From NCBI GenBank assembly GCA_019347945.1, contig JAHWKK010000015.1, positions 1 to 64,000 of the forward strand: DNA of 64,000 bases, written 5' to 3'. Every line of letters begins with the position of its first letter. Positions within the stretch are counted from its first letter, which is position 1. Position numbers and translations under genes: made by a program. The notes under the pieces were generated by a model. That model was not told where the DNA came from. It searched no databases and saw only the letters and a program-made list of their open reading frames with translations. This stretch comes from Acidobacteriota bacterium. GTDB lineage: Bacteria > Acidobacteriota > Thermoanaerobaculia > Gp7-AA8 > JAHWKK01. This document shows positions 1 through 64,000 of this stretch, one piece after another.

Positions 1-262
1 ATCCGATCGCCTCGAGCTCCCGCGCGAAAACCCTCCCGACCGCGCGAACGCCTTCGAGATTCGTCGTCGCGCTCGGGATGCGGACCGTCTCCTCGATCAG
101 CTCGATCGCCTCGTCCATCCGGGCATCCGCGGCCTCGACGATCTCCTCCTCGAGCGGTGTCAGCCCTTCGGATACCGGAACGGAGGAAACAGGAGGGGGT
201 GCGGACGTGGCGCAGGAAATCGAGGCGACGAGAAGGAATGAAAAGCCGAGATGTCTGAACAT
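1..262 (-). CDS. M20-family metallopeptidase, lipoprotein precursor (N-terminal part only)
   Basis: Only the first 87 codons lie in the window; the gene runs off the left edge. The ATG is at 260-262. The product starts with a short charged N-terminus, a hydrophobic stretch and a Cys near residue 19 followed by a Ser/Pro-rich linker, which looks like a lipoprotein signal, although the residue at -3 is Ser rather than the usual Leu. After the linker comes ELIEETVRIPSATTN and a GxVFARELEAIG stretch, the characteristic N-terminal helix of M20/M28-like dipeptidases and deacylases. The zinc ligands are outside the window, so activity cannot be judged. Likely an envelope-anchored peptidase; a related amidohydrolase of the same fold is possible. 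Confidence 0.7.
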   Translation of the reverse strand, partial: MFRHLGFSFLLVASISCATSAPPPVSSVPVSEGLTPLEEEIVEAADARMDEAIELIEETVRIPSATTNLEGVRAVGRVFARELEAIG

Positions 263-282
263 GACGGGAGTATAGCGGTGTA

Positions 283-359
283 GAAGAGTGAAGAGTGAAG
301 AGTGAAGAGTGAAGAGTGAAGAGTGAAGAGTGAAGAGTGAAGAGTGAAGAGTGAAGAGT
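283..359. repeat. Tandem heptamer array GAAGAGT, 11 copies
   Basis: Eleven uninterrupted copies of GAAGAGT lie directly upstream of the M20 peptidase start on the other strand. The same heptamer returns in inverted orientation at 524-554 and 601-624 and, imperfectly, at 11134-11187. Perfect copy identity suggests recent slippage expansion. No coding function is apparent. Confidence 0.95.
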
Positions 360-390
360 GAAAAAAGGCGAGACACGGTGACCTACCACC

Positions 391-417
391 GGGAGGGCGA
401 GGCGCCTGCCGAGCCGC
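391..417. repeat. GC-rich dispersed element (GGGAGGGCGAGG... type)
   Basis: A 27-bp GC-rich segment beginning GGGAGGGCGAGGCGCC sits between the inverted heptamer arrays. I recognise this sequence type from intergenic regions of several high-GC phyla, where spurious translations read GEAPAEP. Recognition is from memory and only one copy is seen in this window. Confidence 0.45.
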
Positions 418-523
418 ACCGCCACGACCTTGCGCGACCGGGAAAAGAGAATGCGGTACGGAAGAGTAAAAAGAAGCGCCGGGGAAAAGCTCGTGGAGTC
501 GGAAGAGTGAAGAGGTCTTTCCT

Positions 524-554
524 TTCACTCTTCACTCTTCACTCTTCACTCTTC
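524..554. repeat. Heptamer array, inverted orientation (ACTCTTC)
   Basis: About four copies of the same heptamer as at 283-359 but on the opposite strand, so the two arrays could pair. It is followed by a short direct repeat GTGAAGAGGTCT, which occurs both before (about 507-518) and after the array. Confidence 0.9.
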
Positions 555-600
555 AAAAAGTGAAGAGGTCTGGAGAGATTACCTTCGCGGCGTCTCTCCT

Positions 601-624
601 TTCACTCTTCACTCTTCACTCTTC
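601..624. repeat. Heptamer array, inverted orientation, behind the OmpW-like gene
   Basis: About three copies of ACTCTTC end two bases from the stop codon of the OmpW-like gene, so this array lies in its 3' untranslated region. The stretch 263-625 holds nothing else that supports a gene. Confidence 0.88.
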
Positions 625-625
625 A

Positions 626-1282
626 TTAAAACATCAGGCGGAGCCCGCCGGAGAACATGAGCGGATTGATCTCGATGTCCGTGCTCGTGCCGTCGCCCGC
701 GAGAAACACCGCATCCGCGGCAGCCTCCACCGGGACGTATTTCGCATCGAGATAGAGACCGATCATCTCTGAAAAGTTCACATTCAGTCCGGCGTTCACG
801 ACGAGACCGACGTCGTCTTCGATGTCGACGCTCTCGAGGTTCGTGTCGTCGCGGTCGAAATCGTCGGCATCATCGAACAGGATGTACGCGGCTCCCGCAC
901 CGATGTACGGATCGAGCATGCCGTCCGGATTCAGGTGCCACTGAAGCGTGAGGGTGACCGGGATCATCTCGAGCTCGGTCCGCGCCGTGATCGGTACGGG
1001 TCCGCCGGTGGTCAGGATGAACTCCGGCTCGACCACGGAGGCTGCGAGCTCCAGGGCGATGTTGTCCGAGAGGTGAAATCCGAGCGCCGCTCCGAATCCC
1101 TCGCTCGAGTCGAAGTTCGCATCGAGGTCATCGAGGTCGGAGTTTTCGTCGATTCCTTCGAACACCCCGTCTCCCTGCGGGTCGAGGCTGGTGACGAAAC
1201 CGGAAAGTGAGAACGTGTGGTCCTGTGCGGCGAGCGGCATCGCGAGAATCGCGAGCGCCAGAATGAAGAAGGTGCGTTTCAT
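626..1282 (-). CDS. OmpW-like outer membrane beta-barrel protein
   Basis: Product of 218 residues with a clear signal peptide (MKRTFFILALAILAMPLAAQ) and then alternating amphipathic strands. The central LQWHLNPDG...DPYIGAGAAY segment and the C-terminal PLMFSGGLRLMF ending in Phe match the OmpW/small eight-stranded barrel pattern. Family members are outer membrane proteins thought to pass small hydrophobic or cationic solutes; substrate here is unknown. The ATG at 1280-1282 is chosen over an upstream in-frame codon because AAGGAG lies about 8 bases before it and the signal peptide starts there. The loop regions are very Asp/Glu-rich. It stands alone, and a heptamer repeat follows its stop. Confidence 0.85.
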   Translation of the reverse strand: MKRTFFILALAILAMPLAAQDHTFSLSGFVTSLDPQGDGVFEGIDENSDLDDLDANFDSSEGFGAALGFHLSDNIALELAASVVEPEFILTTGGPVPITARTELEMIPVTLTLQWHLNPDGMLDPYIGAGAAYILFDDADDFDRDDTNLESVDIEDDVGLVVNAGLNVNFSEMIGLYLDAKYVPVEAAADAVFLAGDGTSTDIEINPLMFSGGLRLMF

Positions 1283-1441
1283 ATGGACGGCTCCTTTGGT
1301 TGAGTACTGAAAATGGAATTCCACTCCGTGACGGGAGCAGTGCAGAAAAGTTGCCAGATGCCGAGTTATTGTGAATTCTGAATTGACGCCCGGGGCGCCG
1401 ATCTCTAGAGTGCCATCTCAAACCGAGCCGGGGAGGCGTCG

Positions 1442-3448
1442 ATGAGCCGAGGACTGAGTCGCAAAGCGTACGAGCCGTTAGCGGAGGGAGAAAAGTACGA
1501 ACCCTGGGTCCCGGCCACGGAGGGACCGCTCGAGTTCACCTTCCGCTCGATCCTTCTCGGAATCATCTTCGGAATCCTCTTCGGAGCCGCAAACGCCTTT
1601 CTCGGATTGAAGTCGGGACTTACGATCTCGACCTCGATTCCGGTTGCCGTCATGACGGTCGCGGCGTTCCGCGCGTTCAGCCGAGTGCGCGAGGGAAGCT
1701 CGATTCTCGAGGCCAACATGGCGCAGACGATCGGCTCGGCATCGAGCTCGGTTGCCAGCGGCGTGATCTTCACGCTTCCCGCGCTCTTTCTATGGGGGAT
1801 GGATCCGTCGATCGCGCAGATGACGCTTCTGGCGATGTCGGGGGGACTCATCGGCGTGCTCTTCATGATCCCGCTCCGGCAATATCTGATCGCCCGGGAG
1901 CACGGGAAGCTCCCCTATCCGGAGGGGACCGCGTGCGCCGAGGTGCTGGTTGCGAGCGAAGGCGGCGGGGCGCGTGCGGCGAGTGTCTTCTGGGGGCTCG
2001 GGATCGGAGCGCTTTTCCGGCTGCTCACGGGGTGGGTCAAGCTCGTTCCCGGTGAGGTCGAGTTCGGAGTGCCGGGGCTGCGCAAAGGGGAGATCTCGAG
2101 CGAAGTCTCCGCACCACTCTTCGGAGTCGGATACATTCTCGGTCCGCGCATTGCGAGCGTGATGGTGGGTGGCGGCCTGCTCTCCGCGCTGATCATCATT
2201 CCCGCGATCGCCTACTGGGGTGCCGGTCGCACGACGCCGCTCTATCCGGAGACGGTGCTGACGATCACCGAGATGTCACCGGGAGCGATCTGGACCCGAT
2301 ACATCCGCTACATCGGAGCGGGGGCGGTCGCGATGGCGGGTCTGATCACGCTCGCCAAAAGCATCCCGACCATGATCGAGAGCTTTCGAGTGGGAGCCTC
2401 CCAGATCCGGAACCGGCTCGGTTCGGATGATGTCCAGGTCGAGCGGACCTCGCGCGACCTTCCGCTGAAGGTCGTCGGCATCGGGATCTCGCTCGTCGCA
2501 CTCGCACTGATCGTGATTCCAGCGTACGGCGTCTTCACCGGAGCCCTTCCGCGAGCGATCGCCACGATTCTCGTCGTGATCTTCGCGTTCTTCTTCGTGA
2601 CGGTGTCGTCGCGGATCGTCGGGTTCGTCGGTGTCACCTCGAATCCCACCAGTGGAATGACCATCGCGTCGCTGCTGGGAACCTCCGCGATTTTTCTGAT
2701 GATGGGCTGGACCGATTCGGTCGGCATGGCCGGCGCTCTCACGGTCGGCTGCGTGGTCGCGATCGCGGCATCGATTGCAGGCGACACCTCGCAGGATCTC
2801 AAGACCGGATTCATCCTCGGTGCGACTCCCGCCCGGCAGCAGATCGGTGAGCTGGTCGGCGTGATCACGTCCGCCGCATTCGTCTGCGGCGCCGTGATTC
2901 TTCTCGACAGAGGAATCGGGTTCGGCACCGAGGAGCTCTCCGCGCCGCAGGCCACGCTGATGAAGCTCGTGATCGAGGGGGTGCTGCAGCAGTCGCTGCC
3001 CTGGGTTCTGGTCGGAATCGGGGCGGCGATCGCGATCATCGTCGAGCTGCTCCGCATTCCGAGCCTTCCCTTCGCCGTCGGCGTTTACCTTCCGCTCGCC
3101 ACGATGTTCCCCGTTTTTCTCGGAGGTCTCCTCCGCTGGTTCGCGGAACGTGGCGCAAGGGACGGAGTGGAGAAGGACGCCCGGAGGGAGCAGGGGATTC
3201 TCTTCGGCTCGGGTCTCGTCGGCGGCGCAGGACTGACGGGGGTCCTGATCGCGGGCGCGGCCGTATGGTCGATCTCGCGGGGAGGACAGCCCTGGGGCGG
3301 GCTCGGGATCGAGTACACCCACATCGCGGGCAATCTCACCGGGCTCGTGACCTTTGCGATTCTGGTCGGGATCTTCTGGTGGATCGCGACCAGAAAGCTG
3401 GCCGCCCCGGAAGAGCCACCGAAGAGCGCCGGGGTCGATGGAGTGTGA
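1442..3448 (+). CDS. OPT-family oligopeptide transporter
   Basis: A 668-residue polytopic inner membrane protein. After a short cytosolic N-terminus it has regularly spaced hydrophobic helices through to about residue 655. Hallmarks of the OPT family are visible: FGAANAFLGLKSGLTIS near residue 50, the FVGVTSNPTSGMTIAS segment, and AGDTSQDLKTGFILGATP. Bacterial members import oligopeptides or metal-peptide conjugates as secondary transporters. The ATG follows a GGGGAGG stretch. It is probably monocistronic: the next gene starts 264 bp downstream with its own leader. The exact substrate cannot be read from sequence. Confidence 0.92.
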   Translation: MSRGLSRKAYEPLAEGEKYEPWVPATEGPLEFTFRSILLGIIFGILFGAANAFLGLKSGLTISTSIPVAVMTVAAFRAFSRVREGSSILEANMAQTIGSASSSVASGVIFTLPALFLWGMDPSIAQMTLLAMSGGLIGVLFMIPLRQYLIAREHGKLPYPEGTACAEVLVASEGGGARAASVFWGLGIGALFRLLTGWVKLVPGEVEFGVPGLRKGEISSEVSAPLFGVGYILGPRIASVMVGGGLLSALIIIPAIAYWGAGRTTPLYPETVLTITEMSPGAIWTRYIRYIGAGAVAMAGLITLAKSIPTMIESFRVGASQIRNRLGSDDVQVERTSRDLPLKVVGIGISLVALALIVIPAYGVFTGALPRAIATILVVIFAFFFVTVSSRIVGFVGVTSNPTSGMTIASLLGTSAIFLMMGWTDSVGMAGALTVGCVVAIAASIAGDTSQDLKTGFILGATPARQQIGELVGVITSAAFVCGAVILLDRGIGFGTEELSAPQATLMKLVIEGVLQQSLPWVLVGIGAAIAIIVELLRIPSLPFAVGVYLPLATMFPVFLGGLLRWFAERGARDGVEKDARREQGILFGSGLVGGAGLTGVLIAGAAVWSISRGGQPWGGLGIEYTHIAGNLTGLVTFAILVGIFWWIATRKLAAPEEPPKSAGVDGV

Positions 3449-3600
3449 TGCGGGAGAGCACAAACCCCCGCTTCGTCCTCGGGCCCGGGATATTGAATCG
3501 GATCTTCGGGATTCCGGAATTGTGGCATCGGCAGCGAGCTCGATGTCACGGTGCGGTTTCCAGTTAAATTTCTGAAAACAGGAGCGATGTGGCAAAGTGA

Positions 3601-3618
3601 CGGTTTAAATACAAACCG
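3601..3618. promoter_or_regulatory. Perfect inverted repeat upstream of the TonB-dependent receptor
   Basis: CGGTTT and AAACCG flank six bases (AAATAC), about 95 bp before the receptor start. Its size and symmetry fit an operator for a dimeric regulator, but no cognate regulator is adjacent. The rest of the 264-bp gap (3449-3712) shows no gene. Confidence 0.3.
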
Positions 3619-3712
3619 GCTGAGACTTTGCGTTTACCGTGGATCAGTTATTGAGTATTTCGAGAGAAGTTCATCTCGTCCCATCTGAAACATAACTTTT
3701 AAGGAGGCAAGA

Positions 3713-6451
3713 GTGAAAACCAGATTTCTCAGTTACGGACTTGCATGTCTGCTGATGGTTTTCGGCGGGACCGCGGCGTTTGCGCAGGGGTTCCAGGTCG
3801 GAACCGTGAGCGGCCAGGTCCTTGATGACACCGGGGGGGCACTGCCCGGGGTCACGGTCGAGCTGATCAGCGAAGACCGGGGTACGACACGTGTGGAGCT
3901 GACGGATTCGCAGGGCGATTTCCGATTCTCGCAGGTGCCGGTCGGAACCTACACGGTCGTGATCAGTCTCACCGGGTTCCAGAACCGCACGCTGACCGGC
4001 AACCGGGTCTCGGCCGACAAGAACACGCGACTCAATGTCACGCTGCCGCTGAGCGCGATCCAGGCATCGATCGTGGTCACGGGCGAAGCGCCGGTCGTCG
4101 ACCGGACGAATCCGGCAGTCGACACTTCGATTCCGGAGGAAACTTTCGAGAAGCTTCCGCTTGGGCGTTCGTATCAGACGCTGATGACGAGCGCACCGGG
4201 CGTTGTCGGCAGGGGTAACGCGAATGTCAACGGCGCACTGCGCAACAGCAACGTGTTTCTGTTCGACGGAGTCGACACGACGGACACGACGACCGGTACT
4301 TTCGGCGCCAACATGAACTTCGAGGCGATCCAGGAGGCTTCGATCATCACTGCTGCGGCCTCGGCGGAGTACGGACGCGCGACGGGCGCGATCGTCAATG
4401 TGATCACCAAGTCGGGCACCAACGAGCTCGAGGGATCGGCCAAGTACATCATCAACAACGATGACTGGGACGAGCAGAACAAGACGACCCATCCGCTCAC
4501 CGGTGAATCCTTCGCACGCACCAAGAACGACGTCGACAACATCACTTACACGGGAACCCTCGGCGGCCCGCTCTGGAGAGATCGTCTGTGGTTCTTCGGC
4601 GCCTATTCGACCAACGAGCAGCCCCGCGGCCCGGTCCAACTCCCGATCTCGGGTGATGAGTACACCTACACGGTCGACTTCACGACCCAGAACTACCGGC
4701 TGACCACGCAGCTGACCCCGACCCAGAACCTCTGGGTGAAGTTCGATGACGACCCGGCAGGAACCTTCCTGGTCCGGTATGGCAGACCGGCCGAGATCGA
4801 AGCGCTCACCGCGCAGGATCAGGGTGGCGAGCGTTGGGCCGGTCAGTACACCGGCATCCTCGGTGACAATTTCTCGTACGAGCTCATGTACGGCACCAAT
4901 GACAGTACGATCACGGTCGGGTCGCATGCGGCGGACAGATCGCTGACCAACGGCGCGCTCCATTTCGATCTCGCCACGAATCGCTTCTACAACGGGCCGC
5001 TCTTCGAGGGCTTCGTGGATCGCCCGAGAGAGCAGGCTGTCGGAGCGATCTCGTATTTCACCCAGCTCGGCGATAACGATCACGAGCTGAAGTTCGGAGC
5101 GGACTGGCAGAAGCTGAACTCGAGCAACTTCTTCGCGCCTTCCAACGGGCAGATGTTCATCGACGAATCATTCGATCATGTGAACAGGACGTTCGTTCCG
5201 CTGCTCCGTCGCGACTATGCGATGGCTCCTTCGACGTCGTCGGGCGAGCTCCTGGCTTTTTACGCCCTCGACAAGTTCGAAGTCGGAGACCGGCTCTTCT
5301 TCAATCTCGGTGTTCGTTACGAAGAGCAGACGGGTGAGAGCGACATCGGACGTCAGACCGTCGACACGCAGACGATCTCGCCACGACTCTCCGGCAGTTA
5401 CGACCTGATGGGCGACGGCCGCGCGCTGGTTCGAGGAACCTACGGTCGCTACTACCAGTCGATCATTCAGGACTTCAGCGACAACTTCGCCGCGGTCCCT
5501 CAATACCGGAATTTCACCGAGTACATCTGGAATGGAACCGAGTTCGTATTCCGGCGCGAAGTCGATTTTTCGGGTAGTTCGCTCGAAGCGAATCTCGACC
5601 TCGAGCCGACCTACGTCGACGAGATCACGGTTGGTGTTCAGTATCAGCTCGCCGGTGATTTCGGAGTCGGCGCTCGCTATCTGTGGCGCGAATGGGACGA
5701 TCTTCAGGACGATATCGTCGACTTCGACGCTGAAGGCAACGACATCCTCCGGTTCGTCAACAACCCGGACGCGACGAGAGAATACAACGGTCTGCAGCTC
5801 ACTCTCGAGAAGCGATTCTCGAGGAACTGGGCGGCGATCGCGAACTACACGATCTCCGAGTCGAGCGGTAACTACTATTCGGACTTCGAGGGCGCTCTTC
5901 TCGACTATACGAATCAGCAGTGCGAGGTTCAGGACGAAAACATCGGCACCGTACCGTGTGCCGACGTCAATTCCCCGAGCCGGCATGAGGGGAACCCCGA
6001 ATTCGACCGCGATCAGTTCAACCTGCTGGGGCTTTACAGCCGTCCGGTCGGGCCGGTGAACCTGAGCGTCGGAACCAACGTCCAGTGGTCGGAGGGCATT
6101 CGGTTCGCGCGACGGTCGCTCGCCGAAGTCCTGGTTGGTGGCGAATCGACTGGCACCACCTATAGCTACTTCTACGAAGATCCGGGCTCGAGGCAGCTGG
6201 GCAGCATCTGGACTGCGGATCTTTCGCTCGAAGGTACCTACATGATCGCCGGGCTTGCCGAGATCGGCGTCAAGGCAGAAGTCTTCAATGTCACCGACGA
6301 GCAGAAGCAGGACGACGTCACGGAGACTCTCTTCTGCACCGATGACACCTCGCTCTGCCAGGAGAGACGTGAAGAGTTCGGTCTCGGACTCACCCGTGGC
6401 GCCTACCAGTCGCCCCGTTCGTATCGGGCTTCGGTGGTCCTGCGGTTCTGA
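3713..6451 (+). CDS. Oar-like TonB-dependent receptor with carboxypeptidase-regulatory domain
   Basis: A 912-residue outer membrane receptor. It has a signal peptide ending AAFAQ, an N-terminal carboxypeptidase regulatory-like domain (about residues 28-105, GTVSGQVLDDTGGALPGVTV), a plug domain (about 120-235, with VVTGEAPVVDR and AEYGRATGAIVNVITKSGTN) and a long beta-barrel ending VVLRF. These Oar/SusC-like receptors import large ligands or export proteins using TonB energy. The GTG start is favoured by AAGGAGG six bases upstream. A strong terminator follows at 6484-6516, so it is a single-gene unit. No hydrolase gene that would reveal a substrate is next to it. Confidence 0.93.
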   Translation: MKTRFLSYGLACLLMVFGGTAAFAQGFQVGTVSGQVLDDTGGALPGVTVELISEDRGTTRVELTDSQGDFRFSQVPVGTYTVVISLTGFQNRTLTGNRVSADKNTRLNVTLPLSAIQASIVVTGEAPVVDRTNPAVDTSIPEETFEKLPLGRSYQTLMTSAPGVVGRGNANVNGALRNSNVFLFDGVDTTDTTTGTFGANMNFEAIQEASIITAAASAEYGRATGAIVNVITKSGTNELEGSAKYIINNDDWDEQNKTTHPLTGESFARTKNDVDNITYTGTLGGPLWRDRLWFFGAYSTNEQPRGPVQLPISGDEYTYTVDFTTQNYRLTTQLTPTQNLWVKFDDDPAGTFLVRYGRPAEIEALTAQDQGGERWAGQYTGILGDNFSYELMYGTNDSTITVGSHAADRSLTNGALHFDLATNRFYNGPLFEGFVDRPREQAVGAISYFTQLGDNDHELKFGADWQKLNSSNFFAPSNGQMFIDESFDHVNRTFVPLLRRDYAMAPSTSSGELLAFYALDKFEVGDRLFFNLGVRYEEQTGESDIGRQTVDTQTISPRLSGSYDLMGDGRALVRGTYGRYYQSIIQDFSDNFAAVPQYRNFTEYIWNGTEFVFRREVDFSGSSLEANLDLEPTYVDEITVGVQYQLAGDFGVGARYLWREWDDLQDDIVDFDAEGNDILRFVNNPDATREYNGLQLTLEKRFSRNWAAIANYTISESSGNYYSDFEGALLDYTNQQCEVQDENIGTVPCADVNSPSRHEGNPEFDRDQFNLLGLYSRPVGPVNLSVGTNVQWSEGIRFARRSLAEVLVGGESTGTTYSYFYEDPGSRQLGSIWTADLSLEGTYMIAGLAEIGVKAEVFNVTDEQKQDDVTETLFCTDDTSLCQERREEFGLGLTRGAYQSPRSYRASVVLRF

Positions 6452-6483
6452 TCCTAACTAGATAGCCGGTATCGTTTGTTGAA

Positions 6484-6516
6484 GGGCCCGGGGGACTCCC
6501 CCCGGGCTCTTTTTTT
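6484..6516 (+). terminator. Intrinsic terminator behind the receptor gene
   Basis: A GC stem (GCCCGGGGG pairing with CCCCCGGGC, 4-nt loop) is extended by two further pairs and followed by seven T residues. It lies between the receptor stop and the GWxTD gene, whose ATG is only 15 bp further on, so the downstream gene either has a promoter within this region or depends on read-through. Confidence 0.9.
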
Positions 6517-6531
6517 CTGGAGGACGATTCG

Positions 6532-7965
6532 ATGAAACGTTTGATTCTGTTGTTTGCCGCGCTGCTCTGCGCTCCAGCCGCCCTCGGGCAGCTCAGTGGG
6601 GAGCTGCGAGAGTGGGGCGAGGGGCCGGTGCGCTGGCTCATGACCCAGGAAGACCGGAGTACCTGGAACTCACTCGGTGTGGATGAGTATGCGCGCGAGT
6701 TCATCGAGCTCTTTTGGGCACGACGGGATCCGACCCCCGGTACCGACGCCAATGAATGGAAGGAGGCATTCGAGAAGCGGGTCGAAGCCGCCGACAAACA
6801 GTTCGGCGACTCCCGGATGCGGGGATCGCTCAGCGATCGCGGGCGTGTGTTCATCCTCCTCGGCTCCCCCTACCGCCGGACCGTCCAGCAGGAAACCTCT
6901 GTCGGCGGCAGCGAGGCGCGGGCCTCACTCGAGCTGTGGCACTACGAACGGGGCTCCAAGCCCCCCTTCGCCGAGGGACCCGACTTCGAGATCGAGTTCA
7001 TGGACACCTGGGGACGAGGAGAGTACGTGCTCGTCATGAGCGGGCGCCGAAGCCCGAGAGCGCTTCTCGATCGGGCCGTCGAGTACTACATCTTCCAGCC
7101 CGGGGCAGGAGCCGCTCCCGCGGGCCCGATGCCCTGGGACCGCGACTCCGGAATCGATGGCGCCGCGCTGCGCGAAAGCGCGCAATCCCTCAGCGAAGGA
7201 GAATTCTCGGGTGTTGGGCTTGCCGTCGCTTACGATCAGGCGGTCACGCCGGCCGGTGACTACTACGTTCCGATGCAGCTGTTCGTATCCGACGCCGAGG
7301 TGCTCGGCAATATGGATGAGCTCCGGTTCGTCGGACTCGTCGAGAATGCGGAAGGGGAGATCATCGCCTCCTACGATGAACCGGCAGACCTGAAGCGGAC
7401 GGGCGATGGAGCGTACTTCGACCGCTCACTGCGGGTACGTCCGGGGGTTTATCTCGGAACGTTCGGTCTCGCGCGCGGAGAGATCGTCGCGGTGGGAACG
7501 ACGTTTCTCGAGCTTTCCGAGCAGGATCCCGAGGTTGCCCGTATCTCCGAGCTGACCCTGTCCAGGGACGTCCACGTCCTGCAATATGCGCAGAGTCCGA
7601 CCGAGCCGTTCGCCTGGGGCGGAATGAAGATCGTTCCCGAAGGTGATCTCGAGTTCGCGCCGGGCGATGAGATCTGGTATTTCGTCATCGCGCGGATTCC
7701 GGGAATCGAGATCGGCGCCACGCCGCAGCTGAACGTCCAGCTGACGATCGAAGGTGAGACCGCGACGGGACAGCCCGTGCGGATGGCCGCACCGGTGATG
7801 CGCGACATGGCGCAGCCGATCCGCGACACGCCGGACCATTTTCTGATCGGGAGCTCGCTGCCTGCCGGGACGCTGCAGCCAGGGAACTACCGTCTCGGGA
7901 TGGAGATCGTGAACGTATCGGATGGAACGCAATGGAATGCGGCCAGGAGATTCACGGTGCGATGA
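6532..7965 (+). CDS. GWxTD domain-containing secreted protein
   Basis: A 477-residue protein with signal peptide ending ALGQ. Residues about 30-135 carry the conserved layout of the GWxTD domain: WLMTQEDRSTW, FWARRDPTPGT-x-NEW and SLSDRGRVFILLGSP. The tryptophan-aspartate signature is seen here as the SDRGR form. The C-terminal half is beta-rich and reads like a repeated Ig-like domain. The family is common in Acidobacteriota and relatives, is usually exported, and has no established function. The ATG has GGAGGA nine bases upstream. It lies after a TonB-dependent receptor but is separated from it by a terminator. Confidence 0.88.
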   Translation: MKRLILLFAALLCAPAALGQLSGELREWGEGPVRWLMTQEDRSTWNSLGVDEYAREFIELFWARRDPTPGTDANEWKEAFEKRVEAADKQFGDSRMRGSLSDRGRVFILLGSPYRRTVQQETSVGGSEARASLELWHYERGSKPPFAEGPDFEIEFMDTWGRGEYVLVMSGRRSPRALLDRAVEYYIFQPGAGAAPAGPMPWDRDSGIDGAALRESAQSLSEGEFSGVGLAVAYDQAVTPAGDYYVPMQLFVSDAEVLGNMDELRFVGLVENAEGEIIASYDEPADLKRTGDGAYFDRSLRVRPGVYLGTFGLARGEIVAVGTTFLELSEQDPEVARISELTLSRDVHVLQYAQSPTEPFAWGGMKIVPEGDLEFAPGDEIWYFVIARIPGIEIGATPQLNVQLTIEGETATGQPVRMAAPVMRDMAQPIRDTPDHFLIGSSLPAGTLQPGNYRLGMEIVNVSDGTQWNAARRFTVR

Positions 7966-8225
7966 CCTGAATGGCGCACGCTCCTCCGGTACCTCGTCTC
8001 TGCGAAAACCTTCCTATCTGAGCATTGACCTACGGGTCGGTGAGAGGACGCTTTCCTACCCTCGGTCGTGACGAGTGTGTATTTCCCTCGGAGCGAGGGA
8101 GGTCGGACAGCCCCGGCCCGGTCGGTTCATGATCAGGAATTCACTACTCTCGTCGCCCGGCGGGGAAACCCTCATTTCCAGCCCGTCTAAACGCATGTCT
8201 GGGCTCTCAGGCCACTGACGTTAAG

Positions 8226-10148
8226 ATGCCGCCTGAGAAACGCCGGAAGGGAGTTCGCCTGAAAAAGACGCTCATCTTCGCCTCGGTTGTCCTGGCTCTG
8301 TTCATTGCGTCACTCATGGTGGGTAATCCGACCGCCTTCGGACACGCGATCGGCCGGCTGATCGGACCGGTAACGGTTGCGCTTCTCCTCGCCCTTGCCT
8401 GCATCGGGTTCGGGGATCTCTCTCTGCGGATCGCGCGGAAGATCGTCGCCGAAAAGAGAGAACCGGCCGACCCCGCCTTTCTCCTGGTCATCGGCTACCC
8501 CCTGTTTGGAGGGCTTCTCTTTCTGGCCGGCCTGCTCTCGACCGCCCCGGTGGTGGTCGTTTCACTTGCGGCTCTGGCCGCTCTGTTCGGTATGCGGGCG
8601 CTTGGAAGGGAACGCTCGAGGAAGCGCGAGCGCCTTTCCATTTCGCTTCTACCCGGTCTCCTTCTGGGGGCGGCCGGATTGATTTCCGTTCTGATGGCCT
8701 CGCTGCCCGCCGTCTCTCTCGACGAGGTCGCTTATCACCTCGCCATACCCGACGTATGGCTCTCGACCGGGCGTGCCGTTGCCCTTCCGCTCATGTCGCA
8801 TTCGTTCTTCCCGCTCGGGACCGAAGCGGTCGATCTGGTGTCGCTCGCGCTGCTCGGACACGCCGGAGCGATCGCATCGCACTTTCTTCATCTCATGGTC
8901 GGGCTGGGAGGCGTTTTACTGATCCTGAGATGGCTGGAGCGGAGGGGTTCATCGCTCGGAGCCTTCGGCATTGCCGCCATCGTGAGCACGCCTTCCCTCC
9001 TCATCGCCGCCGGCTGGTCGGGAACCGACGTACCTCTCCTCGCGAGCACGGCCGCTCTCTTCATCGCGATCGACGATTTCGTGTGGGAGAGCGCTTCCGC
9101 GGCGCGCATCGCGACTGCTCTCGCGTCGGGACTGCTGATCAAGTACACGTTCATCCCACTTGCGTTGATGCTGATCGCGCTCGCGCTTCTCCGTTCGTCA
9201 CGCCGGTCGCTGCTCGTCCGCGCGGTTCTGCTCGGCGGGATCGCGGGATCGATTTTCTTCGTCAGAAATCTTCTGCTCACCGGCAACCCGATCGAGCCGT
9301 TTCTGACCGGCGAGACGGAAGGCATTGAAAGATTTCGCTGGATGGGATCCTTCGGGTCGACGTTCTCGTCGTATTTCTTCTTCACTCGTTACATCGACGA
9401 CTCACTCGGACTGCTTCTGCCCGCGCTTGCGCTCGCGGCGCTGGCCTCATGGCGAAGAATCGATGAGGGCTGGCTTCGCGCCGCAGCCGTGGCCTTCACC
9501 GGGGCTGCGATGGTGCTCATGATCCTGGCTCCCGCCGGCCGTATCCTGCTCCCGTTTCTGCTGATTCCGGCCATGATCGGTCTCGCTGCGATCGGGATCG
9601 GACCCGAGGCGATCGCGGGAAAGGTTATACGAGGGGTGCTCGTGGCCGGGACGGTCGTCCAGCTCGTCATGTCGGGGCTTTTCGTTCTTCGCCTGGATCC
9701 GTTTCCCGTCGCGTTCGGTCAGATGGATGAACAACGATGGCTCTCCGAGAGAAGGGGGGCACAGGATCTCATCATTGAGGGCAACAGCGTGCTTCTCGAC
9801 GCCGGCCGGACCCTGGTCCTCGGACTGAACGAGCTCTTCTGGTTCGAGGGAGACGTTCGCGGAGGGGGCAACTTCGACTCACAACGGTTCGTAGCGCTGT
9901 TTTCGGATGAAGACTTTCCCGAACGGCTGAGCGAGGAGGGAATCACGCACCTTCTCGTCTATCCGGGCGGAATCGTGATCGACTACGCTCCGGAAGATCC
10001 GGAAGTACGGCAGCGTCTGCTCGTGCTGACCATCGAATCTGCTGAGAATCTGCGGCGCTTTCTGCAGGAAGAAACCGAGATCGTCGCCCTGACCGAGAAC
10101 GCCGGTCTGCACCGGATCAGGGCGATTGGGGAATCGTCGAAACGTTGA
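8226..10148 (+). CDS. Polytopic membrane protein, GT-C/ArnT-like glycosyltransferase fold
   Basis: A 640-residue integral membrane protein with roughly a dozen hydrophobic helices up to about residue 500 and a soluble C-terminal domain. The first large loop holds SLDEVAYHLAIPDVWLSTG and then HSFFPLGTEAVDL. An acidic residue followed by YHLxxP and a G/HxFFPxGxE pattern is typical of lipid-linked-sugar GT-C enzymes (PMT/ArnT group), so the role is probably transfer of a sugar from a polyprenyl phosphate donor at the outer face of the inner membrane. The acceptor is unknown. The ATG lacks a clear Shine-Dalgarno; GGAAGGGAG lies within the coding frame before a CTG codon at 8259, so a shorter start is conceivable. 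The 260-bp gap before it holds no gene. Confidence 0.75.
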   Translation: MPPEKRRKGVRLKKTLIFASVVLALFIASLMVGNPTAFGHAIGRLIGPVTVALLLALACIGFGDLSLRIARKIVAEKREPADPAFLLVIGYPLFGGLLFLAGLLSTAPVVVVSLAALAALFGMRALGRERSRKRERLSISLLPGLLLGAAGLISVLMASLPAVSLDEVAYHLAIPDVWLSTGRAVALPLMSHSFFPLGTEAVDLVSLALLGHAGAIASHFLHLMVGLGGVLLILRWLERRGSSLGAFGIAAIVSTPSLLIAAGWSGTDVPLLASTAALFIAIDDFVWESASAARIATALASGLLIKYTFIPLALMLIALALLRSSRRSLLVRAVLLGGIAGSIFFVRNLLLTGNPIEPFLTGETEGIERFRWMGSFGSTFSSYFFFTRYIDDSLGLLLPALALAALASWRRIDEGWLRAAAVAFTGAAMVLMILAPAGRILLPFLLIPAMIGLAAIGIGPEAIAGKVIRGVLVAGTVVQLVMSGLFVLRLDPFPVAFGQMDEQRWLSERRGAQDLIIEGNSVLLDAGRTLVLGLNELFWFEGDVRGGGNFDSQRFVALFSDEDFPERLSEEGITHLLVYPGGIVIDYAPEDPEVRQRLLVLTIESAENLRRFLQEETEIVALTENAGLHRIRAIGESSKR

Positions 10149-10234
10149 CTCGGTGAGTCGGTGTGTCCAAACGGCTCAGTGGCTGCCGAGTCTATCGATC
10201 TCGATCGACCGCGGAGTAATATGCGGGCCACCTG

Positions 10235-11170
10235 ATGAGAAAGCCGCTGAAGATTCTGGGGATCTCCGTTCTGGCTTTGGCGGGGTTTCTCGGCGTGGTC
10301 GAGATTCTCGCCCGGATGAACATCGCCCGCGAACGAGAGAAGCGGAGCCATCTGGGCGACCAGCTCTACAGGGAAGTTTCGGGTGAGGGCGATCCGGTGG
10401 TCCTGATCCCCGGGCTCCAGGGCTCGACCCGATATTGGGCGGATGAGCTCGATGATCTCGCACGGACGCATCGGCTGATCAAGGTCGACCTTTACGGATT
10501 TGGGCGGTCTCCGTGGCCGCTCGAGGAACCGGATCTCGACGAGCACATCGCATGGTTGCGCCGTACGCTGGTCGCCGAGGATGCGACGCGGGAGGTGACG
10601 TTGGTCGCCCATTCGTTCGGAGGGATCGTGGCTGCCGGTTATGCCTCCCGGTATCCGGACGAGGTGTCGAGGCTGATTCTCCTCGGAGCTCCCGTTTTCA
10701 ACGGAGAGGACGAAGCGCGCGATCGGATCTGGGACCTTTCCGCGATGACTGCCGTCTTCTCGCTGAAACCCGTACTCGCACGCGAAGCATGCATGACGAT
10801 GGGTGCGTTCCGCCCGGTTTTACGGAAGATCCTCCCACATTTTGCGCAGACGACGCGGCCCGAGGTCATGGAGGATGCGGTTCTCCACGACTGGCCCTCG
10901 ATCAACGGTGCGATCCAGAACATCCTTCTGGGCGAACCGATCGCGCAGCATCTCGACGGGGTCGGTGAACGAACGATCTTCGTCCATGGAGCGGAAGATC
11001 GCGTCACGTCGATGGCGCGCATCCAGTCGCTGGCGGAGCAGATCGATGCGTCGGTCGTGAAGATTGCCTCGGATCATCAGGGTTACGTCGACTACGCCGG
11101 AAGGATCATGGATCTCGCGCGATCCGGCAGAACGAAGAGTGAAGGAAGAGTGAAGAGTGAAGAGTGGTGA
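10235..11170 (+). CDS. Membrane-anchored alpha/beta hydrolase
   Basis: A 311-residue protein with an N-terminal hydrophobic helix (residues 6-24) that probably anchors it, then an alpha/beta hydrolase fold. The oxyanion segment IPGLQGSTRYW, the nucleophile elbow AHSFGG (Ser127), the acid HGAED and the histidine in ASDHQGY are all present, so a full catalytic triad is likely. Substrate is unknown; esterase or lipase-type activity is a reasonable guess. The last 13 residues (RTKSEGRVKSEEW) are encoded by an imperfect GAAGAGT heptamer array, and the stop codon falls inside that array, so the natural C-terminus appears to have been altered by repeat invasion. Confidence 0.88.
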   Translation: MRKPLKILGISVLALAGFLGVVEILARMNIAREREKRSHLGDQLYREVSGEGDPVVLIPGLQGSTRYWADELDDLARTHRLIKVDLYGFGRSPWPLEEPDLDEHIAWLRRTLVAEDATREVTLVAHSFGGIVAAGYASRYPDEVSRLILLGAPVFNGEDEARDRIWDLSAMTAVFSLKPVLAREACMTMGAFRPVLRKILPHFAQTTRPEVMEDAVLHDWPSINGAIQNILLGEPIAQHLDGVGERTIFVHGAEDRVTSMARIQSLAEQIDASVVKIASDHQGYVDYAGRIMDLARSGRTKSEGRVKSEEW

Positions 11171-11187
11171 AGAGTGAAAGAAGAGTG
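11134..11187. repeat. Imperfect GAAGAGT heptamer array at the hydrolase 3' end
   Basis: Six GAAGAGT units with small interruptions overlap the last codons and stop of the alpha/beta hydrolase gene. Same unit as the arrays at 283-624. It runs directly into a GACGAGCGACGAGCGATGAG purine-rich tract. Confidence 0.88.
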
Positions 11188-11210
11188 ACGAGCGACGAGC
11201 GATGAGTAAG

Positions 11211-11261
11211 GCACTCGTCATTCTGAGCCCGGCGCAGCGCGGGCGAAGAATCCGGGCGGGG
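11211..11261. repeat. Dispersed intergenic element (TCATTCTGAGC...GAAGAATCCGGG type)
   Basis: The segment beginning CACTCGTCATTCTGAGCCC and containing GCGAAGAATCCGGGCGGGG resembles a repeat I know from intergenic regions of many environmental genomes. The middle CCCGGCGCAGCGCGGG can form a small hairpin. It lies between the hydrolase and HAD genes; a related sequence with a similar CTCAGGATGAC end lies near 25150. Confidence 0.5.
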
Positions 11262-11371
11262 TTGTTGAAGAGTGAGGAAAGAGACGCCGTGAATGACTGA
11301 GATTTCCTGAATTAGTGAGAATAACGCGAATTCGTCCCGGGTCTGGTATGGACCGGGCAAGAGGTGCAGGC

Positions 11372-12058
11372 GTGATCGAGGCGCTCATCTTTGATTTCGA
11401 CGGGTTGATTCTCGATACCGAGACTCCCGAACTGACGGCCTGGCAGGAAGCCTTTGCGGGATTCGGCTGCAATTTGCCGATCGACACCTGGGCGGACTGC
11501 GTCGGGAGGCCACCCGGCTCGTTCGATCCCTGTCTCGAGCTCGAGCGTCAAACGGGGCGCCGGCTCGATCGCGAGAGTCTTCGAGCCGAGGTGCGCGCGC
11601 GATGTCATTCACTGATCGACAGGGAGGTCATCCGGCCGGGAGTGGTCGACTGGCTCGACGAGGCGGAAGCTGCCGGAGCGGCTCTCGCGGTCGTTTCGAG
11701 CTCCCCTCATTCCTGGGTTGACCGTCACCTCGAGAAGCTGAACTTGCTCGATCGTTTCGAACAGATCGTCTGCCGGGAAGACGTCGAACGGCACAAACCG
11801 GATCCGCTTCCTTATCAGAATGCGGTCGAGCGACTCGGACGAGAGCCGTTGAATGCGATCGCCGTCGAAGACTCTCCGCATGGTGTTCGGTCCGCGAAGG
11901 CCGCCGGGCTATGGACGGTAGCGGTTCCGAACCACGTGACGCGAACGTTGGTCTTCGAAGGCGCCGACCTGACTCTCGCATCGCTATGCGAACGATCGTT
12001 CACCTCCGCGGCGGAACAGTTCGTCGCGCCCCTTTCGGGCGAAATAGCGACTCGATGA
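11372..12058 (+). CDS. HAD-superfamily phosphatase (beta-phosphoglucomutase-like)
   Basis: A 228-residue HAD hydrolase. Motif I is DFDGLILDTE directly at the N-terminus, motif II is VVSSSPHSW, the motif III lysine is in ERHKPDPLPY, and motif IV is AVEDSPHGV. The cap insertion after motif I marks subfamily I, the group of phosphoglycolate and sugar-phosphate phosphatases and beta-phosphoglucomutases. The GTG start is chosen because GAGG lies 7 bases upstream; ATG 11348 and GTG 11315 are in-frame alternatives without good ribosome sites. Its TGA overlaps the ATG of the following sensor kinase, so the two are likely co-translated. Confidence 0.87.
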   Translation: MIEALIFDFDGLILDTETPELTAWQEAFAGFGCNLPIDTWADCVGRPPGSFDPCLELERQTGRRLDRESLRAEVRARCHSLIDREVIRPGVVDWLDEAEAAGAALAVVSSSPHSWVDRHLEKLNLLDRFEQIVCREDVERHKPDPLPYQNAVERLGREPLNAIAVEDSPHGVRSAKAAGLWTVAVPNHVTRTLVFEGADLTLASLCERSFTSAAEQFVAPLSGEIATR

Positions 12059-14691
12059 GCAGAGTGCCGACAGGACGGGGTCTCGCGGGGGGAGCGGGAG
12101 GCGATCCGCAGAGCGATCGCAGCGAGGCTCTGAACCTGTCCACTGACCTCGCGGGGCGGGTTTTGGTCGGCCCGCACGCCGGCGAGCTCATCACGAGAAT
12201 TCAGAACCATCGGGGGGAATGGCAGTTCGCCCGCGGGTGGAAGCACGCGGAGAGCCTGGCCTACCGGGACGGGTCGAGAATCCGATTCATCATAGGGGGA
12301 AACCGAGGTGCGCGCTCCGAGGCTGACGAGAGTCTGACGCGAATTGCCATCGACCTGGCGGGCGCCGATCGGAGTATCGATGAGATTCCGGGCACGCTGG
12401 CTCGAGTGGGAGCGATGACCGGGTCGTCGCGGGTCTGCATCTTCACGGCGGAAGATGGAGGTGCCGGTTCCCTGTCGAACAGTCACGAATGGTGCGCTGA
12501 GGGCGAACGCCCCCTGATCCATCGGAGTCAGGAAGTCGATGCGTCGCAACTCGAGCCCATCATGACCCGGTTCGAACAGAAACCGTGGAACTTTGTGGAC
12601 GGGACCGCCGGAGAGGACGGGGGCGCTCACAGCTGGCTCGATTGGAGATCGACTCAGGCGATCCTCTCGGTCGCCGTGTTTGACCATGGCATTCTCCGCG
12701 GGCTCACCTGTTACGAGGGGATCGATCGGGATCATGGTGAAGTCGTTGAAGATTTGCGCCTCATTGCGATTCTTCTCATGCAAGCGATCGGGGAGGCGAA
12801 AATCGAAAGGGAGCTTCGCAAGACCGATGAGCTGTTTCAGTTGCTGCGAAACTCCACAGGCGACGTCGTGTTCGACAGTGACCTCAGTTTTGTAGGCGCC
12901 GGCGCGCCGAGCGATGGAGCGGGGAGCAATCTCGACGATTGGGATGGAAAGCGGCGATTCACCGGCGAGGAGTGGTTTTCGATCATCCATCCCGAAGACG
13001 TGGAGAGTGTGCGGAGAGCGGTCGAAGCGATCTTTGCCGATCGGGAGCGTAACTCTTTTTCCATCGAATACCGTGCTCGACGCCGGGATGGAAGCTACAT
13101 TCACCTTCTCGATCGTGGAGAGGTGATCCGGGACGATGCCGGGAATCCGATCCGCGTGATCGGATTGTCGACCGACGTGAGCGAAAGAGTGATCGCATGG
13201 CAGCGGTTGAGAGAGAGTGACAGGCGCTTCAGGGCGGTCATCGAGAACGTGTCGGAAGTGATTCTCGTCCTCAACGGGGACGGATTCGTGGAGTACGCCA
13301 GCCCTTCGTCACGCCCGGTGCTCGGCTACGAACCTTCGATAATCGAAGGCTCCAGCATTTTCGACAATGTCCATACGGAGGACGCCGAGCGGCTGCGCGC
13401 CATCCTCTCCCGGGAAGCAGAGTGTGGAGACATCTCCTCCATGGCGACTTTTCGTTACCGGCATACTCTCGGGAACTGGATTCTGCTGGAGTCGACTGCG
13501 ACCACGCTGAGAAGGGATGCTCAGATGCAAGGTTCGGTTCTGGTGTGCCGGGATGTCACCGAGCGGCGTCGAGCGGAACGGCAGATCGAACAGTCCACGC
13601 GTCTGACCAGCCTTGGTCATCTCGCTTCTTCGCTAGCCCACGAGTTCAATAACGTCCTGATGGGAGCCCGGCCGTACATCGATGTGATTCGACTGACGAG
13701 CGACCCGGGAGTGGTCGAGAACGCCATCGACCGGATCGAGGCTGCGATCGATCGCGGACGGTCGATCTCCGAGAGGATCGTTTCGTTTGCCCAGCCGGCC
13801 GACACCGTCGTCGAGGCAATTGCCCTCGGACCATGGATTCGTTCGGTCGAGAAAGAACTTCGTGATCTGCTCCCTCCGACGGTCGCGCTCGATCTCCAAG
13901 GGCCGGAAGAGGGGATCTACGTTTCGGCCGATCCGGTCGGGCTGCAGCAGGTCCTCGTCAACGTCATCATCAATGCCCGCGACGCCACCGGTGGCCGAGG
14001 AAGGATCACGATCGAGTGGAACGGTGCGAGTGAGAGGAGAAAATACTCCCGCCTCGCTCTGGTTCCTGCCGATCACGCCGTGATCGAGATTCACGACACC
14101 GGCAGCAACCATTCGCGACTGCCGGATCAGCCGATCGATTGGAGCGCTGGAATGGAGCAGTCCGCGCCGGCACTCGGTCTCACCGTTGTGCGTCAATTGC
14201 TGAGTGCCCAGGGTGGAAGCATCGAGATCGATCGCTCCGACCGGGGGACTTCCTATTTTCTGATCCTGAGGACGGCGCAATCGGCGAGGACGGCCGAGGC
14301 TGGCTCGATTGCCGAGAATGAAACGGGACGACGGATACTCCTCGTCGAAGACGACGAGGTCGTCGCATCCGGCATTTCAGCCGTCCTGCAGCTCGAGGGG
14401 CAGCAGGTCGAAGCCGTCAGCACCGGAAAAGCCGCAATCGAGCACATCCGAGAATACGGAGTGCCTGACGTCGTCATCCTCGACATCGGTTTGCCCGACA
14501 TCAGCGGTGTCGAAGTGTTTGGCCGCCTCCGGACCCGGCACCCTCATCTTCCGGTCATCTTCTCCAGCGGTCACGGCCGTCGCAAAGAGCTCGAGCCGCT
14601 TCTCGCGCAACCTGAAGTGGCCTTTCTCCAGAAGCCCTACGATGCTCGAACGCTGATGGAGACGGTCGAGAGGATTGTCGGGGTCGGATGA
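12055..14691 (+). CDS. Hybrid PAS sensor histidine kinase with C-terminal receiver domain
   Basis: An 878-residue cytosolic hybrid kinase with no obvious membrane segment. Order: a GAF-like region (about 110-260), PAS with PAC motif (about 275-380, EYRARRRDGSYIHLL), a second PAS (about 390-500, RFRAVIENVSEVILVLNGDG), a HisKA helix with AHEFNN (phosphoacceptor His), an HATPase region with the N-box INARDAT, and a receiver domain (about 762-878) with LLVEDDE, an aspartate in VILDIGLPD and the conserved lysine in QKPYD. The HATPase G1 box reads IHDTGSN rather than DxGxG, and the G2 box ALGL. The ATG shares four bases with the upstream HAD stop, which supports this start rather than one inside the HAD gene. 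Signal and target are unknown. Confidence 0.9.
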   Translation: MSRVPTGRGLAGGAGGDPQSDRSEALNLSTDLAGRVLVGPHAGELITRIQNHRGEWQFARGWKHAESLAYRDGSRIRFIIGGNRGARSEADESLTRIAIDLAGADRSIDEIPGTLARVGAMTGSSRVCIFTAEDGGAGSLSNSHEWCAEGERPLIHRSQEVDASQLEPIMTRFEQKPWNFVDGTAGEDGGAHSWLDWRSTQAILSVAVFDHGILRGLTCYEGIDRDHGEVVEDLRLIAILLMQAIGEAKIERELRKTDELFQLLRNSTGDVVFDSDLSFVGAGAPSDGAGSNLDDWDGKRRFTGEEWFSIIHPEDVESVRRAVEAIFADRERNSFSIEYRARRRDGSYIHLLDRGEVIRDDAGNPIRVIGLSTDVSERVIAWQRLRESDRRFRAVIENVSEVILVLNGDGFVEYASPSSRPVLGYEPSIIEGSSIFDNVHTEDAERLRAILSREAECGDISSMATFRYRHTLGNWILLESTATTLRRDAQMQGSVLVCRDVTERRRAERQIEQSTRLTSLGHLASSLAHEFNNVLMGARPYIDVIRLTSDPGVVENAIDRIEAAIDRGRSISERIVSFAQPADTVVEAIALGPWIRSVEKELRDLLPPTVALDLQGPEEGIYVSADPVGLQQVLVNVIINARDATGGRGRITIEWNGASERRKYSRLALVPADHAVIEIHDTGSNHSRLPDQPIDWSAGMEQSAPALGLTVVRQLLSAQGGSIEIDRSDRGTSYFLILRTAQSARTAEAGSIAENETGRRILLVEDDEVVASGISAVLQLEGQQVEAVSTGKAAIEHIREYGVPDVVILDIGLPDISGVEVFGRLRTRHPHLPVIFSSGHGRRKELEPLLAQPEVAFLQKPYDARTLMETVERIVGVG

Positions 14692-14712
14692 GAGGGGCTG
14701 GCGCCACAATGA

Positions 14713-14808
14713 GACGGGGTCGGGTCTGAACTTGGAACTTAACTCCAAAAGCCATCGAAACACGGAGCATTTCAGTGGTTAAGTTCCAAGTTCAGACCCG
14801 ACCCCGTC
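14713..14808. repeat. 96-bp hairpin element with 31-bp perfect inverted arms (REP/MITE-like)
   Basis: Arms at 14713-14743 and 14778-14808 are exact reverse complements; both contain GGGTCTGAACTTGGAAC. The 34-bp centre is unrelated. It lies between the convergent sensor kinase and exosortase-partner genes. The right arm encodes the last residues and the TAA of the minus-strand gene. It resembles the short palindromic elements mobilised by IS200/IS605-related REP-associated transposases, but no such transposase is in the window. It could also act as a bidirectional terminator structure, although no T tract follows. Confidence 0.85.
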
Positions 14809-15351
14809 ATGCCTCTCCGGCTGTCGGCCGAACGTCCACCAGAGCAGAAACGCAACGGCGAAGATCCCCGCGACGCTGTAGAACTGATCGAGAAGTCCCC
14901 ATAGATTTTTCGCGACCGGACCGTAGTGCACATCGCTCCACGCACCCAGTTGAAGAGCGTAGATCTTCTTCACATGAATGACAGTGGCGGCGATGTGCGT
15001 CGCCCAGAGAATGGCGAGCGAGACCGCGAGTCCCGCCATGTTCCGGTCCGACAGCGGAGCGAGACCGAAGAGGGCGAAGAGCAGAACGAGATTGAACGTG
15101 AGCTCTCCAAGCCGGATCACGGGGCGGGGGGACTCACGTGGAAAATCCGCACGTTCGACGATGATCATCCCGGGATCTTCATGTTCCTGCAGCGACGTGA
15201 CTTCGGGACTTTCGCCCAGCCGGAGAATCCATTCGGTCGGCGCCATCACAAAGGATCGATAGATGCCGATCAGCGCGAGCCAGATGCCCAGACCGACGAG
15301 GAACGCGACGCCGACTCTAGCCAGCCGTTTCCAGTTTACTCGGCGAGCCAA
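14779..15351 (-). CDS. Exosortase H-associated membrane protein
   Basis: A 190-residue protein with an N-terminal membrane helix, an extracytoplasmic region of about 80 residues, then three or four further helices. It overlaps the upstream exosortase H gene by 35 bp, an arrangement expected of its dedicated partner. The assignment rests on this pairing and on overall topology rather than on a catalytic motif. The proposed start is TTG at 15349-15351, with a weak ribosome site, so it probably depends on translational coupling. The last residues (DGVGSELGT) and the stop are encoded by the right arm of the 96-bp hairpin element, meaning the original C-terminus may have been replaced. Confidence 0.65.
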   Translation of the reverse strand: MARRVNWKRLARVGVAFLVGLGIWLALIGIYRSFVMAPTEWILRLGESPEVTSLQEHEDPGMIIVERADFPRESPRPVIRLGELTFNLVLLFALFGLAPLSDRNMAGLAVSLAILWATHIAATVIHVKKIYALQLGAWSDVHYGPVAKNLWGLLDQFYSVAGIFAVAFLLWWTFGRQPERHDGVGSELGT

Positions 15352-15829
15352 CTCTGCGGACCCATTCGAAGAAAAATACTACGGCCGAGAATACGATCAC
15401 GACCTGCCAGACCGCGTTGTGAAAAATCTCGAACAGTTGGGGATGGTACTTCCCGAGGAGGTAGAGGGTCGTAATCCGGATCATGTTGATGATCTGGATG
15501 AGCAGCGTTCCGAGCACGATGCCCTGAAGACGGGCGCGCCAGCTCATCGGAAAGGCGAGAATTGCAGCCAGCAGGATCAGCATCGCTTCGATGCCATTGC
15601 AGCCGTTTTTCACGTCGACCGCGAATGATGGCGAGGAGATCCTCGTCCCGAACGCCAGGGTTTGCTGGCCCAGCAGATTGAGAATCCAGCTCGCGACCGA
15701 CGCGATCCCGGAGGTGAACGGGATGATCAGCCGATCATTGATCGGATTCCAGGCGATGAAGGCGAAGCTGGCGAACAGGGTCAGAAGGAAAAGCGTCAGA
15801 AACCGCGCGCGCCTCTTACGAAGGAGCAT
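15317..15829 (-). CDS. xrtH: Exosortase H (XrtH)
   Basis: A 170-residue integral membrane cysteine transpeptidase-like protein. The exosortase signature is clear: VKNGCNGIEAM holds the catalytic Cys, INMIRITTLY the conserved Arg, and the FHNAVWQ segment the conserved His. The short length and the NGCNGIEAMLILLAAILAFP context match the single-domain XrtH type, which processes proteins carrying an IPTLxxWG-CTERM sorting tail. It acts in the inner membrane. No gene in this window ends with such a tail, so its substrates must be elsewhere. It begins a two-gene operon with the partner membrane protein. Confidence 0.82.
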   Translation of the reverse strand: MLLRKRRARFLTLFLLTLFASFAFIAWNPINDRLIIPFTSGIASVASWILNLLGQQTLAFGTRISSPSFAVDVKNGCNGIEAMLILLAAILAFPMSWRARLQGIVLGTLLIQIINMIRITTLYLLGKYHPQLFEIFHNAVWQVVIVFSAVVFFFEWVRRVGSPSKLETAG

Positions 15830-15875
15830 GGATCGGGAAACCGCCCAGGCGCGCAGGCTGTTCCGGGTTGAGGCG

Positions 15876-15910
15876 AGAAAAAAGAAGGAGAGCCGTTCGG
15901 CTCTCCTTCT
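15876..15910 (-). terminator. Intrinsic terminator of the 60-residue protein gene
   Basis: On the minus strand a perfect stem (GAAGGAGAGCC with GGCTCTCCTTC, four-base GAAC loop) is followed by six T residues. It sits between the small-protein gene and exosortase H, separating their transcripts. Confidence 0.9.
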
Positions 15911-15933
15911 GACAGGTTACAGGGTGTAGGGGA

Positions 15934-16116
15934 TCAGTTGCTCTTCCGATCTCCGCGATCTCCGTGACCGGATTCGCTTTCGTTTTCGGCGTCCTTCCGG
16001 ACGTCCTGGCTGAGCGATCTGCTGACGTCGTCGCTCTCCTTGAACTTCCCTTCCTCGTCGCGGCGGACATACCTTTTGTCACCCTTGTGTGGTTCGATCA
16101 GTTCGCGTTTGCTCAT
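15934..16116 (-). CDS. Small charged conserved protein (60 residues)
   Basis: A 60-residue hydrophilic protein starting MSKRELIEPHKGDKRYVRRD and ending in a Gly/Asp/Arg-rich tail. I recognise this N-terminal pattern from small uncharacterised proteins in diverse bacteria, but no function is known to me. Evidence that it is real: ATG at 16114-16116 preceded by AAGGAGG at ideal spacing, and a dedicated strong terminator just behind the stop. It has about 40 percent charged residues, no hydrophobic segment and no Cys, and is probably largely disordered; a stress-related or nucleic acid-associated role is only a guess. The 260 bp upstream (16117-16376) shows no other gene. Confidence 0.82.
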   Translation of the reverse strand: MSKRELIEPHKGDKRYVRRDEEGKFKESDDVSRSLSQDVRKDAENESESGHGDRGDRKSN

Positions 16117-16376
16117 GTGAAACGGCCTCCTTTCGTGGCTTGCTGAGCTAGTGTTATTAAGAGCAACATCGATGCCGAAAAGGTAACAACTAACGGTCGA
16201 CACCTGCCCGGCCAGTAACCTTCCCATTCTTTTCCCGTTAGGTATTGTGTGACGGCACCGGGACTGAGGACGCACATCAGCAGGTCGTGGAGATTCTCCT
16301 CGCAGCCGGAGCCCGCGAGTAGCTACCGATACTGGAAGCCACAGACGCCGGCGGTCCGGCACGAAGGAGATCTCGG

Positions 16377-18620
16377 TTGAGACTACAACAGTTGATGATG
16401 GCCACTGCGCTGTTCGGCATTTGCGGCGGCTTTCCGCTGACGGCACAGGAGCAGAACGAGACCCCTCCGCCGCGCACCTATCAGATCAGCCCGGCGACCT
16501 CGGAGATTCGGGTGGACGGATTTCTCGACGAGGCGGCCTGGACCGATGCAGCGGTGATCAATTTGCCGTGGGAGTGGTTTCCTCAGGTCAATGATCCGGC
16601 AGGGACCAGAACCGAGGCCCGCATCACGTTCGACGAGAATCGGCTTTATGTGGCATTCGAGGCATTCGACCCGGATCCTTCGCAGATTCGAGCCTACTAT
16701 GCGGACCGCGACACCGCCTTTCTCGACGATACGGTCGGAATCACGATCGACACGTTCAACGATCAGCGACGCGCATTTCAATTTCGAGTGAACCCGCTGG
16801 GAGTGCAGATGGAGGCGATCAACAGCGACGTCGATCAGTCGGAGGACTGGTCGTGGAACATCATCTGGGACGCGGTGGGACGGATCACGACCGATGGGTA
16901 CGTCGTCGAAATGGCCGTTCCATTCAGTCAGCTGCGGTTTCCGCGCGCGAGCGGCGCTCAGACGTGGGGAATCCTCATGACGCGGGATCGTCCTCGCAGT
17001 GTGAGGCACAGGCTTCGTTCTGCTCCGCTGGATCAGGAGCGCAACTGCTTTGTCTGCCAGCTGGAGGACGCGAGCGGATTTCGCCAGATCGAGCCCGGTC
17101 GCAATCTCGAGCTCGATCCGACAATTACGGCGGCCCGCACCGACGTTCTGACTGACTTCCCAGGGGGGCGTCTCGAGAGCGGCGATACGGACTTCGACGC
17201 CGGTATCACGGCGAGGTGGGGGGTCACGCCGAACATCACGGTGAACGCCGCGATCAATCCGGATTTCTCGCAGGTGGAAGCCGATGCAGCGCAGCTGGAC
17301 GTGAATACGACGTTCGCGCTTTTCTTTCCCGAGAAGCGACCGTTCTTCCTCGAGGGAGCCGATTTTTTCAACACACCGGTCAGGGCGGTGTTCACCAGAA
17401 GTATCGCTGATCCAATTGCTGGTCTGAAGGTGACGGGGAAGGAGGGCTCGAACGCTTTCGGGCTCTTTGCAACCCTCGACGAAATCAACAACCTGATCTT
17501 CCCCGGCTTCGAACGTTCCCGACGAATCTCGCTCGACCAGGAAGTGTTCGCCTCGGTGCTTCGCTACAGGCGTGACATCGGTGAACGATCGACTCTCGGC
17601 GGACTTTACGCCGGACGTGATGGCGACGGTGGCTACTCGAACCACGTCTATGGAGTCGATGGCGTCTTCCAGCTCACCGAATCCGACACGATTACGTATC
17701 AGGCGCTCGGGTCGACGACGTCGTATCCGTTCGACGTTGCCACGGCGTTCGGTCAGCCGGATGACTCGTTCAACGGTTACGCGGCCAGAGCCCGGTACCG
17801 GCATTCGGACCGTAACTGGTTCTGGCACCTCGATTACGACGACTATTCGACCGACTTCCGTGCCGACAGCGGTTTCGTTCCGCAGGTCGGATATCGAGAG
17901 CTGAGCGCGGGTGTCGAGCGGACGTTCTACGGGTCGGAAGACACCTGGTTTCGCCGCTTCTTCGTTTTTCTCGGAGCGGACAAGACTGACCAGCACGACG
18001 GCATCGCGGACGAATGGGGAGCGGATCTGTCCGTGGCCTATTCGGGACCGATGCAGTCGTTTCTCCGGGTTGCTCTGGCACCCAACGAGGAGTTCTTCGA
18101 TGGAGTCCACTATGACAACTTCCGCCAGAATATCTACGGTGAATTCCGCCCGACCGGGTGGCTCTACGCCGGCGCATTCGTCGGCTGGGGCGAGACGATC
18201 GATCGCGCGAATTCACGACAGGGCGATTTCTTCACGATCGAGCCGATGGTTCAGCTGAAAGTCGGGCGCCGCACCGAGGCCGAGCTTCGGCACGTGTATC
18301 AGACCCTGGATGTTCTGCCCGGGGAGCTGTTCAATGTGCACCTGAGCCAGCTTCGCGTCCTCTACCACCTCAATCTCAGGACCTTCGTTCGAGCCATCGT
18401 TCAGTACGAGAACCTCGATCTCAATCCGCTCGCCTACACTTTTCCGGTTCCCGACGACAGCGAGGAGCTCTTCACGCAGCTTCTTTTCTCCTACAAGCTC
18501 AATCCGCAGACCGTTCTGCTCGCCGGCTACTCCGACGGCCGAGAGGGACTCGACGAGATCGCTCTCACGCAGACCGATCGGACGTTCTTCATCAAGGTCG
18601 GCTATGCGTGGCTGTTCTGA
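16377..18620 (+). CDS. DUF5916 outer membrane protein with N-terminal CBM9-like domain
   Basis: A 747-residue secreted protein. After a signal peptide (cleavage near LTAQ) comes a CBM9-type sugar-binding-like domain (about residues 38-215, IRVDGFLDEAAW and FDENRLYVAFEAFD). The rest is the DUF5916 domain, a predicted beta-barrel, with the family signature FFPEKRPFFLEGADFF near residue 320 and a C-terminal strand ending YAWLF. Members are frequent in Bacteroidota, Gemmatimonadota and Acidobacteriota and are thought to be outer membrane proteins; function is unproven. The TTG start has GAAGGAGA at 7 bases; ATG at 16395 is an alternative but would shorten the signal peptide. Confidence 0.87.
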   Translation: MRLQQLMMATALFGICGGFPLTAQEQNETPPPRTYQISPATSEIRVDGFLDEAAWTDAAVINLPWEWFPQVNDPAGTRTEARITFDENRLYVAFEAFDPDPSQIRAYYADRDTAFLDDTVGITIDTFNDQRRAFQFRVNPLGVQMEAINSDVDQSEDWSWNIIWDAVGRITTDGYVVEMAVPFSQLRFPRASGAQTWGILMTRDRPRSVRHRLRSAPLDQERNCFVCQLEDASGFRQIEPGRNLELDPTITAARTDVLTDFPGGRLESGDTDFDAGITARWGVTPNITVNAAINPDFSQVEADAAQLDVNTTFALFFPEKRPFFLEGADFFNTPVRAVFTRSIADPIAGLKVTGKEGSNAFGLFATLDEINNLIFPGFERSRRISLDQEVFASVLRYRRDIGERSTLGGLYAGRDGDGGYSNHVYGVDGVFQLTESDTITYQALGSTTSYPFDVATAFGQPDDSFNGYAARARYRHSDRNWFWHLDYDDYSTDFRADSGFVPQVGYRELSAGVERTFYGSEDTWFRRFFVFLGADKTDQHDGIADEWGADLSVAYSGPMQSFLRVALAPNEEFFDGVHYDNFRQNIYGEFRPTGWLYAGAFVGWGETIDRANSRQGDFFTIEPMVQLKVGRRTEAELRHVYQTLDVLPGELFNVHLSQLRVLYHLNLRTFVRAIVQYENLDLNPLAYTFPVPDDSEELFTQLLFSYKLNPQTVLLAGYSDGREGLDEIALTQTDRTFFIKVGYAWLF

Positions 18621-18625
18621 GGGGC

Positions 18626-19235
18626 GGTTGCCAGTTGCCGGTTGCCGGTGTGGAACCAGGCTGATGGTTGACCACTCTGTCGCCCGCTGAAGCGGGCTCG
18701 AGACTGAATTTGGAAAAGCTTCTGTCCCCCGGCTGAAGCCGGGGGCTAAGATCTGTCGCCCGCTGGCGCGGGCTGGCCGGATCCCGAACGCGGAAACGGT
18801 GGAAGCGCTCAGGGCAGAAAGCAGAGCCGAGCACCCTTGCCGCCACCTGAGGGTGGTAACAATCAACGTGGACAAGAGTGGCAACCATCAACCCTGGTTG
18901 CACACCGGTTGCCGGCGAGGGATGGTCTCGCATCCTCCAGGAAGTGTGGAACCCGCATCGCGTGCGAAAGAACCAACGCCAAGCGCTAACCGTTGCCGGG
19001 CGAAAGAACCAACGCCAAGCGCTAACGTTGCAGGCTCGCGCAAAACAGACATATCGACAAAGCCGCCGAAGGCGGCGACAGTTCTTAGCCCCCGGCTTCA
19101 GCCGGGGGACAGGAGCTTGTCCGAAAATCAGTGCGAGCCCGCTTCAGCGGGCGACAGAGTGGTAACAATCAATCTATAGATCTCACAATCTACCTGGGTC
19201 GTACCCCGACAACTGGCCCCCGGCAACCGGCAACA
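18626..19235. repeat. Nested palindromic repeat block (about 610 bp)
   Basis: Two 104-bp arms, 18671-18774 and about 19061-19163, are imperfect inverted copies. Each contains three hairpins: GCCCGCTGAAGCGGGC, CCCCCGGCTGAAGCCGGGGG and a third GC stem. Outside them, GTTGCCGGTTGCCGG near 18635 and its complement near 19220 form an outer inverted pair. The block fills the gap between the DUF5916 and DUF885 genes. It looks like a BIME-type composite of REP-like units; no transposase or reading frame of note is inside. Confidence 0.85.
18964..19026. repeat. Direct repeat pair inside the palindromic block
   Basis: A 27-bp unit beginning GCGAAAGAACCAACGCC occurs at 18964-18990 and 19000-19026, separated by 9 bp (CGTTGCCGG); both copies are followed by GTTGC. 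It suggests a local duplication within the spacer of the composite repeat. Confidence 0.9.
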
Positions 19236-19264
19236 TCGATACACTCTCCCCGGGAGATTGATCG

Positions 19265-21064
19265 ATGCGAACTTCTGACGCCATACCGTACCTTGTCCTC
19301 CTGTTTGTCGCGTGTGCCGGTACCAACCCGTCGACGACGGCCACTGCACGAAGCCCCGAGCCCGTCGTCTCCGAGGCCGCGCGCCTGCACGACCTTTTCG
19401 AGCGAGAGTGGCAGCTGAGTCTCGAGGAGAATCCGATCGCGGCGACCTACGCCGGGATTCACGACTACGACGACCGCATGCCCGACGTGAGCCCCGGGGC
19501 AATTCACGAGGCTGCAAAGCGCCGGGCCCTCTTTCTGGAAGAGCTACATCAGATCGATCCGGCGAAGCTTTCAGACCTGGATCGAGTCTCCTGGCAGATG
19601 TTCGAGAGCTCCCTCGAGGAGACGATCGCGCACGATCGTCTCCGAACCCATGAGATGCCGATCGATACCGACAGCGGGTTCCACAGCTCGCTCACATTCA
19701 TTAAGAGGGTGATGCCCTTCGATTCGGTGCGCGGCTACGAAAATTACATTGCGCGCCTCGAGGCGATGCCGGCCTACATCGACCAGCAGATCGAGAACAT
19801 GAAGTCGGGACTGAAGCGGGGATTCACCCAGCCGCGCGAGATTCTCGGCGGGGTGGAGGGGACGATCGCGGCGCATGTGATTGACGATCCGACCGAAAGT
19901 GTATTTTTCGATCCCTTCGAGGAGTTTCCCGCGGTGATCGGCACGGCGGAGCGGAACCGGCTGAGGGCCGAAGGGGTCGCCGCCATCGACGGAGTCAGCG
20001 CCGCCTACGAGAAACTGAGGACATTCTGGACCGAATCATACGTTCCGGGGGCGCGCACGACGCTCGGTGCCGGCCAACTGCCCGGTGGAGAAGAGTACTA
20101 CCGCCATCAGATCCGCCACTACACCACGCTCGACCTCTCCCCCGGGGAGATCCACGCGATCGGCCTGGCGGAGGTCGCGAGGATCCGCGGAGAGATGATG
20201 GAGATCATCCGGGGCACTGGCTTCGCAGGCTCGTTCGATGAGTTCCTGGAGTTCCTCCGGACCGATCCACGTTTCTACGCGGAAACACCGGAGCAATTGC
20301 TCGAGCGCGCCGCATGGATCGCCAAGAGCATGGACGGGAAGCTCCCCTCGCTCTTCCGGACGCTGCCACGACAGCCGTACACGGTCGAGCCGGTTCCTTC
20401 GCACATCGCCGAGACGTATACGGCGGGCCGATACCTCTCGGCCCCGAAGGATGGGACGCGCGCGGGCACTTACTGGGTGAATACTTCGAAGCTCGACAGC
20501 CGCCCGCTCTATACGCTCGAGGCGCTGACGTTTCACGAGGCGGTGCCGGGACACCATCTGCAGAACGCGTTGGCCGAAGAGCTGACGGGACTGCCTGAGT
20601 TCCGGCGGCAGACATATCTTTCGGCTTTCGGGGAGGGGTGGGGTCTGTATTCGGAGTGGCTGGGGATCGAGGCGGGCTTCTACCAGGATCCGTACAGCAA
20701 CTTCGGCAGGCTGACGTACGAGATGTGGCGGGCATGCAGACTCGTGGTCGATACGGGAGTTCACGCGATGGGGTGGACGCGGCAGCAGGCGCGCGATTAT
20801 CTGGCTGCCAACACGGCACTTTCGCTTCACGAGGTGTCGACCGAGGTCGACCGGTACATTTCCTGGCCGGCGCAGGCTCTTTCCTACAAGATGGGGGAGC
20901 TGGAGATCCGACGTTTGCGGAGGAAAGCCGAGGAGATACTGCAAGATCGATTCGATGTCCGATCCTTTCACGACGCCGTGCTCCTGAACGGCTCGGTCCC
21001 GTTGCCGATCCTGTCCGATCAGATCGATCGGTACATCGAGGAGCGGCTCGCGGCGGCGGATTGA
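19265..21064 (+). CDS. DUF885 family predicted metallopeptidase, lipoprotein
   Basis: A 599-residue protein with a lipoprotein-type signal (LLFVAC, Cys about residue 17) and a helix-rich body. The metal-site motif HEAVPGHHLQ near residue 424 and the downstream GEGWGLYSEWLG are diagnostic of the DUF885 family, which resembles M2/M3-type gluzincins with a HExxx(x)H arrangement. An exported dipeptidase or carboxypeptidase function is likely but not proven. The ATG lies just after the palindromic block, with GGGAG about 8 bases upstream (CCCCGGGAGATTGATCG). Confidence 0.88.
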   Translation: MRTSDAIPYLVLLFVACAGTNPSTTATARSPEPVVSEAARLHDLFEREWQLSLEENPIAATYAGIHDYDDRMPDVSPGAIHEAAKRRALFLEELHQIDPAKLSDLDRVSWQMFESSLEETIAHDRLRTHEMPIDTDSGFHSSLTFIKRVMPFDSVRGYENYIARLEAMPAYIDQQIENMKSGLKRGFTQPREILGGVEGTIAAHVIDDPTESVFFDPFEEFPAVIGTAERNRLRAEGVAAIDGVSAAYEKLRTFWTESYVPGARTTLGAGQLPGGEEYYRHQIRHYTTLDLSPGEIHAIGLAEVARIRGEMMEIIRGTGFAGSFDEFLEFLRTDPRFYAETPEQLLERAAWIAKSMDGKLPSLFRTLPRQPYTVEPVPSHIAETYTAGRYLSAPKDGTRAGTYWVNTSKLDSRPLYTLEALTFHEAVPGHHLQNALAEELTGLPEFRRQTYLSAFGEGWGLYSEWLGIEAGFYQDPYSNFGRLTYEMWRACRLVVDTGVHAMGWTRQQARDYLAANTALSLHEVSTEVDRYISWPAQALSYKMGELEIRRLRRKAEEILQDRFDVRSFHDAVLLNGSVPLPILSDQIDRYIEERLAAAD

Positions 21065-21188
21065 GCTTCCGCCAGGGCGTCTCAGCTGGCTCACCGGCGC
21101 AGAACGAGACATTTCTGAGCGATGAAACGAGCGGATCGCTCCAATAGAATCCGAAGGGTTGTTGTATGGATCTCCAGGAGGACTCGAT

Positions 21189-21788
21189 ATGCAGAAGAAG
21201 CTCTGTGTCATGGCGTTCATGGCATTTCTGATGTGCGCCGGTGCCGCGATCGCTCAGGAAGAGGAAGCAGCGATGAGCGCCGAGGAGATGGCGATGATGC
21301 AGGCGTTCGAGAAGGCGGGGACGCCTGGCGAGCAGCATGCGCGACTCGCGAAGATGGCGGGAGAGTGGAAGGTCGCCGGGAAATTCTGGATGGAACCCGG
21401 AGATCCGGTCGTGTCCGAGGGGACGTCGAGCCGCAGGATGATGCTCGATGGGCGAGTACTCGCGGAGTCGTTTACCAGCGAATTCATGGGAGTGCCCTTC
21501 GCTGGGCACGGTATGACTGGTTATGACAACGTCACCGGCAAATGGTGGACGACCTGGAATGACTCGATGAGCACCGGGATATTGACGATGGAGGGTCAGT
21601 GCACCGAGTCGGGCGATGTCTGTACATGGATCGGGTCGAACATCGATCCGATGACCGGGAAGACGATGTACACGAAGATGGTCGGGCGATCCCGGAACGA
21701 CCGGGAGACCATCGAATCATGGGTGATCGGACCGGACGGAAAAGAGACCAGAACGATGGAGCTCGTCTACACCCGAAAGAAGGAGTGA
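21189..21788 (+). CDS. DUF1579 domain-containing exported protein
   Basis: A 199-residue protein with signal peptide (MQKKLCVMAFMAFLMCAGAA, then IAQ). The mature part has HARLAKMAGEWKVAGKFWM, GMTGYDNVTGKWWTTWND and a lipocalin-like alternation of strands, which matches DUF1579. The family is predicted to be a small calycin-like barrel, possibly ligand-binding; no function is established. The ATG at 21189 is chosen because CCAGGAGG is 8 bases upstream. It converges on the SpmAB gene with a 25-bp gap. Confidence 0.87.
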   Translation: MQKKLCVMAFMAFLMCAGAAIAQEEEAAMSAEEMAMMQAFEKAGTPGEQHARLAKMAGEWKVAGKFWMEPGDPVVSEGTSSRRMMLDGRVLAESFTSEFMGVPFAGHGMTGYDNVTGKWWTTWNDSMSTGILTMEGQCTESGDVCTWIGSNIDPMTGKTMYTKMVGRSRNDRETIESWVIGPDGKETRTMELVYTRKKE

Positions 21789-21813
21789 CTCACCCTGAAC
21801 CCTCGGCCTTCGC

Positions 21814-23043
21814 TCAGCCGAAGAACAGATAGGTCACGAAGATCGCTCCGATGATTCCGGCGGCGTCGGCGGCGAGTCCCGCGCCGACGGCGTGACGGGT
21901 CCGGCGGATTCCGACCGAACCGAAGTAGACCGCCAGCACGTAGAACGTCGTTTCGGTGCTCCCCTGGATGATGCTCACGAGTCGCCCGGCGAACGAATCG
22001 GCGCCCAGGGCCTCCATCGTCTCGATCATCATTCCGCGCGCGCCGCTTCCCGACAGAGGCCGCATCAGCGCCGTCGGCATTCCGTCGACCCAGCGCGTGT
22101 CGAGCCCGGCGAAGGCGACGAGATTTCTCACGGCGTCGAGAAAGAGATCGAGAGCGCCGCTCGCTCGCAGAATGCCGATGGCGACGAGCATGGCGATCAG
22201 AAACGGGATGATTGTGATTGCTACGGTGAACCCTTCTTTGGCTCCCTCGACGAAGGTCTCGTAGACCGGCTCCTTCTTCCACAGAGCCATCGTGAGAAAC
22301 GCGATGATCACGCCGAAGATGACGAAGTTCGAAACGAGCGCAGTCTGAGCCTCCATGACTTCGCGCGGAAGGGTCGCGAAGTACCAGACGATGGCGGCAA
22401 TGATCGCGGTGAAGCCGGCCAGGTAGGCGAGAACCACCGGTTGCCATAGCCGGAGCTTCTGAATTGCCGCGGTCACGATCAGGCCGGCCATCGTCGAACA
22501 GAATGTGGCGACGAGCAGAGGGATGAAGACATCGGTCGGATCGGCGGCTCCGAGCTGCGAGCGGTAGACGAAAATCGTGATCGGGATGAGCGTCACGGCG
22601 GAGGTATTGATGACGAGGAAGAGGATCTGGTCGTCGGTCGCCGTCTCGGGCTCCGGGTTGAGCGTCTGCAGCTCCTTCATCGCCTTCAGTCCGAGCGGTG
22701 TCGCGGCGTTGTCGAGTCCGAGCATGTTTGCGGCCATGTTCATCACGATTGCTCCGGTTGCCGGATGACCTTCAGGGATACCGGGGAAGAGGCGTCGGAG
22801 AAGTGGAGCAAAGAGTCTGGCCATCAGGTCGACGGCGCCCCCTCGCTCTCCGAGCTTCATGATGCCGAGCCAGAGGCACATTACGCCGGTCAGACCGATC
22901 GCGATCTCGAACCCCGTCTCGGCCATGGTGAATGCGGCTGCAACCATGTCGGCCCACACCGAGGCTTCCCCGAGAGCGACCCATCGTCCGAAGGCGGTCA
23001 GAAAGGCGACGATGAAGAATGCACCCCAGATCTTGTTGAGCAT
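21814..23043 (-). CDS. SpmA-SpmB fusion (nucleoside recognition domain protein)
   Basis: A 409-residue polytopic membrane protein. The N-terminal half (to about residue 200) resembles spore maturation protein A, with MNMAANMLGLDNAATPLGLKAM, and the C-terminal half resembles SpmB, with RPLSGSGARGMM and IIQGSTETTFYVLAVYFG. Both halves carry the so-called Gate/nucleoside recognition fold. Such fusions occur in many non-sporulating Gram-negatives, where the substrate and role are unknown. ATG at 23041-23043. It is divergent from the small Cys-rich gene, with 59 bp between starts. Confidence 0.88.
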   Translation of the reverse strand: MLNKIWGAFFIVAFLTAFGRWVALGEASVWADMVAAAFTMAETGFEIAIGLTGVMCLWLGIMKLGERGGAVDLMARLFAPLLRRLFPGIPEGHPATGAIVMNMAANMLGLDNAATPLGLKAMKELQTLNPEPETATDDQILFLVINTSAVTLIPITIFVYRSQLGAADPTDVFIPLLVATFCSTMAGLIVTAAIQKLRLWQPVVLAYLAGFTAIIAAIVWYFATLPREVMEAQTALVSNFVIFGVIIAFLTMALWKKEPVYETFVEGAKEGFTVAITIIPFLIAMLVAIGILRASGALDLFLDAVRNLVAFAGLDTRWVDGMPTALMRPLSGSGARGMMIETMEALGADSFAGRLVSIIQGSTETTFYVLAVYFGSVGIRRTRHAVGAGLAADAAGIIGAIFVTYLFFG

Positions 23044-23102
23044 CGCGCGATAGCTTAAACGAGAATTCTCCCGTCACGAGGTAGCATCGGATCTGCAGGT
23101 CC

Positions 23103-23471
23103 GTGGTCGGAGTGGAAGATCGGGATCTGCACGAGGCTTTGCGGCGATACGAGGACTGGCGCCGGGCGCGCCGGCTCAGACGGGAGAGCGGAAGCGCCCG
23201 GATCAGCGCGGAGGAGCTTTCGACGCTCGCCGGGCTCGAGGATCTCGTCGGGACTTTTTCGACGGATACACGCAATCGCTGGCTGGACATCGTTGACGAA
23301 CTGCGCGGGCGCAACGAGAGCGACGACTGCCGGTGTGGTCATCATCGGAGCCAGCACCTCGATGGAAGAAGCTGTGATCAGGTGGTCGGATGCTCGACCG
23401 TGTGCGACTGCGGAGCCTTCGAGCCCGGAGCGCGGGCCGGTTCGGAAGAAGTCGGGGCCGGCCAGAGTTGA
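23103..23471 (+). CDS. Small Cys/His-rich putative zinc-binding protein
   Basis: A 122-residue protein. Residues 1-65 are charged and helical; the C-terminal part carries [10 protein letters not shown], then three further Cys and CDCGAFEP. The spacing of paired Cys and His residues suggests a small zinc ribbon-like or Cys-rich domain that I have seen appended to hypothetical proteins; no function is known to me. The start is uncertain: GTG at 23103 is taken, GTG at 23112 is also possible. It ends 50 bp before asnS and probably shares its transcript. Confidence 0.6.
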
Positions 23472-23521
23472 GGAGCGACGAAACCGGTGTCACCACGTTC
23501 AGGCGCCGGACGGGTGAATGG

Positions 23522-24811
23522 ATGGATATGCAGATTCGCGAGCTCCCGGATCATGACGGCGAAAAGGTTCGGGTGTCGGGCTGGCTGTACAACAAGCGGG
23601 GATCGGGGAAGCTGCAGTTTCCGATCGTGAGGGATGGAAGCGGCGTCGTTCAGTGCGTCGTCTCCAAAAAGGAAGTCGACGAGAAAACGTGGGGCGAGGT
23701 CCTGCGTGCGACGCAGGAGTCGACAGTGCGGGTCACCGGGGTGGTGAAGAAAGAGGATCGCGCTCCGGGGGGTGTGGAGATTCACGTCGAGACCTTCGAA
23801 GTCCTTCACGAGACGATCGATTTTCCGATCACGCCGAAGGAGCACGGGACGGCATTTCTGATGGATCACCGCCATCTCTGGCTCCGCTCGTCGCGACAGC
23901 ATGCAGTTCTCCGGATCAGGAGCGAGGTGGAACAGGCGTGCCGCGACTTTTTCTACGACCGTGACTTCGTCCTGATCGACTCGCCGATCCTGACGCCGGC
24001 GGCATGCGAGGGAACCTCGACACTCTTCGAGACCGATTACTTCGGCGAAAAGGCCTTTCTCTCACAGTCGGGCCAGCTCTATCTGGAGCCGGCGGCGGCG
24101 GCGCTCGGTAAGGTGTACTGCTTCGGTCCGACATTCCGCGCCGAGAAATCGAAGACGCGGCGGCATCTGATGGAGTTCTGGATGATCGAGCCGGAAGTTG
24201 CCTTTCTCGAGTTCGACGGTCTGATGGAGCTCGCTGAGGAGTTCGTCGAGTACGTGGTCGGCAGGGCGGCGGAGCGCTGCAGGACGGAGCTCGACACGCT
24301 CGAGCGTGACGTATCGAAGCTGGAGGGAATCACGCGCCCGTTTCCGCGCGTGCGTTACCACGACGCAATCGAGCTTCTCCGGTCAAAGGGGATGCACGTG
24401 AAGCCCGGCGACGATTTCGGGGCCGATGAAGAGACCATGATCGCCGAGTCCTTCGACAAACCCGTGATGATCACGCACTATCCGGCGGCGATCAAGGCGT
24501 TCTACATGCAGCCGGATGCCGGCGATCCTTCGCTCGCGCTGGCACTCGACATGATTGCGCCCGAGGGATATGGTGAGATCATCGGCGGCTCGCAGAGAAT
24601 CCATGATCACGACCTTCTGGCCCAGCGCATTCGAGAGCACGATCTGCCGGTCGAGGCGTTCCAGTGGTATCTCGATGTTCGGAAGTATGGCTCGTTCGTA
24701 CATTCCGGATTCGGGATGGGGATCGAGCGGGTCGTAGCATGGATCTCGGGAGTGAAGCATCTTCGCGAGTGCATTCCGTATCCGCGGATGCTGACTCGAA
24801 TGTATCCGTAA
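23522..24811 (+). CDS. asnS: Asparaginyl-tRNA synthetase
   Basis: A 429-residue class IIb aminoacyl-tRNA synthetase: it charges tRNA-Asn with asparagine. The N-terminal OB-fold anticodon domain covers about residues 1-110 ([11 protein letters not shown]). Motif 2 is seen as [15 protein letters not shown] and motif 3 as [12 protein letters not shown]. The sequence fits AsnRS rather than AspRS in length and in lacking the large bacterial AspRS insertion domain. The frame is open for 44 codons further upstream but there it overlaps the preceding gene and lacks any synthetase homology, so the ATG at 23522 is used (ATG 23528 is a near alternative). Confidence 0.92.
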
Positions 24812-25270
24812 GGCGAGCGACGAGAGACGAGCGGCGAGGTGCGAGCGCCGCGCGGTGTAAATCCCGGAAAGATCCGGGGGGGGTTTCACGATTCACTCAG
24901 CTCAAAGCCGGACCGCCGATTCACCAGCTACCGTCGGATTCGTTGCTTCGCTTCCCCTGATGAAAAGACCACGAAATTGTGTGGACTTCGACCTTTTGCA
25001 GCGCTTCGCTTGGCCTGATGTCCCACCCTGCAAGGTCCCTCGCTTGCCCACCCGACCGCCCGCTCGGGACGACGTCGGTTCGAGTATGGGGTGCGGAGTT
25101 TTACGGGCTCCGGTTTTCATTCCCGCTTCACCGGCGCAACGCGCAGGTCAATTGCTCAGGATGACAGGGGCGAATCCGCGTATTGGTGTAGGCCGGGCAG
25201 CCCTGGCTCCCCTCGTTCCGAACCCCGTGTCCCGTGCCCCGCAAATCCCCTCGAGCGGGAAGGGACGCCC
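24812..25270. repeat. Repeat-rich intergenic region between asnS and the RNase J gene
   Basis: The 459 bp hold no convincing gene. 24812-24845 is a GACGAG/GGCGAG purine-rich tract like those at 11187-11208 and 27753-27792. The 25036-25170 part carries a CCTCGCTTG...CCCGCTCGGGACGACG stretch and ends in TTGCTCAGGATGACAGGGG, which resembles the dispersed element near 11211. GC-rich pyrimidine runs precede the RNase J start. Confidence 0.6.
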
Positions 25271-26917
25271 ATGAGCCTGCGCATCATTCCCCTCGGGGGA
25301 CTCGGGGAGTTCGGCCGCAACACGATGGTGTTCGAGACCGGGAGGTCGGCCATCATCGTCGACTGCGGAATGTCTTTTCCGGAACCATCGACGCTCGGAG
25401 TCGACGTCGTACTGCCGGATCTCACCTACGTCGAATCAATTCGCGAAAAAGTTCACGGCATATTTCTCACCCACGGCCACGAAGATCACATCGGAGCCGT
25501 ACCGTATCTCGCGAATATCGTCGATGCGCCGATTTTCGGGCGGCCCCTCACGCTGGCATTCGTGAAGGAGAAGTTCGTCGAGATGCCACCGGCGAATGAC
25601 GTCGACCTGCGAGTCATCCGGCCGCGCGAGGCCGTGGAGGTGGGCGACTTCCGGGTCGAGGCGATTCATGTCACGCACTCGATCGTCGATGCGGCGGCGT
25701 TCGCCATCCAAACCCCGGAAGGAATGGTGATTCACACGGGGGACTACAAGTTCGATCCGACGCCGGTCGCCGGGCCCCCGTCGGATCTCGCTCGGTTCGG
25801 CCAGTTGGGGGATGAAGGGGTCACGTTGCTGGTGGGAGACTCGACCAACTCGATGTCGCCCGGAGTCTGCGGTTCGGAATCGTCGGTGGGCCGGTCGCTC
25901 GAAAAGTATTTCGAATCGAGTGAAGGAAGAATCTTTTTCACGACATTCGCGTCTCACGTTCATCGCCTCCAGCAGGTCGTCGAGCTCGCGGAGGAATTCG
26001 ACAGGCGAATCTGGCTCGTCGGAAGGAGTCTCATCGAGAATGTCGCGCACGCCGAGCGGCTCGGGTATCTGTCGATTCCGAGGCACGTGAGAGGGGACGG
26101 CAAGACGGTCGACGACGACGATCTCGACGCGGTGATCATCTGTTCCGGCTCCCAGGGAGAACCGAACTCCTCACTCGCGAGGATCGCCCGCCGCGAGCAC
26201 CGGGTCGCGACCGTCGTTCCGGGAGACATGGTGATCTTTTCGGCGAGAACGATTCCGGGCAACGAGCGAAGTGTGATGCATGTGATCGATCATCTGCTCG
26301 ACTCCGGTGCGGAGATCGTTTACGAACAGGAAGGCATTCATGTTTCCGGGCACGCCTACCTCGAGGAGCTGAAAACGATGTTCACGTTGACCCGGCCTCG
26401 CTTCTTCATCCCCGCGCACGGTTCCCGACTCAATCTCGAGCGGCATGCGGAAGTTGCCGAGGCGATGGGGATAGAGCCGAACGCGGTCCTCCGGATCGTC
26501 AATGGTGACGTTGCGGAGATTGATGGAGACGTCGCCCGGATTCTCGATGAAAAAGTCCCTGCAGGTCGGGTTTTCGTCGACAGAGAACAGGAAGAGGTTC
26601 CGACGCTCGTTGTGCGCGATCGGCAACATCTGGGCGAAGACGGGTTCGTGATCGTCGTTGCCGCGATCGACCAGCAGGCTGGCGAGCTCGTTCGAGATCC
26701 CGAGATCATCACGAGAGGAGTCATCCACGTTGACGCCAACCAGGCCTTCATCGACGAGGTACGGAAACTGCTAAGGGACGCGATGAACGACGCGTCGCTC
26801 GACGAGATACGCGACGTTGAAAACGTACAGGAAATGATGCGACGCGAGTTGAAGCGATTCTTCCGAAAGCGCCTGGGACGGCGACCGATGATCCTCCCCG
26901 TCGTGTGGGAGATGTGA
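25271..26917 (+). CDS. rnj: Ribonuclease J
   Basis: A 548-residue metallo-beta-lactamase/beta-CASP ribonuclease acting on mRNA and rRNA 5' ends and internally. It starts MSLRIIPLGGLGEFGRN, and carries the zinc motif THGHEDHIGA near residue 75, HTGDYKFDPTP, GDSTNS, the beta-CASP region SGSQGEP and the C-terminal HVSGHAYLEE and PAHGSRL segments. Length matches bacterial RNase J (about 550). The frame continues open upstream through the repeat region, but the ATG at 25271 matches the family N-terminus. The uppP gene follows after 4 bp, so they likely form an operon. Confidence 0.93.
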   Translation: MSLRIIPLGGLGEFGRNTMVFETGRSAIIVDCGMSFPEPSTLGVDVVLPDLTYVESIREKVHGIFLTHGHEDHIGAVPYLANIVDAPIFGRPLTLAFVKEKFVEMPPANDVDLRVIRPREAVEVGDFRVEAIHVTHSIVDAAAFAIQTPEGMVIHTGDYKFDPTPVAGPPSDLARFGQLGDEGVTLLVGDSTNSMSPGVCGSESSVGRSLEKYFESSEGRIFFTTFASHVHRLQQVVELAEEFDRRIWLVGRSLIENVAHAERLGYLSIPRHVRGDGKTVDDDDLDAVIICSGSQGEPNSSLARIARREHRVATVVPGDMVIFSARTIPGNERSVMHVIDHLLDSGAEIVYEQEGIHVSGHAYLEELKTMFTLTRPRFFIPAHGSRLNLERHAEVAEAMGIEPNAVLRIVNGDVAEIDGDVARILDEKVPAGRVFVDREQEEVPTLVVRDRQHLGEDGFVIVVAAIDQQAGELVRDPEIITRGVIHVDANQAFIDEVRKLLRDAMNDASLDEIRDVENVQEMMRRELKRFFRKRLGRRPMILPVVWEM

Positions 26918-26921
26918 CCGT

Positions 26922-27752
26922 TTGACGATCGTCCAGGCAATCGTACTCGGTCTCGTTCAGGGCCTCACCGAATTCATACCCGTCAGTTCCACGGGGCATC
27001 TGAGGGTGATCCCCGACCTTCTCGGCTGGGGTGACCCCGGCGCGGCCGCCTCGGCCGTCATCCAGCTCGGCACGCTCCTGGCCGTTCTGATCTACTTTTT
27101 CAGGGATATCGTGAACCTGACAACCGCCTTCTTCCGGGGAATCGTTTCCCGGAAACCGCTTGCAGACCAGGAGTCGCGTCTGGCGTGGCTGATCATCCTG
27201 GGGACCATCCCCATCGGAATTTTCGGGCTGACGTTCAAGGACTTCATCGAAACCCGAGCGCGCAATCTCTGGATCGTGGCTTTCGCTCTGATCGCGATCG
27301 CGATTCTCCTGATGATCGCCGAGGCCTATGCAAGGAGGCGGGAATCGAAAGAGATGGAGGAGATCACCGTCATGGATACGGTGATCATCGGTTTCGGGCA
27401 GGCGCTCGCGCTGATTCCCGGCATGTCACGATCCGGTTCGACGATCATGACGGGCTTGTTTCGAAAGCTGAACCACCGGGCAGCCGCGCGCTTCTCCTTT
27501 CTCCTCAGCATCCCCGCGATCGGAGCGAGCGGGGTTTTCGAGCTCCTTGCGGAATGGGATCATCTGGCAGATCTCGGATGGGTGCCGATGTTCGTGGCGA
27601 TCTTCTTCGCGTTTCTGTCGGGCTGGGCGTCGATCTGGTTCCTTCTCCGCTTTCTCGAAAAGCACACGACGCACGTATTCGCCTGGTACCGGATCGCACT
27701 GGGGCTGCTCATCATGGGATTGCTGCTCGCCGGTACGGTCCAGCCGTACTGA
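26922..27752 (+). CDS. uppP: Undecaprenyl-diphosphatase (BacA type)
   Basis: A 276-residue integral membrane enzyme that dephosphorylates undecaprenyl pyrophosphate, recycling the lipid carrier for peptidoglycan and other envelope glycans. The signature QGLTEFIPVSSTGHL lies near residue 15 and PGMSRSGSTIMTGL near residue 168; both belong to the BacA active site. The TTG start at 26922 matches the family N-terminus, with GGGAG 11 bases upstream. It is coupled to the RNase J gene and followed by a purine-rich repeat. Confidence 0.94.
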   Translation: MTIVQAIVLGLVQGLTEFIPVSSTGHLRVIPDLLGWGDPGAAASAVIQLGTLLAVLIYFFRDIVNLTTAFFRGIVSRKPLADQESRLAWLIILGTIPIGIFGLTFKDFIETRARNLWIVAFALIAIAILLMIAEAYARRRESKEMEEITVMDTVIIGFGQALALIPGMSRSGSTIMTGLFRKLNHRAAARFSFLLSIPAIGASGVFELLAEWDHLADLGWVPMFVAIFFAFLSGWASIWFLLRFLEKHTTHVFAWYRIALGLLIMGLLLAGTVQPY

Positions 27753-27792
27753 GAGGCGAGAGACGAGAGGCGATGGCCGAGAGGCGAGAGAA
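27753..27792. repeat. Purine-rich tract of GAGGCGAGA units behind uppP
   Basis: Starts at the base after the uppP stop codon and runs GAGAGGCGAGAGACGAGAGG onward with a second GAGAGGCGAGAG. Same style as the tracts behind asnS and behind the hydrolase gene. Confidence 0.8.
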
Positions 27793-27852
27793 GTTGGCTT
27801 GCTACGCTCGCATCAGCAGAGCAGAGTGTGTCGAATGGGCGAAAACGATGAT

Positions 27853-30800
27853 TCACGATCGCTTCCTGCCTCGGCGCCGTTTTCGTCGAATCAGCCAGAC
27901 TGCGAACAGTCCGGCTGCCACCGCCACGATCACGCCGGCGCGGCGAGCCTGAGAAGCGGGTTGATCATCTCGATCGGATACGCGTCCCGTCAGCGCCTGC
28001 TCGACGAGCTGAGCGGTGTGAAAGGGCTTGCTGCCGGAGAGCTGGCGAACCTGTTCCCTGCAGGAGAAGCCGTCGGCGACGACGATGGCCTCCCGGGGAG
28101 CGGAACGGATCGCTGGCAGAAGCTCCCGGTTCGCGATTGCCACTGAAACATCGAACTTGTGAGCTTCGAATCCGAACGCTCCCGCCATTCCGCAACAGCC
28201 GATGTCGCCGTTCAGACGGCGAACACCGATGGAAGTGAGAACGTCGTCGTCGACCGTCGATGTCGAGAGTGCTTTCCGATGGCAATGTGACTGAACGATC
28301 GCGTCGACGGGGGCCATCGACGGGAGCTCGGCCGAGAGCAGCGGCTGCCGGACGAGCTCCTGAAACGTGATGAACTGGGTGGACAGCGCCTTGGCTCGCG
28401 GATCGTCCGGAAAAAGATTCAGGAGCTCGTCGCGGAAAACCGACGTGCAGCCCGGCTCGAGACCGACGATGGGCGTTCGTGCATCGATCTCCGGCTCGAG
28501 GCGATCCAGAATGTTCGCGAGCTTCTTTTTCGCGAAGTGCAGAAAGCCGAAATCGTAGAAGGGGCGTCCGCAGCAGAGTCCTTCCGGGGAGAGATCGACA
28601 CGGAATCCGAGTGCTTCGAGGGAAGCGATGGCAGAGCTCCCGATTTCGGGATTGAAGCAATCGGTGAAGGTATCGGCCCAGAGGATGACGCGTTTGCCGT
28701 CACTCACCCGGGGTTCCCGCGCCCGGTGCATGCGCTGCAGCGATTTCGGGGCGAATCGGGGCAATTCACGCCCCTGCGAGATGCCGGCAAGCCGCTTACC
28801 GAAGCTGCCGGCGAGACTTGTCATCGCGTTCGTCAGCCCGGGATAGCGGGAGCCGAGCCTGGCCCACTCCGGGATCAGACCCATGGTGTACGCAGCGCGG
28901 GGTCTCGCTCTCCCTTTGTAGTAGTGATGCAGGAACTCCGATTTGTAGGTGGCCATGTCGACACCGACCGGGCATTCCGATTTGCACGCCTTGCAGGAGA
29001 GACAGAGATCGAGCGCCTCGCGAACCTCGTCGGATTTCCATCCCCGGTCGAGAACGCTGCCGTCTATCATCTCGAAGAGAAGGCGTGCACGGCCGCGGGT
29101 CGAGTGCTTCTCTTCACGCGTCACCATGTAGCTGGGGCACATCGTTCCCCCCTCGGTGCGCCGGCACTCACCGACGCCGACGCAGCGGATCATCGCGTTG
29201 GTGAAGCTGCCTTCGTCCTGTTCGTAGGCGAAAGCGGTGTCGGTTCGCATCGGCTGCCACTGCGCTCCGAGACGGAGGTTGGAATCGATCGGATAGGGAT
29301 CGACGACCTTCCCCGGATTCATCCGCCCCTCCGGGTCCCAGGCTCGTTTGAACTCGCGAAACGCCTCGATCAGCTCGTCGCCGAACATGATCGGAAGGAG
29401 CTCCGCCCGCGCCTGGCCATCACCATGCTCACCCGAGAGCGATCCGCCATGTCTCACGACCAGATGTGCGGCCCGTTCGACGAACTCGCGGAAAAAGGCG
29501 ATCCCCTCGTTCGATTCCAGGTCGAAGTTGATCCGCGTGTGCACGCAGCCGTCACCGAAGTGGCCATAGAGATTCGAGCGGTATCCGTACTCGTTCATCA
29601 GACTGCGAAGCTCGCGGAGGTAGGAGCCGAGGCGATCGGGCCGGACGGCGGCGTCCTCCCACCCTTCCCATGCGTGCGGCTGGCCCGGAACGACGGCGGT
29701 GGCTCCGAGCGCCGATTCGCGAGTCTTCCAGACGAGGCGGGCCAGCTGGGGATCGTCGAAGATTCTGATGGAGGGGCGGTTCTTCCGTTTCCGCTGCATC
29801 ATCGCGACGAACTCCGCGACGCGCTCGCCGAGCTCCTCAGAGGAGTCGGCTCCGTGCTCGACGAGCAGCCATCCTCGACCCTCCGGGAGAAGATCGGCGG
29901 CTTCCGGGTAGAGGTTCTTCTTCCGCATGTCGCGAATGAGGTTGTCGTCGATTCCCTCGAGTCCGATCGGTGCGCCTTTCATGACCGCGGGGACCATGTC
30001 CGCAGCAACGTAGACGTCGTCGAAGCCGAGGACCACCAGAGAGCGGTAAGGCGGGCTTGGAACGAGCCTCGCGGCGGCCTCGAGCACGAAGACGCACGTC
30101 CCTTCCGTACCGACGAGCGATCGGGCGACATTGAAGCCGTGCTCCGGAAGGAGTTGCTCGAGGTTGAATCCGGAGACGTTTCGGGGAATGGGCGGAAACT
30201 TCTTTCTGATCAGGTCGCCGTAGCGGTCCCGGATGGAGCGGAGCTCGGAGTAGATCTGACCGCGCCGGCCTCCGGCAGCGATGATCGATGCGAGGTCGTC
30301 CTCGGAGGTGGGCCCGACGACCATTTCGACCCCGTCGGCGGTCAGAACCCGCATCGATTCGATGTTCGCATCGGTCTTGCCGGACATGATCGAATGAACG
30401 CCGCAGGAGTTGTTGCCGATCATTCCACCGAGGGTGCAGCGGCTGTGAGTCGCCGGGTCGGGACCGAATGTGAGCCCGTGCACTTCGGCGGCGTCACGGA
30501 GCCGGTCGAGGACGACGCCCGGCTCGACTCGGGCGATCCGCCGGACGGGATCGAGCTCCAGGATGCGGTTCATGTACTTCGAGGTGTCGATGACGACCGC
30601 GACGTTGCAGCACTGCCCGGCGAGGGAGGTGCCGCCACCTCGCGCGAGAATCGGTGCACCGTGATCGCGCGCGATCCTCAGAGTGGCGACGACGTCGTCT
30701 TCATCCCGCGGAACGACGAGACCGATGGGGACCTGACGGTAGTTCGACGCATCGGTGGAGTACATTGCCCGGGCACCGTGATCGAATCGGACTTCTCCGC

Positions 30801-30858
30801 GAACCGCTTCGCGAAGATCGCTCGAGAGGCGCTCGGCATCACCGTTCCAATTCGTCAT
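27853..30858 (-). CDS. FAD-linked oxidase/Fe-S oxidoreductase fusion with C-terminal membrane helix
   Basis: A 1001-residue protein in the GlcD/D-lactate dehydrogenase type family. Residues about 40-215 form the FAD-binding PCMH domain (ARGGGTSLAGQ, GGMIGNNSCGVHS), followed by the FAD-oxidase C-terminal domain to about 540. A ferredoxin-like region has CLSCKACKSECP near residue 635, and a CCG-type domain follows (LCCGRPFYDFG, GCCGMAGAFG). It would oxidise a 2-hydroxy acid such as D-lactate or glycolate and pass electrons to a carrier. Unusually, the end carries about 20 hydrophobic residues (AGVIVAVAAGLFAVWLI) and a KRRRGRKR tail, which would anchor it at the inner face of the membrane. Substrate is not decidable. 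Confidence 0.88.
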   Translation of the reverse strand: MTNWNGDAERLSSDLREAVRGEVRFDHGARAMYSTDASNYRQVPIGLVVPRDEDDVVATLRIARDHGAPILARGGGTSLAGQCCNVAVVIDTSKYMNRILELDPVRRIARVEPGVVLDRLRDAAEVHGLTFGPDPATHSRCTLGGMIGNNSCGVHSIMSGKTDANIESMRVLTADGVEMVVGPTSEDDLASIIAAGGRRGQIYSELRSIRDRYGDLIRKKFPPIPRNVSGFNLEQLLPEHGFNVARSLVGTEGTCVFVLEAAARLVPSPPYRSLVVLGFDDVYVAADMVPAVMKGAPIGLEGIDDNLIRDMRKKNLYPEAADLLPEGRGWLLVEHGADSSEELGERVAEFVAMMQRKRKNRPSIRIFDDPQLARLVWKTRESALGATAVVPGQPHAWEGWEDAAVRPDRLGSYLRELRSLMNEYGYRSNLYGHFGDGCVHTRINFDLESNEGIAFFREFVERAAHLVVRHGGSLSGEHGDGQARAELLPIMFGDELIEAFREFKRAWDPEGRMNPGKVVDPYPIDSNLRLGAQWQPMRTDTAFAYEQDEGSFTNAMIRCVGVGECRRTEGGTMCPSYMVTREEKHSTRGRARLLFEMIDGSVLDRGWKSDEVREALDLCLSCKACKSECPVGVDMATYKSEFLHHYYKGRARPRAAYTMGLIPEWARLGSRYPGLTNAMTSLAGSFGKRLAGISQGRELPRFAPKSLQRMHRAREPRVSDGKRVILWADTFTDCFNPEIGSSAIASLEALGFRVDLSPEGLCCGRPFYDFGFLHFAKKKLANILDRLEPEIDARTPIVGLEPGCTSVFRDELLNLFPDDPRAKALSTQFITFQELVRQPLLSAELPSMAPVDAIVQSHCHRKALSTSTVDDDVLTSIGVRRLNGDIGCCGMAGAFGFEAHKFDVSVAIANRELLPAIRSAPREAIVVADGFSCREQVRQLSGSKPFHTAQLVEQALTGRVSDRDDQPASQARRAGVIVAVAAGLFAVWLIRRKRRRGRKRS

Positions 30859-30875
30859 CTCTGAAGTATTACCGC

Positions 30876-30917
30876 GTCGGACTCGTCGGACAAGTCAGAC
30901 ACGTCGGACTGTCCGAC
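30876..30917. repeat. 9-bp-period GTCGGAC repeat in the guaA/oxidoreductase gap
   Basis: GTCGGAC (one copy GTCAGAC) starts at 30876, 30885, 30894 and 30903, then an inverted GTCCGAC at 30911-30917 can pair with the last copy. It fills the gap up to the guaA stop. Two copies of the same motif with the same period occur inverted at 60668-60683. Confidence 0.8.
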
Positions 30918-32459
30918 TCACTCCCACTCGATCGTGCTGGGAGGCTTGGACGAGACGTCGTAGACGACCCGGTTGATCCCCTTCACTTCGTTGACGATGC
31001 GCCTTGAAATATGGTCGAGGACGTCGGGAGGAAACCGATACCAGTCGGCGGTCATGAAGTCGCTGGTCGTCACGGCACGGAGTGCACAGACGTTCTCGTA
31101 GGTTCGCTGGTCACCCATGACGCCGACACTTCGCACCGGAAGGAGGACGGCGAGCGCCTGAGCGATCTCGTCGTAGAGACCAGCTCGCCGGATCTCGTCG
31201 ACGAAGATGGCGTCGGCCTGCTGGAGGATCGCGACGCGCTCGGCGGTGACTTCTCCGAGAATGCGGACCGCGAGCCCGGGTCCCGGGAACGGATGCCGCC
31301 AGACGAACTCACGCTCGAGTCCGAGCTCCACGCCGAGCTGGCGGACCTCGTCCTTGAAGAGCTCTCTCAGTGGCTCGATCAGCTTCAGCCCCATCTTCTC
31401 CGGCAGGCCGCCGACGTTGTGATGGGTCTTGATGACGGCGGACGGTCCACGGACGGAGACGGACTCGATGACGTCGGGATAGAGGGTTCCCTGCACGAGA
31501 TATTCGACTTCTTCGATCTTCCGGGCTTCTTCTTCGAAGACGGCGATGAACTCGTAACCGATGAAGCGCCGCTTCAGCTCGGGATCGTCGATTCCGGCGA
31601 GCTTGGAGAGAAAACGCTCACGTGCATCGACCGCCACGACGTGGAGACCGAGCCCGTCGCTCAGCCTCGAAACGACCTGCAGCGCCTCGTCCTTGCGAAG
31701 GACGCCATTGTCGACGAATACCGCCGTGAGCTGCTCGCCGATTGCACGGCCGACGAGGAGTGCGGCGACGGACGAATCGACCCCGCCGCTGACGGCTGCG
31801 ATCACGCGACTCGAGCCGACGGTTTCCCGGATCTCAGCGATCTTGCGATCGCGAAACCCCTCGATACTCCAGTCGGCGCTGCTCTCGCAAATTCCGAAAA
31901 CGAAATTGCGGAGGATTTTCGATCCCTCTTCGGTATGAGAAACCTCCGGGTGAAACTGGATTCCGTAAATCTTCCGGTCATGATTCGCGAAGGCGGCGAG
32001 GGGGGCGTTGGCCGACGAGGCAATCGTCGTGAAGCTCGAAGGAGATTTCGTGATGCGATCGCCATGGCTCATCCAGACGCGCTGTCGTGATGCAGTTCCT
32101 TCGAAAAGGGGAGATGAGGTCGTCTCGATCGTTGCGGCTCCGTACTCACGATGCGTCGCCGGCTCAACCTCGCCATCCAGAAGGTGAGCGGTCAGCTGCA
32201 TCCCGTAGCAAACGCCAAGAACCGGGATCCCCATGTCGAAAACCTCGCGCGAGCAATGGGGTGCTTGCTCGGCGAAAACCGATTGCGGCCCTCCGGAGAG
32301 GATGATGCCGGCGGGCTTCATACGGCGAATTGCTTCCGGGTCGAAATCGTATGGGTGAATCTCGCAGTAGACCTCGAGCTCGCGAATCCTTCGTGCGATC
32401 AGCTGCGTGTATTGCGAGCCGAAATCGAGGATGAGGATGGAGGATTCCTGAGCGGTCAA
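30918..32459 (-). CDS. guaA: GMP synthase (glutamine-hydrolysing)
   Basis: A 513-residue two-domain enzyme converting XMP to GMP with glutamine and ATP. The N-terminal class I amidotransferase domain shows ILDFGSQYTQLIARRIRE, the nucleophile in GVCYGMQL and the His-Glu pair in FHPEVSHTEEG. The ATP-pyrophosphatase domain has the P-loop AVSGGVDSSVAA, and the C-terminal domain ends with the typical SKPPSTIEWE. The TTG at 32457-32459 is preferred: AAAGGAA precedes it and it gives the usual length. An in-frame TTG at 32501 would add 14 residues but lies inside the terminator of the neighbouring gene. Confidence 0.95.
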   Translation of the reverse strand: MTAQESSILILDFGSQYTQLIARRIRELEVYCEIHPYDFDPEAIRRMKPAGIILSGGPQSVFAEQAPHCSREVFDMGIPVLGVCYGMQLTAHLLDGEVEPATHREYGAATIETTSSPLFEGTASRQRVWMSHGDRITKSPSSFTTIASSANAPLAAFANHDRKIYGIQFHPEVSHTEEGSKILRNFVFGICESSADWSIEGFRDRKIAEIRETVGSSRVIAAVSGGVDSSVAALLVGRAIGEQLTAVFVDNGVLRKDEALQVVSRLSDGLGLHVVAVDARERFLSKLAGIDDPELKRRFIGYEFIAVFEEEARKIEEVEYLVQGTLYPDVIESVSVRGPSAVIKTHHNVGGLPEKMGLKLIEPLRELFKDEVRQLGVELGLEREFVWRHPFPGPGLAVRILGEVTAERVAILQQADAIFVDEIRRAGLYDEIAQALAVLLPVRSVGVMGDQRTYENVCALRAVTTSDFMTADWYRFPPDVLDHISRRIVNEVKGINRVVYDVSSKPPSTIEWE

Positions 32460-32493
32460 GAAGCGGTGTTCCTTTCGAAGGACGGCGCGGCGC

Positions 32494-32528
32494 GGAAACA
32501 AAAACGGCCGCCCGTTGGGGCGGCCGTT
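32494..32528 (-). terminator. Intrinsic terminator behind the second TonB-dependent receptor
   Basis: On the minus strand an 11-bp perfect stem (AACGGCCGCCC with GGGCGGCCGTT) and a four-base loop are followed by TTTTTGTTT. It lies between the receptor stop and guaA and insulates guaA from the receptor transcript. Confidence 0.92.
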
Positions 32529-32553
32529 GAATGATACACGTGCGGATTTCGAA

Positions 32554-35500
32554 TCAGAAGATCAGGCGGACCGCGGCCTGGTACTGGCGGGGCTGCCCGG
32601 TGAAGGAGTTTTCACGACCGAAATTCGGGTTTCTCGTGAAGTTCCAGCCCGAGCTGCTTCTGAAGGAGCCGCTGAAGTAGGTCTGGTTGCTGAACGAAAC
32701 GACCGTATTGTCTTCGTTGAGCGCGTTGAAGACCTCGCCGATGAGCTCGATACCGAAGTCGTTCCAGATCCGAAACTCCTTGCTGAGGCGAATGTCGAGC
32801 GTCGAAAAGTTCGGCTGCTCGAACGAGTTGCGCTCCATGATCGTCGCGCCGCGCTCGGCAAGGAATGCGGCGAGCTCCTCTCGGCTCGATCCGTTGGCCT
32901 GAGTCAGATCGATGATCGCCCCGTCGCGGTCGACGAAGACCGGCGTGTTGACGCCGACCTGGAACAGGCCGTTGAGCCCGCTCCTTCCGGCGTTTATCTC
33001 GGCGGTGTACGGCGAGCCGCTATTCCAGCGATAGATGCCGGAGAGATTGATGCCGAATGGAAACTCATAGGTGCCGGAGAGCACGGCGCGATGCTCGATG
33101 TTGTAGTCCGCGCGGCCTTCGCTGAGCTCCGGATTGAAAGGATCGTAGCTGCGCGAGCTCGAGGTGGAACGCTCATTCGAGTCCTGGTCGATGGCTTCCG
33201 ACCACGTGTAGTGAGCGAGCCACGAGAAGCGGCTGTCGCTGGTTGCGTATTTGCGGGTTGCGAGAGTGATCGACTCGTAAGTTCCCTCGGCGTCGCTGAC
33301 GTGCATCTTGATGTCGCGGAACGTCGGGTACGCGGCACCGCTCCGCCCGGCGGAGTAGGCCGGTAGATTGCCGTAGACGATGCCCGTCGGAACGGCGTTG
33401 ATGTTGACCAGTCTCTGCTGGTTGGTCAGGTCGGCGTAGACGCCTTCGATCGAGACGCTGTACATCCGGCCGAGCTGCTGCTCGTAGCCGAGGCTCATCC
33501 GCGTCGATTCCTGGTTCTCGAGCTCAGGAGAGACCAGCGTCAGATCCGAGGCCGACCGGACGAACTGCGCGAACTCGTCCTCGGGCACAATGTTCGGATA
33601 CGTGGGACATGGGTTTCTGCTGCAGATCAGCACGATCCGGTTGTAGTTACCCGAGATCTCGGCGAGCGGCGCAGCGTACAGAATCGATGGAATCGGTGTG
33701 AAGTACCTTCCAACCCCGCCGCGGATGACCGAGCGGCCATCAGCACGAAGGTCATATGCGAAGCCGAACCTCGGTGCGAAGTTGTCGTCGTCGTTGTTGA
33801 AGTTGTCGACGAACTCCGGAAACTGCGGGAATGCATTGCGATGCGGGGTCGGGATGTCCTGGAGGTCATACCGCAGACCGAAGTCGAGCGTGAGGTTGTC
33901 GTTGTATGTCCAGCTGTCCTGAATGAAGGCTCCCCAGGCGTTGTAATCGAACTCGGTCACCCCATCGGTGGGACCGCTGCCCTGGTCGAGACGGGAGGGG
34001 TTGTTGGCGAGAAAATCCTCGACCGAATCGAAAAAGTACTGGCCGGCATTTTCGCGGGGAAACAGATTGTAGATGTCGGTGGTGAGGTACTCGACCCCGC
34101 CCTTGACGTAATGGTTGCCCATGAGCCAGGACGCCTTCTCCTTGATCTGCAGTTTCTTCTCGTCGGTTCGGTTGGGGAGAAACTCGCTGCGCCCGAATCG
34201 GATGTCGAACGGTCCCAGATCGATGCGGGTCTCGGGCAGATTCATCTCGAGGGCGTTGATGGGACGCTCCTCGACACCGTACTGGACGATCAGCTGATTG
34301 AAGATCGAGTCGGTCAGCACGGAGTCGAGCTCGAGGACCGTGGAGTTGACGGTGTTGAACTCATCTCCCTGATTCGAGAGCATTCGCGGTGACTCACTGG
34401 GGGAGTTGTGGTAATCGGCGTAGTTGTGCCGGAGGGAGAAGTGATGGTTGGAGCCGATGTTGGCGTCGAGCTTCGCGAGATACGTCTCCTGGTCGTCGTC
34501 GCTCGCGTACTGGAACTGCTGGTCCAGAGCGCCACCGAGAAGCTGATCGATTCTGGATGTCAGCGCGTTCTGCGTGGCGGGATCGAGGTTCTGAAAACTG
34601 CTGCTGAGACGGAAGTCGTTCGCCGTGATCTGCTCGTTGATGTCCTGAAAGTCTGCGGTGAGAAAGTAGTGGAGAACATCCGTCATGATCGGACCGCCGA
34701 CGGCGACGCCGTACTGGTCGACGTCACGGGCGTCGAAGAAGTCGACGACGTTCTGACCGTCGATCGTGGCCTCTCGCTCGTCGGCCCATGAGGCGTCGCG
34801 TTTGTAGTAGAAAAGCTGCCCTTCCATCTCGTTCGTACCGCTCTTGGTGATCGCGTTGACCGTCCCGCCTACGCCCCGGTTGTACTCGGCGCTGTAGGTG
34901 GAGCGGATGACCTGCATTTCCTGGATAGCGGCCTGCGAGAAAACGAAGGGCGCTTCGGTGCCTCCACGCTCTTCACCGAAGAAGTCCGAGTTGGCCTCGG
35001 CTCCGTCGATGTTGAAATCGGTCGCGATGCCACGTGCTCCGTTGAGGGCGACGCGACCGCCGAAGGCGTCCGTCACACCGGGCGTGAGCGAGACGAGATC
35101 CTTGAAGTCTCGTCCGAGAATCGGCAGATTCTGGATCTGCTCTTCACTCACCGAATATGTGACATCGGACTCCGTCGCGTCCACGACCGGAGCTTCGGCC
35201 GTGACGATGATCTCCTCGGAGAGTTGGGGATTGAGCGTGAGCGAAACGTCAGTGGTGGCGCCTAGCCGGACCATGACGTTCTCGCGCGTCTCCTGTCCGA
35301 GCCCGACCAGCTGCGCCGAAACCCGATACGAGCCGGGAGGTAGAAGGGCGAGGATGAAGTTTCCGTCGACGTCGGTGTAACCGACTCGCGACAGACCGGT
35401 GTTCTGATTCGTGGCCGTGACGGTGACGCCGGGCAGCGGCGATCGGCTCGAGTCGGTGACCTTGCCGCGAATCTCACCGGAGGTCTGGCTCGTCTGCGCG

Positions 35501-35562
35501 AGAGCAGGAATGGTGAGAACAGCGCACAGCACGGCCATGACCGAGAATTTGAACCTGGACAT
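32554..35562 (-). CDS. Oar-like TonB-dependent receptor with carboxypeptidase-regulatory domain
   Basis: A 1002-residue outer membrane receptor. Signal peptide ends PALAQ; residues about 32-115 are the carboxypeptidase regulatory-like domain (IRGKVTDSSRSPLPGVTV); the plug follows with IIVTAEAPVVDATES, NLPILGRDFKDLVSLTPGV and YNRGVGGTVNAITKSGTNE; the barrel ends AAVRLIF. The ATG at 35560-35562 has AGGAGG 6 bases upstream; further upstream in-frame codons lack a ribosome site. It is similar in plan to the receptor at 3713 but clearly a different paralogue. It ends in a strong terminator. The ligand is unknown. Confidence 0.93.
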   Translation of the reverse strand: MSRFKFSVMAVLCAVLTIPALAQTSQTSGEIRGKVTDSSRSPLPGVTVTATNQNTGLSRVGYTDVDGNFILALLPPGSYRVSAQLVGLGQETRENVMVRLGATTDVSLTLNPQLSEEIIVTAEAPVVDATESDVTYSVSEEQIQNLPILGRDFKDLVSLTPGVTDAFGGRVALNGARGIATDFNIDGAEANSDFFGEERGGTEAPFVFSQAAIQEMQVIRSTYSAEYNRGVGGTVNAITKSGTNEMEGQLFYYKRDASWADEREATIDGQNVVDFFDARDVDQYGVAVGGPIMTDVLHYFLTADFQDINEQITANDFRLSSSFQNLDPATQNALTSRIDQLLGGALDQQFQYASDDDQETYLAKLDANIGSNHHFSLRHNYADYHNSPSESPRMLSNQGDEFNTVNSTVLELDSVLTDSIFNQLIVQYGVEERPINALEMNLPETRIDLGPFDIRFGRSEFLPNRTDEKKLQIKEKASWLMGNHYVKGGVEYLTTDIYNLFPRENAGQYFFDSVEDFLANNPSRLDQGSGPTDGVTEFDYNAWGAFIQDSWTYNDNLTLDFGLRYDLQDIPTPHRNAFPQFPEFVDNFNNDDDNFAPRFGFAYDLRADGRSVIRGGVGRYFTPIPSILYAAPLAEISGNYNRIVLICSRNPCPTYPNIVPEDEFAQFVRSASDLTLVSPELENQESTRMSLGYEQQLGRMYSVSIEGVYADLTNQQRLVNINAVPTGIVYGNLPAYSAGRSGAAYPTFRDIKMHVSDAEGTYESITLATRKYATSDSRFSWLAHYTWSEAIDQDSNERSTSSSRSYDPFNPELSEGRADYNIEHRAVLSGTYEFPFGINLSGIYRWNSGSPYTAEINAGRSGLNGLFQVGVNTPVFVDRDGAIIDLTQANGSSREELAAFLAERGATIMERNSFEQPNFSTLDIRLSKEFRIWNDFGIELIGEVFNALNEDNTVVSFSNQTYFSGSFRSSSGWNFTRNPNFGRENSFTGQPRQYQAAVRLIF

Positions 35563-35718
35563 GTTGCCTCCTGAAAAGGGTTTGGGGATGATTGGAATCT
35601 TCATGAGAATCGTCGAGGCTGACAGCCTAATGCCGACCAGCTCGAACATCAACTATTTTGATCGTTTTTGGTAATGCGCGCCTGCGCTGGCTGTGAATCC
35701 GATGTAAAAAAATCATCG

Positions 35719-37014
35719 TCAGAAACTCTGCAGAAACTCCTCGTTGGAATCGAATTTCTGCAGCTTTTCGAGCAGCATTCTCATCGCGTTGAGGGGGTCG
35801 GTGCCCGCCAGTGCCCGGCGCAGCTGGTGGATCTTCGGGAGAACCGACGAATCGAGCAGCTTTTCTTCCTTGCGAGTACCGCTTTGCGGGATGTTCATGG
35901 CGGGGAAGATCCGGCGCTCGAACAGGCCCCGCTCGAGAACGATCTCGGTGTTGCCCGTCCCTTTGAATTCCTGGAAGATGACCTCATCCATCCGGGAGCC
36001 GGTGTCGACCAGAGCGGTCGCGACGATCGTCAGCGAGCCCCAGTTCTCGGCATTTCGAGCCGCGCCGAAGAACCGTCGGGGCTTCTCCATGGTTCGGGCA
36101 TCGATTCCTCCCGACATGATCCGGCCGCTTCCCTTCTGTTGATTGTTGTAGGCACGAGACATCCTGGTGATCGAGTCGCAGAGGATGACGACGTCTTCTT
36201 TGAGCTCCACGAGCCGCCGCGCTCGTTCGAGAACGACCTCGGCGATCGTGATGTGATTCTCCGCCGTCTCGTCCGAGCTGGACGCAATTACGTCCCCCTG
36301 CACGGAGCGACGCATGTCGGTGACTTCCTCGGGGCGCTCGTCCACGAGAAGGACGAGAACGATCACTTCGGGATGATTCGTTTCGATACCGTGCGCGATG
36401 TCTTTCAGAAGCGTCGTCTTTCCGGCTTTCGGGGGAGCGACGACCAGGCAGCGCTGACCCTTGCCGATCGGAACGAGAAGGTCGAGCACACGTGTGGTGA
36501 GGCGCTGCGATTCGGTCTCGAGCTTGAACTGCTCGGTGGGATCGATCGAGATCAGATCGGCAAACGGATGTCTTTGCTCCTGATAGTCCTCGATGGAACG
36601 CCCTTCGATCTTCTCGACATCGTCGAGAACCAGCCCGCGGGTCGTCTGGTTGGCAATTCCTTCGATCAGAATGCCGTCGTCGAGGCGCAGCTTGTCGATG
36701 ATCGAGCGGGGAACCTGCGGATCGGCTGGTTGGGGGACGTAGTTGTTGAGAGTGTCGAGAAGAATGCTCTGCCCGTTCGGTTTTGTCCAGAGGACCCCCT
36801 GGACGCGTTCGGGCTCGCCGGTGATCTGCAGCGGTTGCTGCTGAGCCGTGGAAGGGGCTCGCCCCTTCCGCTTTCGCCTGGGACGTTTCCGTCGGCGTTG
36901 CGCGTCGTTCATCTGAGCGTCATCGGGCCTGGCAGAACCGTCGGACTCGGCGGAGCTACCGCCTCGCCGTCTGCGGCGGCGGCGCCTGCGGGGTGGATTG
37001 TCTTCAGTCGTCAT
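35719..37014 (-). CDS. rho: Transcription termination factor Rho
   Basis: A 431-residue hexameric RNA helicase that ends transcription and releases untranslated RNA. The ATPase core is intact: Walker A PPKAGKTTLL, Walker B VILCDSITR, the Q-loop YNNQQKGSGRIMSGG and the R-loop region PRRFFGAARN with GSLTI. The usual N-terminal helical domain is missing and replaced by about 65 residues rich in Arg (two runs such as PPRRRRRRRRRGG), and the RNA-binding cold-shock-like domain is divergent. ATG at 37012-37014 has AAAGGAT upstream. A sigma-70-like promoter lies about 130 bp upstream, leaving a long leader. Confidence 0.94.
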   Translation of the reverse strand: MTTEDNPPRRRRRRRRRGGSSAESDGSARPDDAQMNDAQRRRKRPRRKRKGRAPSTAQQQPLQITGEPERVQGVLWTKPNGQSILLDTLNNYVPQPADPQVPRSIIDKLRLDDGILIEGIANQTTRGLVLDDVEKIEGRSIEDYQEQRHPFADLISIDPTEQFKLETESQRLTTRVLDLLVPIGKGQRCLVVAPPKAGKTTLLKDIAHGIETNHPEVIVLVLLVDERPEEVTDMRRSVQGDVIASSSDETAENHITIAEVVLERARRLVELKEDVVILCDSITRMSRAYNNQQKGSGRIMSGGIDARTMEKPRRFFGAARNAENWGSLTIVATALVDTGSRMDEVIFQEFKGTGNTEIVLERGLFERRIFPAMNIPQSGTRKEEKLLDSSVLPKIHQLRRALAGTDPLNAMRMLLEKLQKFDSNEEFLQSF

Positions 37015-37145
37015 GCAGGGAATCCTTTCGGAAACCAGTCTCGCTCGAAAAGAGCGATCGTGAATTGCCACGATCCGTCACGCGGAGGTTCTCGACGCGT
37101 GGCGTCTCCCGGGCCTCGAAGAGCTCACCGGGTCGCGGCGTCGCT

Positions 37146-37173
37146 AGTATAGTCTGCCAAAATCGAATTGCAA
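37146..37173 (-). promoter_or_regulatory. Candidate sigma-70 promoter for rho
   Basis: Read on the minus strand: TTGCAA, a 16-bp spacer, then TATACT. The -10 matches five of six consensus positions, the -35 four of six. The inferred transcript would have a leader of about 125 nt before rho, which is usual for Rho genes that autoregulate. The position lies between the divergent rho and kinase genes. Confidence 0.4.
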
Positions 37174-37218
37174 GGGCAGAACTGGTGTGTAAGAATCGTT
37201 CTGCTGCGGCAACCGATC

Positions 37219-40020
37219 ATGGCTCGCCAAATTCTCGTCATCGAATACGAACCCCGCTACATTCAGCGAGCCGAGGATGCCCTGGTTGCCACCGACATTA
37301 CGTCTCACGTCGCCAGGTCGGGCGATGAAGCGGGCAGGCTCATGGCGAGCAACCGCTACGACCTCGTCGTACTCTCGACGATCATACCGAGATTCAGTAC
37401 TGCCGATCTCGTCAAGTCGGTCAGACAGAACCTCGGACCGTCCGTTCCTATTCTCTTCACCATCAGTGGGTACAGCGGATCCGACCCGAAGACGGACGCG
37501 CAGAAGCTCGGTGGGCAGGGCCTGCTGCTCAAGCCCTATACTGTCGACGACTTCTCCCGCAAGCTCAAAGAGATGCTCCCCGACTCCTCGGCTGAGGAAG
37601 CGCCGTTCGAGACCGCACCCACGGTTCAGATGTCTTCCGAGGAGCTGTTTGGTGATCTGGTCGACCGGCCCACGCTGAGCAAGGAACCGGACCCCTCAGC
37701 GCTGACCGAAAAGGTCCGCAAGGTCTCAGTCGAAGACGTCGACAAACTTCTGGAGGATACGCTCGCCGGAGTGCGAATCCCGACGCTGAGAAAGCGTGCC
37801 CCCGCGGCCGAGCCTCCCAAAGAGTCTCCCGCTCCGGCTCCGGCCGATGACGTCGACAAACTTCTCGAAGACACTCTGTCGGGCCTCGAGGGTCGGAAGA
37901 AGAAGGGGCCGCCGGAATCGCCGGCTCCGTCTCGGCAGACCGGTCCGGAGCACGACCTCCCTCCGTTTCCCGAAGCCACTGCGGAGCCAGCGAGCTCGGG
38001 AGAAGCCGGAGGCCCCGTTTCGTCAGATCCGAACCAGTTCGGCCAGTACAAACTGATCGAGAAAATTGCCACCGGAGGTATGGCGGAAGTCTGGAAGGCG
38101 CGGATGCACGGTCTGGAGGGCTTCGAAAAGATCGTTGCGATCAAAAAAATCCTTCCCCATCTCTCGGACAACGAGGAATTCATCGAGATGTTCGTCGATG
38201 AAGCCAAGCTCGCAGCTCAGCTGAACCACAACAACATCATCCACATTTACGATCTGGGCAAGCTCGAGGAATCGTGGTTCATCGCGATGGAGTACATCGA
38301 CGGCTACGACCTGAAGAGCATTCTGAAAATGGCGCGCGAGCGCGTACACCCGCTGCCGGTTCCACTTGCACTTTTCGTTGCGTCGAAGATCTGCTGGGCT
38401 CTCGATTACGCTCATCGGAAGAAGGGCTTCGACAACGAAAAACTCGGGCTCGTTCATCGCGACGTCTCCCCTCAGAACGTTCTGATCTCGTCGGAAGGCG
38501 ACATCAAGTTGTGTGATTTCGGGATCGCGAAGGCGGCGACCAAGGCCTCCCACACTCAGGCGGGAGTCCTCAAGGGAAAGCTGCAGTACATGTCGCCGGA
38601 GCAGGCGTGGGGCCGTCAGATCGACCATCGGTCCGATCTTTTTGCGACGGCTGTCGTGCTTTTCGAAATGCTCGCCGGGCGGAAGCTCTTTCAGGGCGAC
38701 AGCGACATCTCGGTACTCGATCAGGTTCGTGAAGCTCAGGTTCCGGCTCCTTCGATGTACGAGGAGGATGTCACTCCGGAAATCGACGAGATCGTCCTCA
38801 AGGGGCTTGAAAAGGATCCGGAGGCCCGGTACCAGACGGCGGGGGAGATGGCGAGGGCCATCGATCAACAACTATTCAACTTCAAACCGGCCCCCACCAA
38901 CCTCGATCTCGCAGCGTGGATCGACGGGCTCGAGCGATCCGCCAGGGTTCCGACCGAAGAGCGCCCATTGCCGCTCCAGCCGGTCGAGACAAGATCCTCG
39001 GCTGAATCCGAGAGCTCCGAGCCGCGTGAAATCGTTACGCCGGCTTCGCTGATCACGCCGGCGCCCGAAAAGGTCGTGACCGAGGCCGCAGCCGAGCCGG
39101 AAGAGGTCGTGATCATCGATGAGCCTCCGCGGAAAAGAAGCGCGGTGCCGTGGATCGCGGCCATCCTCCTGATCGGGCTCGCCGGTGCGGTGGGAGCCTG
39201 GTACGTGATGGCCCCCTCGCGCGATGCAGGCGAACAGGCGCCGGCCTCCGAGATCGCCGACCGCGGCGATGTCCCCGCGCCGGTCGGTATCGTGCAGCCC
39301 ACCGAAACGGCCGGAACGATTGCCCTGACCGGGGAAGGTCTCGAAGAGGAAGAGCTCGTCCCCGACGAGCAGGAGCTGGAGCCGGAGCTCGACGCTGCGG
39401 ATCTGGCGAGGATCGATCAGGAGGTGAGGGATCGGCTCGCGGCGGACCGGCGAGACGCTGAAGAGCGACAGAGACGACAGAGGGAGCAACTCGACCGGGA
39501 ACGGGAGGCAGCAGCGCGCGCTTCCGAGCCTCCCCGGCGGACGGCACAACCAGATCGGCCGACCCCGACTGCGACTCCTCCCGCGACCACGACCCGCTCC
39601 ACGCCGCTTCCCGAGGAAGGAGTGCCGGTGAGCACGTCTCCGGAAGAGCCCCGTACGGTGGAGCCCGATCCGCCTCCCCCGACGACGCGGGCCGAAGAGG
39701 CGACCCTCGAGGTCAGGACCGGCGACTTCGTTCCTCCCGGAACCCCGGGTCTCGTCGAGCCCGAGCTTCTCAGTCTGGGGAGAAAAGATTATCCGGCGCT
39801 TGCGAAGAGGCTTCGGGTCGAGGGAATCGTGATCGTTCGCGCGCTGGTCGCTGAGACTGGTGAAGTGCTCGAGGCCGAAGTGCTGCGAGGCATCAGCCCC
39901 AATGTCGGCCTGAACGAGGCAGCCGAAACGATGGTGCGGACGGGAAGGTTCCGTCCCGCAACCAAGGACGGCGTGAAGGTGCGGGCCTACAAGACGGTGA
40001 CCGTACCCTTCAGACTCTGA
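37219..40020 (+). CDS. Pseudo-receiver/Ser-Thr protein kinase/TonB C-terminal fusion
   Basis: A 933-residue inner membrane protein. Residues 1-120 form a receiver-like domain with the acidic pair as E9/E11 and Ser at position 53 where the phosphoacceptor Asp should be. A linker holds two copies of DVDKLLEDTL. The kinase domain (about 274-540) has a glycine loop IATGGMAEVWKA, Lys309, HRDVSPQN (Asp415) and DFG (Asp433), so it should be active. One membrane helix follows (about 642-664), then a Glu-rich coiled and Pro-rich periplasmic stretch, and a TonB C-terminal domain over the last 85 residues (YPALAKRLRVEGIVIVRALV). It could link cytosolic phosphorylation with TonB-type contacts to outer membrane receptors. 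The ATG at 37219 lacks a strong ribosome site. Confidence 0.88.
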   Translation: MARQILVIEYEPRYIQRAEDALVATDITSHVARSGDEAGRLMASNRYDLVVLSTIIPRFSTADLVKSVRQNLGPSVPILFTISGYSGSDPKTDAQKLGGQGLLLKPYTVDDFSRKLKEMLPDSSAEEAPFETAPTVQMSSEELFGDLVDRPTLSKEPDPSALTEKVRKVSVEDVDKLLEDTLAGVRIPTLRKRAPAAEPPKESPAPAPADDVDKLLEDTLSGLEGRKKKGPPESPAPSRQTGPEHDLPPFPEATAEPASSGEAGGPVSSDPNQFGQYKLIEKIATGGMAEVWKARMHGLEGFEKIVAIKKILPHLSDNEEFIEMFVDEAKLAAQLNHNNIIHIYDLGKLEESWFIAMEYIDGYDLKSILKMARERVHPLPVPLALFVASKICWALDYAHRKKGFDNEKLGLVHRDVSPQNVLISSEGDIKLCDFGIAKAATKASHTQAGVLKGKLQYMSPEQAWGRQIDHRSDLFATAVVLFEMLAGRKLFQGDSDISVLDQVREAQVPAPSMYEEDVTPEIDEIVLKGLEKDPEARYQTAGEMARAIDQQLFNFKPAPTNLDLAAWIDGLERSARVPTEERPLPLQPVETRSSAESESSEPREIVTPASLITPAPEKVVTEAAAEPEEVVIIDEPPRKRSAVPWIAAILLIGLAGAVGAWYVMAPSRDAGEQAPASEIADRGDVPAPVGIVQPTETAGTIALTGEGLEEEELVPDEQELEPELDAADLARIDQEVRDRLAADRRDAEERQRRQREQLDREREAAARASEPPRRTAQPDRPTPTATPPATTTRSTPLPEEGVPVSTSPEEPRTVEPDPPPPTTRAEEATLEVRTGDFVPPGTPGLVEPELLSLGRKDYPALAKRLRVEGIVIVRALVAETGEVLEAEVLRGISPNVGLNEAAETMVRTGRFRPATKDGVKVRAYKTVTVPFRL

Positions 40021-40154
40021 CTCTGAGGTCAGGGCCGAATATGCCGGGCCGTCGGTCGCGTTTGAGCCGACAGCGTGCGGATGGCGGCGATCCGCGCGGG
40101 GTCCTGAGTTATACTTCGACGCTCGGAGCCCGACGGCTCCTCAGGAGAGGTCAA

Positions 40155-40385
40155 ATGCCAATTTTGAGCGATCAGCAGCGCGAGTTCTACGAGAACACGC
40201 TGAGGGTGACCCGGGATGAGATTGAAGAGCTCAAAGAGCAGATCGAGGAAGAGCTGTCGAAGGTCAAGGAACGGATCGCGGAGCTGCAGACTGCCATCGC
40301 GGCCTCGCGGCAGATGTACGAAGCGGCCTGCAACCGGCTCGGGATTCCGGTCGACCTCGACGAGGACGAAAGATCCGAGGGCTGA
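40155..40385 (+). CDS. Small coiled-coil protein (76 residues)
   Basis: A short acidic protein starting MPILSDQQREFYENTLRV; residues 15-50 form a heptad-patterned coiled coil (EIEELKEQIEEELSKVKERI), and the C-terminus is RLGIPVDLDEDERSEG. No family is recognised. The ATG at 40155 has AGGAGAGG 5-8 bases upstream, which supports expression. It sits between the kinase-TonB gene and the RelA/SpoT gene in the same direction. A TATACT at 40110-40115 could be a -10 element, but no -35 is visible. Confidence 0.7.
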   Translation: MPILSDQQREFYENTLRVTRDEIEELKEQIEEELSKVKERIAELQTAIAASRQMYEAACNRLGIPVDLDEDERSEG

Positions 40386-40461
40386 GCGCGTCCTGCCGAG
40401 GGCATTCGGGACGGGCGGAATCATGTTCTGATTCAACCGATGCTGGTCGGATCGGTATGAC

Positions 40462-42636
40462 ATGATTCGGTTCGAAGACATTCTCGAAAAGGTCGAAGCG
40501 TACAAACCCGACTTCGATGAGGAGTTTCTGCAGAAGGCCTACGTTTACTCAGCCTTCGCTCACAAGGGGCAGACCAGACGTTCGGGTGAGCCGTATCTGA
40601 TCCATCCGCTGAATGTGGCCTACATCCTCGCCGAGATGCGGCTCGACGAGGTGTCGATTGCGGTCGGGCTGCTCCACGATGTGCTCGAGGACACGCTGAC
40701 GACCAAGGAGGAGCTCGCCGCGTTGTTCGGCGAAGAGGTCGCTGAGCTCGTCGACGGTGTCACCAAGATCTCCCGCTATGCCTACGTGTCGAAGGAGGAG
40801 CAGCAGGCCGAGACCTTTCGAAAGATGATCCTCGCGATGATCTCGGATTTGCGAGTGATTCTCATCAAGCTCGCCGACCGGCTCCACAACATGCGAACGC
40901 TCGATCATCTCCCGGAGGAGAGGCGGGTGAAGATCGCGCAGGAGACCATGGAGATCTACGCTCCAATCGCAAATCGTCTCGGCATGGGGATCGTGAAGTC
41001 GGAGCTCGAAGACACGGCGTTCCGTTACCTTTCACCGCGGGAGTACCACGAGATCGAGCAGGCGGTGAAGGAAAAAATGAGGGTCGGCAGCGATCTTGTG
41101 GACTCTCGAAAGGAAGAGCTCCAGCGACGACTTTCCGAGGCGGGAATCGATGTCGAGGTGACGGGCCGGCTGAAGACGAACATCTCGATCCATCAGAAGC
41201 TCGTGCGCCAGGGGATCTCGATCGCACAGCTTTACGACTATCTCGCGTTCCGGGTCACGACCCCATCGGTGGCCGACTGCTACGCAGCCCTCGGGGTTGT
41301 TCACCAGCGATGGCGACCCGTCCCCGGACGGATCAAAGACTACATCGCGATGCCGAAGCCCAATTTCTACCAGTCGCTCCACACGACCGTGGTCGGCCAG
41401 GGGGGAACACCGTTCGAGGTCCAGATTCGTACGAGAGAGATGGATCTGATTGCGGAGCAGGGGGTCGCGGCTCACTGGAAGTACAAAGAGGGGCGGATCG
41501 GCTCGGACGGAGCAGATACGAGTTTTCTGTGGCTTCGGCAGCTGGTCGAGTGGCAGAGCGACGTCAAGGATCCCCGGACCTTCCTCAACTCCCTCAAAAT
41601 CGACCTCTATCCTGACGAGGTCTACACGTTCAGTCCCCGGGGCGATGTCTTCGCGTTTCCGCGGGGGGCCACCGTCCTCGACTTCGCCTATCGCATCCAC
41701 ACCGACGTCGGGCATCAGTGCGTGGGTGTCCGGGTGAACGGACGTCTCGTTCCGATCAAAACAGCACTCCAGAACGGGGACATCGTCGAGATCATTACCG
41801 GACCCCACCAGAAGCCGAGCCGCGAGTGGTTGAATCTGGTCGTCACGGCGAGGGCAAGGCACAAGATCCGGCACTGGCTCAACACCGAGCAGAAGAAGCA
41901 CTCCGTCGAGCTGGGACGGAAGCTGCTGGACAAGGAGGCGCGCAGGCACAAGGTGCAGCTGAAAAAGGTGATCGCCGCGGGGCAGCTGGACGAGCTCGCG
42001 AAGCGCCAGGGATCAGGGAAGGGAGAAGACCTGCTCGCTGATGTCGGCTACGGAAAGGTGAGTGCCCGCTCGGTGCTCGAATCACTCGCGCCGGAGCGGA
42101 TGAAGGAACCTCCGCAGGACGACGGGGTGATCCAGCAAGCCGTCAGAAAGCTCTTTCCGTTCGGCTCTGCTGCCATCAAGGTTCGAGGCGCGGACGACAT
42201 CATGACGTACCTCGCGAAATGCTGCAGCCCGCTGCCCGGCGAGCCGATCGTCGGATACGTGACCCGAGGCCGCGGTGTGGCGGTCCATGGGGTGAATTGT
42301 CCGAATGTGGAGAACCTGCTTTTCAACCCGGATCGGGAGATCAAGGTGGAATGGGGAGGGGAAGCCTCGCGAACCCGGTTCGCTGTCGATCTCGAATGCC
42401 TGCTGGAGGACCGCCCCGGTGCGCTGGCCCAGGCGCTGGCCGCGCTGGGCGATCTGCAGGTTCATCTGCTGCAGGTCGACGCGAGGACTGGTGAGGGGAG
42501 AGGGAGAATCGATCTGAGTGTCGAGATCGGGGACATCCGGCAGCTCGACCGCCTGACCCGCTCGATCCAGTCGATCGACGGAATCGTGACGGTCAGGCGG
42601 AAGTACAATCTCCGGCCCGCAATGGCGGCGGAGTAG
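40462..42636 (+). CDS. rsh: Bifunctional (p)ppGpp synthetase/hydrolase, RelA/SpoT family
   Basis: A 724-residue long RSH enzyme that makes and degrades the stringent-response alarmone. The hydrolase domain keeps its metal-binding residues (HKGQTRRSGEPYLIHP, LLHDVLEDT, KLADRLHNMRT). The synthetase domain has the RLKTNISIHQK and IKDYIAMPKPNFYQSLHTTV segments. TGS (VYTFSPRGDVFAFPRGA) and C-terminal zinc-finger-like (CCSPLPGEPIVGYVTRGRG) and ACT domains follow. Both catalytic halves look intact, so it is probably the sole dual-function enzyme. ATG 40462. It converges on rpmB with a 3-bp gap. Confidence 0.95.
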   Translation: MIRFEDILEKVEAYKPDFDEEFLQKAYVYSAFAHKGQTRRSGEPYLIHPLNVAYILAEMRLDEVSIAVGLLHDVLEDTLTTKEELAALFGEEVAELVDGVTKISRYAYVSKEEQQAETFRKMILAMISDLRVILIKLADRLHNMRTLDHLPEERRVKIAQETMEIYAPIANRLGMGIVKSELEDTAFRYLSPREYHEIEQAVKEKMRVGSDLVDSRKEELQRRLSEAGIDVEVTGRLKTNISIHQKLVRQGISIAQLYDYLAFRVTTPSVADCYAALGVVHQRWRPVPGRIKDYIAMPKPNFYQSLHTTVVGQGGTPFEVQIRTREMDLIAEQGVAAHWKYKEGRIGSDGADTSFLWLRQLVEWQSDVKDPRTFLNSLKIDLYPDEVYTFSPRGDVFAFPRGATVLDFAYRIHTDVGHQCVGVRVNGRLVPIKTALQNGDIVEIITGPHQKPSREWLNLVVTARARHKIRHWLNTEQKKHSVELGRKLLDKEARRHKVQLKKVIAAGQLDELAKRQGSGKGEDLLADVGYGKVSARSVLESLAPERMKEPPQDDGVIQQAVRKLFPFGSAAIKVRGADDIMTYLAKCCSPLPGEPIVGYVTRGRGVAVHGVNCPNVENLLFNPDREIKVEWGGEASRTRFAVDLECLLEDRPGALAQALAALGDLQVHLLQVDARTGEGRGRIDLSVEIGDIRQLDRLTRSIQSIDGIVTVRRKYNLRPAMAAE

Positions 42637-42639
42637 AGG

Positions 42640-42834
42640 TCAGCGGGCGGCTTTGGCGACTTTTCCGGAGCGGATACAGCGCGTACAGACACGAATCCTT
42701 CGAACCGTGCCGTCGACCACGGCGCGCACCCTCTGCAGGTTGGGGAGCCACCGACGCTTGGTCACGTTGTTCGCGTGACTGACGTTGTTTCCGGAAACTG
42801 GTTTTTTGCCGCAGACTTCGCACATTCTTGCCAT
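42640..42834 (-). CDS. rpmB: 50S ribosomal protein L28
   Basis: A 64-residue ribosomal protein: [31 protein letters not shown] and [11 protein letters not shown] are typical of L28. It keeps the two Cys pairs (CxxC) of the zinc-binding form. AAGGAA lies 6 bases before the ATG. The gene is alone on the minus strand between rsh and the pilus operon. Confidence 0.96.
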
Positions 42835-42935
42835 GAGATTCCTTCGTTATGCGGCCGCAGGATTGGGCGAGCTCGACGGCTGCTCCTCGGGCCGTGGCGT
42901 GTGAACATCGCGAGGTTTCAACTTATGCCCGGCTG

Positions 42936-42964
42936 TTGACACATGGCTGAAAAGAGTGTACTTT
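42936..42964 (+). promoter_or_regulatory. Candidate sigma-70 promoter for the pilMNOPQ operon
   Basis: A perfect -35 box TTGACA at 42936-42941, a 17-bp spacer, then TACTTT as a weak -10. The transcript would begin about 55 bp before the GTG of pilM. No second candidate is closer. Confidence 0.45.
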
Positions 42965-43025
42965 CGCCTCGAGTTCTGCCAGTCCAGACTGTGCCACGAG
43001 AAGTGAGAGATGGATGGGGTGAAGG

Positions 43026-44081
43026 GTGTTCTTCTCAAAGAGCAAAAACCTGGTCGGTCTTGATATCGGGTCCTCGGCGATTAAGCTCGTCGAGCTGAAA
43101 GAGAAAAAGGCCGGAAATTTCCAGCTCGTCAAAATCGGGTTGGAATCGCTGTCTCCGGAGGCCATCGTCGACGGCTCCATCATGGATTCCTCTCTGGTCG
43201 TCGAGACGATCTCCCGTCTGGCGAGCGAGCAGGGGGTAAAGAACCCGAATTTCGCCACCTCCCTGTCGGGTCATTCGGTGATCATCAAGAAGATCACTCT
43301 TCCTGCGATGTCTCCGGAGGAGATGGACGAATCGATCCAATGGGAGGCGGAGCAGTACATCCCCTTCGACATCAATGACGTGAGTCTGGATTACGTCCCC
43401 CTCGATACCGGGATGGGCGACAACGCGGACGTCATCCTGGTCGCCGTGAAGAAGGACAAGATCGGCGATTACACGTCGGTGATCAGCCAGGCGGGGAAAA
43501 ACGCGGTTCACGTCGACGTCGACGCATTCGCCACGCAGAACTGCTACGAGTACAACTACGGGGGGACCGGGGCCGGCACCGTCGCCCTCGTCAACATCGG
43601 CGCTTCGGTGACCAATGTGAACGTCCTCGTCGGGGGGCAGTCGCAGTTCTGGAGGGACATCACCTTCGGGGGGAACCAGTACACCGACGCCATCCAGAGG
43701 GAGCTGAACCTTCCTTTCGAGTCGGCGGACGCTCTGAAGAGAGGTCAGCCGGCCGGTGAGTACACGATCGAGCAGGTGATTCCGGTGCTGAACTCGGTTT
43801 CCGAAGACTTTGCGGGCGAGCTTCGGAAGACCCTCGACTTTTTCACGGCAACCTCGGGCAACGCCGGAGTGGACGAAGTGATGCTCTCCGGTGGCGGGGC
43901 CTCGGTACTGAACCTGGAGTCGATTCTTTCGGACAAGTTCGCCTTTCCGGTCCACACCCTGAATCCATTCCGGAGTATCCAGGTCAACGAGGGGGATTTC
44001 AATCCGGAGTGGCTGTCGGAGGTCGGGCCGAGTATGGCTGTCGCAGTGGGGCTGGCCTTGAGGAAGCTGGGTGACGCATGA
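43026..44081 (+). CDS. pilM: Type IV pilus assembly protein PilM
   Basis: A 351-residue cytosolic actin-like ATPase fold protein that binds the N-terminus of PilN and connects the pilus motor to the inner membrane alignment complex. GLDIGSSAIKLVEL at the N-terminus is the nucleotide-binding phosphate-1 motif; LVNIGASVTNV and the MLSGGGASVLNLE segment are the corresponding later motifs. GTG start at 43026 behind a GGGGTGAAGGG stretch. First gene of the pil operon; its stop overlaps pilN by 4 bp. Confidence 0.95.
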   Translation: MFFSKSKNLVGLDIGSSAIKLVELKEKKAGNFQLVKIGLESLSPEAIVDGSIMDSSLVVETISRLASEQGVKNPNFATSLSGHSVIIKKITLPAMSPEEMDESIQWEAEQYIPFDINDVSLDYVPLDTGMGDNADVILVAVKKDKIGDYTSVISQAGKNAVHVDVDAFATQNCYEYNYGGTGAGTVALVNIGASVTNVNVLVGGQSQFWRDITFGGNQYTDAIQRELNLPFESADALKRGQPAGEYTIEQVIPVLNSVSEDFAGELRKTLDFFTATSGNAGVDEVMLSGGGASVLNLESILSDKFAFPVHTLNPFRSIQVNEGDFNPEWLSEVGPSMAVAVGLALRKLGDA

Positions 44082-44704
44082 TCAGGATCAATCTCGTCAG
44101 CGAGGGACGCGGTCCGCGGGGTGGCGGTGCAGCATCGGCCGTCGGCGGCGCGATGACCGAGGCCGCTCCGGGCGACCTCAACAACAAGGTGCTCGTCGGC
44201 ATCGCGCTGGTCGGGCTGATCCTCGCCGGCGCGTACTGGTTCCTCTTCTGGAGCCAGAGGAACCGCCTCGAGAACCAGGCCGTGGAGCTGCGGGCCGAAG
44301 CACAGGCTCTCGAGAAGATCATCCGGGAAGTCGAGCAGTTCAAGCAGAGAAAAGCGGACCTCGAGCTTCGGATCAATCTGATCAATGACCTCAAGAAGAA
44401 CCAGAAGATGCCGGTTCGAGTCATGGATCGTGTCAGCCAGAATCTTCCTGACCTGCTCTGGTTGACCAGCATGCGCGTAACCGGGACGCAGGTGGAAATC
44501 GAGGGGCAGGCGCTCAACACTGCTGCCGTTGCGGTGTTCGTCGAGAACATCAAAGGGGATCCTCTCTTCGCTGAACCGAACGTAAGGAGAATCTCGCGGC
44601 AGGGCAACACTGAGGTCTACCAGTTCCAGATGGGATTCACATTCTTTCTTCCGCAGCTTCCCGAAGAGGCGGAACAAGGAGAAATCGTGGAGCCGGCGGC
44701 GTGA
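44078..44704 (+). CDS. pilN: Type IV pilus assembly protein PilN
   Basis: A 208-residue bitopic inner membrane protein. It starts with MIRINLV, the conserved PilM-binding INLL-like motif, but has a Gly/Ala-rich insertion of about 25 residues before the single helix (about 38-58). A coiled coil and a ferredoxin-like periplasmic domain follow (MRVTGTQVEIEGQALN). It partners PilO in the alignment complex. ATG overlaps the pilM stop. Confidence 0.92.
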   Translation: MIRINLVSEGRGPRGGGAASAVGGAMTEAAPGDLNNKVLVGIALVGLILAGAYWFLFWSQRNRLENQAVELRAEAQALEKIIREVEQFKQRKADLELRINLINDLKKNQKMPVRVMDRVSQNLPDLLWLTSMRVTGTQVEIEGQALNTAAVAVFVENIKGDPLFAEPNVRRISRQGNTEVYQFQMGFTFFLPQLPEEAEQGEIVEPAA

Positions 44705-44720
44705 CGGGAGGGGTTGAAAA

Positions 44721-45314
44721 GTGACGGGTCTCGAAGGAAAACCTCTCTACTACGGCCTGCTGGTGGGAGCTCTGATCGCCGGCATGCTCGTGGCGTTGGT
44801 GCACTTTTTCCCGGTCGCCACCCTCAAGACCGAGATCCAGACTCTCGAGGACGAGATCGACACCCTCGAAACAAGGATCGCGGAGGGGAGGGCAGCCGAG
44901 AGAGAGCTTCCGCAATTTCGGGACGAGGTCGCACGCCTCGAGCTGGAGCTGGAGCGTCTGAAGAAAATTCTTCCCTCCCAGCGCAACACCGAGGAGATCA
45001 TCAAGAAGGTCAAGGCGCTCGTCGATGAAGGAGACTTCGTCCTCAAGAATCTCAACTTCCCCGAGTTCAACGCGGTCGAGAGCGATATTTACATGGAATG
45101 GCCGATCTCGGTCGCGCTCGACGGTCGTTACCATGACCTCGCCATACTCTTCAACAAGCTCGGCAACTTTTCGAGAATCATGAACGTCGAGAACATTCAG
45201 ATCGACGCTCTCAGCCAGCAGGACGAGCGAACGGTGTCGAGCCAGTTCACGGCGAAGACGTTCGTGCTGATCGAAGAGACCGGGAACGAAGAAGGAACGC
45301 CGGGAGGAGAATGA
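44721..45314 (+). CDS. pilO: Type IV pilus assembly protein PilO
   Basis: A 197-residue bitopic inner membrane protein: a short cytosolic end, a helix at about 10-30, a long coiled coil (about 35-85) and a ferredoxin-like domain with the typical ISVALDGRYHDLAILFNKLGNFSRI segment. It forms a heterodimer with PilN. GTG start 16 bp after the pilN stop with GGGAGGGG upstream. Its stop overlaps pilP by 4 bp. Confidence 0.93.
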   Translation: MTGLEGKPLYYGLLVGALIAGMLVALVHFFPVATLKTEIQTLEDEIDTLETRIAEGRAAERELPQFRDEVARLELELERLKKILPSQRNTEEIIKKVKALVDEGDFVLKNLNFPEFNAVESDIYMEWPISVALDGRYHDLAILFNKLGNFSRIMNVENIQIDALSQQDERTVSSQFTAKTFVLIEETGNEEGTPGGE

Positions 45315-45832
45315 CGATGAATCGACTCAGGTTGCTGGCGTTTCTTCTGGCGATCCTTCTGATTCCGGCCGGCCTGGCTCCGGCACAGGAAGCGACATCG
45401 GCCGAGCCCGAATCGGAGCAGGAGTCCGCTCCGGAAGACGTTCTTCAGGATCTCGAGAGCATTCTGGAAGAGGATGCGGTCGATACCTATCGTTACGATC
45501 CCCAGGGGCGCCGCGATCCTTTCCGATCGCTGATTCGCGGACGTGAGTCGGCCGTTCGAACCGATGTTCCTCCGGGCGTGCCCGGGTTTCTGATCGACGA
45601 GATCGACCTCCAGGGCGTGATTCGCTCCCGATCGGGGCTCGTGGCGACGATCAAGGGCCCGGACAATATCGGCTACACGATCCGGCCGGGCGACAAGCTT
45701 TACGATGGAGAAGTCCTGAGGATCACGCCGACGGCGGTTTACTTCCGGCAGGAAGTCAATGATCCGACACTGATCGAACGACAGCGGGAGGTCGTCAAGG
45801 AACTCGACAACCGGCCCGGAGGACGTGGCTGA
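45311..45832 (+). CDS. pilP: Type IV pilus assembly protein PilP, without lipobox
   Basis: A 173-residue periplasmic protein with N-terminal hydrophobic signal (to about residue 26), an acidic disordered region with YDPQGRRDPF, and the beta-domain LQGVIRSRSGLVATIKGPDNIGYTIRPGDKLYDGEV typical of PilP; it links PilNO to the secretin. Most PilP proteins are lipoproteins, but here the signal ends APAQ and no cysteine exists in the protein, so it is soluble or helix-anchored. Confidence 0.9.
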   Translation: MTMNRLRLLAFLLAILLIPAGLAPAQEATSAEPESEQESAPEDVLQDLESILEEDAVDTYRYDPQGRRDPFRSLIRGRESAVRTDVPPGVPGFLIDEIDLQGVIRSRSGLVATIKGPDNIGYTIRPGDKLYDGEVLRITPTAVYFRQEVNDPTLIERQREVVKELDNRPGGRG

Positions 45833-45851
45833 TGTCTTGGAGGAGCGTGTG

Positions 45852-48407
45852 ATGGTGGAGGTGGGAATGATGAGGATGAAGCTCCAGTACGTTCTCGGTG
45901 GAGCCCTGATGCTGGCGGCGTTCGGCTGCTCGTCAGCGGGCGTGACTCCGGATGATCCGTCGAGCCCGGTCAGGGCGAGCGCCGTTTCCGGCGAGTCGGT
46001 CGAAAAACCCGTGCTGACGTCGATCAGGTCCGAGCTCGTACCTTCGCCGCGGCTCGTTTTCAATACGACCCAACACCCTTCGTACACTTCCTACAGCCCC
46101 CAGGCCGACGTTTTCGTCGTCGACCTCCCCTCGGTGACTCGAGCGGCCGGACTCGAGATCCCCTCGAATCTTCCTCCGATCGTGGCTTCTCTCGCCGCGG
46201 AAGAGGTTTTCGAGCTCGGGACCCCGATCACACGGATCACCGTCCGCCTGACCGGCGATCTCGATCCGAGCGTCTCGACCGAAGGAAAAAACCTCGTCAT
46301 CAGTCTCGGGGAAACCGATCCTGTGGCAATTGCGGATGAGCCTGCCGCGCAGTGGGGAGATGACGAGGGCGTTCGACTTGCCGAGCCCGTCGTGACGAGC
46401 GAGGCGCTGCCGACGGCGGAACCGGTCGTACCGATTCTCGACGAGCCGCTCGAGGATTCGAGCGAGCCAGCCATCGCTACCGTCACGGAGCCTCGGCTCG
46501 TCATCGTTCCCGACCAGATGGCTTCGAATCTTCTGGGAGTCAAAGTCGAAACCACGAGCGAAGGTCTCGTCGTGAAGCTCCGAACCGATGGACGCGTCGA
46601 TTACAAAAGTTTCACGCTGCCGGACCCGGCCAGGATCGTGGTCGACCTGAACGGACTGGTCAACCGGTCGGAGCGCTCGGTGATCTCGACGGGTAGCGCC
46701 TCAGTTCAGCGGGTTCGGGTAGCGCAATTCAGCAGTGATCCCGATCCGGTCGCGCGCGTCGTGCTCGATCTCAAGGGAGACCATCCGTATACCGTCCGGC
46801 AGGCGGCCGAGGGGCTGGAAGTGGTGATGTCCGACGCCGCCCGTCCAGTCCGAACGATGCTTGCAAGCGAGATCGACACGGACCTCCCCGCAACTCGCGT
46901 GGCCCCGAAAATGACGGCGGCGGATCTGCCGAGGGAAGCGCCGGAAGATGTCTTCAGAGTGTCGGATGCAGCGGGGGTCGAGCAGGATGCGACTCACCTG
47001 GTTTATGCGCCGCAGACGGTCCGCGAACCGGAGCCGCCGCCGCAGGAGCGGCCAATCGACACCAGCGTGATCCGGAGCACCGTCGAGCAGGAACCGGTCG
47101 ACGACGTGTTCCAGCAGGGCGTCACTCCGGGCGCGACGGTCGAGGGCGGTACGGTTCTCCTGCCGGGAGAGAGCCGGGAAGTCGGCGCGATGGAGCGGAT
47201 CTTCACCGGCGAGCCGATCGACATCACGTTCACCAACGCGGACCTGATCGACGTGTTGAGACTCTTCAGCGAGATCACCGGGTTGAACATTGCGATCGAT
47301 CCGGAAGTGCGGGGGACGGTCACGGTCCGGTTCGAAGGAGTTCCGTGGGATCAGGCGCTCGATCTGATTCTCCGGCAGAACGACCTGACCTACACGTACA
47401 GCGGCAACGTCATGCGGATCGGAACGATCAACCGCCTGACGGCCGAGGCCGTACGGACACGTGAGCTCGCCGAAGAAGAGCGAAACAACGTGCCTCTCCG
47501 GACTGTCATCAAATACCTTTCATATGCACGGGCACCCGACGTCCAGTCGATTCTCAGTGCCCTCAGCACGCCGCGCGGTACGATCATCGTCGACGCGCGT
47601 ACCAATCAGTTGATTATCTCCGAGGTCCCGGACGTGTTGCAGACGATGTTCGATCTGATCGAGACGATCGATGTGGCAACGCCCCAGGTCATGATCGAAG
47701 CGAGAATCGTCGAAACGACGAAGAACTTCGCGCGTCAGCTCGGAATCACCTGGGGCTTCAACGGGACTCTCGACCCGGCACTCGGCACGGGGACTGGCCT
47801 CACGTTCCCCAACCGGGTGGATGTCACGGGCGGGCCATTCGACTTCGGAGCTGGCAATCCCGTCCTCGATCTGAGCTTCATGGATGTGCTGGGCACCTTC
47901 GATCTCGATGTTCTCCTCACGGCAGCCGAAAGCGAGGGACTGGTCAAGGTGGTCTCGGCGCCGAAGGTCACCACTCAGGACAATCAGGCCGCAGAGATCC
48001 AGAGCGGTGTCCAGATTCCCGTGCAGACGCGCGTGAACTTCACCACGACCGTCACCTACATCGACGCGACGCTCAGGCTCTCGGTCACACCGCAGGTCAC
48101 GGCAGTCGGAACGGTCATCATGGACATTCAGGTTCAGAAGACGGAGCCGGCGCTCGGTCTGACTGTAGTCGGCGGGACGAACTCGCCGCTGATTACCAGA
48201 CGAGCCCAGACCAAGCTGATGGTGCGTGACGGCGGAACGACCGTGATCGGTGGTATTTACCAGGCCACCGACAACAATGCGCAATCAAGAGTTCCGTTCC
48301 TGCACCAGATTCCGGTGCTGGGCAACCTGTTCAAGAACAATGACATCTCTTCGAGGCACGACGAGCTGCTGATCTTCATTACGCCGCGGATCGTGAGGGT
48401 ACAGTGA
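45852..48407 (+). CDS. pilQ: Type IV pilus secretin PilQ, with lipoprotein signal
   Basis: An 851-residue outer membrane channel for the pilus. A lipobox-type signal (LMLAAFGC) precedes two AMIN-like regions (about 60-140 and 215-305; FTLPDPARIVVDLNGLVN). A long acidic, Pro-rich linker leads to the secretin N0/N1 domains (INIAIDPEVRGTVTVRFEGVPWDQALDLIL; TIIVDARTNQLIIS) and the secretin core (ending VPFLHQIPVLGNLFKNNDISSRHDELLIFITPRIV). ATG 45852 is used because GGAGGAG is 6 bases upstream; ATG 45867 and an upstream GTG overlapping pilP are alternatives. Having the lipid anchor on PilQ rather than PilP is unusual. Confidence 0.93.
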   Translation: MVEVGMMRMKLQYVLGGALMLAAFGCSSAGVTPDDPSSPVRASAVSGESVEKPVLTSIRSELVPSPRLVFNTTQHPSYTSYSPQADVFVVDLPSVTRAAGLEIPSNLPPIVASLAAEEVFELGTPITRITVRLTGDLDPSVSTEGKNLVISLGETDPVAIADEPAAQWGDDEGVRLAEPVVTSEALPTAEPVVPILDEPLEDSSEPAIATVTEPRLVIVPDQMASNLLGVKVETTSEGLVVKLRTDGRVDYKSFTLPDPARIVVDLNGLVNRSERSVISTGSASVQRVRVAQFSSDPDPVARVVLDLKGDHPYTVRQAAEGLEVVMSDAARPVRTMLASEIDTDLPATRVAPKMTAADLPREAPEDVFRVSDAAGVEQDATHLVYAPQTVREPEPPPQERPIDTSVIRSTVEQEPVDDVFQQGVTPGATVEGGTVLLPGESREVGAMERIFTGEPIDITFTNADLIDVLRLFSEITGLNIAIDPEVRGTVTVRFEGVPWDQALDLILRQNDLTYTYSGNVMRIGTINRLTAEAVRTRELAEEERNNVPLRTVIKYLSYARAPDVQSILSALSTPRGTIIVDARTNQLIISEVPDVLQTMFDLIETIDVATPQVMIEARIVETTKNFARQLGITWGFNGTLDPALGTGTGLTFPNRVDVTGGPFDFGAGNPVLDLSFMDVLGTFDLDVLLTAAESEGLVKVVSAPKVTTQDNQAAEIQSGVQIPVQTRVNFTTTVTYIDATLRLSVTPQVTAVGTVIMDIQVQKTEPALGLTVVGGTNSPLITRRAQTKLMVRDGGTTVIGGIYQATDNNAQSRVPFLHQIPVLGNLFKNNDISSRHDELLIFITPRIVRVQ

Positions 48408-48421
48408 GGGTAGGAGCGATG

Positions 48422-48964
48422 ATGAAAAAGCTGACACTGACGGTCGCAGCACTCATGGCACTCGCCGGCTGCGACGACGTGGCCCGGGAATCTTCGCCGG
48501 TCGAGCTCGTCGCGACGGTGACGCCGGATGTCGTCCAGCTGGTGGACCTTGCGGACCCCGTTTGCCCGGATCTGGTCACCGTGGTCGTGAACGCGATCGC
48601 GAAGAATCCTCTTTCGGAGGAGACTTTTCTCGACGTTCGGCTGACCCGAATGAGGGTTTCGTACAGGCGAACCGATGGCGGAACACTGAGACCCAGCTCG
48701 TTCGTCAGAACGATCTCGGGCCTGGTTCCGATCGGGGGTACCGCATCCGTGAATACTCGGGTGTTTCAGGCCGACGCGACAAACGAGGCTCCGTTCGCCG
48801 CGCTCATGCCCAGCAACGGTGGGGTCGATCCGGAAACCGGACGGAGAGTCGTGCAGATGGATGTCATTCTCGAGATCTTCGGAGAGACCCTCTCCGGCGA
48901 AAATGTAGCAACGAGCGTCAGTTTCCCGGTTGATTTCTGTTTCAACTGCGGCGGGTGCGCTTGA
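48422..48964 (+). CDS. Putative lipoprotein downstream of pilQ
   Basis: A 180-residue protein with a clear lipobox (LMALAGC, Cys about residue 17). The mature part is beta-rich, with VSYRRTDGGTLRPSSF, and ends in a Cys cluster FCFNCGGCA. No family is recognised. The frame continues up to GTG 48404 overlapping the pilQ stop, so it is part of the pil operon; ATG 48422 is preferred because AGGAG is 5 bases upstream. Likely a surface or periplasmic pilus-associated component, by position only. Confidence 0.8.
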   Translation: MKKLTLTVAALMALAGCDDVARESSPVELVATVTPDVVQLVDLADPVCPDLVTVVVNAIAKNPLSEETFLDVRLTRMRVSYRRTDGGTLRPSSFVRTISGLVPIGGTASVNTRVFQADATNEAPFAALMPSNGGVDPETGRRVVQMDVILEIFGETLSGENVATSVSFPVDFCFNCGGCA

Positions 48965-48994
48965 GAGTCGGGTGTGGAAATGACGGGGGAAACA

Positions 48995-50917
48995 ATGGAT
49001 AGAAGGACAGTCAAGGCAATCGCGGTGCTCATGCTCCTGCTGGTCGCGGCCTGTTCGGGAGATTCGCCGACTGCGCCCCCTCCGGGCGGTGGCGGTCCCG
49101 GGGGCGGAGGAGCCCAGGCAGTGACCGTGGCCATCGAGGCTTCGAACGACGATCCGCTCGTCAACTCCACCTCGACGATCATCGCGACAGTGACCCAGAA
49201 CGGTCAGCCGGCCGTCGACGGTACCGCTGTCGAATTTTCGACGACTCTCGGCATTTTCTCCGAGACCGGGACGGCGACGACCGTCAAGATCACCGATGAA
49301 GGGAAGGCAACGGTCACGCTGACCTCGAGCCAACCCGGCTCGGCGACGGTACGGGCCCGCGTCGGGTCTGCAGTCGCCACGACGGGAGTCACCTTCAGGG
49401 CTCAGGGAACCGGTCCCCCGCCGACCAATGGAGGCCCGACGATCAACTCCATCTCCCCGACGACGGGAAGTCCCGAAGGCGGCGAGATCATCACGATCAA
49501 CGGTACCAACTTCCAGGCACCAGTTCGGGTACTCTTCGGCAACCGCGAAGCGACAGTCGTCTCGGTGACCGAGACCGAGATCAGGGTCGTGGCACCGAGG
49601 ATCGATCTCCCACTCGACACTCAGTTTCAGGAAGTGCAGATCACCGTCATCAGCGGCGTCGGCACGGACGATGAGGCAAGCGTCACCGCCGCACAGAGGT
49701 TCCGTTATGAGCGTCAGATTCTGACGCCCAATCTCTTCAGCGTGACTCCTTCGTCCGGTCCGAACGAGGGGAACACCCGCGTGAGCATCATCGGTGAAGG
49801 CTTCCAGGCACCGGTTCGCGTATTCTTCGGAACGGGCATCGGAGTGGAAGCAGCGGTTCAGCAGGTCACATTCAACGAGATCATCGTCCTGACGCCTCCT
49901 GCGCTCGGTTTGGGAAGCGCGCTGGCGAACAGCGAAGTTCCGATCCGCGTCACGAACGTCGCCTCGAACACCTCGGCGACTTTGTCGCCTGCATTCCGTT
50001 ACGGACCTGAAATGGTGATCACCGGCATTTCGCCGGGAGTCGGTTCCGGTTCAGGTGGAACGGAAGTCACCATTTTCGGTTGGGGATTCGACGACCCGGT
50101 CGCCGTCACGATCGGCGGGATCGGAGCACAGCCGATCAAGGTCTCGGGAACCGAGATCGTCGCGATCACAGGAGCTCCCCTACCGGCATGCGGTGGCACC
50201 GTGAGCGGTCCGACCACCGTGACGAATCTCGAAGATGGTAACTCGGCAGAAGGGCCCGAGTTCCAGTTCGTGTTCGTCAACCCCAGCATTACGTCAATTT
50301 CGCCCAGCTCGAGCACTGCGGGCGGAACCATCCAGATCACGGTCGCAAACCCCGGCCCCGGCAGCGTGAGGTTCGAGATCGGCGGTCAGACGGTGATCCC
50401 CACAGCGGGAGTCCAGATCGGTCCGGACCTCTTCCGATACAGCGTGACCGTTCCGACCAACCTCGACTTCGAGGAGGAGGAGTGTGGCGTCAACGGGACT
50501 CGGGAGATTCCGACCGCCTTCGACGTGACCTTCATCAATGTCACGACGACCTGCACCGACAGTCTGCCTGGTGCTCTCACCGTCACGCCTCCCAGCACGG
50601 AGTGCGTCGAGCCGCCGGTAGCCGTGGTCAGTCCGACCGCGGTGGCGTACGGCGATGTCGCGGTCGGTGCTTCGGCGGATCGAGTCGTCACGGTGAGCAA
50701 CGCCGGTGGCGGAACTCTCAGCGTCACTGGAGCCTCGAGCAGCAATCCCGATTACGCGGTGACGGCGGGACCGTTCCCGGCGTCGCTGACGGCGGGTCAA
50801 TCGGCTGACTACACGATCACGTTCACTCCGGCGGCGGCCGGCGCGTCGACCGGTACGGTGACCTTCCAGACATCCGCGGGAGCCGTGACCGTCACGGTTT
50901 CCGGCAACGGAATCTGA
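48995..50917 (+). CDS. Lipoprotein with IPT/TIG repeats, end of pil operon
   Basis: A 640-residue lipoprotein (LLLVAAC signal, then a Gly/Pro linker). Residues about 45-140 form an invasin/Big-1-like domain (ATVTQNGQPAVDGTAVEF), followed by at least three IPT/TIG Ig-like domains (SISPTTGSPEGGEIITING; VTPSSGPNEGNTRVSIIGEGF; ISPGVGSGSGGTEVTIFGWGF; a degenerate fourth) and a C-terminal ASPM/HYDIN-like domain (VSPTAVAYGDVAVGASADR). Such modular Ig arrays serve as adhesins or surface scaffolds. It follows the other lipoprotein gene after 30 bp and ends at a hairpin. ATG 48995 has GGGGGAA upstream; GTG 48974 and ATG 48980 are in-frame alternatives. Confidence 0.85.
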   Translation: MDRRTVKAIAVLMLLLVAACSGDSPTAPPPGGGGPGGGGAQAVTVAIEASNDDPLVNSTSTIIATVTQNGQPAVDGTAVEFSTTLGIFSETGTATTVKITDEGKATVTLTSSQPGSATVRARVGSAVATTGVTFRAQGTGPPPTNGGPTINSISPTTGSPEGGEIITINGTNFQAPVRVLFGNREATVVSVTETEIRVVAPRIDLPLDTQFQEVQITVISGVGTDDEASVTAAQRFRYERQILTPNLFSVTPSSGPNEGNTRVSIIGEGFQAPVRVFFGTGIGVEAAVQQVTFNEIIVLTPPALGLGSALANSEVPIRVTNVASNTSATLSPAFRYGPEMVITGISPGVGSGSGGTEVTIFGWGFDDPVAVTIGGIGAQPIKVSGTEIVAITGAPLPACGGTVSGPTTVTNLEDGNSAEGPEFQFVFVNPSITSISPSSSTAGGTIQITVANPGPGSVRFEIGGQTVIPTAGVQIGPDLFRYSVTVPTNLDFEEEECGVNGTREIPTAFDVTFINVTTTCTDSLPGALTVTPPSTECVEPPVAVVSPTAVAYGDVAVGASADRVVTVSNAGGGTLSVTGASSSNPDYAVTAGPFPASLTAGQSADYTITFTPAAAGASTGTVTFQTSAGAVTVTVSGNGI

Positions 50918-50936
50918 CGAGCTTTCGGATAGAATC

Positions 50937-50974
50937 GGGGATGGCCGTCCTTTTGTGGCGGCCATCCCCTTTGT
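50937..50974 (+). terminator. Hairpin behind the pil operon
   Basis: An 11-bp perfect stem, GGGGATGGCCG with CGGCCATCCCC, 11-base loop, followed only by CTTTGT-like sequence, so termination strength is uncertain. It ends a few bases before the ATG of the TPR gene and could alternatively lower translation of that gene. Confidence 0.55.
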
Positions 50975-50978
50975 ACTT

Positions 50979-51833
50979 ATGGCCAAGGCTGAAGACACTC
51001 CCCGAATCCAGGCGCTCCGGGCGAAACTCTCCGCTGACCCGTCTTCGCGCGTTTTCTACCAGCTCGCGGAGGAGCTCCGGAAGCTCGAGCGCTTCGAGGA
51101 CGCCGAGGAAGTCCTGCGAGGCGGGATCGAGCATCACCCTGAATACCTCTCCGGATTGCTCAGCCTCGGGAGGGTGCTCGTGGGGCAGGGGAAGTTCGCC
51201 GAAGGTATCCAGGTGTTCGAAAAGGCTCTCACGAAGGATCCCCACAACGTAGTCACTGCCCGGCTCCTTGCCGACGCTCATTTTGAAGTCGGCTCGAATC
51301 TCGAAGCGGTCAAGCGATACAAGCTCGTACGGGCGCTCCATCCGCAGGACGAAGAAGTCCATGAACGGATCGAGATCCTTGAAAAGCGGCTGAAAGAAGA
51401 TCAACCCACGGCATCCGAGGCGACGGTGCCCGCGGAGCCAGTCGTTGGCGATGCGGATGCCGAAGAAGCGGTCGATGCGTCGGGAACGAGCTCCGATACC
51501 GCGGACTCGGAATCCGCCGCGACAGAGGACTCAACGGTCACCATGGGCGATCTCTATGCCAGTCAGGGACACCCCGACGAGGCGCGAGAGACGTACCGGA
51601 GCGTTCTGGAGAGACAACCGGCGAACGATCGAGCCGAGGCACGTCTTCAGCGGATGGACCATGAGGATCTGAAGGCGAAGGGAGGTCAGGCGGAACTGGA
51701 ATCAGGAACGGGGCTGGAAGACTCGGCGAGGCCATCGGCAGGCGAGCCCGCGCGAGACGACGCGCGCACCCAGCGTCTGGAGGAGTGGCTGGCGAAAATG
51801 AAAGGACGGGCTGACCAGAGTGTTCGAGGATGA
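50979..51833 (+). CDS. Tetratricopeptide-repeat protein
   Basis: A 284-residue soluble protein without signal peptide. Residues about 25-130 hold three TPR units (SSRVFYQLAEELRKLERFEDAEEVL; HPEYLSGLLSLGRVLVGQGKF; NVVTARLLADAHFEVGSNLEAV), then an acidic disordered linker, and another TPR-like unit (TMGDLYASQGHPDEARETY). The end, LEEWLAKMK, resembles that of TPR partners of roadblock proteins. It overlaps the roadblock/LC7 gene by 14 bp, supporting a joint role. ATG 50979 is preferred because the frame upstream lies in the hairpin. Confidence 0.85.
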   Translation: MAKAEDTPRIQALRAKLSADPSSRVFYQLAEELRKLERFEDAEEVLRGGIEHHPEYLSGLLSLGRVLVGQGKFAEGIQVFEKALTKDPHNVVTARLLADAHFEVGSNLEAVKRYKLVRALHPQDEEVHERIEILEKRLKEDQPTASEATVPAEPVVGDADAEEAVDASGTSSDTADSESAATEDSTVTMGDLYASQGHPDEARETYRSVLERQPANDRAEARLQRMDHEDLKAKGGQAELESGTGLEDSARPSAGEPARDDARTQRLEEWLAKMKGRADQSVRG

Positions 51834-52173
51834 ACTTCGGCGGTTGGTGGACAGCGTACCTGGGGCGCTCGCCTCGTCATTGACCGATCTCGACGGAATC
51901 CCGGTTGCGTCGACGAATCCGGGTGGTGTGCCTCTCGACCACATCGCCGCGGAGCTGACCAGCGCCTTTCGGAGCGTGCAGGTCACCAACACCGGCATGG
52001 ATATCGGCGTTCTGGCTCAACTGATGCTCATGACCGAGAAGTACGCCATGTATCTGTCGAGAGTGACGGAGGAGTATTACGTTTTGGTGGTAATGTCCCC
52101 GGAAGGAAGTCACGGAAAGGCGAGATTCGAAATGAAAAAAGTCCGGCACGCTCTCGCTGACGAACTGGTGTGA
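51820..52173 (+). CDS. Roadblock/LC7 domain protein
   Basis: A 117-residue protein that is a single roadblock/LC7 domain: [23 protein letters not shown] and a following LTSAFRS helix, with a [14 protein letters not shown] end. Related proteins (MglB) regulate small Ras-like GTPases in polarity and pilus-based motility. No GTPase gene is in the window. GTG start at 51820 overlaps the TPR gene. It is followed at 4 bp by accB. Confidence 0.85.
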
Positions 52174-52177
52174 TGAC

Positions 52178-52666
52178 GTGGCACTATTGAGCTATCAGGA
52201 GATTCTGCAACTTATCGACAAGATCTCGGAAAAGGGGATGACTCTGGTCGAGATCGAGACGGGAGGAGTGCGAATCCGGATCGAGAGAAGCAGTCCGGAG
52301 CCGCGCGGTGAGGCCACGATCGCGCCTATGGCAGCCACAGCGACCTCACCGGCGATGGCGGCTCCGATGCCCTCCTCAGGGACGGGTGAGACAGACCAGT
52401 CCGCTCAGGAAGCAGGGGATGACGAGTCGTGGCACGTGATTACGTCCCCGATCGTTGGGACATTCTATCGATCCGCCAACCCGGAGTCGGAGCCCCTCGT
52501 GAAGCAGGGCGACAGGGTTACCCGAGGCGCCGTTCTCTGTATCATCGAGGCGATGAAGCTGTTCAACGAGATCGAGAGCGACTCCGACGGTGTCATCGAG
52601 AAAATCTATCCAGAGAACGGTCAACCGATCGAGTACGGCGAGAAGCTCTTTGCGTTACGGCGCTGA
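52178..52666 (+). CDS. accB: Biotin carboxyl carrier protein of acetyl-CoA carboxylase
   Basis: A 162-residue BCCP. The N-terminal part ([22 protein letters not shown]) and an Ala/Pro linker are followed by the biotinyl domain with [13 protein letters not shown] and [12 protein letters not shown], in which Lys127 is the biotin site. It carries carboxyl groups for malonyl-CoA synthesis. GTG start at 52178. accC follows after 12 bp, the usual order. Confidence 0.95.
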
Positions 52667-52678
52667 GGACGGCCCTCG

Positions 52679-54010
52679 GTGATCCAGAAAGTCCTCATTG
52701 CAAATCGGGGCGAGATCGCTCTGCGAATCATCCTGGCGTGCAAGGAGATGGGCATTTCCACCGTTGCCGTCCACTCGGAAGCCGATCGCGATTCCCTGCA
52801 CGTCAAGTATGCGGATGACGATGTCTGTATCGGTCCCGCTCCCTCGCGACAGAGTTACCTGAACATTTCGAGCATCATCGCCGCGGCCGAAATCTCGGGA
52901 GCGGACGCGGTCCATCCCGGCTACGGCTTTCTGGCGGAAAACGTTCACTTCGCCGAGATCGTCGGCGAGTGCGGAATGAAGTTCATCGGCCCGTCGCCGA
53001 GGGCGATCCAGCTGATGGGGAACAAGGCGAATGCGCGCGACGCCGCCAAGGCGGCGGGGGTGCCCATTCTGCCCGGAAGCGACGGACCGGTTCGAACGTC
53101 GGCGGATGCGGTCGAGCTCGCGAGCGCGATCGGTTTTCCCGTGATTCTGAAGGCCTCTGCCGGTGGAGGGGGCCGCGGCATGCGCATCTGCAGATCCAAC
53201 GAGGAGCTGCTGCGTGCGTTCGAGACCGCCCGCAACGAGGCGGAACGGGCCTTTGGCGATGCAGATGTCTATATGGAGAAGTTTCTGGAACGCCCGAGAC
53301 ACATCGAAATCCAGATCATGGGTGACTCGACCGGACGAATCGTTCATCTGGGTGAACGGGAGTGCTCCATCCAGAGGCGCCACCAGAAGCTGCTGGAAGA
53401 GTCCCCCTCGCCGGTCATCGGGCCTGAAATGCGGGAGCGAATGGGGAAGGCCGCGATCGAGCTCGCCCGCGCGGTCGAATACGAGAACGCAGGAACGATC
53501 GAATTTCTGTTCGACGGTACCGACTTCTATTTCATGGAGATGAACACCCGTATCCAGGTCGAGCATCCGGTAACCGAGGCGGTCACGGGAATCGATCTGG
53601 TCAAGGAGCAGATCCGAGTCGCATCGGGCGAACCGATGGCCATCCCGGAGGAGCTCGAGCTTCGCGGTCATGCGATCGAGTTTCGCATCAATGCGGAAGA
53701 CCCCGAGACTTTCGGACCGCAGCCAGGGAAGATCACGACGTACCATCCGCCGGGCGGTCCTGGGGTCCGAGTCGATTCCGCGGTCTATCGCGATTACGTG
53801 ATTCCTCCCCACTATGACTCGATGATCGGAAAGCTCATCGTTCACGGTCGCGACAGGGATGAAGCGATTGCGCGCGGTGTGCGAGCGCTCGAGCTCTTCA
53901 CGATCGAAGGCGTCAAGACTCTCATTCCTCTGCACCTCAGAATCCTCGCGAACGAGAAGTTCAGGAAGGGCGATTTTTCGACGCGCTTCATGGAGGAGCT
54001 CTTTGAGTGA
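52679..54010 (+). CDS. accC: Biotin carboxylase subunit of acetyl-CoA carboxylase
   Basis: A 443-residue ATP-grasp enzyme that carboxylates biotin on AccB with bicarbonate and ATP. Motifs: [14 protein letters not shown] at the N-terminus, [11 protein letters not shown], the glycine loop [13 protein letters not shown], the catalytic region [14 protein letters not shown] and the C-terminal [17 protein letters not shown]. Length is normal. GTG start at 52679. The carboxyltransferase genes accA and accD are not in the window. Confidence 0.96.
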
Positions 54011-54098
54011 GTCCGCGATGGCCTCCACCTTTTGTATGGATTCGGGCTGCCTGATCCAGCGCGGCACGATGCTCGTCCTTTGACCCTGGAGAGACCTT

Positions 54099-54638
54099 GT
54101 GAGAGTTTATCTCGTAGGATTCATGGGAGCGGGCAAGACAACCGTGGGGAGTGTCCTTGCGGAGCGCATGAAGGTCCCGTTTCTCGATCTGGACGAGCTC
54201 GTCGAGGGAGCCGAAAAGATGTCGATACGCGACATCTTTGCGGAACAGGGAGAGCCGTATTTCCGGAAGCGTGAGAGCGACATCCTCGCACTCACCGCGC
54301 ACCTCGAGTCCGCTGTCATCGCGACCGGCGGCGGTACCTACACCTTCCGTGAGAATGTCGCTCTGATCGACCGCGTCGGAATCAGCGTCTACCTTTCGCT
54401 TCCTTATTCGATCCTGAGGGAACGGATCAGCCGTTCTTCGGCAGAGCGGCCGATGTTCACCGATGAAATGGCGCTCCACCGCCTCTTCAACAGCAGGATC
54501 GAGCACTATCGCCAGGCATCGCTCGCGATCGAGGTGAGGGAAGAGGAAACGCCGAGAGAGGTCGCGGATCGCATTCTGAACAGACTCAGGCGGTCAGGAG
54601 AGCACAACCCCGGGGATTTCGGAGAATCCTTTCTTTGA
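54099..54638 (+). CDS. aroK: Shikimate kinase
   Basis: A 179-residue P-loop kinase that phosphorylates shikimate in the aromatic amino acid pathway. Walker A is GFMGAGKTTVG; the shikimate-binding FLDLDELVE and the IATGGGTY loop are present; the lid region has SAERPMF. GTG start at 54099 with CTGGAGAG upstream. The stop overlaps the start of the metallophosphoesterase gene (TTGA). In Proteobacteria aroK commonly follows pilQ; here it is separated from it by five genes. Confidence 0.94.
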   Translation: MRVYLVGFMGAGKTTVGSVLAERMKVPFLDLDELVEGAEKMSIRDIFAEQGEPYFRKRESDILALTAHLESAVIATGGGTYTFRENVALIDRVGISVYLSLPYSILRERISRSSAERPMFTDEMALHRLFNSRIEHYRQASLAIEVREEETPREVADRILNRLRRSGEHNPGDFGESFL

Positions 54639-55378
54639 GAACGCTGGTGATCAGCGACGTTCATGCGAATCTGGAGGCGCTGGAGGCGGTCCTGCGCACG
54701 GTTCAGAGAAAGGGAGTCGCCCGCATCATCAGTCTGGGGGACGTCGTCGGTTACGGCGCGAACCCGAACCAGGTGCTCGACACGTTGCAGCGTCAGCGAA
54801 GAACCAAGATCTACGTGCGGGGAAATCATGACCGCGTGGCCTCGGGGGAGGGAGAGCCTGACGAGTTCAATCCTGCGGCCAGGCAAGCGATACTCTGGAG
54901 TCGTGAGAAGCTCAGCCGCGACGGACGGAACCGGCTGCGCAATTTCGTCGTCGGTCCCGTCGATCTCGGTGATGGCACTCTGCTCTGTCATGGAACTCCG
55001 GACGACGAGGACGAGTACCTTCTCAGCGAGGTTCAGGCGATGCGGATCTTTTCGGCCTATCCACACAAGCTCGTCCTTTTCGGCCACACGCATCTTCCCT
55101 CGATCTTTCGACTCGATCAGCGTGGAGACATCTCGGGGGAGTTGGCGGAAGCCGGGATGACGCTGAGAATGGAGCCGGGCATTCGTTACCTAGTCAATCC
55201 CGGTTCAGTCGGACAGCCGCGCGACCGAGACACCCGGGCGGCTTTCGGACTTTGGAATTCGAAACGATCGACCTTCCGATTCATGCGTGCCGACTATGAC
55301 ATCGCAGGGGCCATCGACGCGATCTGTTGTGCCGGGCTCCCCGAGATTCTGGGCCGCCGGCTGCGGTCGGGGTTCTGA
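54635..55378 (+). CDS. Calcineurin-like metallophosphoesterase
   Basis: A 247-residue phosphoesterase. Metal-site motifs in order: ISDVHANLEAL, GDVVGYG, GNHD, and CHGTPDDED with GHTH further on. This set matches the YfcE/MJ0936-like group of phosphodiesterases with a GDVVGYGANPNQV stretch frequently seen in a bacterial subfamily of unknown substrate. TTG start overlapping the aroK stop, so it is translationally coupled. Confidence 0.9.
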   Translation: MRTLVISDVHANLEALEAVLRTVQRKGVARIISLGDVVGYGANPNQVLDTLQRQRRTKIYVRGNHDRVASGEGEPDEFNPAARQAILWSREKLSRDGRNRLRNFVVGPVDLGDGTLLCHGTPDDEDEYLLSEVQAMRIFSAYPHKLVLFGHTHLPSIFRLDQRGDISGELAEAGMTLRMEPGIRYLVNPGSVGQPRDRDTRAAFGLWNSKRSTFRFMRADYDIAGAIDAICCAGLPEILGRRLRSGF

Positions 55379-55485
55379 CCTCGATCGTGGACACGGCTGT
55401 CACCGGATGAGGTCGAACAGGAGTGCCCCGAGCTTCTGTAGGACGCTAAGCGGCATGAAATCAGCGCTTTAAAGCGGACGGCATG

Positions 55486-55503
55486 CTGGCATTCACACCG
55501 CAA
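55486..55503 (+). promoter_or_regulatory. Candidate sigma-54 promoter upstream of the FecR/DUF6600 gene
   Basis: The sequence CTGGCATTCACACCGCAA places GG and GC exactly 10 bases apart, as in -24/-12 promoters, with TGGCA matching consensus fully and the -12 side only in GCA. It lies 27-44 bp before the ATG of the FecR/DUF6600 gene. A sigma-54 activator gene lies 2.6 kb downstream. Confidence 0.35.
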
Positions 55504-55529
55504 TATCTCCAGCACCGGTGGAGGCTCAA

Positions 55530-57812
55530 ATGAAACGTCTTACTCTGGTTCTGCTCGCGCTCACATCCCCTCTCTGGGCTGATGACGATCGCCATCAGTC
55601 CTTCATCGCTTACGACGTGGGTGGGACGATTGTCAGCGGGGAGGATGGACGTGACATCGAAGTCGGTGTCAATACGCCCCTGTTTTCCGGAGACCGCCTC
55701 GCCACCTCCGCTCGGGGGAGAGTCGAAGTGAGGCTTTCGGACGGCAACGTTCTGGCCGTGGACCGCGATACCGTGGTCGACCTCGTGTCGGTGCTCGGCG
55801 ACTACGAGATGGAGAGCGACGAGACGATCATCGGGCTGACTTTCGGCAAGGTTCTCCTTCACCAGACCGGCCGACGATCGGAGCCGGTGAGGCTCGATAC
55901 GCGATTCGCGACGTATCGACTCGATGACTCCGGCATTCTTGCGGTCGAGACTTCGGATCGGGGCGATTCCGTTGCCGTAATCGGAGGGATCGTTAATCTG
56001 AGTCTTCCGACCGGGCGTTATCAGGTTCGCACGGGGGAGCGGATCAGGGTGGATGAACGGGGAATCTACGATGAGGCGGGGCTCGCGCGCGACGGCATGG
56101 ACGATTTTGAGCGGTGGTACATGCGTCGGAACGATGATGGTCGACGCTCCTCGCGATATCTCGGCGACCGTCTGGCCTATGCGGATCCCCTTCTCGATGC
56201 GTATGGACGCTGGGTGTACGTCCACGAGTACAGCAACTGGGTGTGGCGGCCGACGGTGTCGGTCGGATGGCGGCCGTATTACAGCGGATACTGGCACCGC
56301 GGGCGACGAGGTGGGCTGGTCTGGGTATCGTCCGAGCCCTGGGGCTGGGTGCCGTATCACTACGGGTCGTGGGCCCACAGCCCGCTCTACGGTTGGGTCT
56401 GGATCCCGGGCAACCGCTATTCGCACGCCTGGGTTTACTGGCTGTGGGGACCGAGCTACGTCGGTTGGGCACCGAGGGGCTACTACGACTGTTTCCAGCC
56501 ATATTTCGGCTGGGCATTCAACCGCGGTCGGAGGATTTCGGTCGGTATCGGATTTGACGTCTGGGGTCGCGTTCACGTCTCCGATGGGGATCTGAATCAG
56601 TGGACTCTGGTACGACCGGATCATCTGGTGTCGACGCGAGTCGATCGCGCTGCATTGACGACCGATGCGATTCGTGAGCGTCTGCAGCGGGATGGGAGGG
56701 GCGCCACGTTCACCGGTGGCAACCCGCGACTCGGTGAAGAAGACTTGAGGAATCCGGCCGAGGCGGTCGAGCGGATCGCTCGTCGCACGGTTGGAGGGGG
56801 TACCGGCACTGTCGGATCGGGGCCCACGTCGGATGTAACTCGGTTTTTCCGGCGTGACCCCGATCTGCCAGAATCCGATCGGGACCGGATCGCGCGAGCG
56901 TTGGATCGAGCGACGCCGCGAGCGAGCGACTCGCCGCGAACCGCCGGCGAGACCGCGACGACTCCGTCATCCGGAGGGGTGAGAGGTCCTTCGATTCAGC
57001 GGCGCGTACCCTCCGGGTCCGGGGAAACATCGGATCGGATCACGCGGACGCCGGCTCGAAACGTGTCGGGAAGTGTCGACGAATCGAGGCGAGGAGCCAT
57101 CTCGCGACCGGCGCCTGAGCGACCGGCGCCCGTGACACCTGAGCGTCCGGCGATCGTGACGCCCGAGCGTCCGGCGACCGTGACGCCAGAGCGTCCGACT
57201 CGCCAGCGGGTGACGGAACCGGACAGTCGTTCCAACGCGGGCGAAACTCCCAGACAGCTGGCGGTTCCGCGCCGGGTGATCGATTCGATCGAGTCGGCGC
57301 GGGAGTCGCGCCGTCGTGCAACGCGGTCGTCCGAGGGTTCCGATCAGACCACTCGAAGGGCTCCGGCATCGGACGACTGGCGACGAAGGCCCGCCGCGAG
57401 CAGTCCCGAGGCGGATCGGACGCCGGCGAGAACGAGGACCCCGGATCGGACGCCGGTGCGAACGAGGACCCCGGATCGAGCTCCGGTGCGTGCTACTCCG
57501 GATCGGACACCGGTCCGAACGACGACCCCGGATCGGACACCGGTACGTACGACGAGTCCGGACCGTTCGACCAGGACGAGCGCGCCGCGAGCGACGAGTC
57601 CGACGCGGAGCCGAAGCGTGTCGAGGCCAGAGCGGAGCTCGTCGTCATCGACTCGGAGCTCGTCGTCATCGACTCGGAGCTCGTCGTCATCGACTCGGAG
57701 CTCATCCTCAGGGGATAGATCATCGAGCTCGACTCGATCCTCTTCCTCCTCGAAATCCTCGAGCTCTTCGTCGGGCAGAGTGTCGCGGAGATCCAAACCG
57801 GACGATCGCTGA
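55530..57812 (+). CDS. FecR-domain/DUF6600 exported protein with repetitive basic tail
   Basis: A 760-residue secreted protein. After a signal peptide (cleavage near LWA) residues about 25-170 form a FecR-like domain (VNTPLFSGDRLATSARGRVEVRL). Residues about 200-370 are a Trp/Tyr/Gly-rich DUF6600 region (repeated WGWVPYHYGSW and WVWIPGNRY-type segments). The rest is disordered: three copies of an 8-residue PERPxxVT unit, four to five of TPDRTPVRT, and three exact SSSSSTR units, ending RRSKPDDR. Similar proteins are common in Acidobacteriota; role unknown, probably cell-surface or outer membrane-associated. ATG 55530 with GGAGG 7 bases upstream. Confidence 0.85.
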   Translation: MKRLTLVLLALTSPLWADDDRHQSFIAYDVGGTIVSGEDGRDIEVGVNTPLFSGDRLATSARGRVEVRLSDGNVLAVDRDTVVDLVSVLGDYEMESDETIIGLTFGKVLLHQTGRRSEPVRLDTRFATYRLDDSGILAVETSDRGDSVAVIGGIVNLSLPTGRYQVRTGERIRVDERGIYDEAGLARDGMDDFERWYMRRNDDGRRSSRYLGDRLAYADPLLDAYGRWVYVHEYSNWVWRPTVSVGWRPYYSGYWHRGRRGGLVWVSSEPWGWVPYHYGSWAHSPLYGWVWIPGNRYSHAWVYWLWGPSYVGWAPRGYYDCFQPYFGWAFNRGRRISVGIGFDVWGRVHVSDGDLNQWTLVRPDHLVSTRVDRAALTTDAIRERLQRDGRGATFTGGNPRLGEEDLRNPAEAVERIARRTVGGGTGTVGSGPTSDVTRFFRRDPDLPESDRDRIARALDRATPRASDSPRTAGETATTPSSGGVRGPSIQRRVPSGSGETSDRITRTPARNVSGSVDESRRGAISRPAPERPAPVTPERPAIVTPERPATVTPERPTRQRVTEPDSRSNAGETPRQLAVPRRVIDSIESARESRRRATRSSEGSDQTTRRAPASDDWRRRPAASSPEADRTPARTRTPDRTPVRTRTPDRAPVRATPDRTPVRTTTPDRTPVRTTSPDRSTRTSAPRATSPTRSRSVSRPERSSSSSTRSSSSSTRSSSSSTRSSSSGDRSSSSTRSSSSSKSSSSSSGRVSRRSKPDDR
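57635..57697. repeat. In-gene 21-bp tandem repeat
   Basis: Three identical copies of GAGCTCGTCGTCATCGACTC plus one G encode SSSSSTR units in the tail of the FecR/DUF6600 protein; a fourth partial copy follows. Being a multiple of three, it can change copy number without a frameshift. Confidence 0.92.
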
Positions 57813-57853
57813 GGGAGCGTTCGCGAGTTGTGGCCGTAGTCTAGAATGGGATC

Positions 57854-58111
57854 GTGGCCCTTCGGCTTCTGCTCATCGTCTACCTCTTCGAGGCCGGACT
57901 CTTTTTCCTCATTGCACCGTGGACGCGGTTCTGGTCGGTCACGCCTCTGCTGAACGCTGTGTGGTGGATCGAGGGTCTCAGCTCGAGCCCCATCCTTCGG
58001 GGAGTGGTATCGGGGTTCGGCTTTCTCCATTTCGTATTCGCAGCGCGGGAGATCATCCTGATCCTGGCCGGTCGGGATGCGATCGGCCGGACCCGCAGGC
58101 GGACCTCCTGA
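57854..58111 (+). CDS. Small membrane protein (85 residues)
   Basis: An 85-residue protein with two hydrophobic helices (about 2-22 and 48-73) joined by a WTRFWSVTPLLNAVWWIEG loop, and an Arg-rich end GRTRRRTS. No family recognised. GTG start at 57854, weak ribosome site. It ends 2 bp before the sigma-54 activator gene, so the two are probably translated from one transcript; it may be a membrane partner of that regulator, by position only. Confidence 0.7.
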   Translation: MALRLLLIVYLFEAGLFFLIAPWTRFWSVTPLLNAVWWIEGLSSSPILRGVVSGFGFLHFVFAAREIILILAGRDAIGRTRRRTS

Positions 58112-58113
58112 CG

Positions 58114-59487
58114 ATGGAGACGATTCTTCTGGCGGAAGACCGCGCGTCGCTCGCCGAGATGCTTCGCGAGGCTTTTGCGGAAGAGGGGTGGTCGGTCGAT
58201 CATGCGAGCGGAGGATCGAGTGCGATTCGACGGATTGAGTCGGGTCGTCGCTACTCGGTGGTTCTGACCGATCTCCGGATGCCGGGAGCCGACGGACTGG
58301 AGGTTCTGGAAGCGGTCAAGGGGGCCGATCCTCTCTGTCCGGTCGTGGTGATGACCGGATTCGGCACGGTGGAGAGCGCCGTGGAAGCGATGAAGCTCGG
58401 TGCGTTCGAGTTTCTTCAGAAGCCGGTGGATCTGGACCATCTGATTCTCCTGATCCGACGGTGCATCGAGCATCGCAAGCTCTCGCGGGAAAACATCCTG
58501 CTCCGCGAAGAGGTCGGAACGCGGAAGGGAATGCCGACGATCGTCGGGGAGTCTCCCGCAATCCGGGAGGCTTTGGATCGCGCCCGAAAAATGGCGGCGA
58601 GCGATGCGACCGTTCTGCTACGAGGCGAAACGGGAACCGGCAAGGAGCTTTTTGCGCGCGCGATCCATGCATTGTCGGCGCGTGCAGACGAGCCGTTCGT
58701 GGCGATCAACTGCGCGGCGATCCCCGAGACCCTGATCGAGAATGAGCTGTTCGGACACGAGAAAGGCGCGTATACCGGAGCGGCCTCCAGGCAGATGGGG
58801 AAGTTCGAGCTCGCTCATCGAGGGACCATCTTCCTCGATGAGATCGGAGATCTCGGGCCTCCCGTGCAGGCCAAGATCCTCAGGGTGCTCGAGGAGAGGG
58901 CATTCGAGCGCGTCGGCGGTACGCGGAGAATCGAGGTCGATGTCAGAATCGTCTGCGCCACCAACGCTGATCTGGAGTCGGCCGTCGAGGAGGGGAGGTT
59001 TCGCCGCGACCTCTTTTACAGGATCAACGTCATTTCCCTCGAGATACCCCCGTTGCGGGAGCGAGGGGGGGACGTCATTCAGATCGCACGGCACTTCATC
59101 GAAAACCGGACTCGGACCGGTGTCCGAAAGCCCCTGACGCTTGCCGAGAGTGCCGGTGAGGCAATCAAACGGTATCGCTGGCCAGGCAACATCCGTGAGC
59201 TCCAGAACCGGCTCGAGCGCGCCCTCATCCTCGCCGAAGGAACTGAGATCACCGCGGAAGATCTCGGGCTCGATCTCGCGGATGGGGATCGGGCTCGAAG
59301 CCTTACGGAGATCGCTTCGATGGACCTCCCTCTGCCGGACCGTGTCGCACGCGCGGCCGAGCAGGTGGAGCGACTTGCAATCGAGGAGACGTTGAAGCGA
59401 AACGAGGACCGGAAGGCCGCTGCGGAAACTCTCGGAATTGCCTACCGCACGCTCCTCGCGAGAATCAGGGACTACGGCCTCGACTGA
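58114..59487 (+). CDS. Sigma-54-dependent response regulator (NtrC family)
   Basis: A 457-residue transcription activator. The receiver domain (1-120) has ILLAEDR, Asp53 in VVLTDLRMPG and lysine in LQKPVD. The AAA+ domain (about 140-370) has Walker A GETGTGKELFA, the sigma-54 loop GAYTGA (a common variant of GAFTGA), Walker B GTIFLDEIGDL and RFRRDLFYRINV. A Fis-type HTH closes the protein (AAETLGIAYRTLLARI). The frame is open far upstream but the ATG at 58114 marks the receiver start. No cognate histidine kinase is adjacent. Confidence 0.94.
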   Translation: METILLAEDRASLAEMLREAFAEEGWSVDHASGGSSAIRRIESGRRYSVVLTDLRMPGADGLEVLEAVKGADPLCPVVVMTGFGTVESAVEAMKLGAFEFLQKPVDLDHLILLIRRCIEHRKLSRENILLREEVGTRKGMPTIVGESPAIREALDRARKMAASDATVLLRGETGTGKELFARAIHALSARADEPFVAINCAAIPETLIENELFGHEKGAYTGAASRQMGKFELAHRGTIFLDEIGDLGPPVQAKILRVLEERAFERVGGTRRIEVDVRIVCATNADLESAVEEGRFRRDLFYRINVISLEIPPLRERGGDVIQIARHFIENRTRTGVRKPLTLAESAGEAIKRYRWPGNIRELQNRLERALILAEGTEITAEDLGLDLADGDRARSLTEIASMDLPLPDRVARAAEQVERLAIEETLKRNEDRKAAAETLGIAYRTLLARIRDYGLD

Positions 59488-59491
59488 CGGC

Positions 59492-60229
59492 TCAGTCGCG
59501 CCAGAGTCTCTCGGCCGCCGATGCTCTGAGATAGAAGGGACCGACCTGGAGCATCTTGCCTGAGCCAGCAGAACTCCGCCGAAGTGCCCGAACCGCCAGA
59601 ATCGTTTCGTTCGGATGATCCGGGCTATTCATCTGAATGAACAGAGGGACGCCTCGGATCTGGTCGGCGAGCGGAGCCGCCTGGTTGGAGATCGCGCCCA
59701 GGATCTCGCGCTGGAGAACACGAAGCTGGGAGTTTTCGGGAATCGTCGTGGAGATCCAGACGTCGATCCAGGCTTTCTCGCTGAGCCGGATCCGGTGCCG
59801 CTCGGCCGGGAGCCGGTTGATGCGACCCGCCACGGGACGCTCGACTGTCAGCTTCTGCAGGTTCGGAATCAACTCCCCCGACTCGTTCGCCATGCCGCGA
59901 ACGACGTGCCGAAACCCGTCGAGCGGCATCAACGCATAGAGTCGTGCGATCGGCTTGATCAGAATCACGTTCTTCGAGCCCCTTTTCGAATAGCCGTCGA
60001 GCCAGGCCGAGTCGAAATGAACGCCCTGCGGGAAGACTGTCAGCCGCGCTTTTCCCAGTTTGTCGAGGATCTGTGAGTCCCCGATCGGGCGGATGTCCAG
60101 CTCGAGGGCGTAGTCCCGAATTGCGCCTGAGGACGAGGGCTGGGACGTGGCCGGCAGAGCGACGAACAACGCCGCGAGGATCAACGGCAGAAGGAGCAGT
60201 ACGGTGCCCGTGGCGCGTTCAGATCTCAT
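59492..60229 (-). CDS. Exported protein of unknown function (245 residues)
   Basis: A 245-residue protein with an N-terminal hydrophobic segment (about 9-29) that reads as a signal peptide or anchor, followed by a mixed alpha/beta domain. No family recognised; phrases such as LELDIRPIGDSQILDKLGKARLT and KAWIDVWISTTIP are not diagnostic. It overlaps the upstream 77-residue gene by 11 bp and converges on the sigma-54 activator gene with a 4-bp gap. ATG at 60227-60229. Confidence 0.75.
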   Translation of the reverse strand: MRSERATGTVLLLLPLILAALFVALPATSQPSSSGAIRDYALELDIRPIGDSQILDKLGKARLTVFPQGVHFDSAWLDGYSKRGSKNVILIKPIARLYALMPLDGFRHVVRGMANESGELIPNLQKLTVERPVAGRINRLPAERHRIRLSEKAWIDVWISTTIPENSQLRVLQREILGAISNQAAPLADQIRGVPLFIQMNSPDHPNETILAVRALRRSSAGSGKMLQVGPFYLRASAAERLWRD

Positions 60230-60452
60230 CGAGTACTTGTGGAAACTTCCAGCGAGCCTCGCGGATTTCCTCCTCGATGATCTCCCGCTCCGGTTTGTCG
60301 GCGAGTTGTGGGACTTCCCAGTTCGCCATCCACATCGGATTGAGGTACGGCAATACGGCGATGTGCTCGATCCGGTAAGGGAGCCCCCGCTTTTCGAATT
60401 GCTCGTTGAGATGGCGAACGACGTCTTTCGAGGTGGGGATCGGATCGCTCAT
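60219..60452 (-). CDS. Small conserved-looking protein (77 residues)
   Basis: A 77-residue soluble protein beginning MSDPIPTSKDVVRHLNEQF and ending EEEIREARWKFPQVLDEI, with a helical C-terminus. No family recognised. The ATG at 60450-60452 has AAAGGCG upstream, and the 11-bp overlap with the following exported protein gene suggests an operon. The frame is open further upstream but the extra sequence is low in coding character. Confidence 0.6.
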   Translation of the reverse strand: MSDPIPTSKDVVRHLNEQFEKRGLPYRIEHIAVLPYLNPMWMANWEVPQLADKPEREIIEEEIREARWKFPQVLDEI

Positions 60453-60765
60453 CGCCTTTGCCGGGTGCGAAATCACAGCCAGGGGCCCGAGCCAGGCGAG
60501 ATCCTGTCGCCTCCGCTCGATGATCGTGCGTGGCGCGGTCGCGGGGTTGAGCGGCGAAGCCGCGGAACCCCGGGTCGTGAAAGGGAAAAGAAAACAGCCC
60601 CGGAGAAGCGACAGATCGCTGTGGGTGGGCGAGATATGTTTCCAGCCGCCGGGTGTCGGGTCAGGATGTCCGACGTGTCCGACCCGGACCCCGACCCCCG
60701 ATCCCCCCTCCGCCGGCCAGGTGGGATCACGGATTGCAGACTCTCCGGTCGATGGAGGTGCACCG
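60453..60765. other. Intergenic region between divergent small genes
   Basis: The 313 bp between two divergent starts contain no convincing gene. GTCCGAC occurs twice at 60668-60683 with the 9-bp spacing seen near guaA, followed by a C-rich stretch (GACCCGGACCCCGACCCCCG). No clear promoter could be assigned for either direction. Confidence 0.5.
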
Positions 60766-61464
60766 ATGAAGAAGCTGCTCTCAGGCGCTTTCGGCGCCGT
60801 TCTGATGTTCTGGTCCTCGACCGCCTCGGCGCTCGACACCGAGGAGATCCTTGCAACGGTCGCCATGCCGCTGGCGGTTGCGGCGGTGGCGGATTTGACC
60901 GACATCGACACGGAGGATCTGCTGACGCTGGTTTATGCACTGAATGACGCGAATGTCGCTCCGACGAAGTTCGTGGAGATCATCCGATACGTCCCGGTGG
61001 TCCTGCTGGATCCCGAGGCGGCTCCGGATTTCATCGCGTTCGTGGAGACGGAATCGAGGCGAAGCTCCGACGGAGATGCGCTGGCAACGGTGCTCGGGAA
61101 TCGTCTCGTGGAATCCGGAGCAACGACGATCCGGGTCGAAGCTCCCGAACCAATCCGGTCGAGGGCGATCCTTCCTCCCGTCGTGGTCGATCGAGCTCAT
61201 CCGCATGGAGGGCCTCCCGGGCAGGTGAAGAAACAGATCGGTGTCCAGACCGGGGCCGAAGTCGTCCACGGCGAACATCCGTCGAACCGGGCTCGGCCGG
61301 TGAACGCTGAAGACAAACCAGTCCCTCCGGGCAAAGCGAGGGACCAGAACGCCGGCCGGGATCGAGACGACGGGAATCCCGGAAAAGAGAGGGCGAACAA
61401 GGCCCGCGACCACAATCCAGGTAAAGGCAAAGCTAAGGGAAAGAAGAAGGACGGAAACCGATGA
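60766..61464 (+). CDS. Exported protein with basic C-terminal tail
   Basis: A 232-residue protein with signal peptide (MKKLLSGAFGAVLMFWSS, then TASA). Residues about 25-115 are helical (ILATVAMPLAVAAVADLTD, NVAPTKFVEIIRYV). The C-terminal 80 residues are a Gly/Lys/Arg/Asn-rich disordered tail (PGKERANKARDHNPGKGKAK). No family recognised. ATG at 60766 with GGAGGT 8 bases upstream. It overlaps the next lipoprotein gene by 4 bp (ATGA). Confidence 0.75.
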   Translation: MKKLLSGAFGAVLMFWSSTASALDTEEILATVAMPLAVAAVADLTDIDTEDLLTLVYALNDANVAPTKFVEIIRYVPVVLLDPEAAPDFIAFVETESRRSSDGDALATVLGNRLVESGATTIRVEAPEPIRSRAILPPVVVDRAHPHGGPPGQVKKQIGVQTGAEVVHGEHPSNRARPVNAEDKPVPPGKARDQNAGRDRDDGNPGKERANKARDHNPGKGKAKGKKKDGNR

Positions 61465-61739
61465 GAACGCTCGCGATTCTTCTGATTCTGGCAATTCCCG
61501 TCGCCGTGGGATGCAGCGATGACGCCGCGACGGAATCGGCTCAGGCTTCGGCGGACGCCTACACACCCGAACAGCTCGCCGAGATCGGCTCGGCAGTCGA
61601 GGCTGATCCCGCTTCAGCGGAATCGATCCTCGCGGACGCCGGGCTGACCCCGGAGGAATTCGAGCAGGAGGTGAGAAGGGTCACCGAGGATCCGGATCTC
61701 TCGAGACGTTACGCGAGCGCCTATCACGCCGCGAAGTAG
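61461..61739 (+). CDS. Small putative lipoprotein (92 residues)
   Basis: A 92-residue protein with a lipobox (IPVAVGC, Cys18) and an acidic helical mature part (YTPEQLAEIGSAVEADPASA; LTPEEFEQEVRRVTEDPDLS) that looks like a small DUF-type helical domain. Function unknown. Its ATG overlaps the stop of the basic-tailed exported protein, so an acidic lipoprotein and a basic partner are made from one transcript. It converges on the MauE/DoxX-like gene. Confidence 0.78.
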   Translation: MRTLAILLILAIPVAVGCSDDAATESAQASADAYTPEQLAEIGSAVEADPASAESILADAGLTPEEFEQEVRRVTEDPDLSRRYASAYHAAK

Positions 61740-61740
61740 C

Positions 61741-62298
61741 TTACGGATTCTCTGCGGTTGGAGCCGGCTCCATCGATCGAGTCGGGGGCCCGGCCAGATG
61801 AAACGGTGACGGCCCTCCGTTCAGAAGTCGTCTCTCACGAAGCCAGCCGATCAGAACCTGAACCGCCATCGCGAGAAGGAAGAGATCCCGGATGATGGTC
61901 CAGACCATGTCGGAAAGCTTCTCCTCGTCGCTCAGTCCCGATGCCGCCGGGTCGAAGCATCCGCAGTCGATCGCGTTACCGATCAGCAGGTTGTATCCGA
62001 TGGCCAGGATGAAGATGACGAGCAGACCGATGACGAACGTGATGGCCGTGCCCCGCCACATACCGAGGATCAGCGCGATCCCGATGATGAGCTCGACCCA
62101 CGGGAGCACGAGTGCCGCGATGTTCACGAGACCGAGCGGAAGGATTTTGTAGTTGTAGATCATGTGGGCGAAGGTCGGAGGGTCGATGATCTTCGGAAGA
62201 GCAGCCATCACGAAGACTGCGCCCAGCGCGATCTGGAGTCTGATCGTCAGCCAGGGGTGTGAGACGATGTCATCGAAGGATCGGTATTGGGTTTTCAC
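61741..62298 (-). CDS. MauE/DoxX-like membrane protein
   Basis: A 185-residue protein with four membrane helices. The start LQIALGAVFVMAALPKIIDP and the NAIDCGCFD motif in the loop are the MauE/DoxX-like pattern; the CxC pair suggests a role in electron or disulfide transfer. GTG start at 62296-62298 overlapping the stop of the rhodanese gene by 4 bp; the frame upstream is open but lies antiparallel in sense to the rhodanese coding sequence. Last gene of the Rieske-rhodanese-MauE operon. Confidence 0.82.
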   Translation of the reverse strand: MKTQYRSFDDIVSHPWLTIRLQIALGAVFVMAALPKIIDPPTFAHMIYNYKILPLGLVNIAALVLPWVELIIGIALILGMWRGTAITFVIGLLVIFILAIGYNLLIGNAIDCGCFDPAASGLSDEEKLSDMVWTIIRDLFLLAMAVQVLIGWLRERRLLNGGPSPFHLAGPPTRSMEPAPTAENP

Positions 62299-62951
62299 GG
62301 ATTCGGCCCCGACCGAACGGGGCCACCGTTGCCGACCCAGTCCGGATACCCCCCCTCGTAGACGAGAAGATTGTTGTAGAAAAGGCCCCAGAGCTTCTGG
62401 GCGAGCATCTGGGAGTCCTGACAGTCGCCACCCGAACAGTAAATGACGATCGGCAGGTCCGGGTCGTGTCCTTCCTCGGCAAATGCCTGGACCTTGTCGT
62501 TGACATCGGCTTCCCACACGGCGAAGTTCCTCGCCCCGGCGATGTGACCGGCTTCGTATTCGGAAGTCCGCCGTGCGTCGAGAAAAACCCGTCCCTGTCC
62601 ATGCAGCCACCGCGCGTCCTCTGGCGAAATGTTGACGAAAGGTTGCTGCTCGGTGGGGGGGAACCTTTCGAGCATCTCTTCTTTCGAGACAGTCGGAGCG
62701 GTGCTCATCGGCGCGGATGTGTCGGTGGGGAGCGGTTCAGCGCTCCCCACGGTGGAGGGCGCCGGTGTTTCCTCCTGGATCGAGGAGGGAAGGGTCGGAT
62801 CACTGGTTGCGACCCGCCGGCCGGAAAGACCGTCGTCGACGATCAGTGCGACCTTTCGATCGCGATCCGCAAACGCGTTGGCCAGAAACGCGACGATGAT
62901 TGCGGCTCCGATGATCGTAATTGCTTCGAGTCCGAATTTTCGCATCTTCAT
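62295..62951 (-). CDS. Membrane-anchored rhodanese-like protein
   Basis: A 218-residue protein with an N-terminal helix (about 9-28), a Pro/Thr/Ser-rich linker to about residue 95, and a rhodanese domain (RVFLDARRTSEYEAGHIAGA; active-site loop YCSGGDCQDS with a catalytic Cys). The helix should place the domain in the periplasm. Rhodaneses move sulfane sulfur to cyanide, thiols or partner proteins. ATG at 62949-62951 overlaps the Rieske gene stop by 4 bp, indicating tight coupling. Confidence 0.88.
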   Translation of the reverse strand: MKMRKFGLEAITIIGAAIIVAFLANAFADRDRKVALIVDDGLSGRRVATSDPTLPSSIQEETPAPSTVGSAEPLPTDTSAPMSTAPTVSKEEMLERFPPTEQQPFVNISPEDARWLHGQGRVFLDARRTSEYEAGHIAGARNFAVWEADVNDKVQAFAEEGHDPDLPIVIYCSGGDCQDSQMLAQKLWGLFYNNLLVYEGGYPDWVGNGGPVRSGPNP

Positions 62952-64000
62952 TCCTCATGGCGGCAGTTCAGACGAATTGCCGACTCTCGATTTTTTCCTT
63001 CAATCCGATCCGGTTTCACAGCGGCGTCGCTGCTCGCAATGCCCATGGCACTTCGATACAGAGAATGAAAGTGGCGAACTCCATTCTCCCGTTTCGGCGA
63101 GTACCGACCCCGATCATAGGTACTCGACTGGAGACCGCGCTGAACGTCTTCGCAGATCTGGATGTCCTCCAGCTGTACCTCATCACTGAATTCGACGGTC
63201 TCGGCGACGATACGTTCTGCATCCTGGTCGCGAAAATACCATTCGAAGATCGTCAGGGTGCGCTCCGGTCCGAGTGGCACGATCAGGTTTGTCGAGAAGT
63301 TGTCCGAATAGACGTTGATCATGAGGTTCGGGAAGATCCAGAGGAACCGCGCCTCGCTGGAGGTGGCGCCGGTTCGGAGGCGTTTCGGGTTCCTGATCGG
63401 CGCGTGCTGGAGCGAAAACCAGGGACGTGTCTCGACCTCGTATCGCTCGTAATCGAGCTCTTCGTTGAGGGCCGGGTGAACGATCGGGATATGGTAACCC
63501 TCGAGATAGTTGTCGACGTAAACCTTCCAGTTGCATTCGATCGTCCAGTCCTTCCGAACCGTCCAGGAGTAATCGCTCAGATCGAATGGGGCGAGAACCT
63601 CGTCGATACCGGAGAGAACCTCCGCGAGCGGAGGTACCGATCCTGCTGCACGGGCAAAGAGCAGGTCGTGCCAGGCTTCGAGCTCGAAGCGGGGGAGGGA
63701 AAAGTCCGCCTTGTCGAAATCCCGGGCACCATCCATTTCAGGGGTTGCCAGCAGCCGGCCGTCCAGGCCGTACATCCAGCCGTGATAACGGCACTGAAAC
63801 GAGCGGGCGATGCCGGCGCCGCGACAGACCGGCCCCGCGCGATGCCGGCAGACGTTCGACATTGCACGGAGCTCATCCTTGCGATCCCGGACGACGAGAA
63901 CCGGTTCCTTTCCCGCCATCGCCGTGAAATACGACCCGGGCTCCGGGAGCTGGTCGGCGCGGCCGATCAGTTGCCAGGTGCCGGCGAAGATCCGTTCCTG
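62948..64000 (-). CDS. Rieske-type ring-hydroxylating oxygenase, alpha subunit (5' end outside window)
   Basis: The visible 350 residues run off the right edge, where the frame stays open (TWQLIGRADQLPEPG upstream of the first visible Met). The Rieske 2Fe-2S centre is seen as CRHRAG and CRYHGW, and the mononuclear iron site as DNYLEGYHIPIVHP with two His. This is the layout of alpha subunits of aromatic-ring dioxygenases and of choline/carnitine-type monooxygenases; the substrate cannot be assigned. The stop overlaps the ATG of the rhodanese gene. Confidence 0.9.
   Translation of the reverse strand, partial: QERIFAGTWQLIGRADQLPEPGSYFTAMAGKEPVLVVRDRKDELRAMSNVCRHRAGPVCRGAGIARSFQCRYHGWMYGLDGRLLATPEMDGARDFDKADFSLPRFELEAWHDLLFARAAGSVPPLAEVLSGIDEVLAPFDLSDYSWTVRKDWTIECNWKVYVDNYLEGYHIPIVHPALNEELDYERYEVETRPWFSLQHAPIRNPKRLRTGATSSEARFLWIFPNLMINVYSDNFSTNLIVPLGPERTLTIFEWYFRDQDAERIVAETVEFSDEVQLEDIQICEDVQRGLQSSTYDRGRYSPKRENGVRHFHSLYRSAMGIASSDAAVKPDRIEGKNRESAIRLNCRHEE

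Follow-up and report, generated by a model that had tools for sequence, protein, structure and literature searches.

In the 64-kb window analysed here (the whole stretch of 64,000 nucleotides), one gene encodes a 933-residue protein, named here RSTK, which by sequence comparison and structure modelling combines, in this order, a degenerate receiver, a Ser/Thr kinase with its catalytic residues in place, a single membrane helix without the histidine that couples TonB to ExbB, and a domain of TonB C-terminal fold (TonB_C), and which is paired with a 76-residue protein, named here X, encoded immediately downstream (Table 1). RSTK is a variant of the PknB-type bitopic Ser/Thr kinases with a new architecture; to our knowledge, no kinase with a TonB-type ectodomain has been characterised, and a search of open-licence papers found no kinase–TonB fusion of this design. 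As for its function, there is about an even chance that RSTK is a sensor kinase signalling from the envelope to the cytosol, with TonB_C as a passive binding tether and X as its working partner. An earlier note on this DNA had recognised the kinase and the TonB part; the receiver-like domain, X, and the missing histidine of the membrane helix were absent from it.

Table 1. RSTK, its parts, and protein X (positions are those of the window)
Feature	Residues	Position	Strand	Basis
RSTK (receiver-like / Ser-Thr kinase / membrane helix / TonB_C)	933 aa	37219..40020	+	one unbroken frame; full-length orthologues
Degenerate receiver	5-114	37231..37560	+	Pfam Response_reg; model; phospho-Asp replaced in relatives
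Mostly disordered linker	139-223	37633..37887	+	recurring alignment motifs; short helices in model
Conserved linker helices	SSEELFGDL (~139-147), VEDVDKLLEDTLAGV (~171-185), DDVDKLLEDTLSGL (~210-223)			family alignments and model
Ser/Thr kinase domain (PknB-like RD kinase)	277-539	38047..38835	+	Pfam; PDB sequence matches; invariant catalytic residues
Single membrane helix without His	646-664	39154..39210	+	hydropathy; 647-664 helical in model
Periplasmic helix/coiled coil	726-768	39394..39522	+	model
Pro-rich linker (25% Pro)	769-835	39523..39723	+	composition; low model confidence
TonB_C domain	856-933	39784..40017	+	Pfam; genome search; model; fold search
X, small helical protein	76 aa	40155..40385	+	directly downstream of RSTK

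The gene boundaries and the single intact frame had been given correctly in the earlier note. The Pfam Pkinase match (residues 277–539) scores 134.9 bits, above its curated cut-off, and in a PDB sequence search mycobacterial PknB heads the solved chains (best E 4e-46). Lys309, Asp415, and Asp433, on which the claim of an apparently active kinase had been based, are the right residues and belong to a set that is invariant in all 39 aligned full-length relatives, comprising K309, E328, H413-R414-D415, N420, D433-F434-G435, and T446 of the activation loop. The complement of a Hanks-type kinase (the Lys of VAIK, the αC Glu, HRD, Asn, DFG, and an APE-type Pro-Glu) is complete and identical in these relatives; judged by its residues, the domain is an active-type Ser/Thr kinase.

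The one membrane helix of the earlier note is placed at almost the same residues by hydropathy (646–664) and by the model (647–664). Three of the 15 residues before it are basic, against one of the 15 after it, a bias that fits an N-in/C-out topology. The following linker, described as Glu- and Pro-rich and periplasmic, indeed contains 16% Glu and 14% Pro over residues 665–835, the proportion of Pro rising to 25% in its final part (769–835). The full-length model is confident for the receiver-like fold (1–120), the kinase, the membrane helix, the periplasmic helix, and TonB_C, with the linkers at low confidence. A segment of the type EVxxRLAAERxxL is kept in the coil across the taxonomic order of the window, and Glu/Arg-rich segments resembling this coil are also present in relatives lacking TonB_C.

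At the N terminus, residues 1–120 form alternating β and α elements (block pLDDT 92 or more), and the assignment of a receiver fold combines this high-confidence model with a Response_reg match just above the Pfam cut-off (residues 5–114, 31.4 bits against 30.2). Of the 39 aligned relatives, 38 have another residue in place of the phospho-acceptor Asp (Ser or Thr in 31) and one has Asp, making phosphorylation at that position unlikely in most members; a canonical phosphorelay through this domain is unsupported in them for the same reason. The pseudo-receiver would rather serve in protein interaction. Nothing on point about kinases with pseudo-receivers was found in the open-licence papers searched.

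The C-terminal domain was identified as TonB in the earlier note, which had also called for structure prediction, and both Pfam (TonB_C at 856–933, 48.4 bits against a cut-off of 24.6) and AlphaFold (mean pLDDT 95.3) agree with that assignment. In the PDB fold search, each of the 17 best matches is the C-terminal domain of TonB or of a TonB homologue, several being receptor-bound. RSTK shares with canonical TonB this C-terminal fold and a Pro-rich periplasmic linker, but differs from it in its length of more than 900 residues, its large cytosolic part, a mid-protein helix devoid of His, and a window without exbB or exbD. In the structure of the Ton motor, the contacts of TonB with ExbB include Ser16 and an essential histidine, His20 (PMC12215075). 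The corresponding Ser-X3-His motif was not found in the helices of the RSTK family, none of the 105 members with a helix having a His in it, in contrast to all 27 canonical TonBs encoded nearby. RSTK is therefore unlikely to be an energised TonB, a candidate role that is unsupported throughout the 105 helices, and its TonB_C is best read, from these sequences, as a passive envelope-sensing tether and not as an energy transducer. The sensor reading is supported by this domain anatomy with helices lacking the coupling His, as well as by the rank of receptor-bound TonB chains among the best fold matches.

In such a sensor, the N-terminal part, from the receiver-like domain through the linker helices to the active RD-type kinase, would lie on the cytosolic side, presumably together with X, the single helix would span the inner membrane, and the coiled coil with the Pro-rich tether would bear the TonB-fold domain towards the outer membrane. 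There TonB_C would passively bind an envelope partner, most likely a contact of canonical TonB, for instance a TonB-dependent receptor or ExbD, and less likely peptidoglycan. Binding would change dimerisation or geometry via the coil and the helix, which in turn would alter autophosphorylation of the activation loop (T446) and kinase output; the direction of signalling would be from envelope to cytosol, as in PASTA kinases. The suggestion of the earlier note that the protein senses the envelope and relays its state to the kinase fits the topology, whereas an energised TonB is improbable and TonB_C, as described below, is not the constant core of the family.

A precedent for this direction of signalling is provided by the PASTA kinases of PknB/Stk1 type, which have in common with RSTK an active kinase fold with its motifs, a juxtamembrane region, one membrane helix, and an extracytoplasmic domain. 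RSTK differs from them in carrying TonB_C in place of PASTA repeats (for which Pfam gave no match in RSTK), in its N-terminal degenerate receiver, in its constant partner X, and in residing in a Gram-negative envelope; the NCBIfam equivalog model for Stk1-PASTA scores it at 295, below the cut-off of 450. The similarity raises an alternative that we consider unlikely, namely that TonB_C is an anchor to peptidoglycan or to the envelope in general and that RSTK acts as a cell-wall-sensing kinase of PASTA type with another ectodomain. The closest solved kinases being PknB, and the single membrane pass with an extracytoplasmic tether, are in keeping with it, as is the link between TonB C-terminal dimers and peptidoglycan proposed previously (PMC9022066); that binding is, however, a mere proposal in the cited work, and the neighbours of RSTK indicate the Ton system and not cell-wall synthesis.

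The nearest described design to RSTK is, by analogy of domain order, GltG of Myxococcus xanthus, which consists of an FHA domain, a membrane helix, a Pro-rich stretch, and TonB_C, interacts with the motor protein AglR, and serves gliding motility (PMC3169522). In both proteins, a domain of Ser/Thr-phosphorylation signalling is followed by one membrane helix, a Pro-rich stretch, and TonB_C; GltG differs in having FHA instead of a kinase and in its AglR-linked gliding role; for RSTK, a link to an ExbB/TolQ-type motor protein is drawn from gene neighbourhood in relatives. A second family of the phylum (L100-L105) presents a kinase fold, a membrane helix, a coil, and TonB_C in the order seen in RSTK, and the genome of the window itself encodes such a kinase-fold–TonB_C protein without HRD and DFG (L191:4505-6610, minus strand, contig C24). 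In this family, unlike RSTK, no receiver or X was found, and the loss of HRD and DFG makes its members probably catalytically dead pseudokinases. In a short-domain tree of weak resolution, the TonB_C domains of this family and of the RSTK family are interspersed, with canonical TonBs separate from both.

In a first set of 20 relatives, the match to RSTK extends to residue 933 in 17, and in two others (G019 and G020) the C terminus is also TonB_C on inspection; no orthologue was found in G018, an 86% complete genome. Close orthologues are present in 78 of the 247 genomes of the phylum sample, and the kinase in 81 of the 111 genomes of the class. In a scan of named genomes, the matching records are titled Thermoanaerobaculia, Holophagae, Thermoanaerobaculum, Candidatus Sulfomarinibacter, and Aminicenantes, i.e., Acidobacteriota, with one titled Deltaproteobacteria; the full form is present in L141 and L142, whose records bear the title Thermoanaerobaculum sp. 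Full-length orthologues are present in many families of Acidobacteriota, in many genomes and on independent contigs, which rules out an artefact of assembly or fusion; their kinase and TonB parts are fused, not separate genes, across the class as well as in numerous further families of the phylum. The earlier note had suggested looking for the same domain order across Acidobacteriota and Myxococcota. It is present in many families of the former. In the phylum to which L186 belongs (its record is titled Myxococcota bacterium), 113 genomes were covered, and the matches to the family profile, among those listed, end before TonB_C, although a weak second segment could have escaped this search.

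By profile, TonB_C was scored in 82 of the 109 RSTK-family kinases with a complete C terminus, one of those counted without it (L081) being partly masked and having an end that resembles TonB_C. In a kinase-domain tree rooted on L186 (a quick tree with some long branches), TonB_C is found at the deepest branches, with about eight changes of state. Judged by these data, TonB_C is ancestral in the family and was lost several times later. The forms without it have a membrane helix and a coil, a helix only, or are soluble, and nearly all of them keep X. As far as gene content tells, TonB_C is thus not the constant core of the family, being repeatedly lost whereas X stays.

X lies directly downstream of the kinase on the same strand in 105 of the 109 distinct loci with enough downstream sequence, at a median gap of 37 bp. 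It has a single match in the genome of the window and is found in 80 of the 111 class genomes; both genes occur in 76 of these, the kinase only in five, X only in four, and neither in 26, so that co-presence or co-absence extends to 102 of 111 (Fisher p 2e-16, a descriptive value, as related genomes are not independent). X reaches the cut-off of no Pfam family and represents a strongly conserved helical protein family of Acidobacteriota. A conserved phosphosite in X is unsupported, no Ser or Thr being conserved in all its sequences in an alignment judged by eye, and a promoter and terminator scan of the RSTK–X junction gave nothing usable. We infer that X acts on the kinase in the cytosol, as its regulator or adaptor. 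In one metagenome-assembled genome (L022 / L109, just 3′ of the kinase), X is seemingly split by a frameshift, reflecting either a sequencing error or a real loss.

The constancy of X downstream of the kinase, the concordance of the two genes, and the ancestral TonB_C support the sensor reading, which is in turn weakened by the dispensability of TonB_C in several clades retaining kinase and X. The latter could mean that the essential unit is cytosolic, with kinase and X regulating a core process, possibly one connected with the neighbouring accD (acetyl-CoA carboxylase), and with TonB_C as an optional input or a relic. X is more constant (105/109) than TonB_C (82/109), soluble forms exist, and 62 of the 105 loci having more than 1.5 kb downstream show accD next, in the same orientation; both the deepest branches and most families nevertheless have an intact TonB_C, which speaks for long-term selection, and accD does not adjoin the kinase in the taxonomic order of the window or in family f32, which lacks TonB_C and includes several single-contig genomes. 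We regard such a unit as improbable.

The two large receptors noticed earlier in the window, at 32554-35652 (-) and about 3713-6451 (+), are both TonB-dependent-receptor-like, and, as had also been remarked, ExbB and ExbD have no match within the 64 kb; ExbB-type genes adjoin other TonB genes elsewhere in the genome. Outside the taxonomic order of the window, the common arrangement is DUF4388-TonB-ExbD-ExbD-ExbB-RuvC-YebC divergent from kinase-X-AccD, and 25 of the 59 loci having more than 4.2 kb upstream show ExbB with TonB genes (the cluster ExbB-ExbD-ExbD-TonB) on that side, in divergent orientation. Within that order, the divergent neighbour is rho, beyond which a TonB-dependent-receptor-like gene is found in 10 of 10 testable loci; in the window, this receptor is one of about eight Oar-like proteins of the genome. 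These neighbours add support to the sensor reading, which is weakened by the intervening yebC and ruvC, by eight of the 25 ExbB-adjacent loci in which the kinase has no scored TonB_C (some cut by a contig end), and by the window having no Ton motor genes nearby. As yebC and ruvC, or rho, intervene, proximity to Ton genes may reflect inherited gene order, and the link of RSTK to the Ton system drawn from the neighbourhood in relatives is suggestive only.

A cluster of ExbB-ExbD-ExbD-TonB followed by a DUF4388 (PatA-like) protein stands beside ruvC and yebC in many Acidobacteriota (e.g., L142:1348-4604, minus strand). Elsewhere in the window, pilM-pilN-pilO-pilP-pilQ follow relA/spoT at 43026-48407 (+), with genes for a TIG-domain protein, a TPR protein, and a roadblock/LC7 protein downstream of them (50955-52173), and a protein with FecR and DUF6600 domains and a long Ser/Arg-rich tail is encoded at 55518-57812 (+).

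A narrower form of the sensor reading, in which RSTK is dedicated to the state of TonB-dependent receptors or of the Ton motor, its motor-uncoupled TonB_C docking to receptor TonB boxes or ExbD and its occupancy setting the activity of the kinase with its partner X, is put forward tentatively and is rather doubtful. The same TonB fold, receptor-bound best matches, and ExbBD-TonB neighbours would also suit a signal running outwards, in which the kinase, controlled from inside by the pseudo-receiver and X, would either change the TonB_C tether that it carries or phosphorylate components of the Ton system, thereby competing with canonical TonB, or modulating it, at receptors or ExbD. The cytosolic part of RSTK being the most conserved, and retained upon loss of TonB_C, adds to that case; however, the helices lack the coupling His, and in the clades that retain kinase and X without TonB_C the output cannot depend on TonB_C, leaving an outward signal with a low probability.

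Taken with X, RSTK suggests, on the strength of its gene pairing and domain order, a putative dedicated route for envelope signals into the cell. The natural forms with and without TonB_C allow comparative tests of TonB_C, X, and the link to the Ton motor, and RSTK without the ExbB-coupling His would show the reuse of TonB_C as a passive sensor. If true, a kinase sensing receptors or the Ton motor would report outer-membrane transport directly by phosphorylation, in a manner distinct from sigma-factor signalling of the FecA-FecR type.
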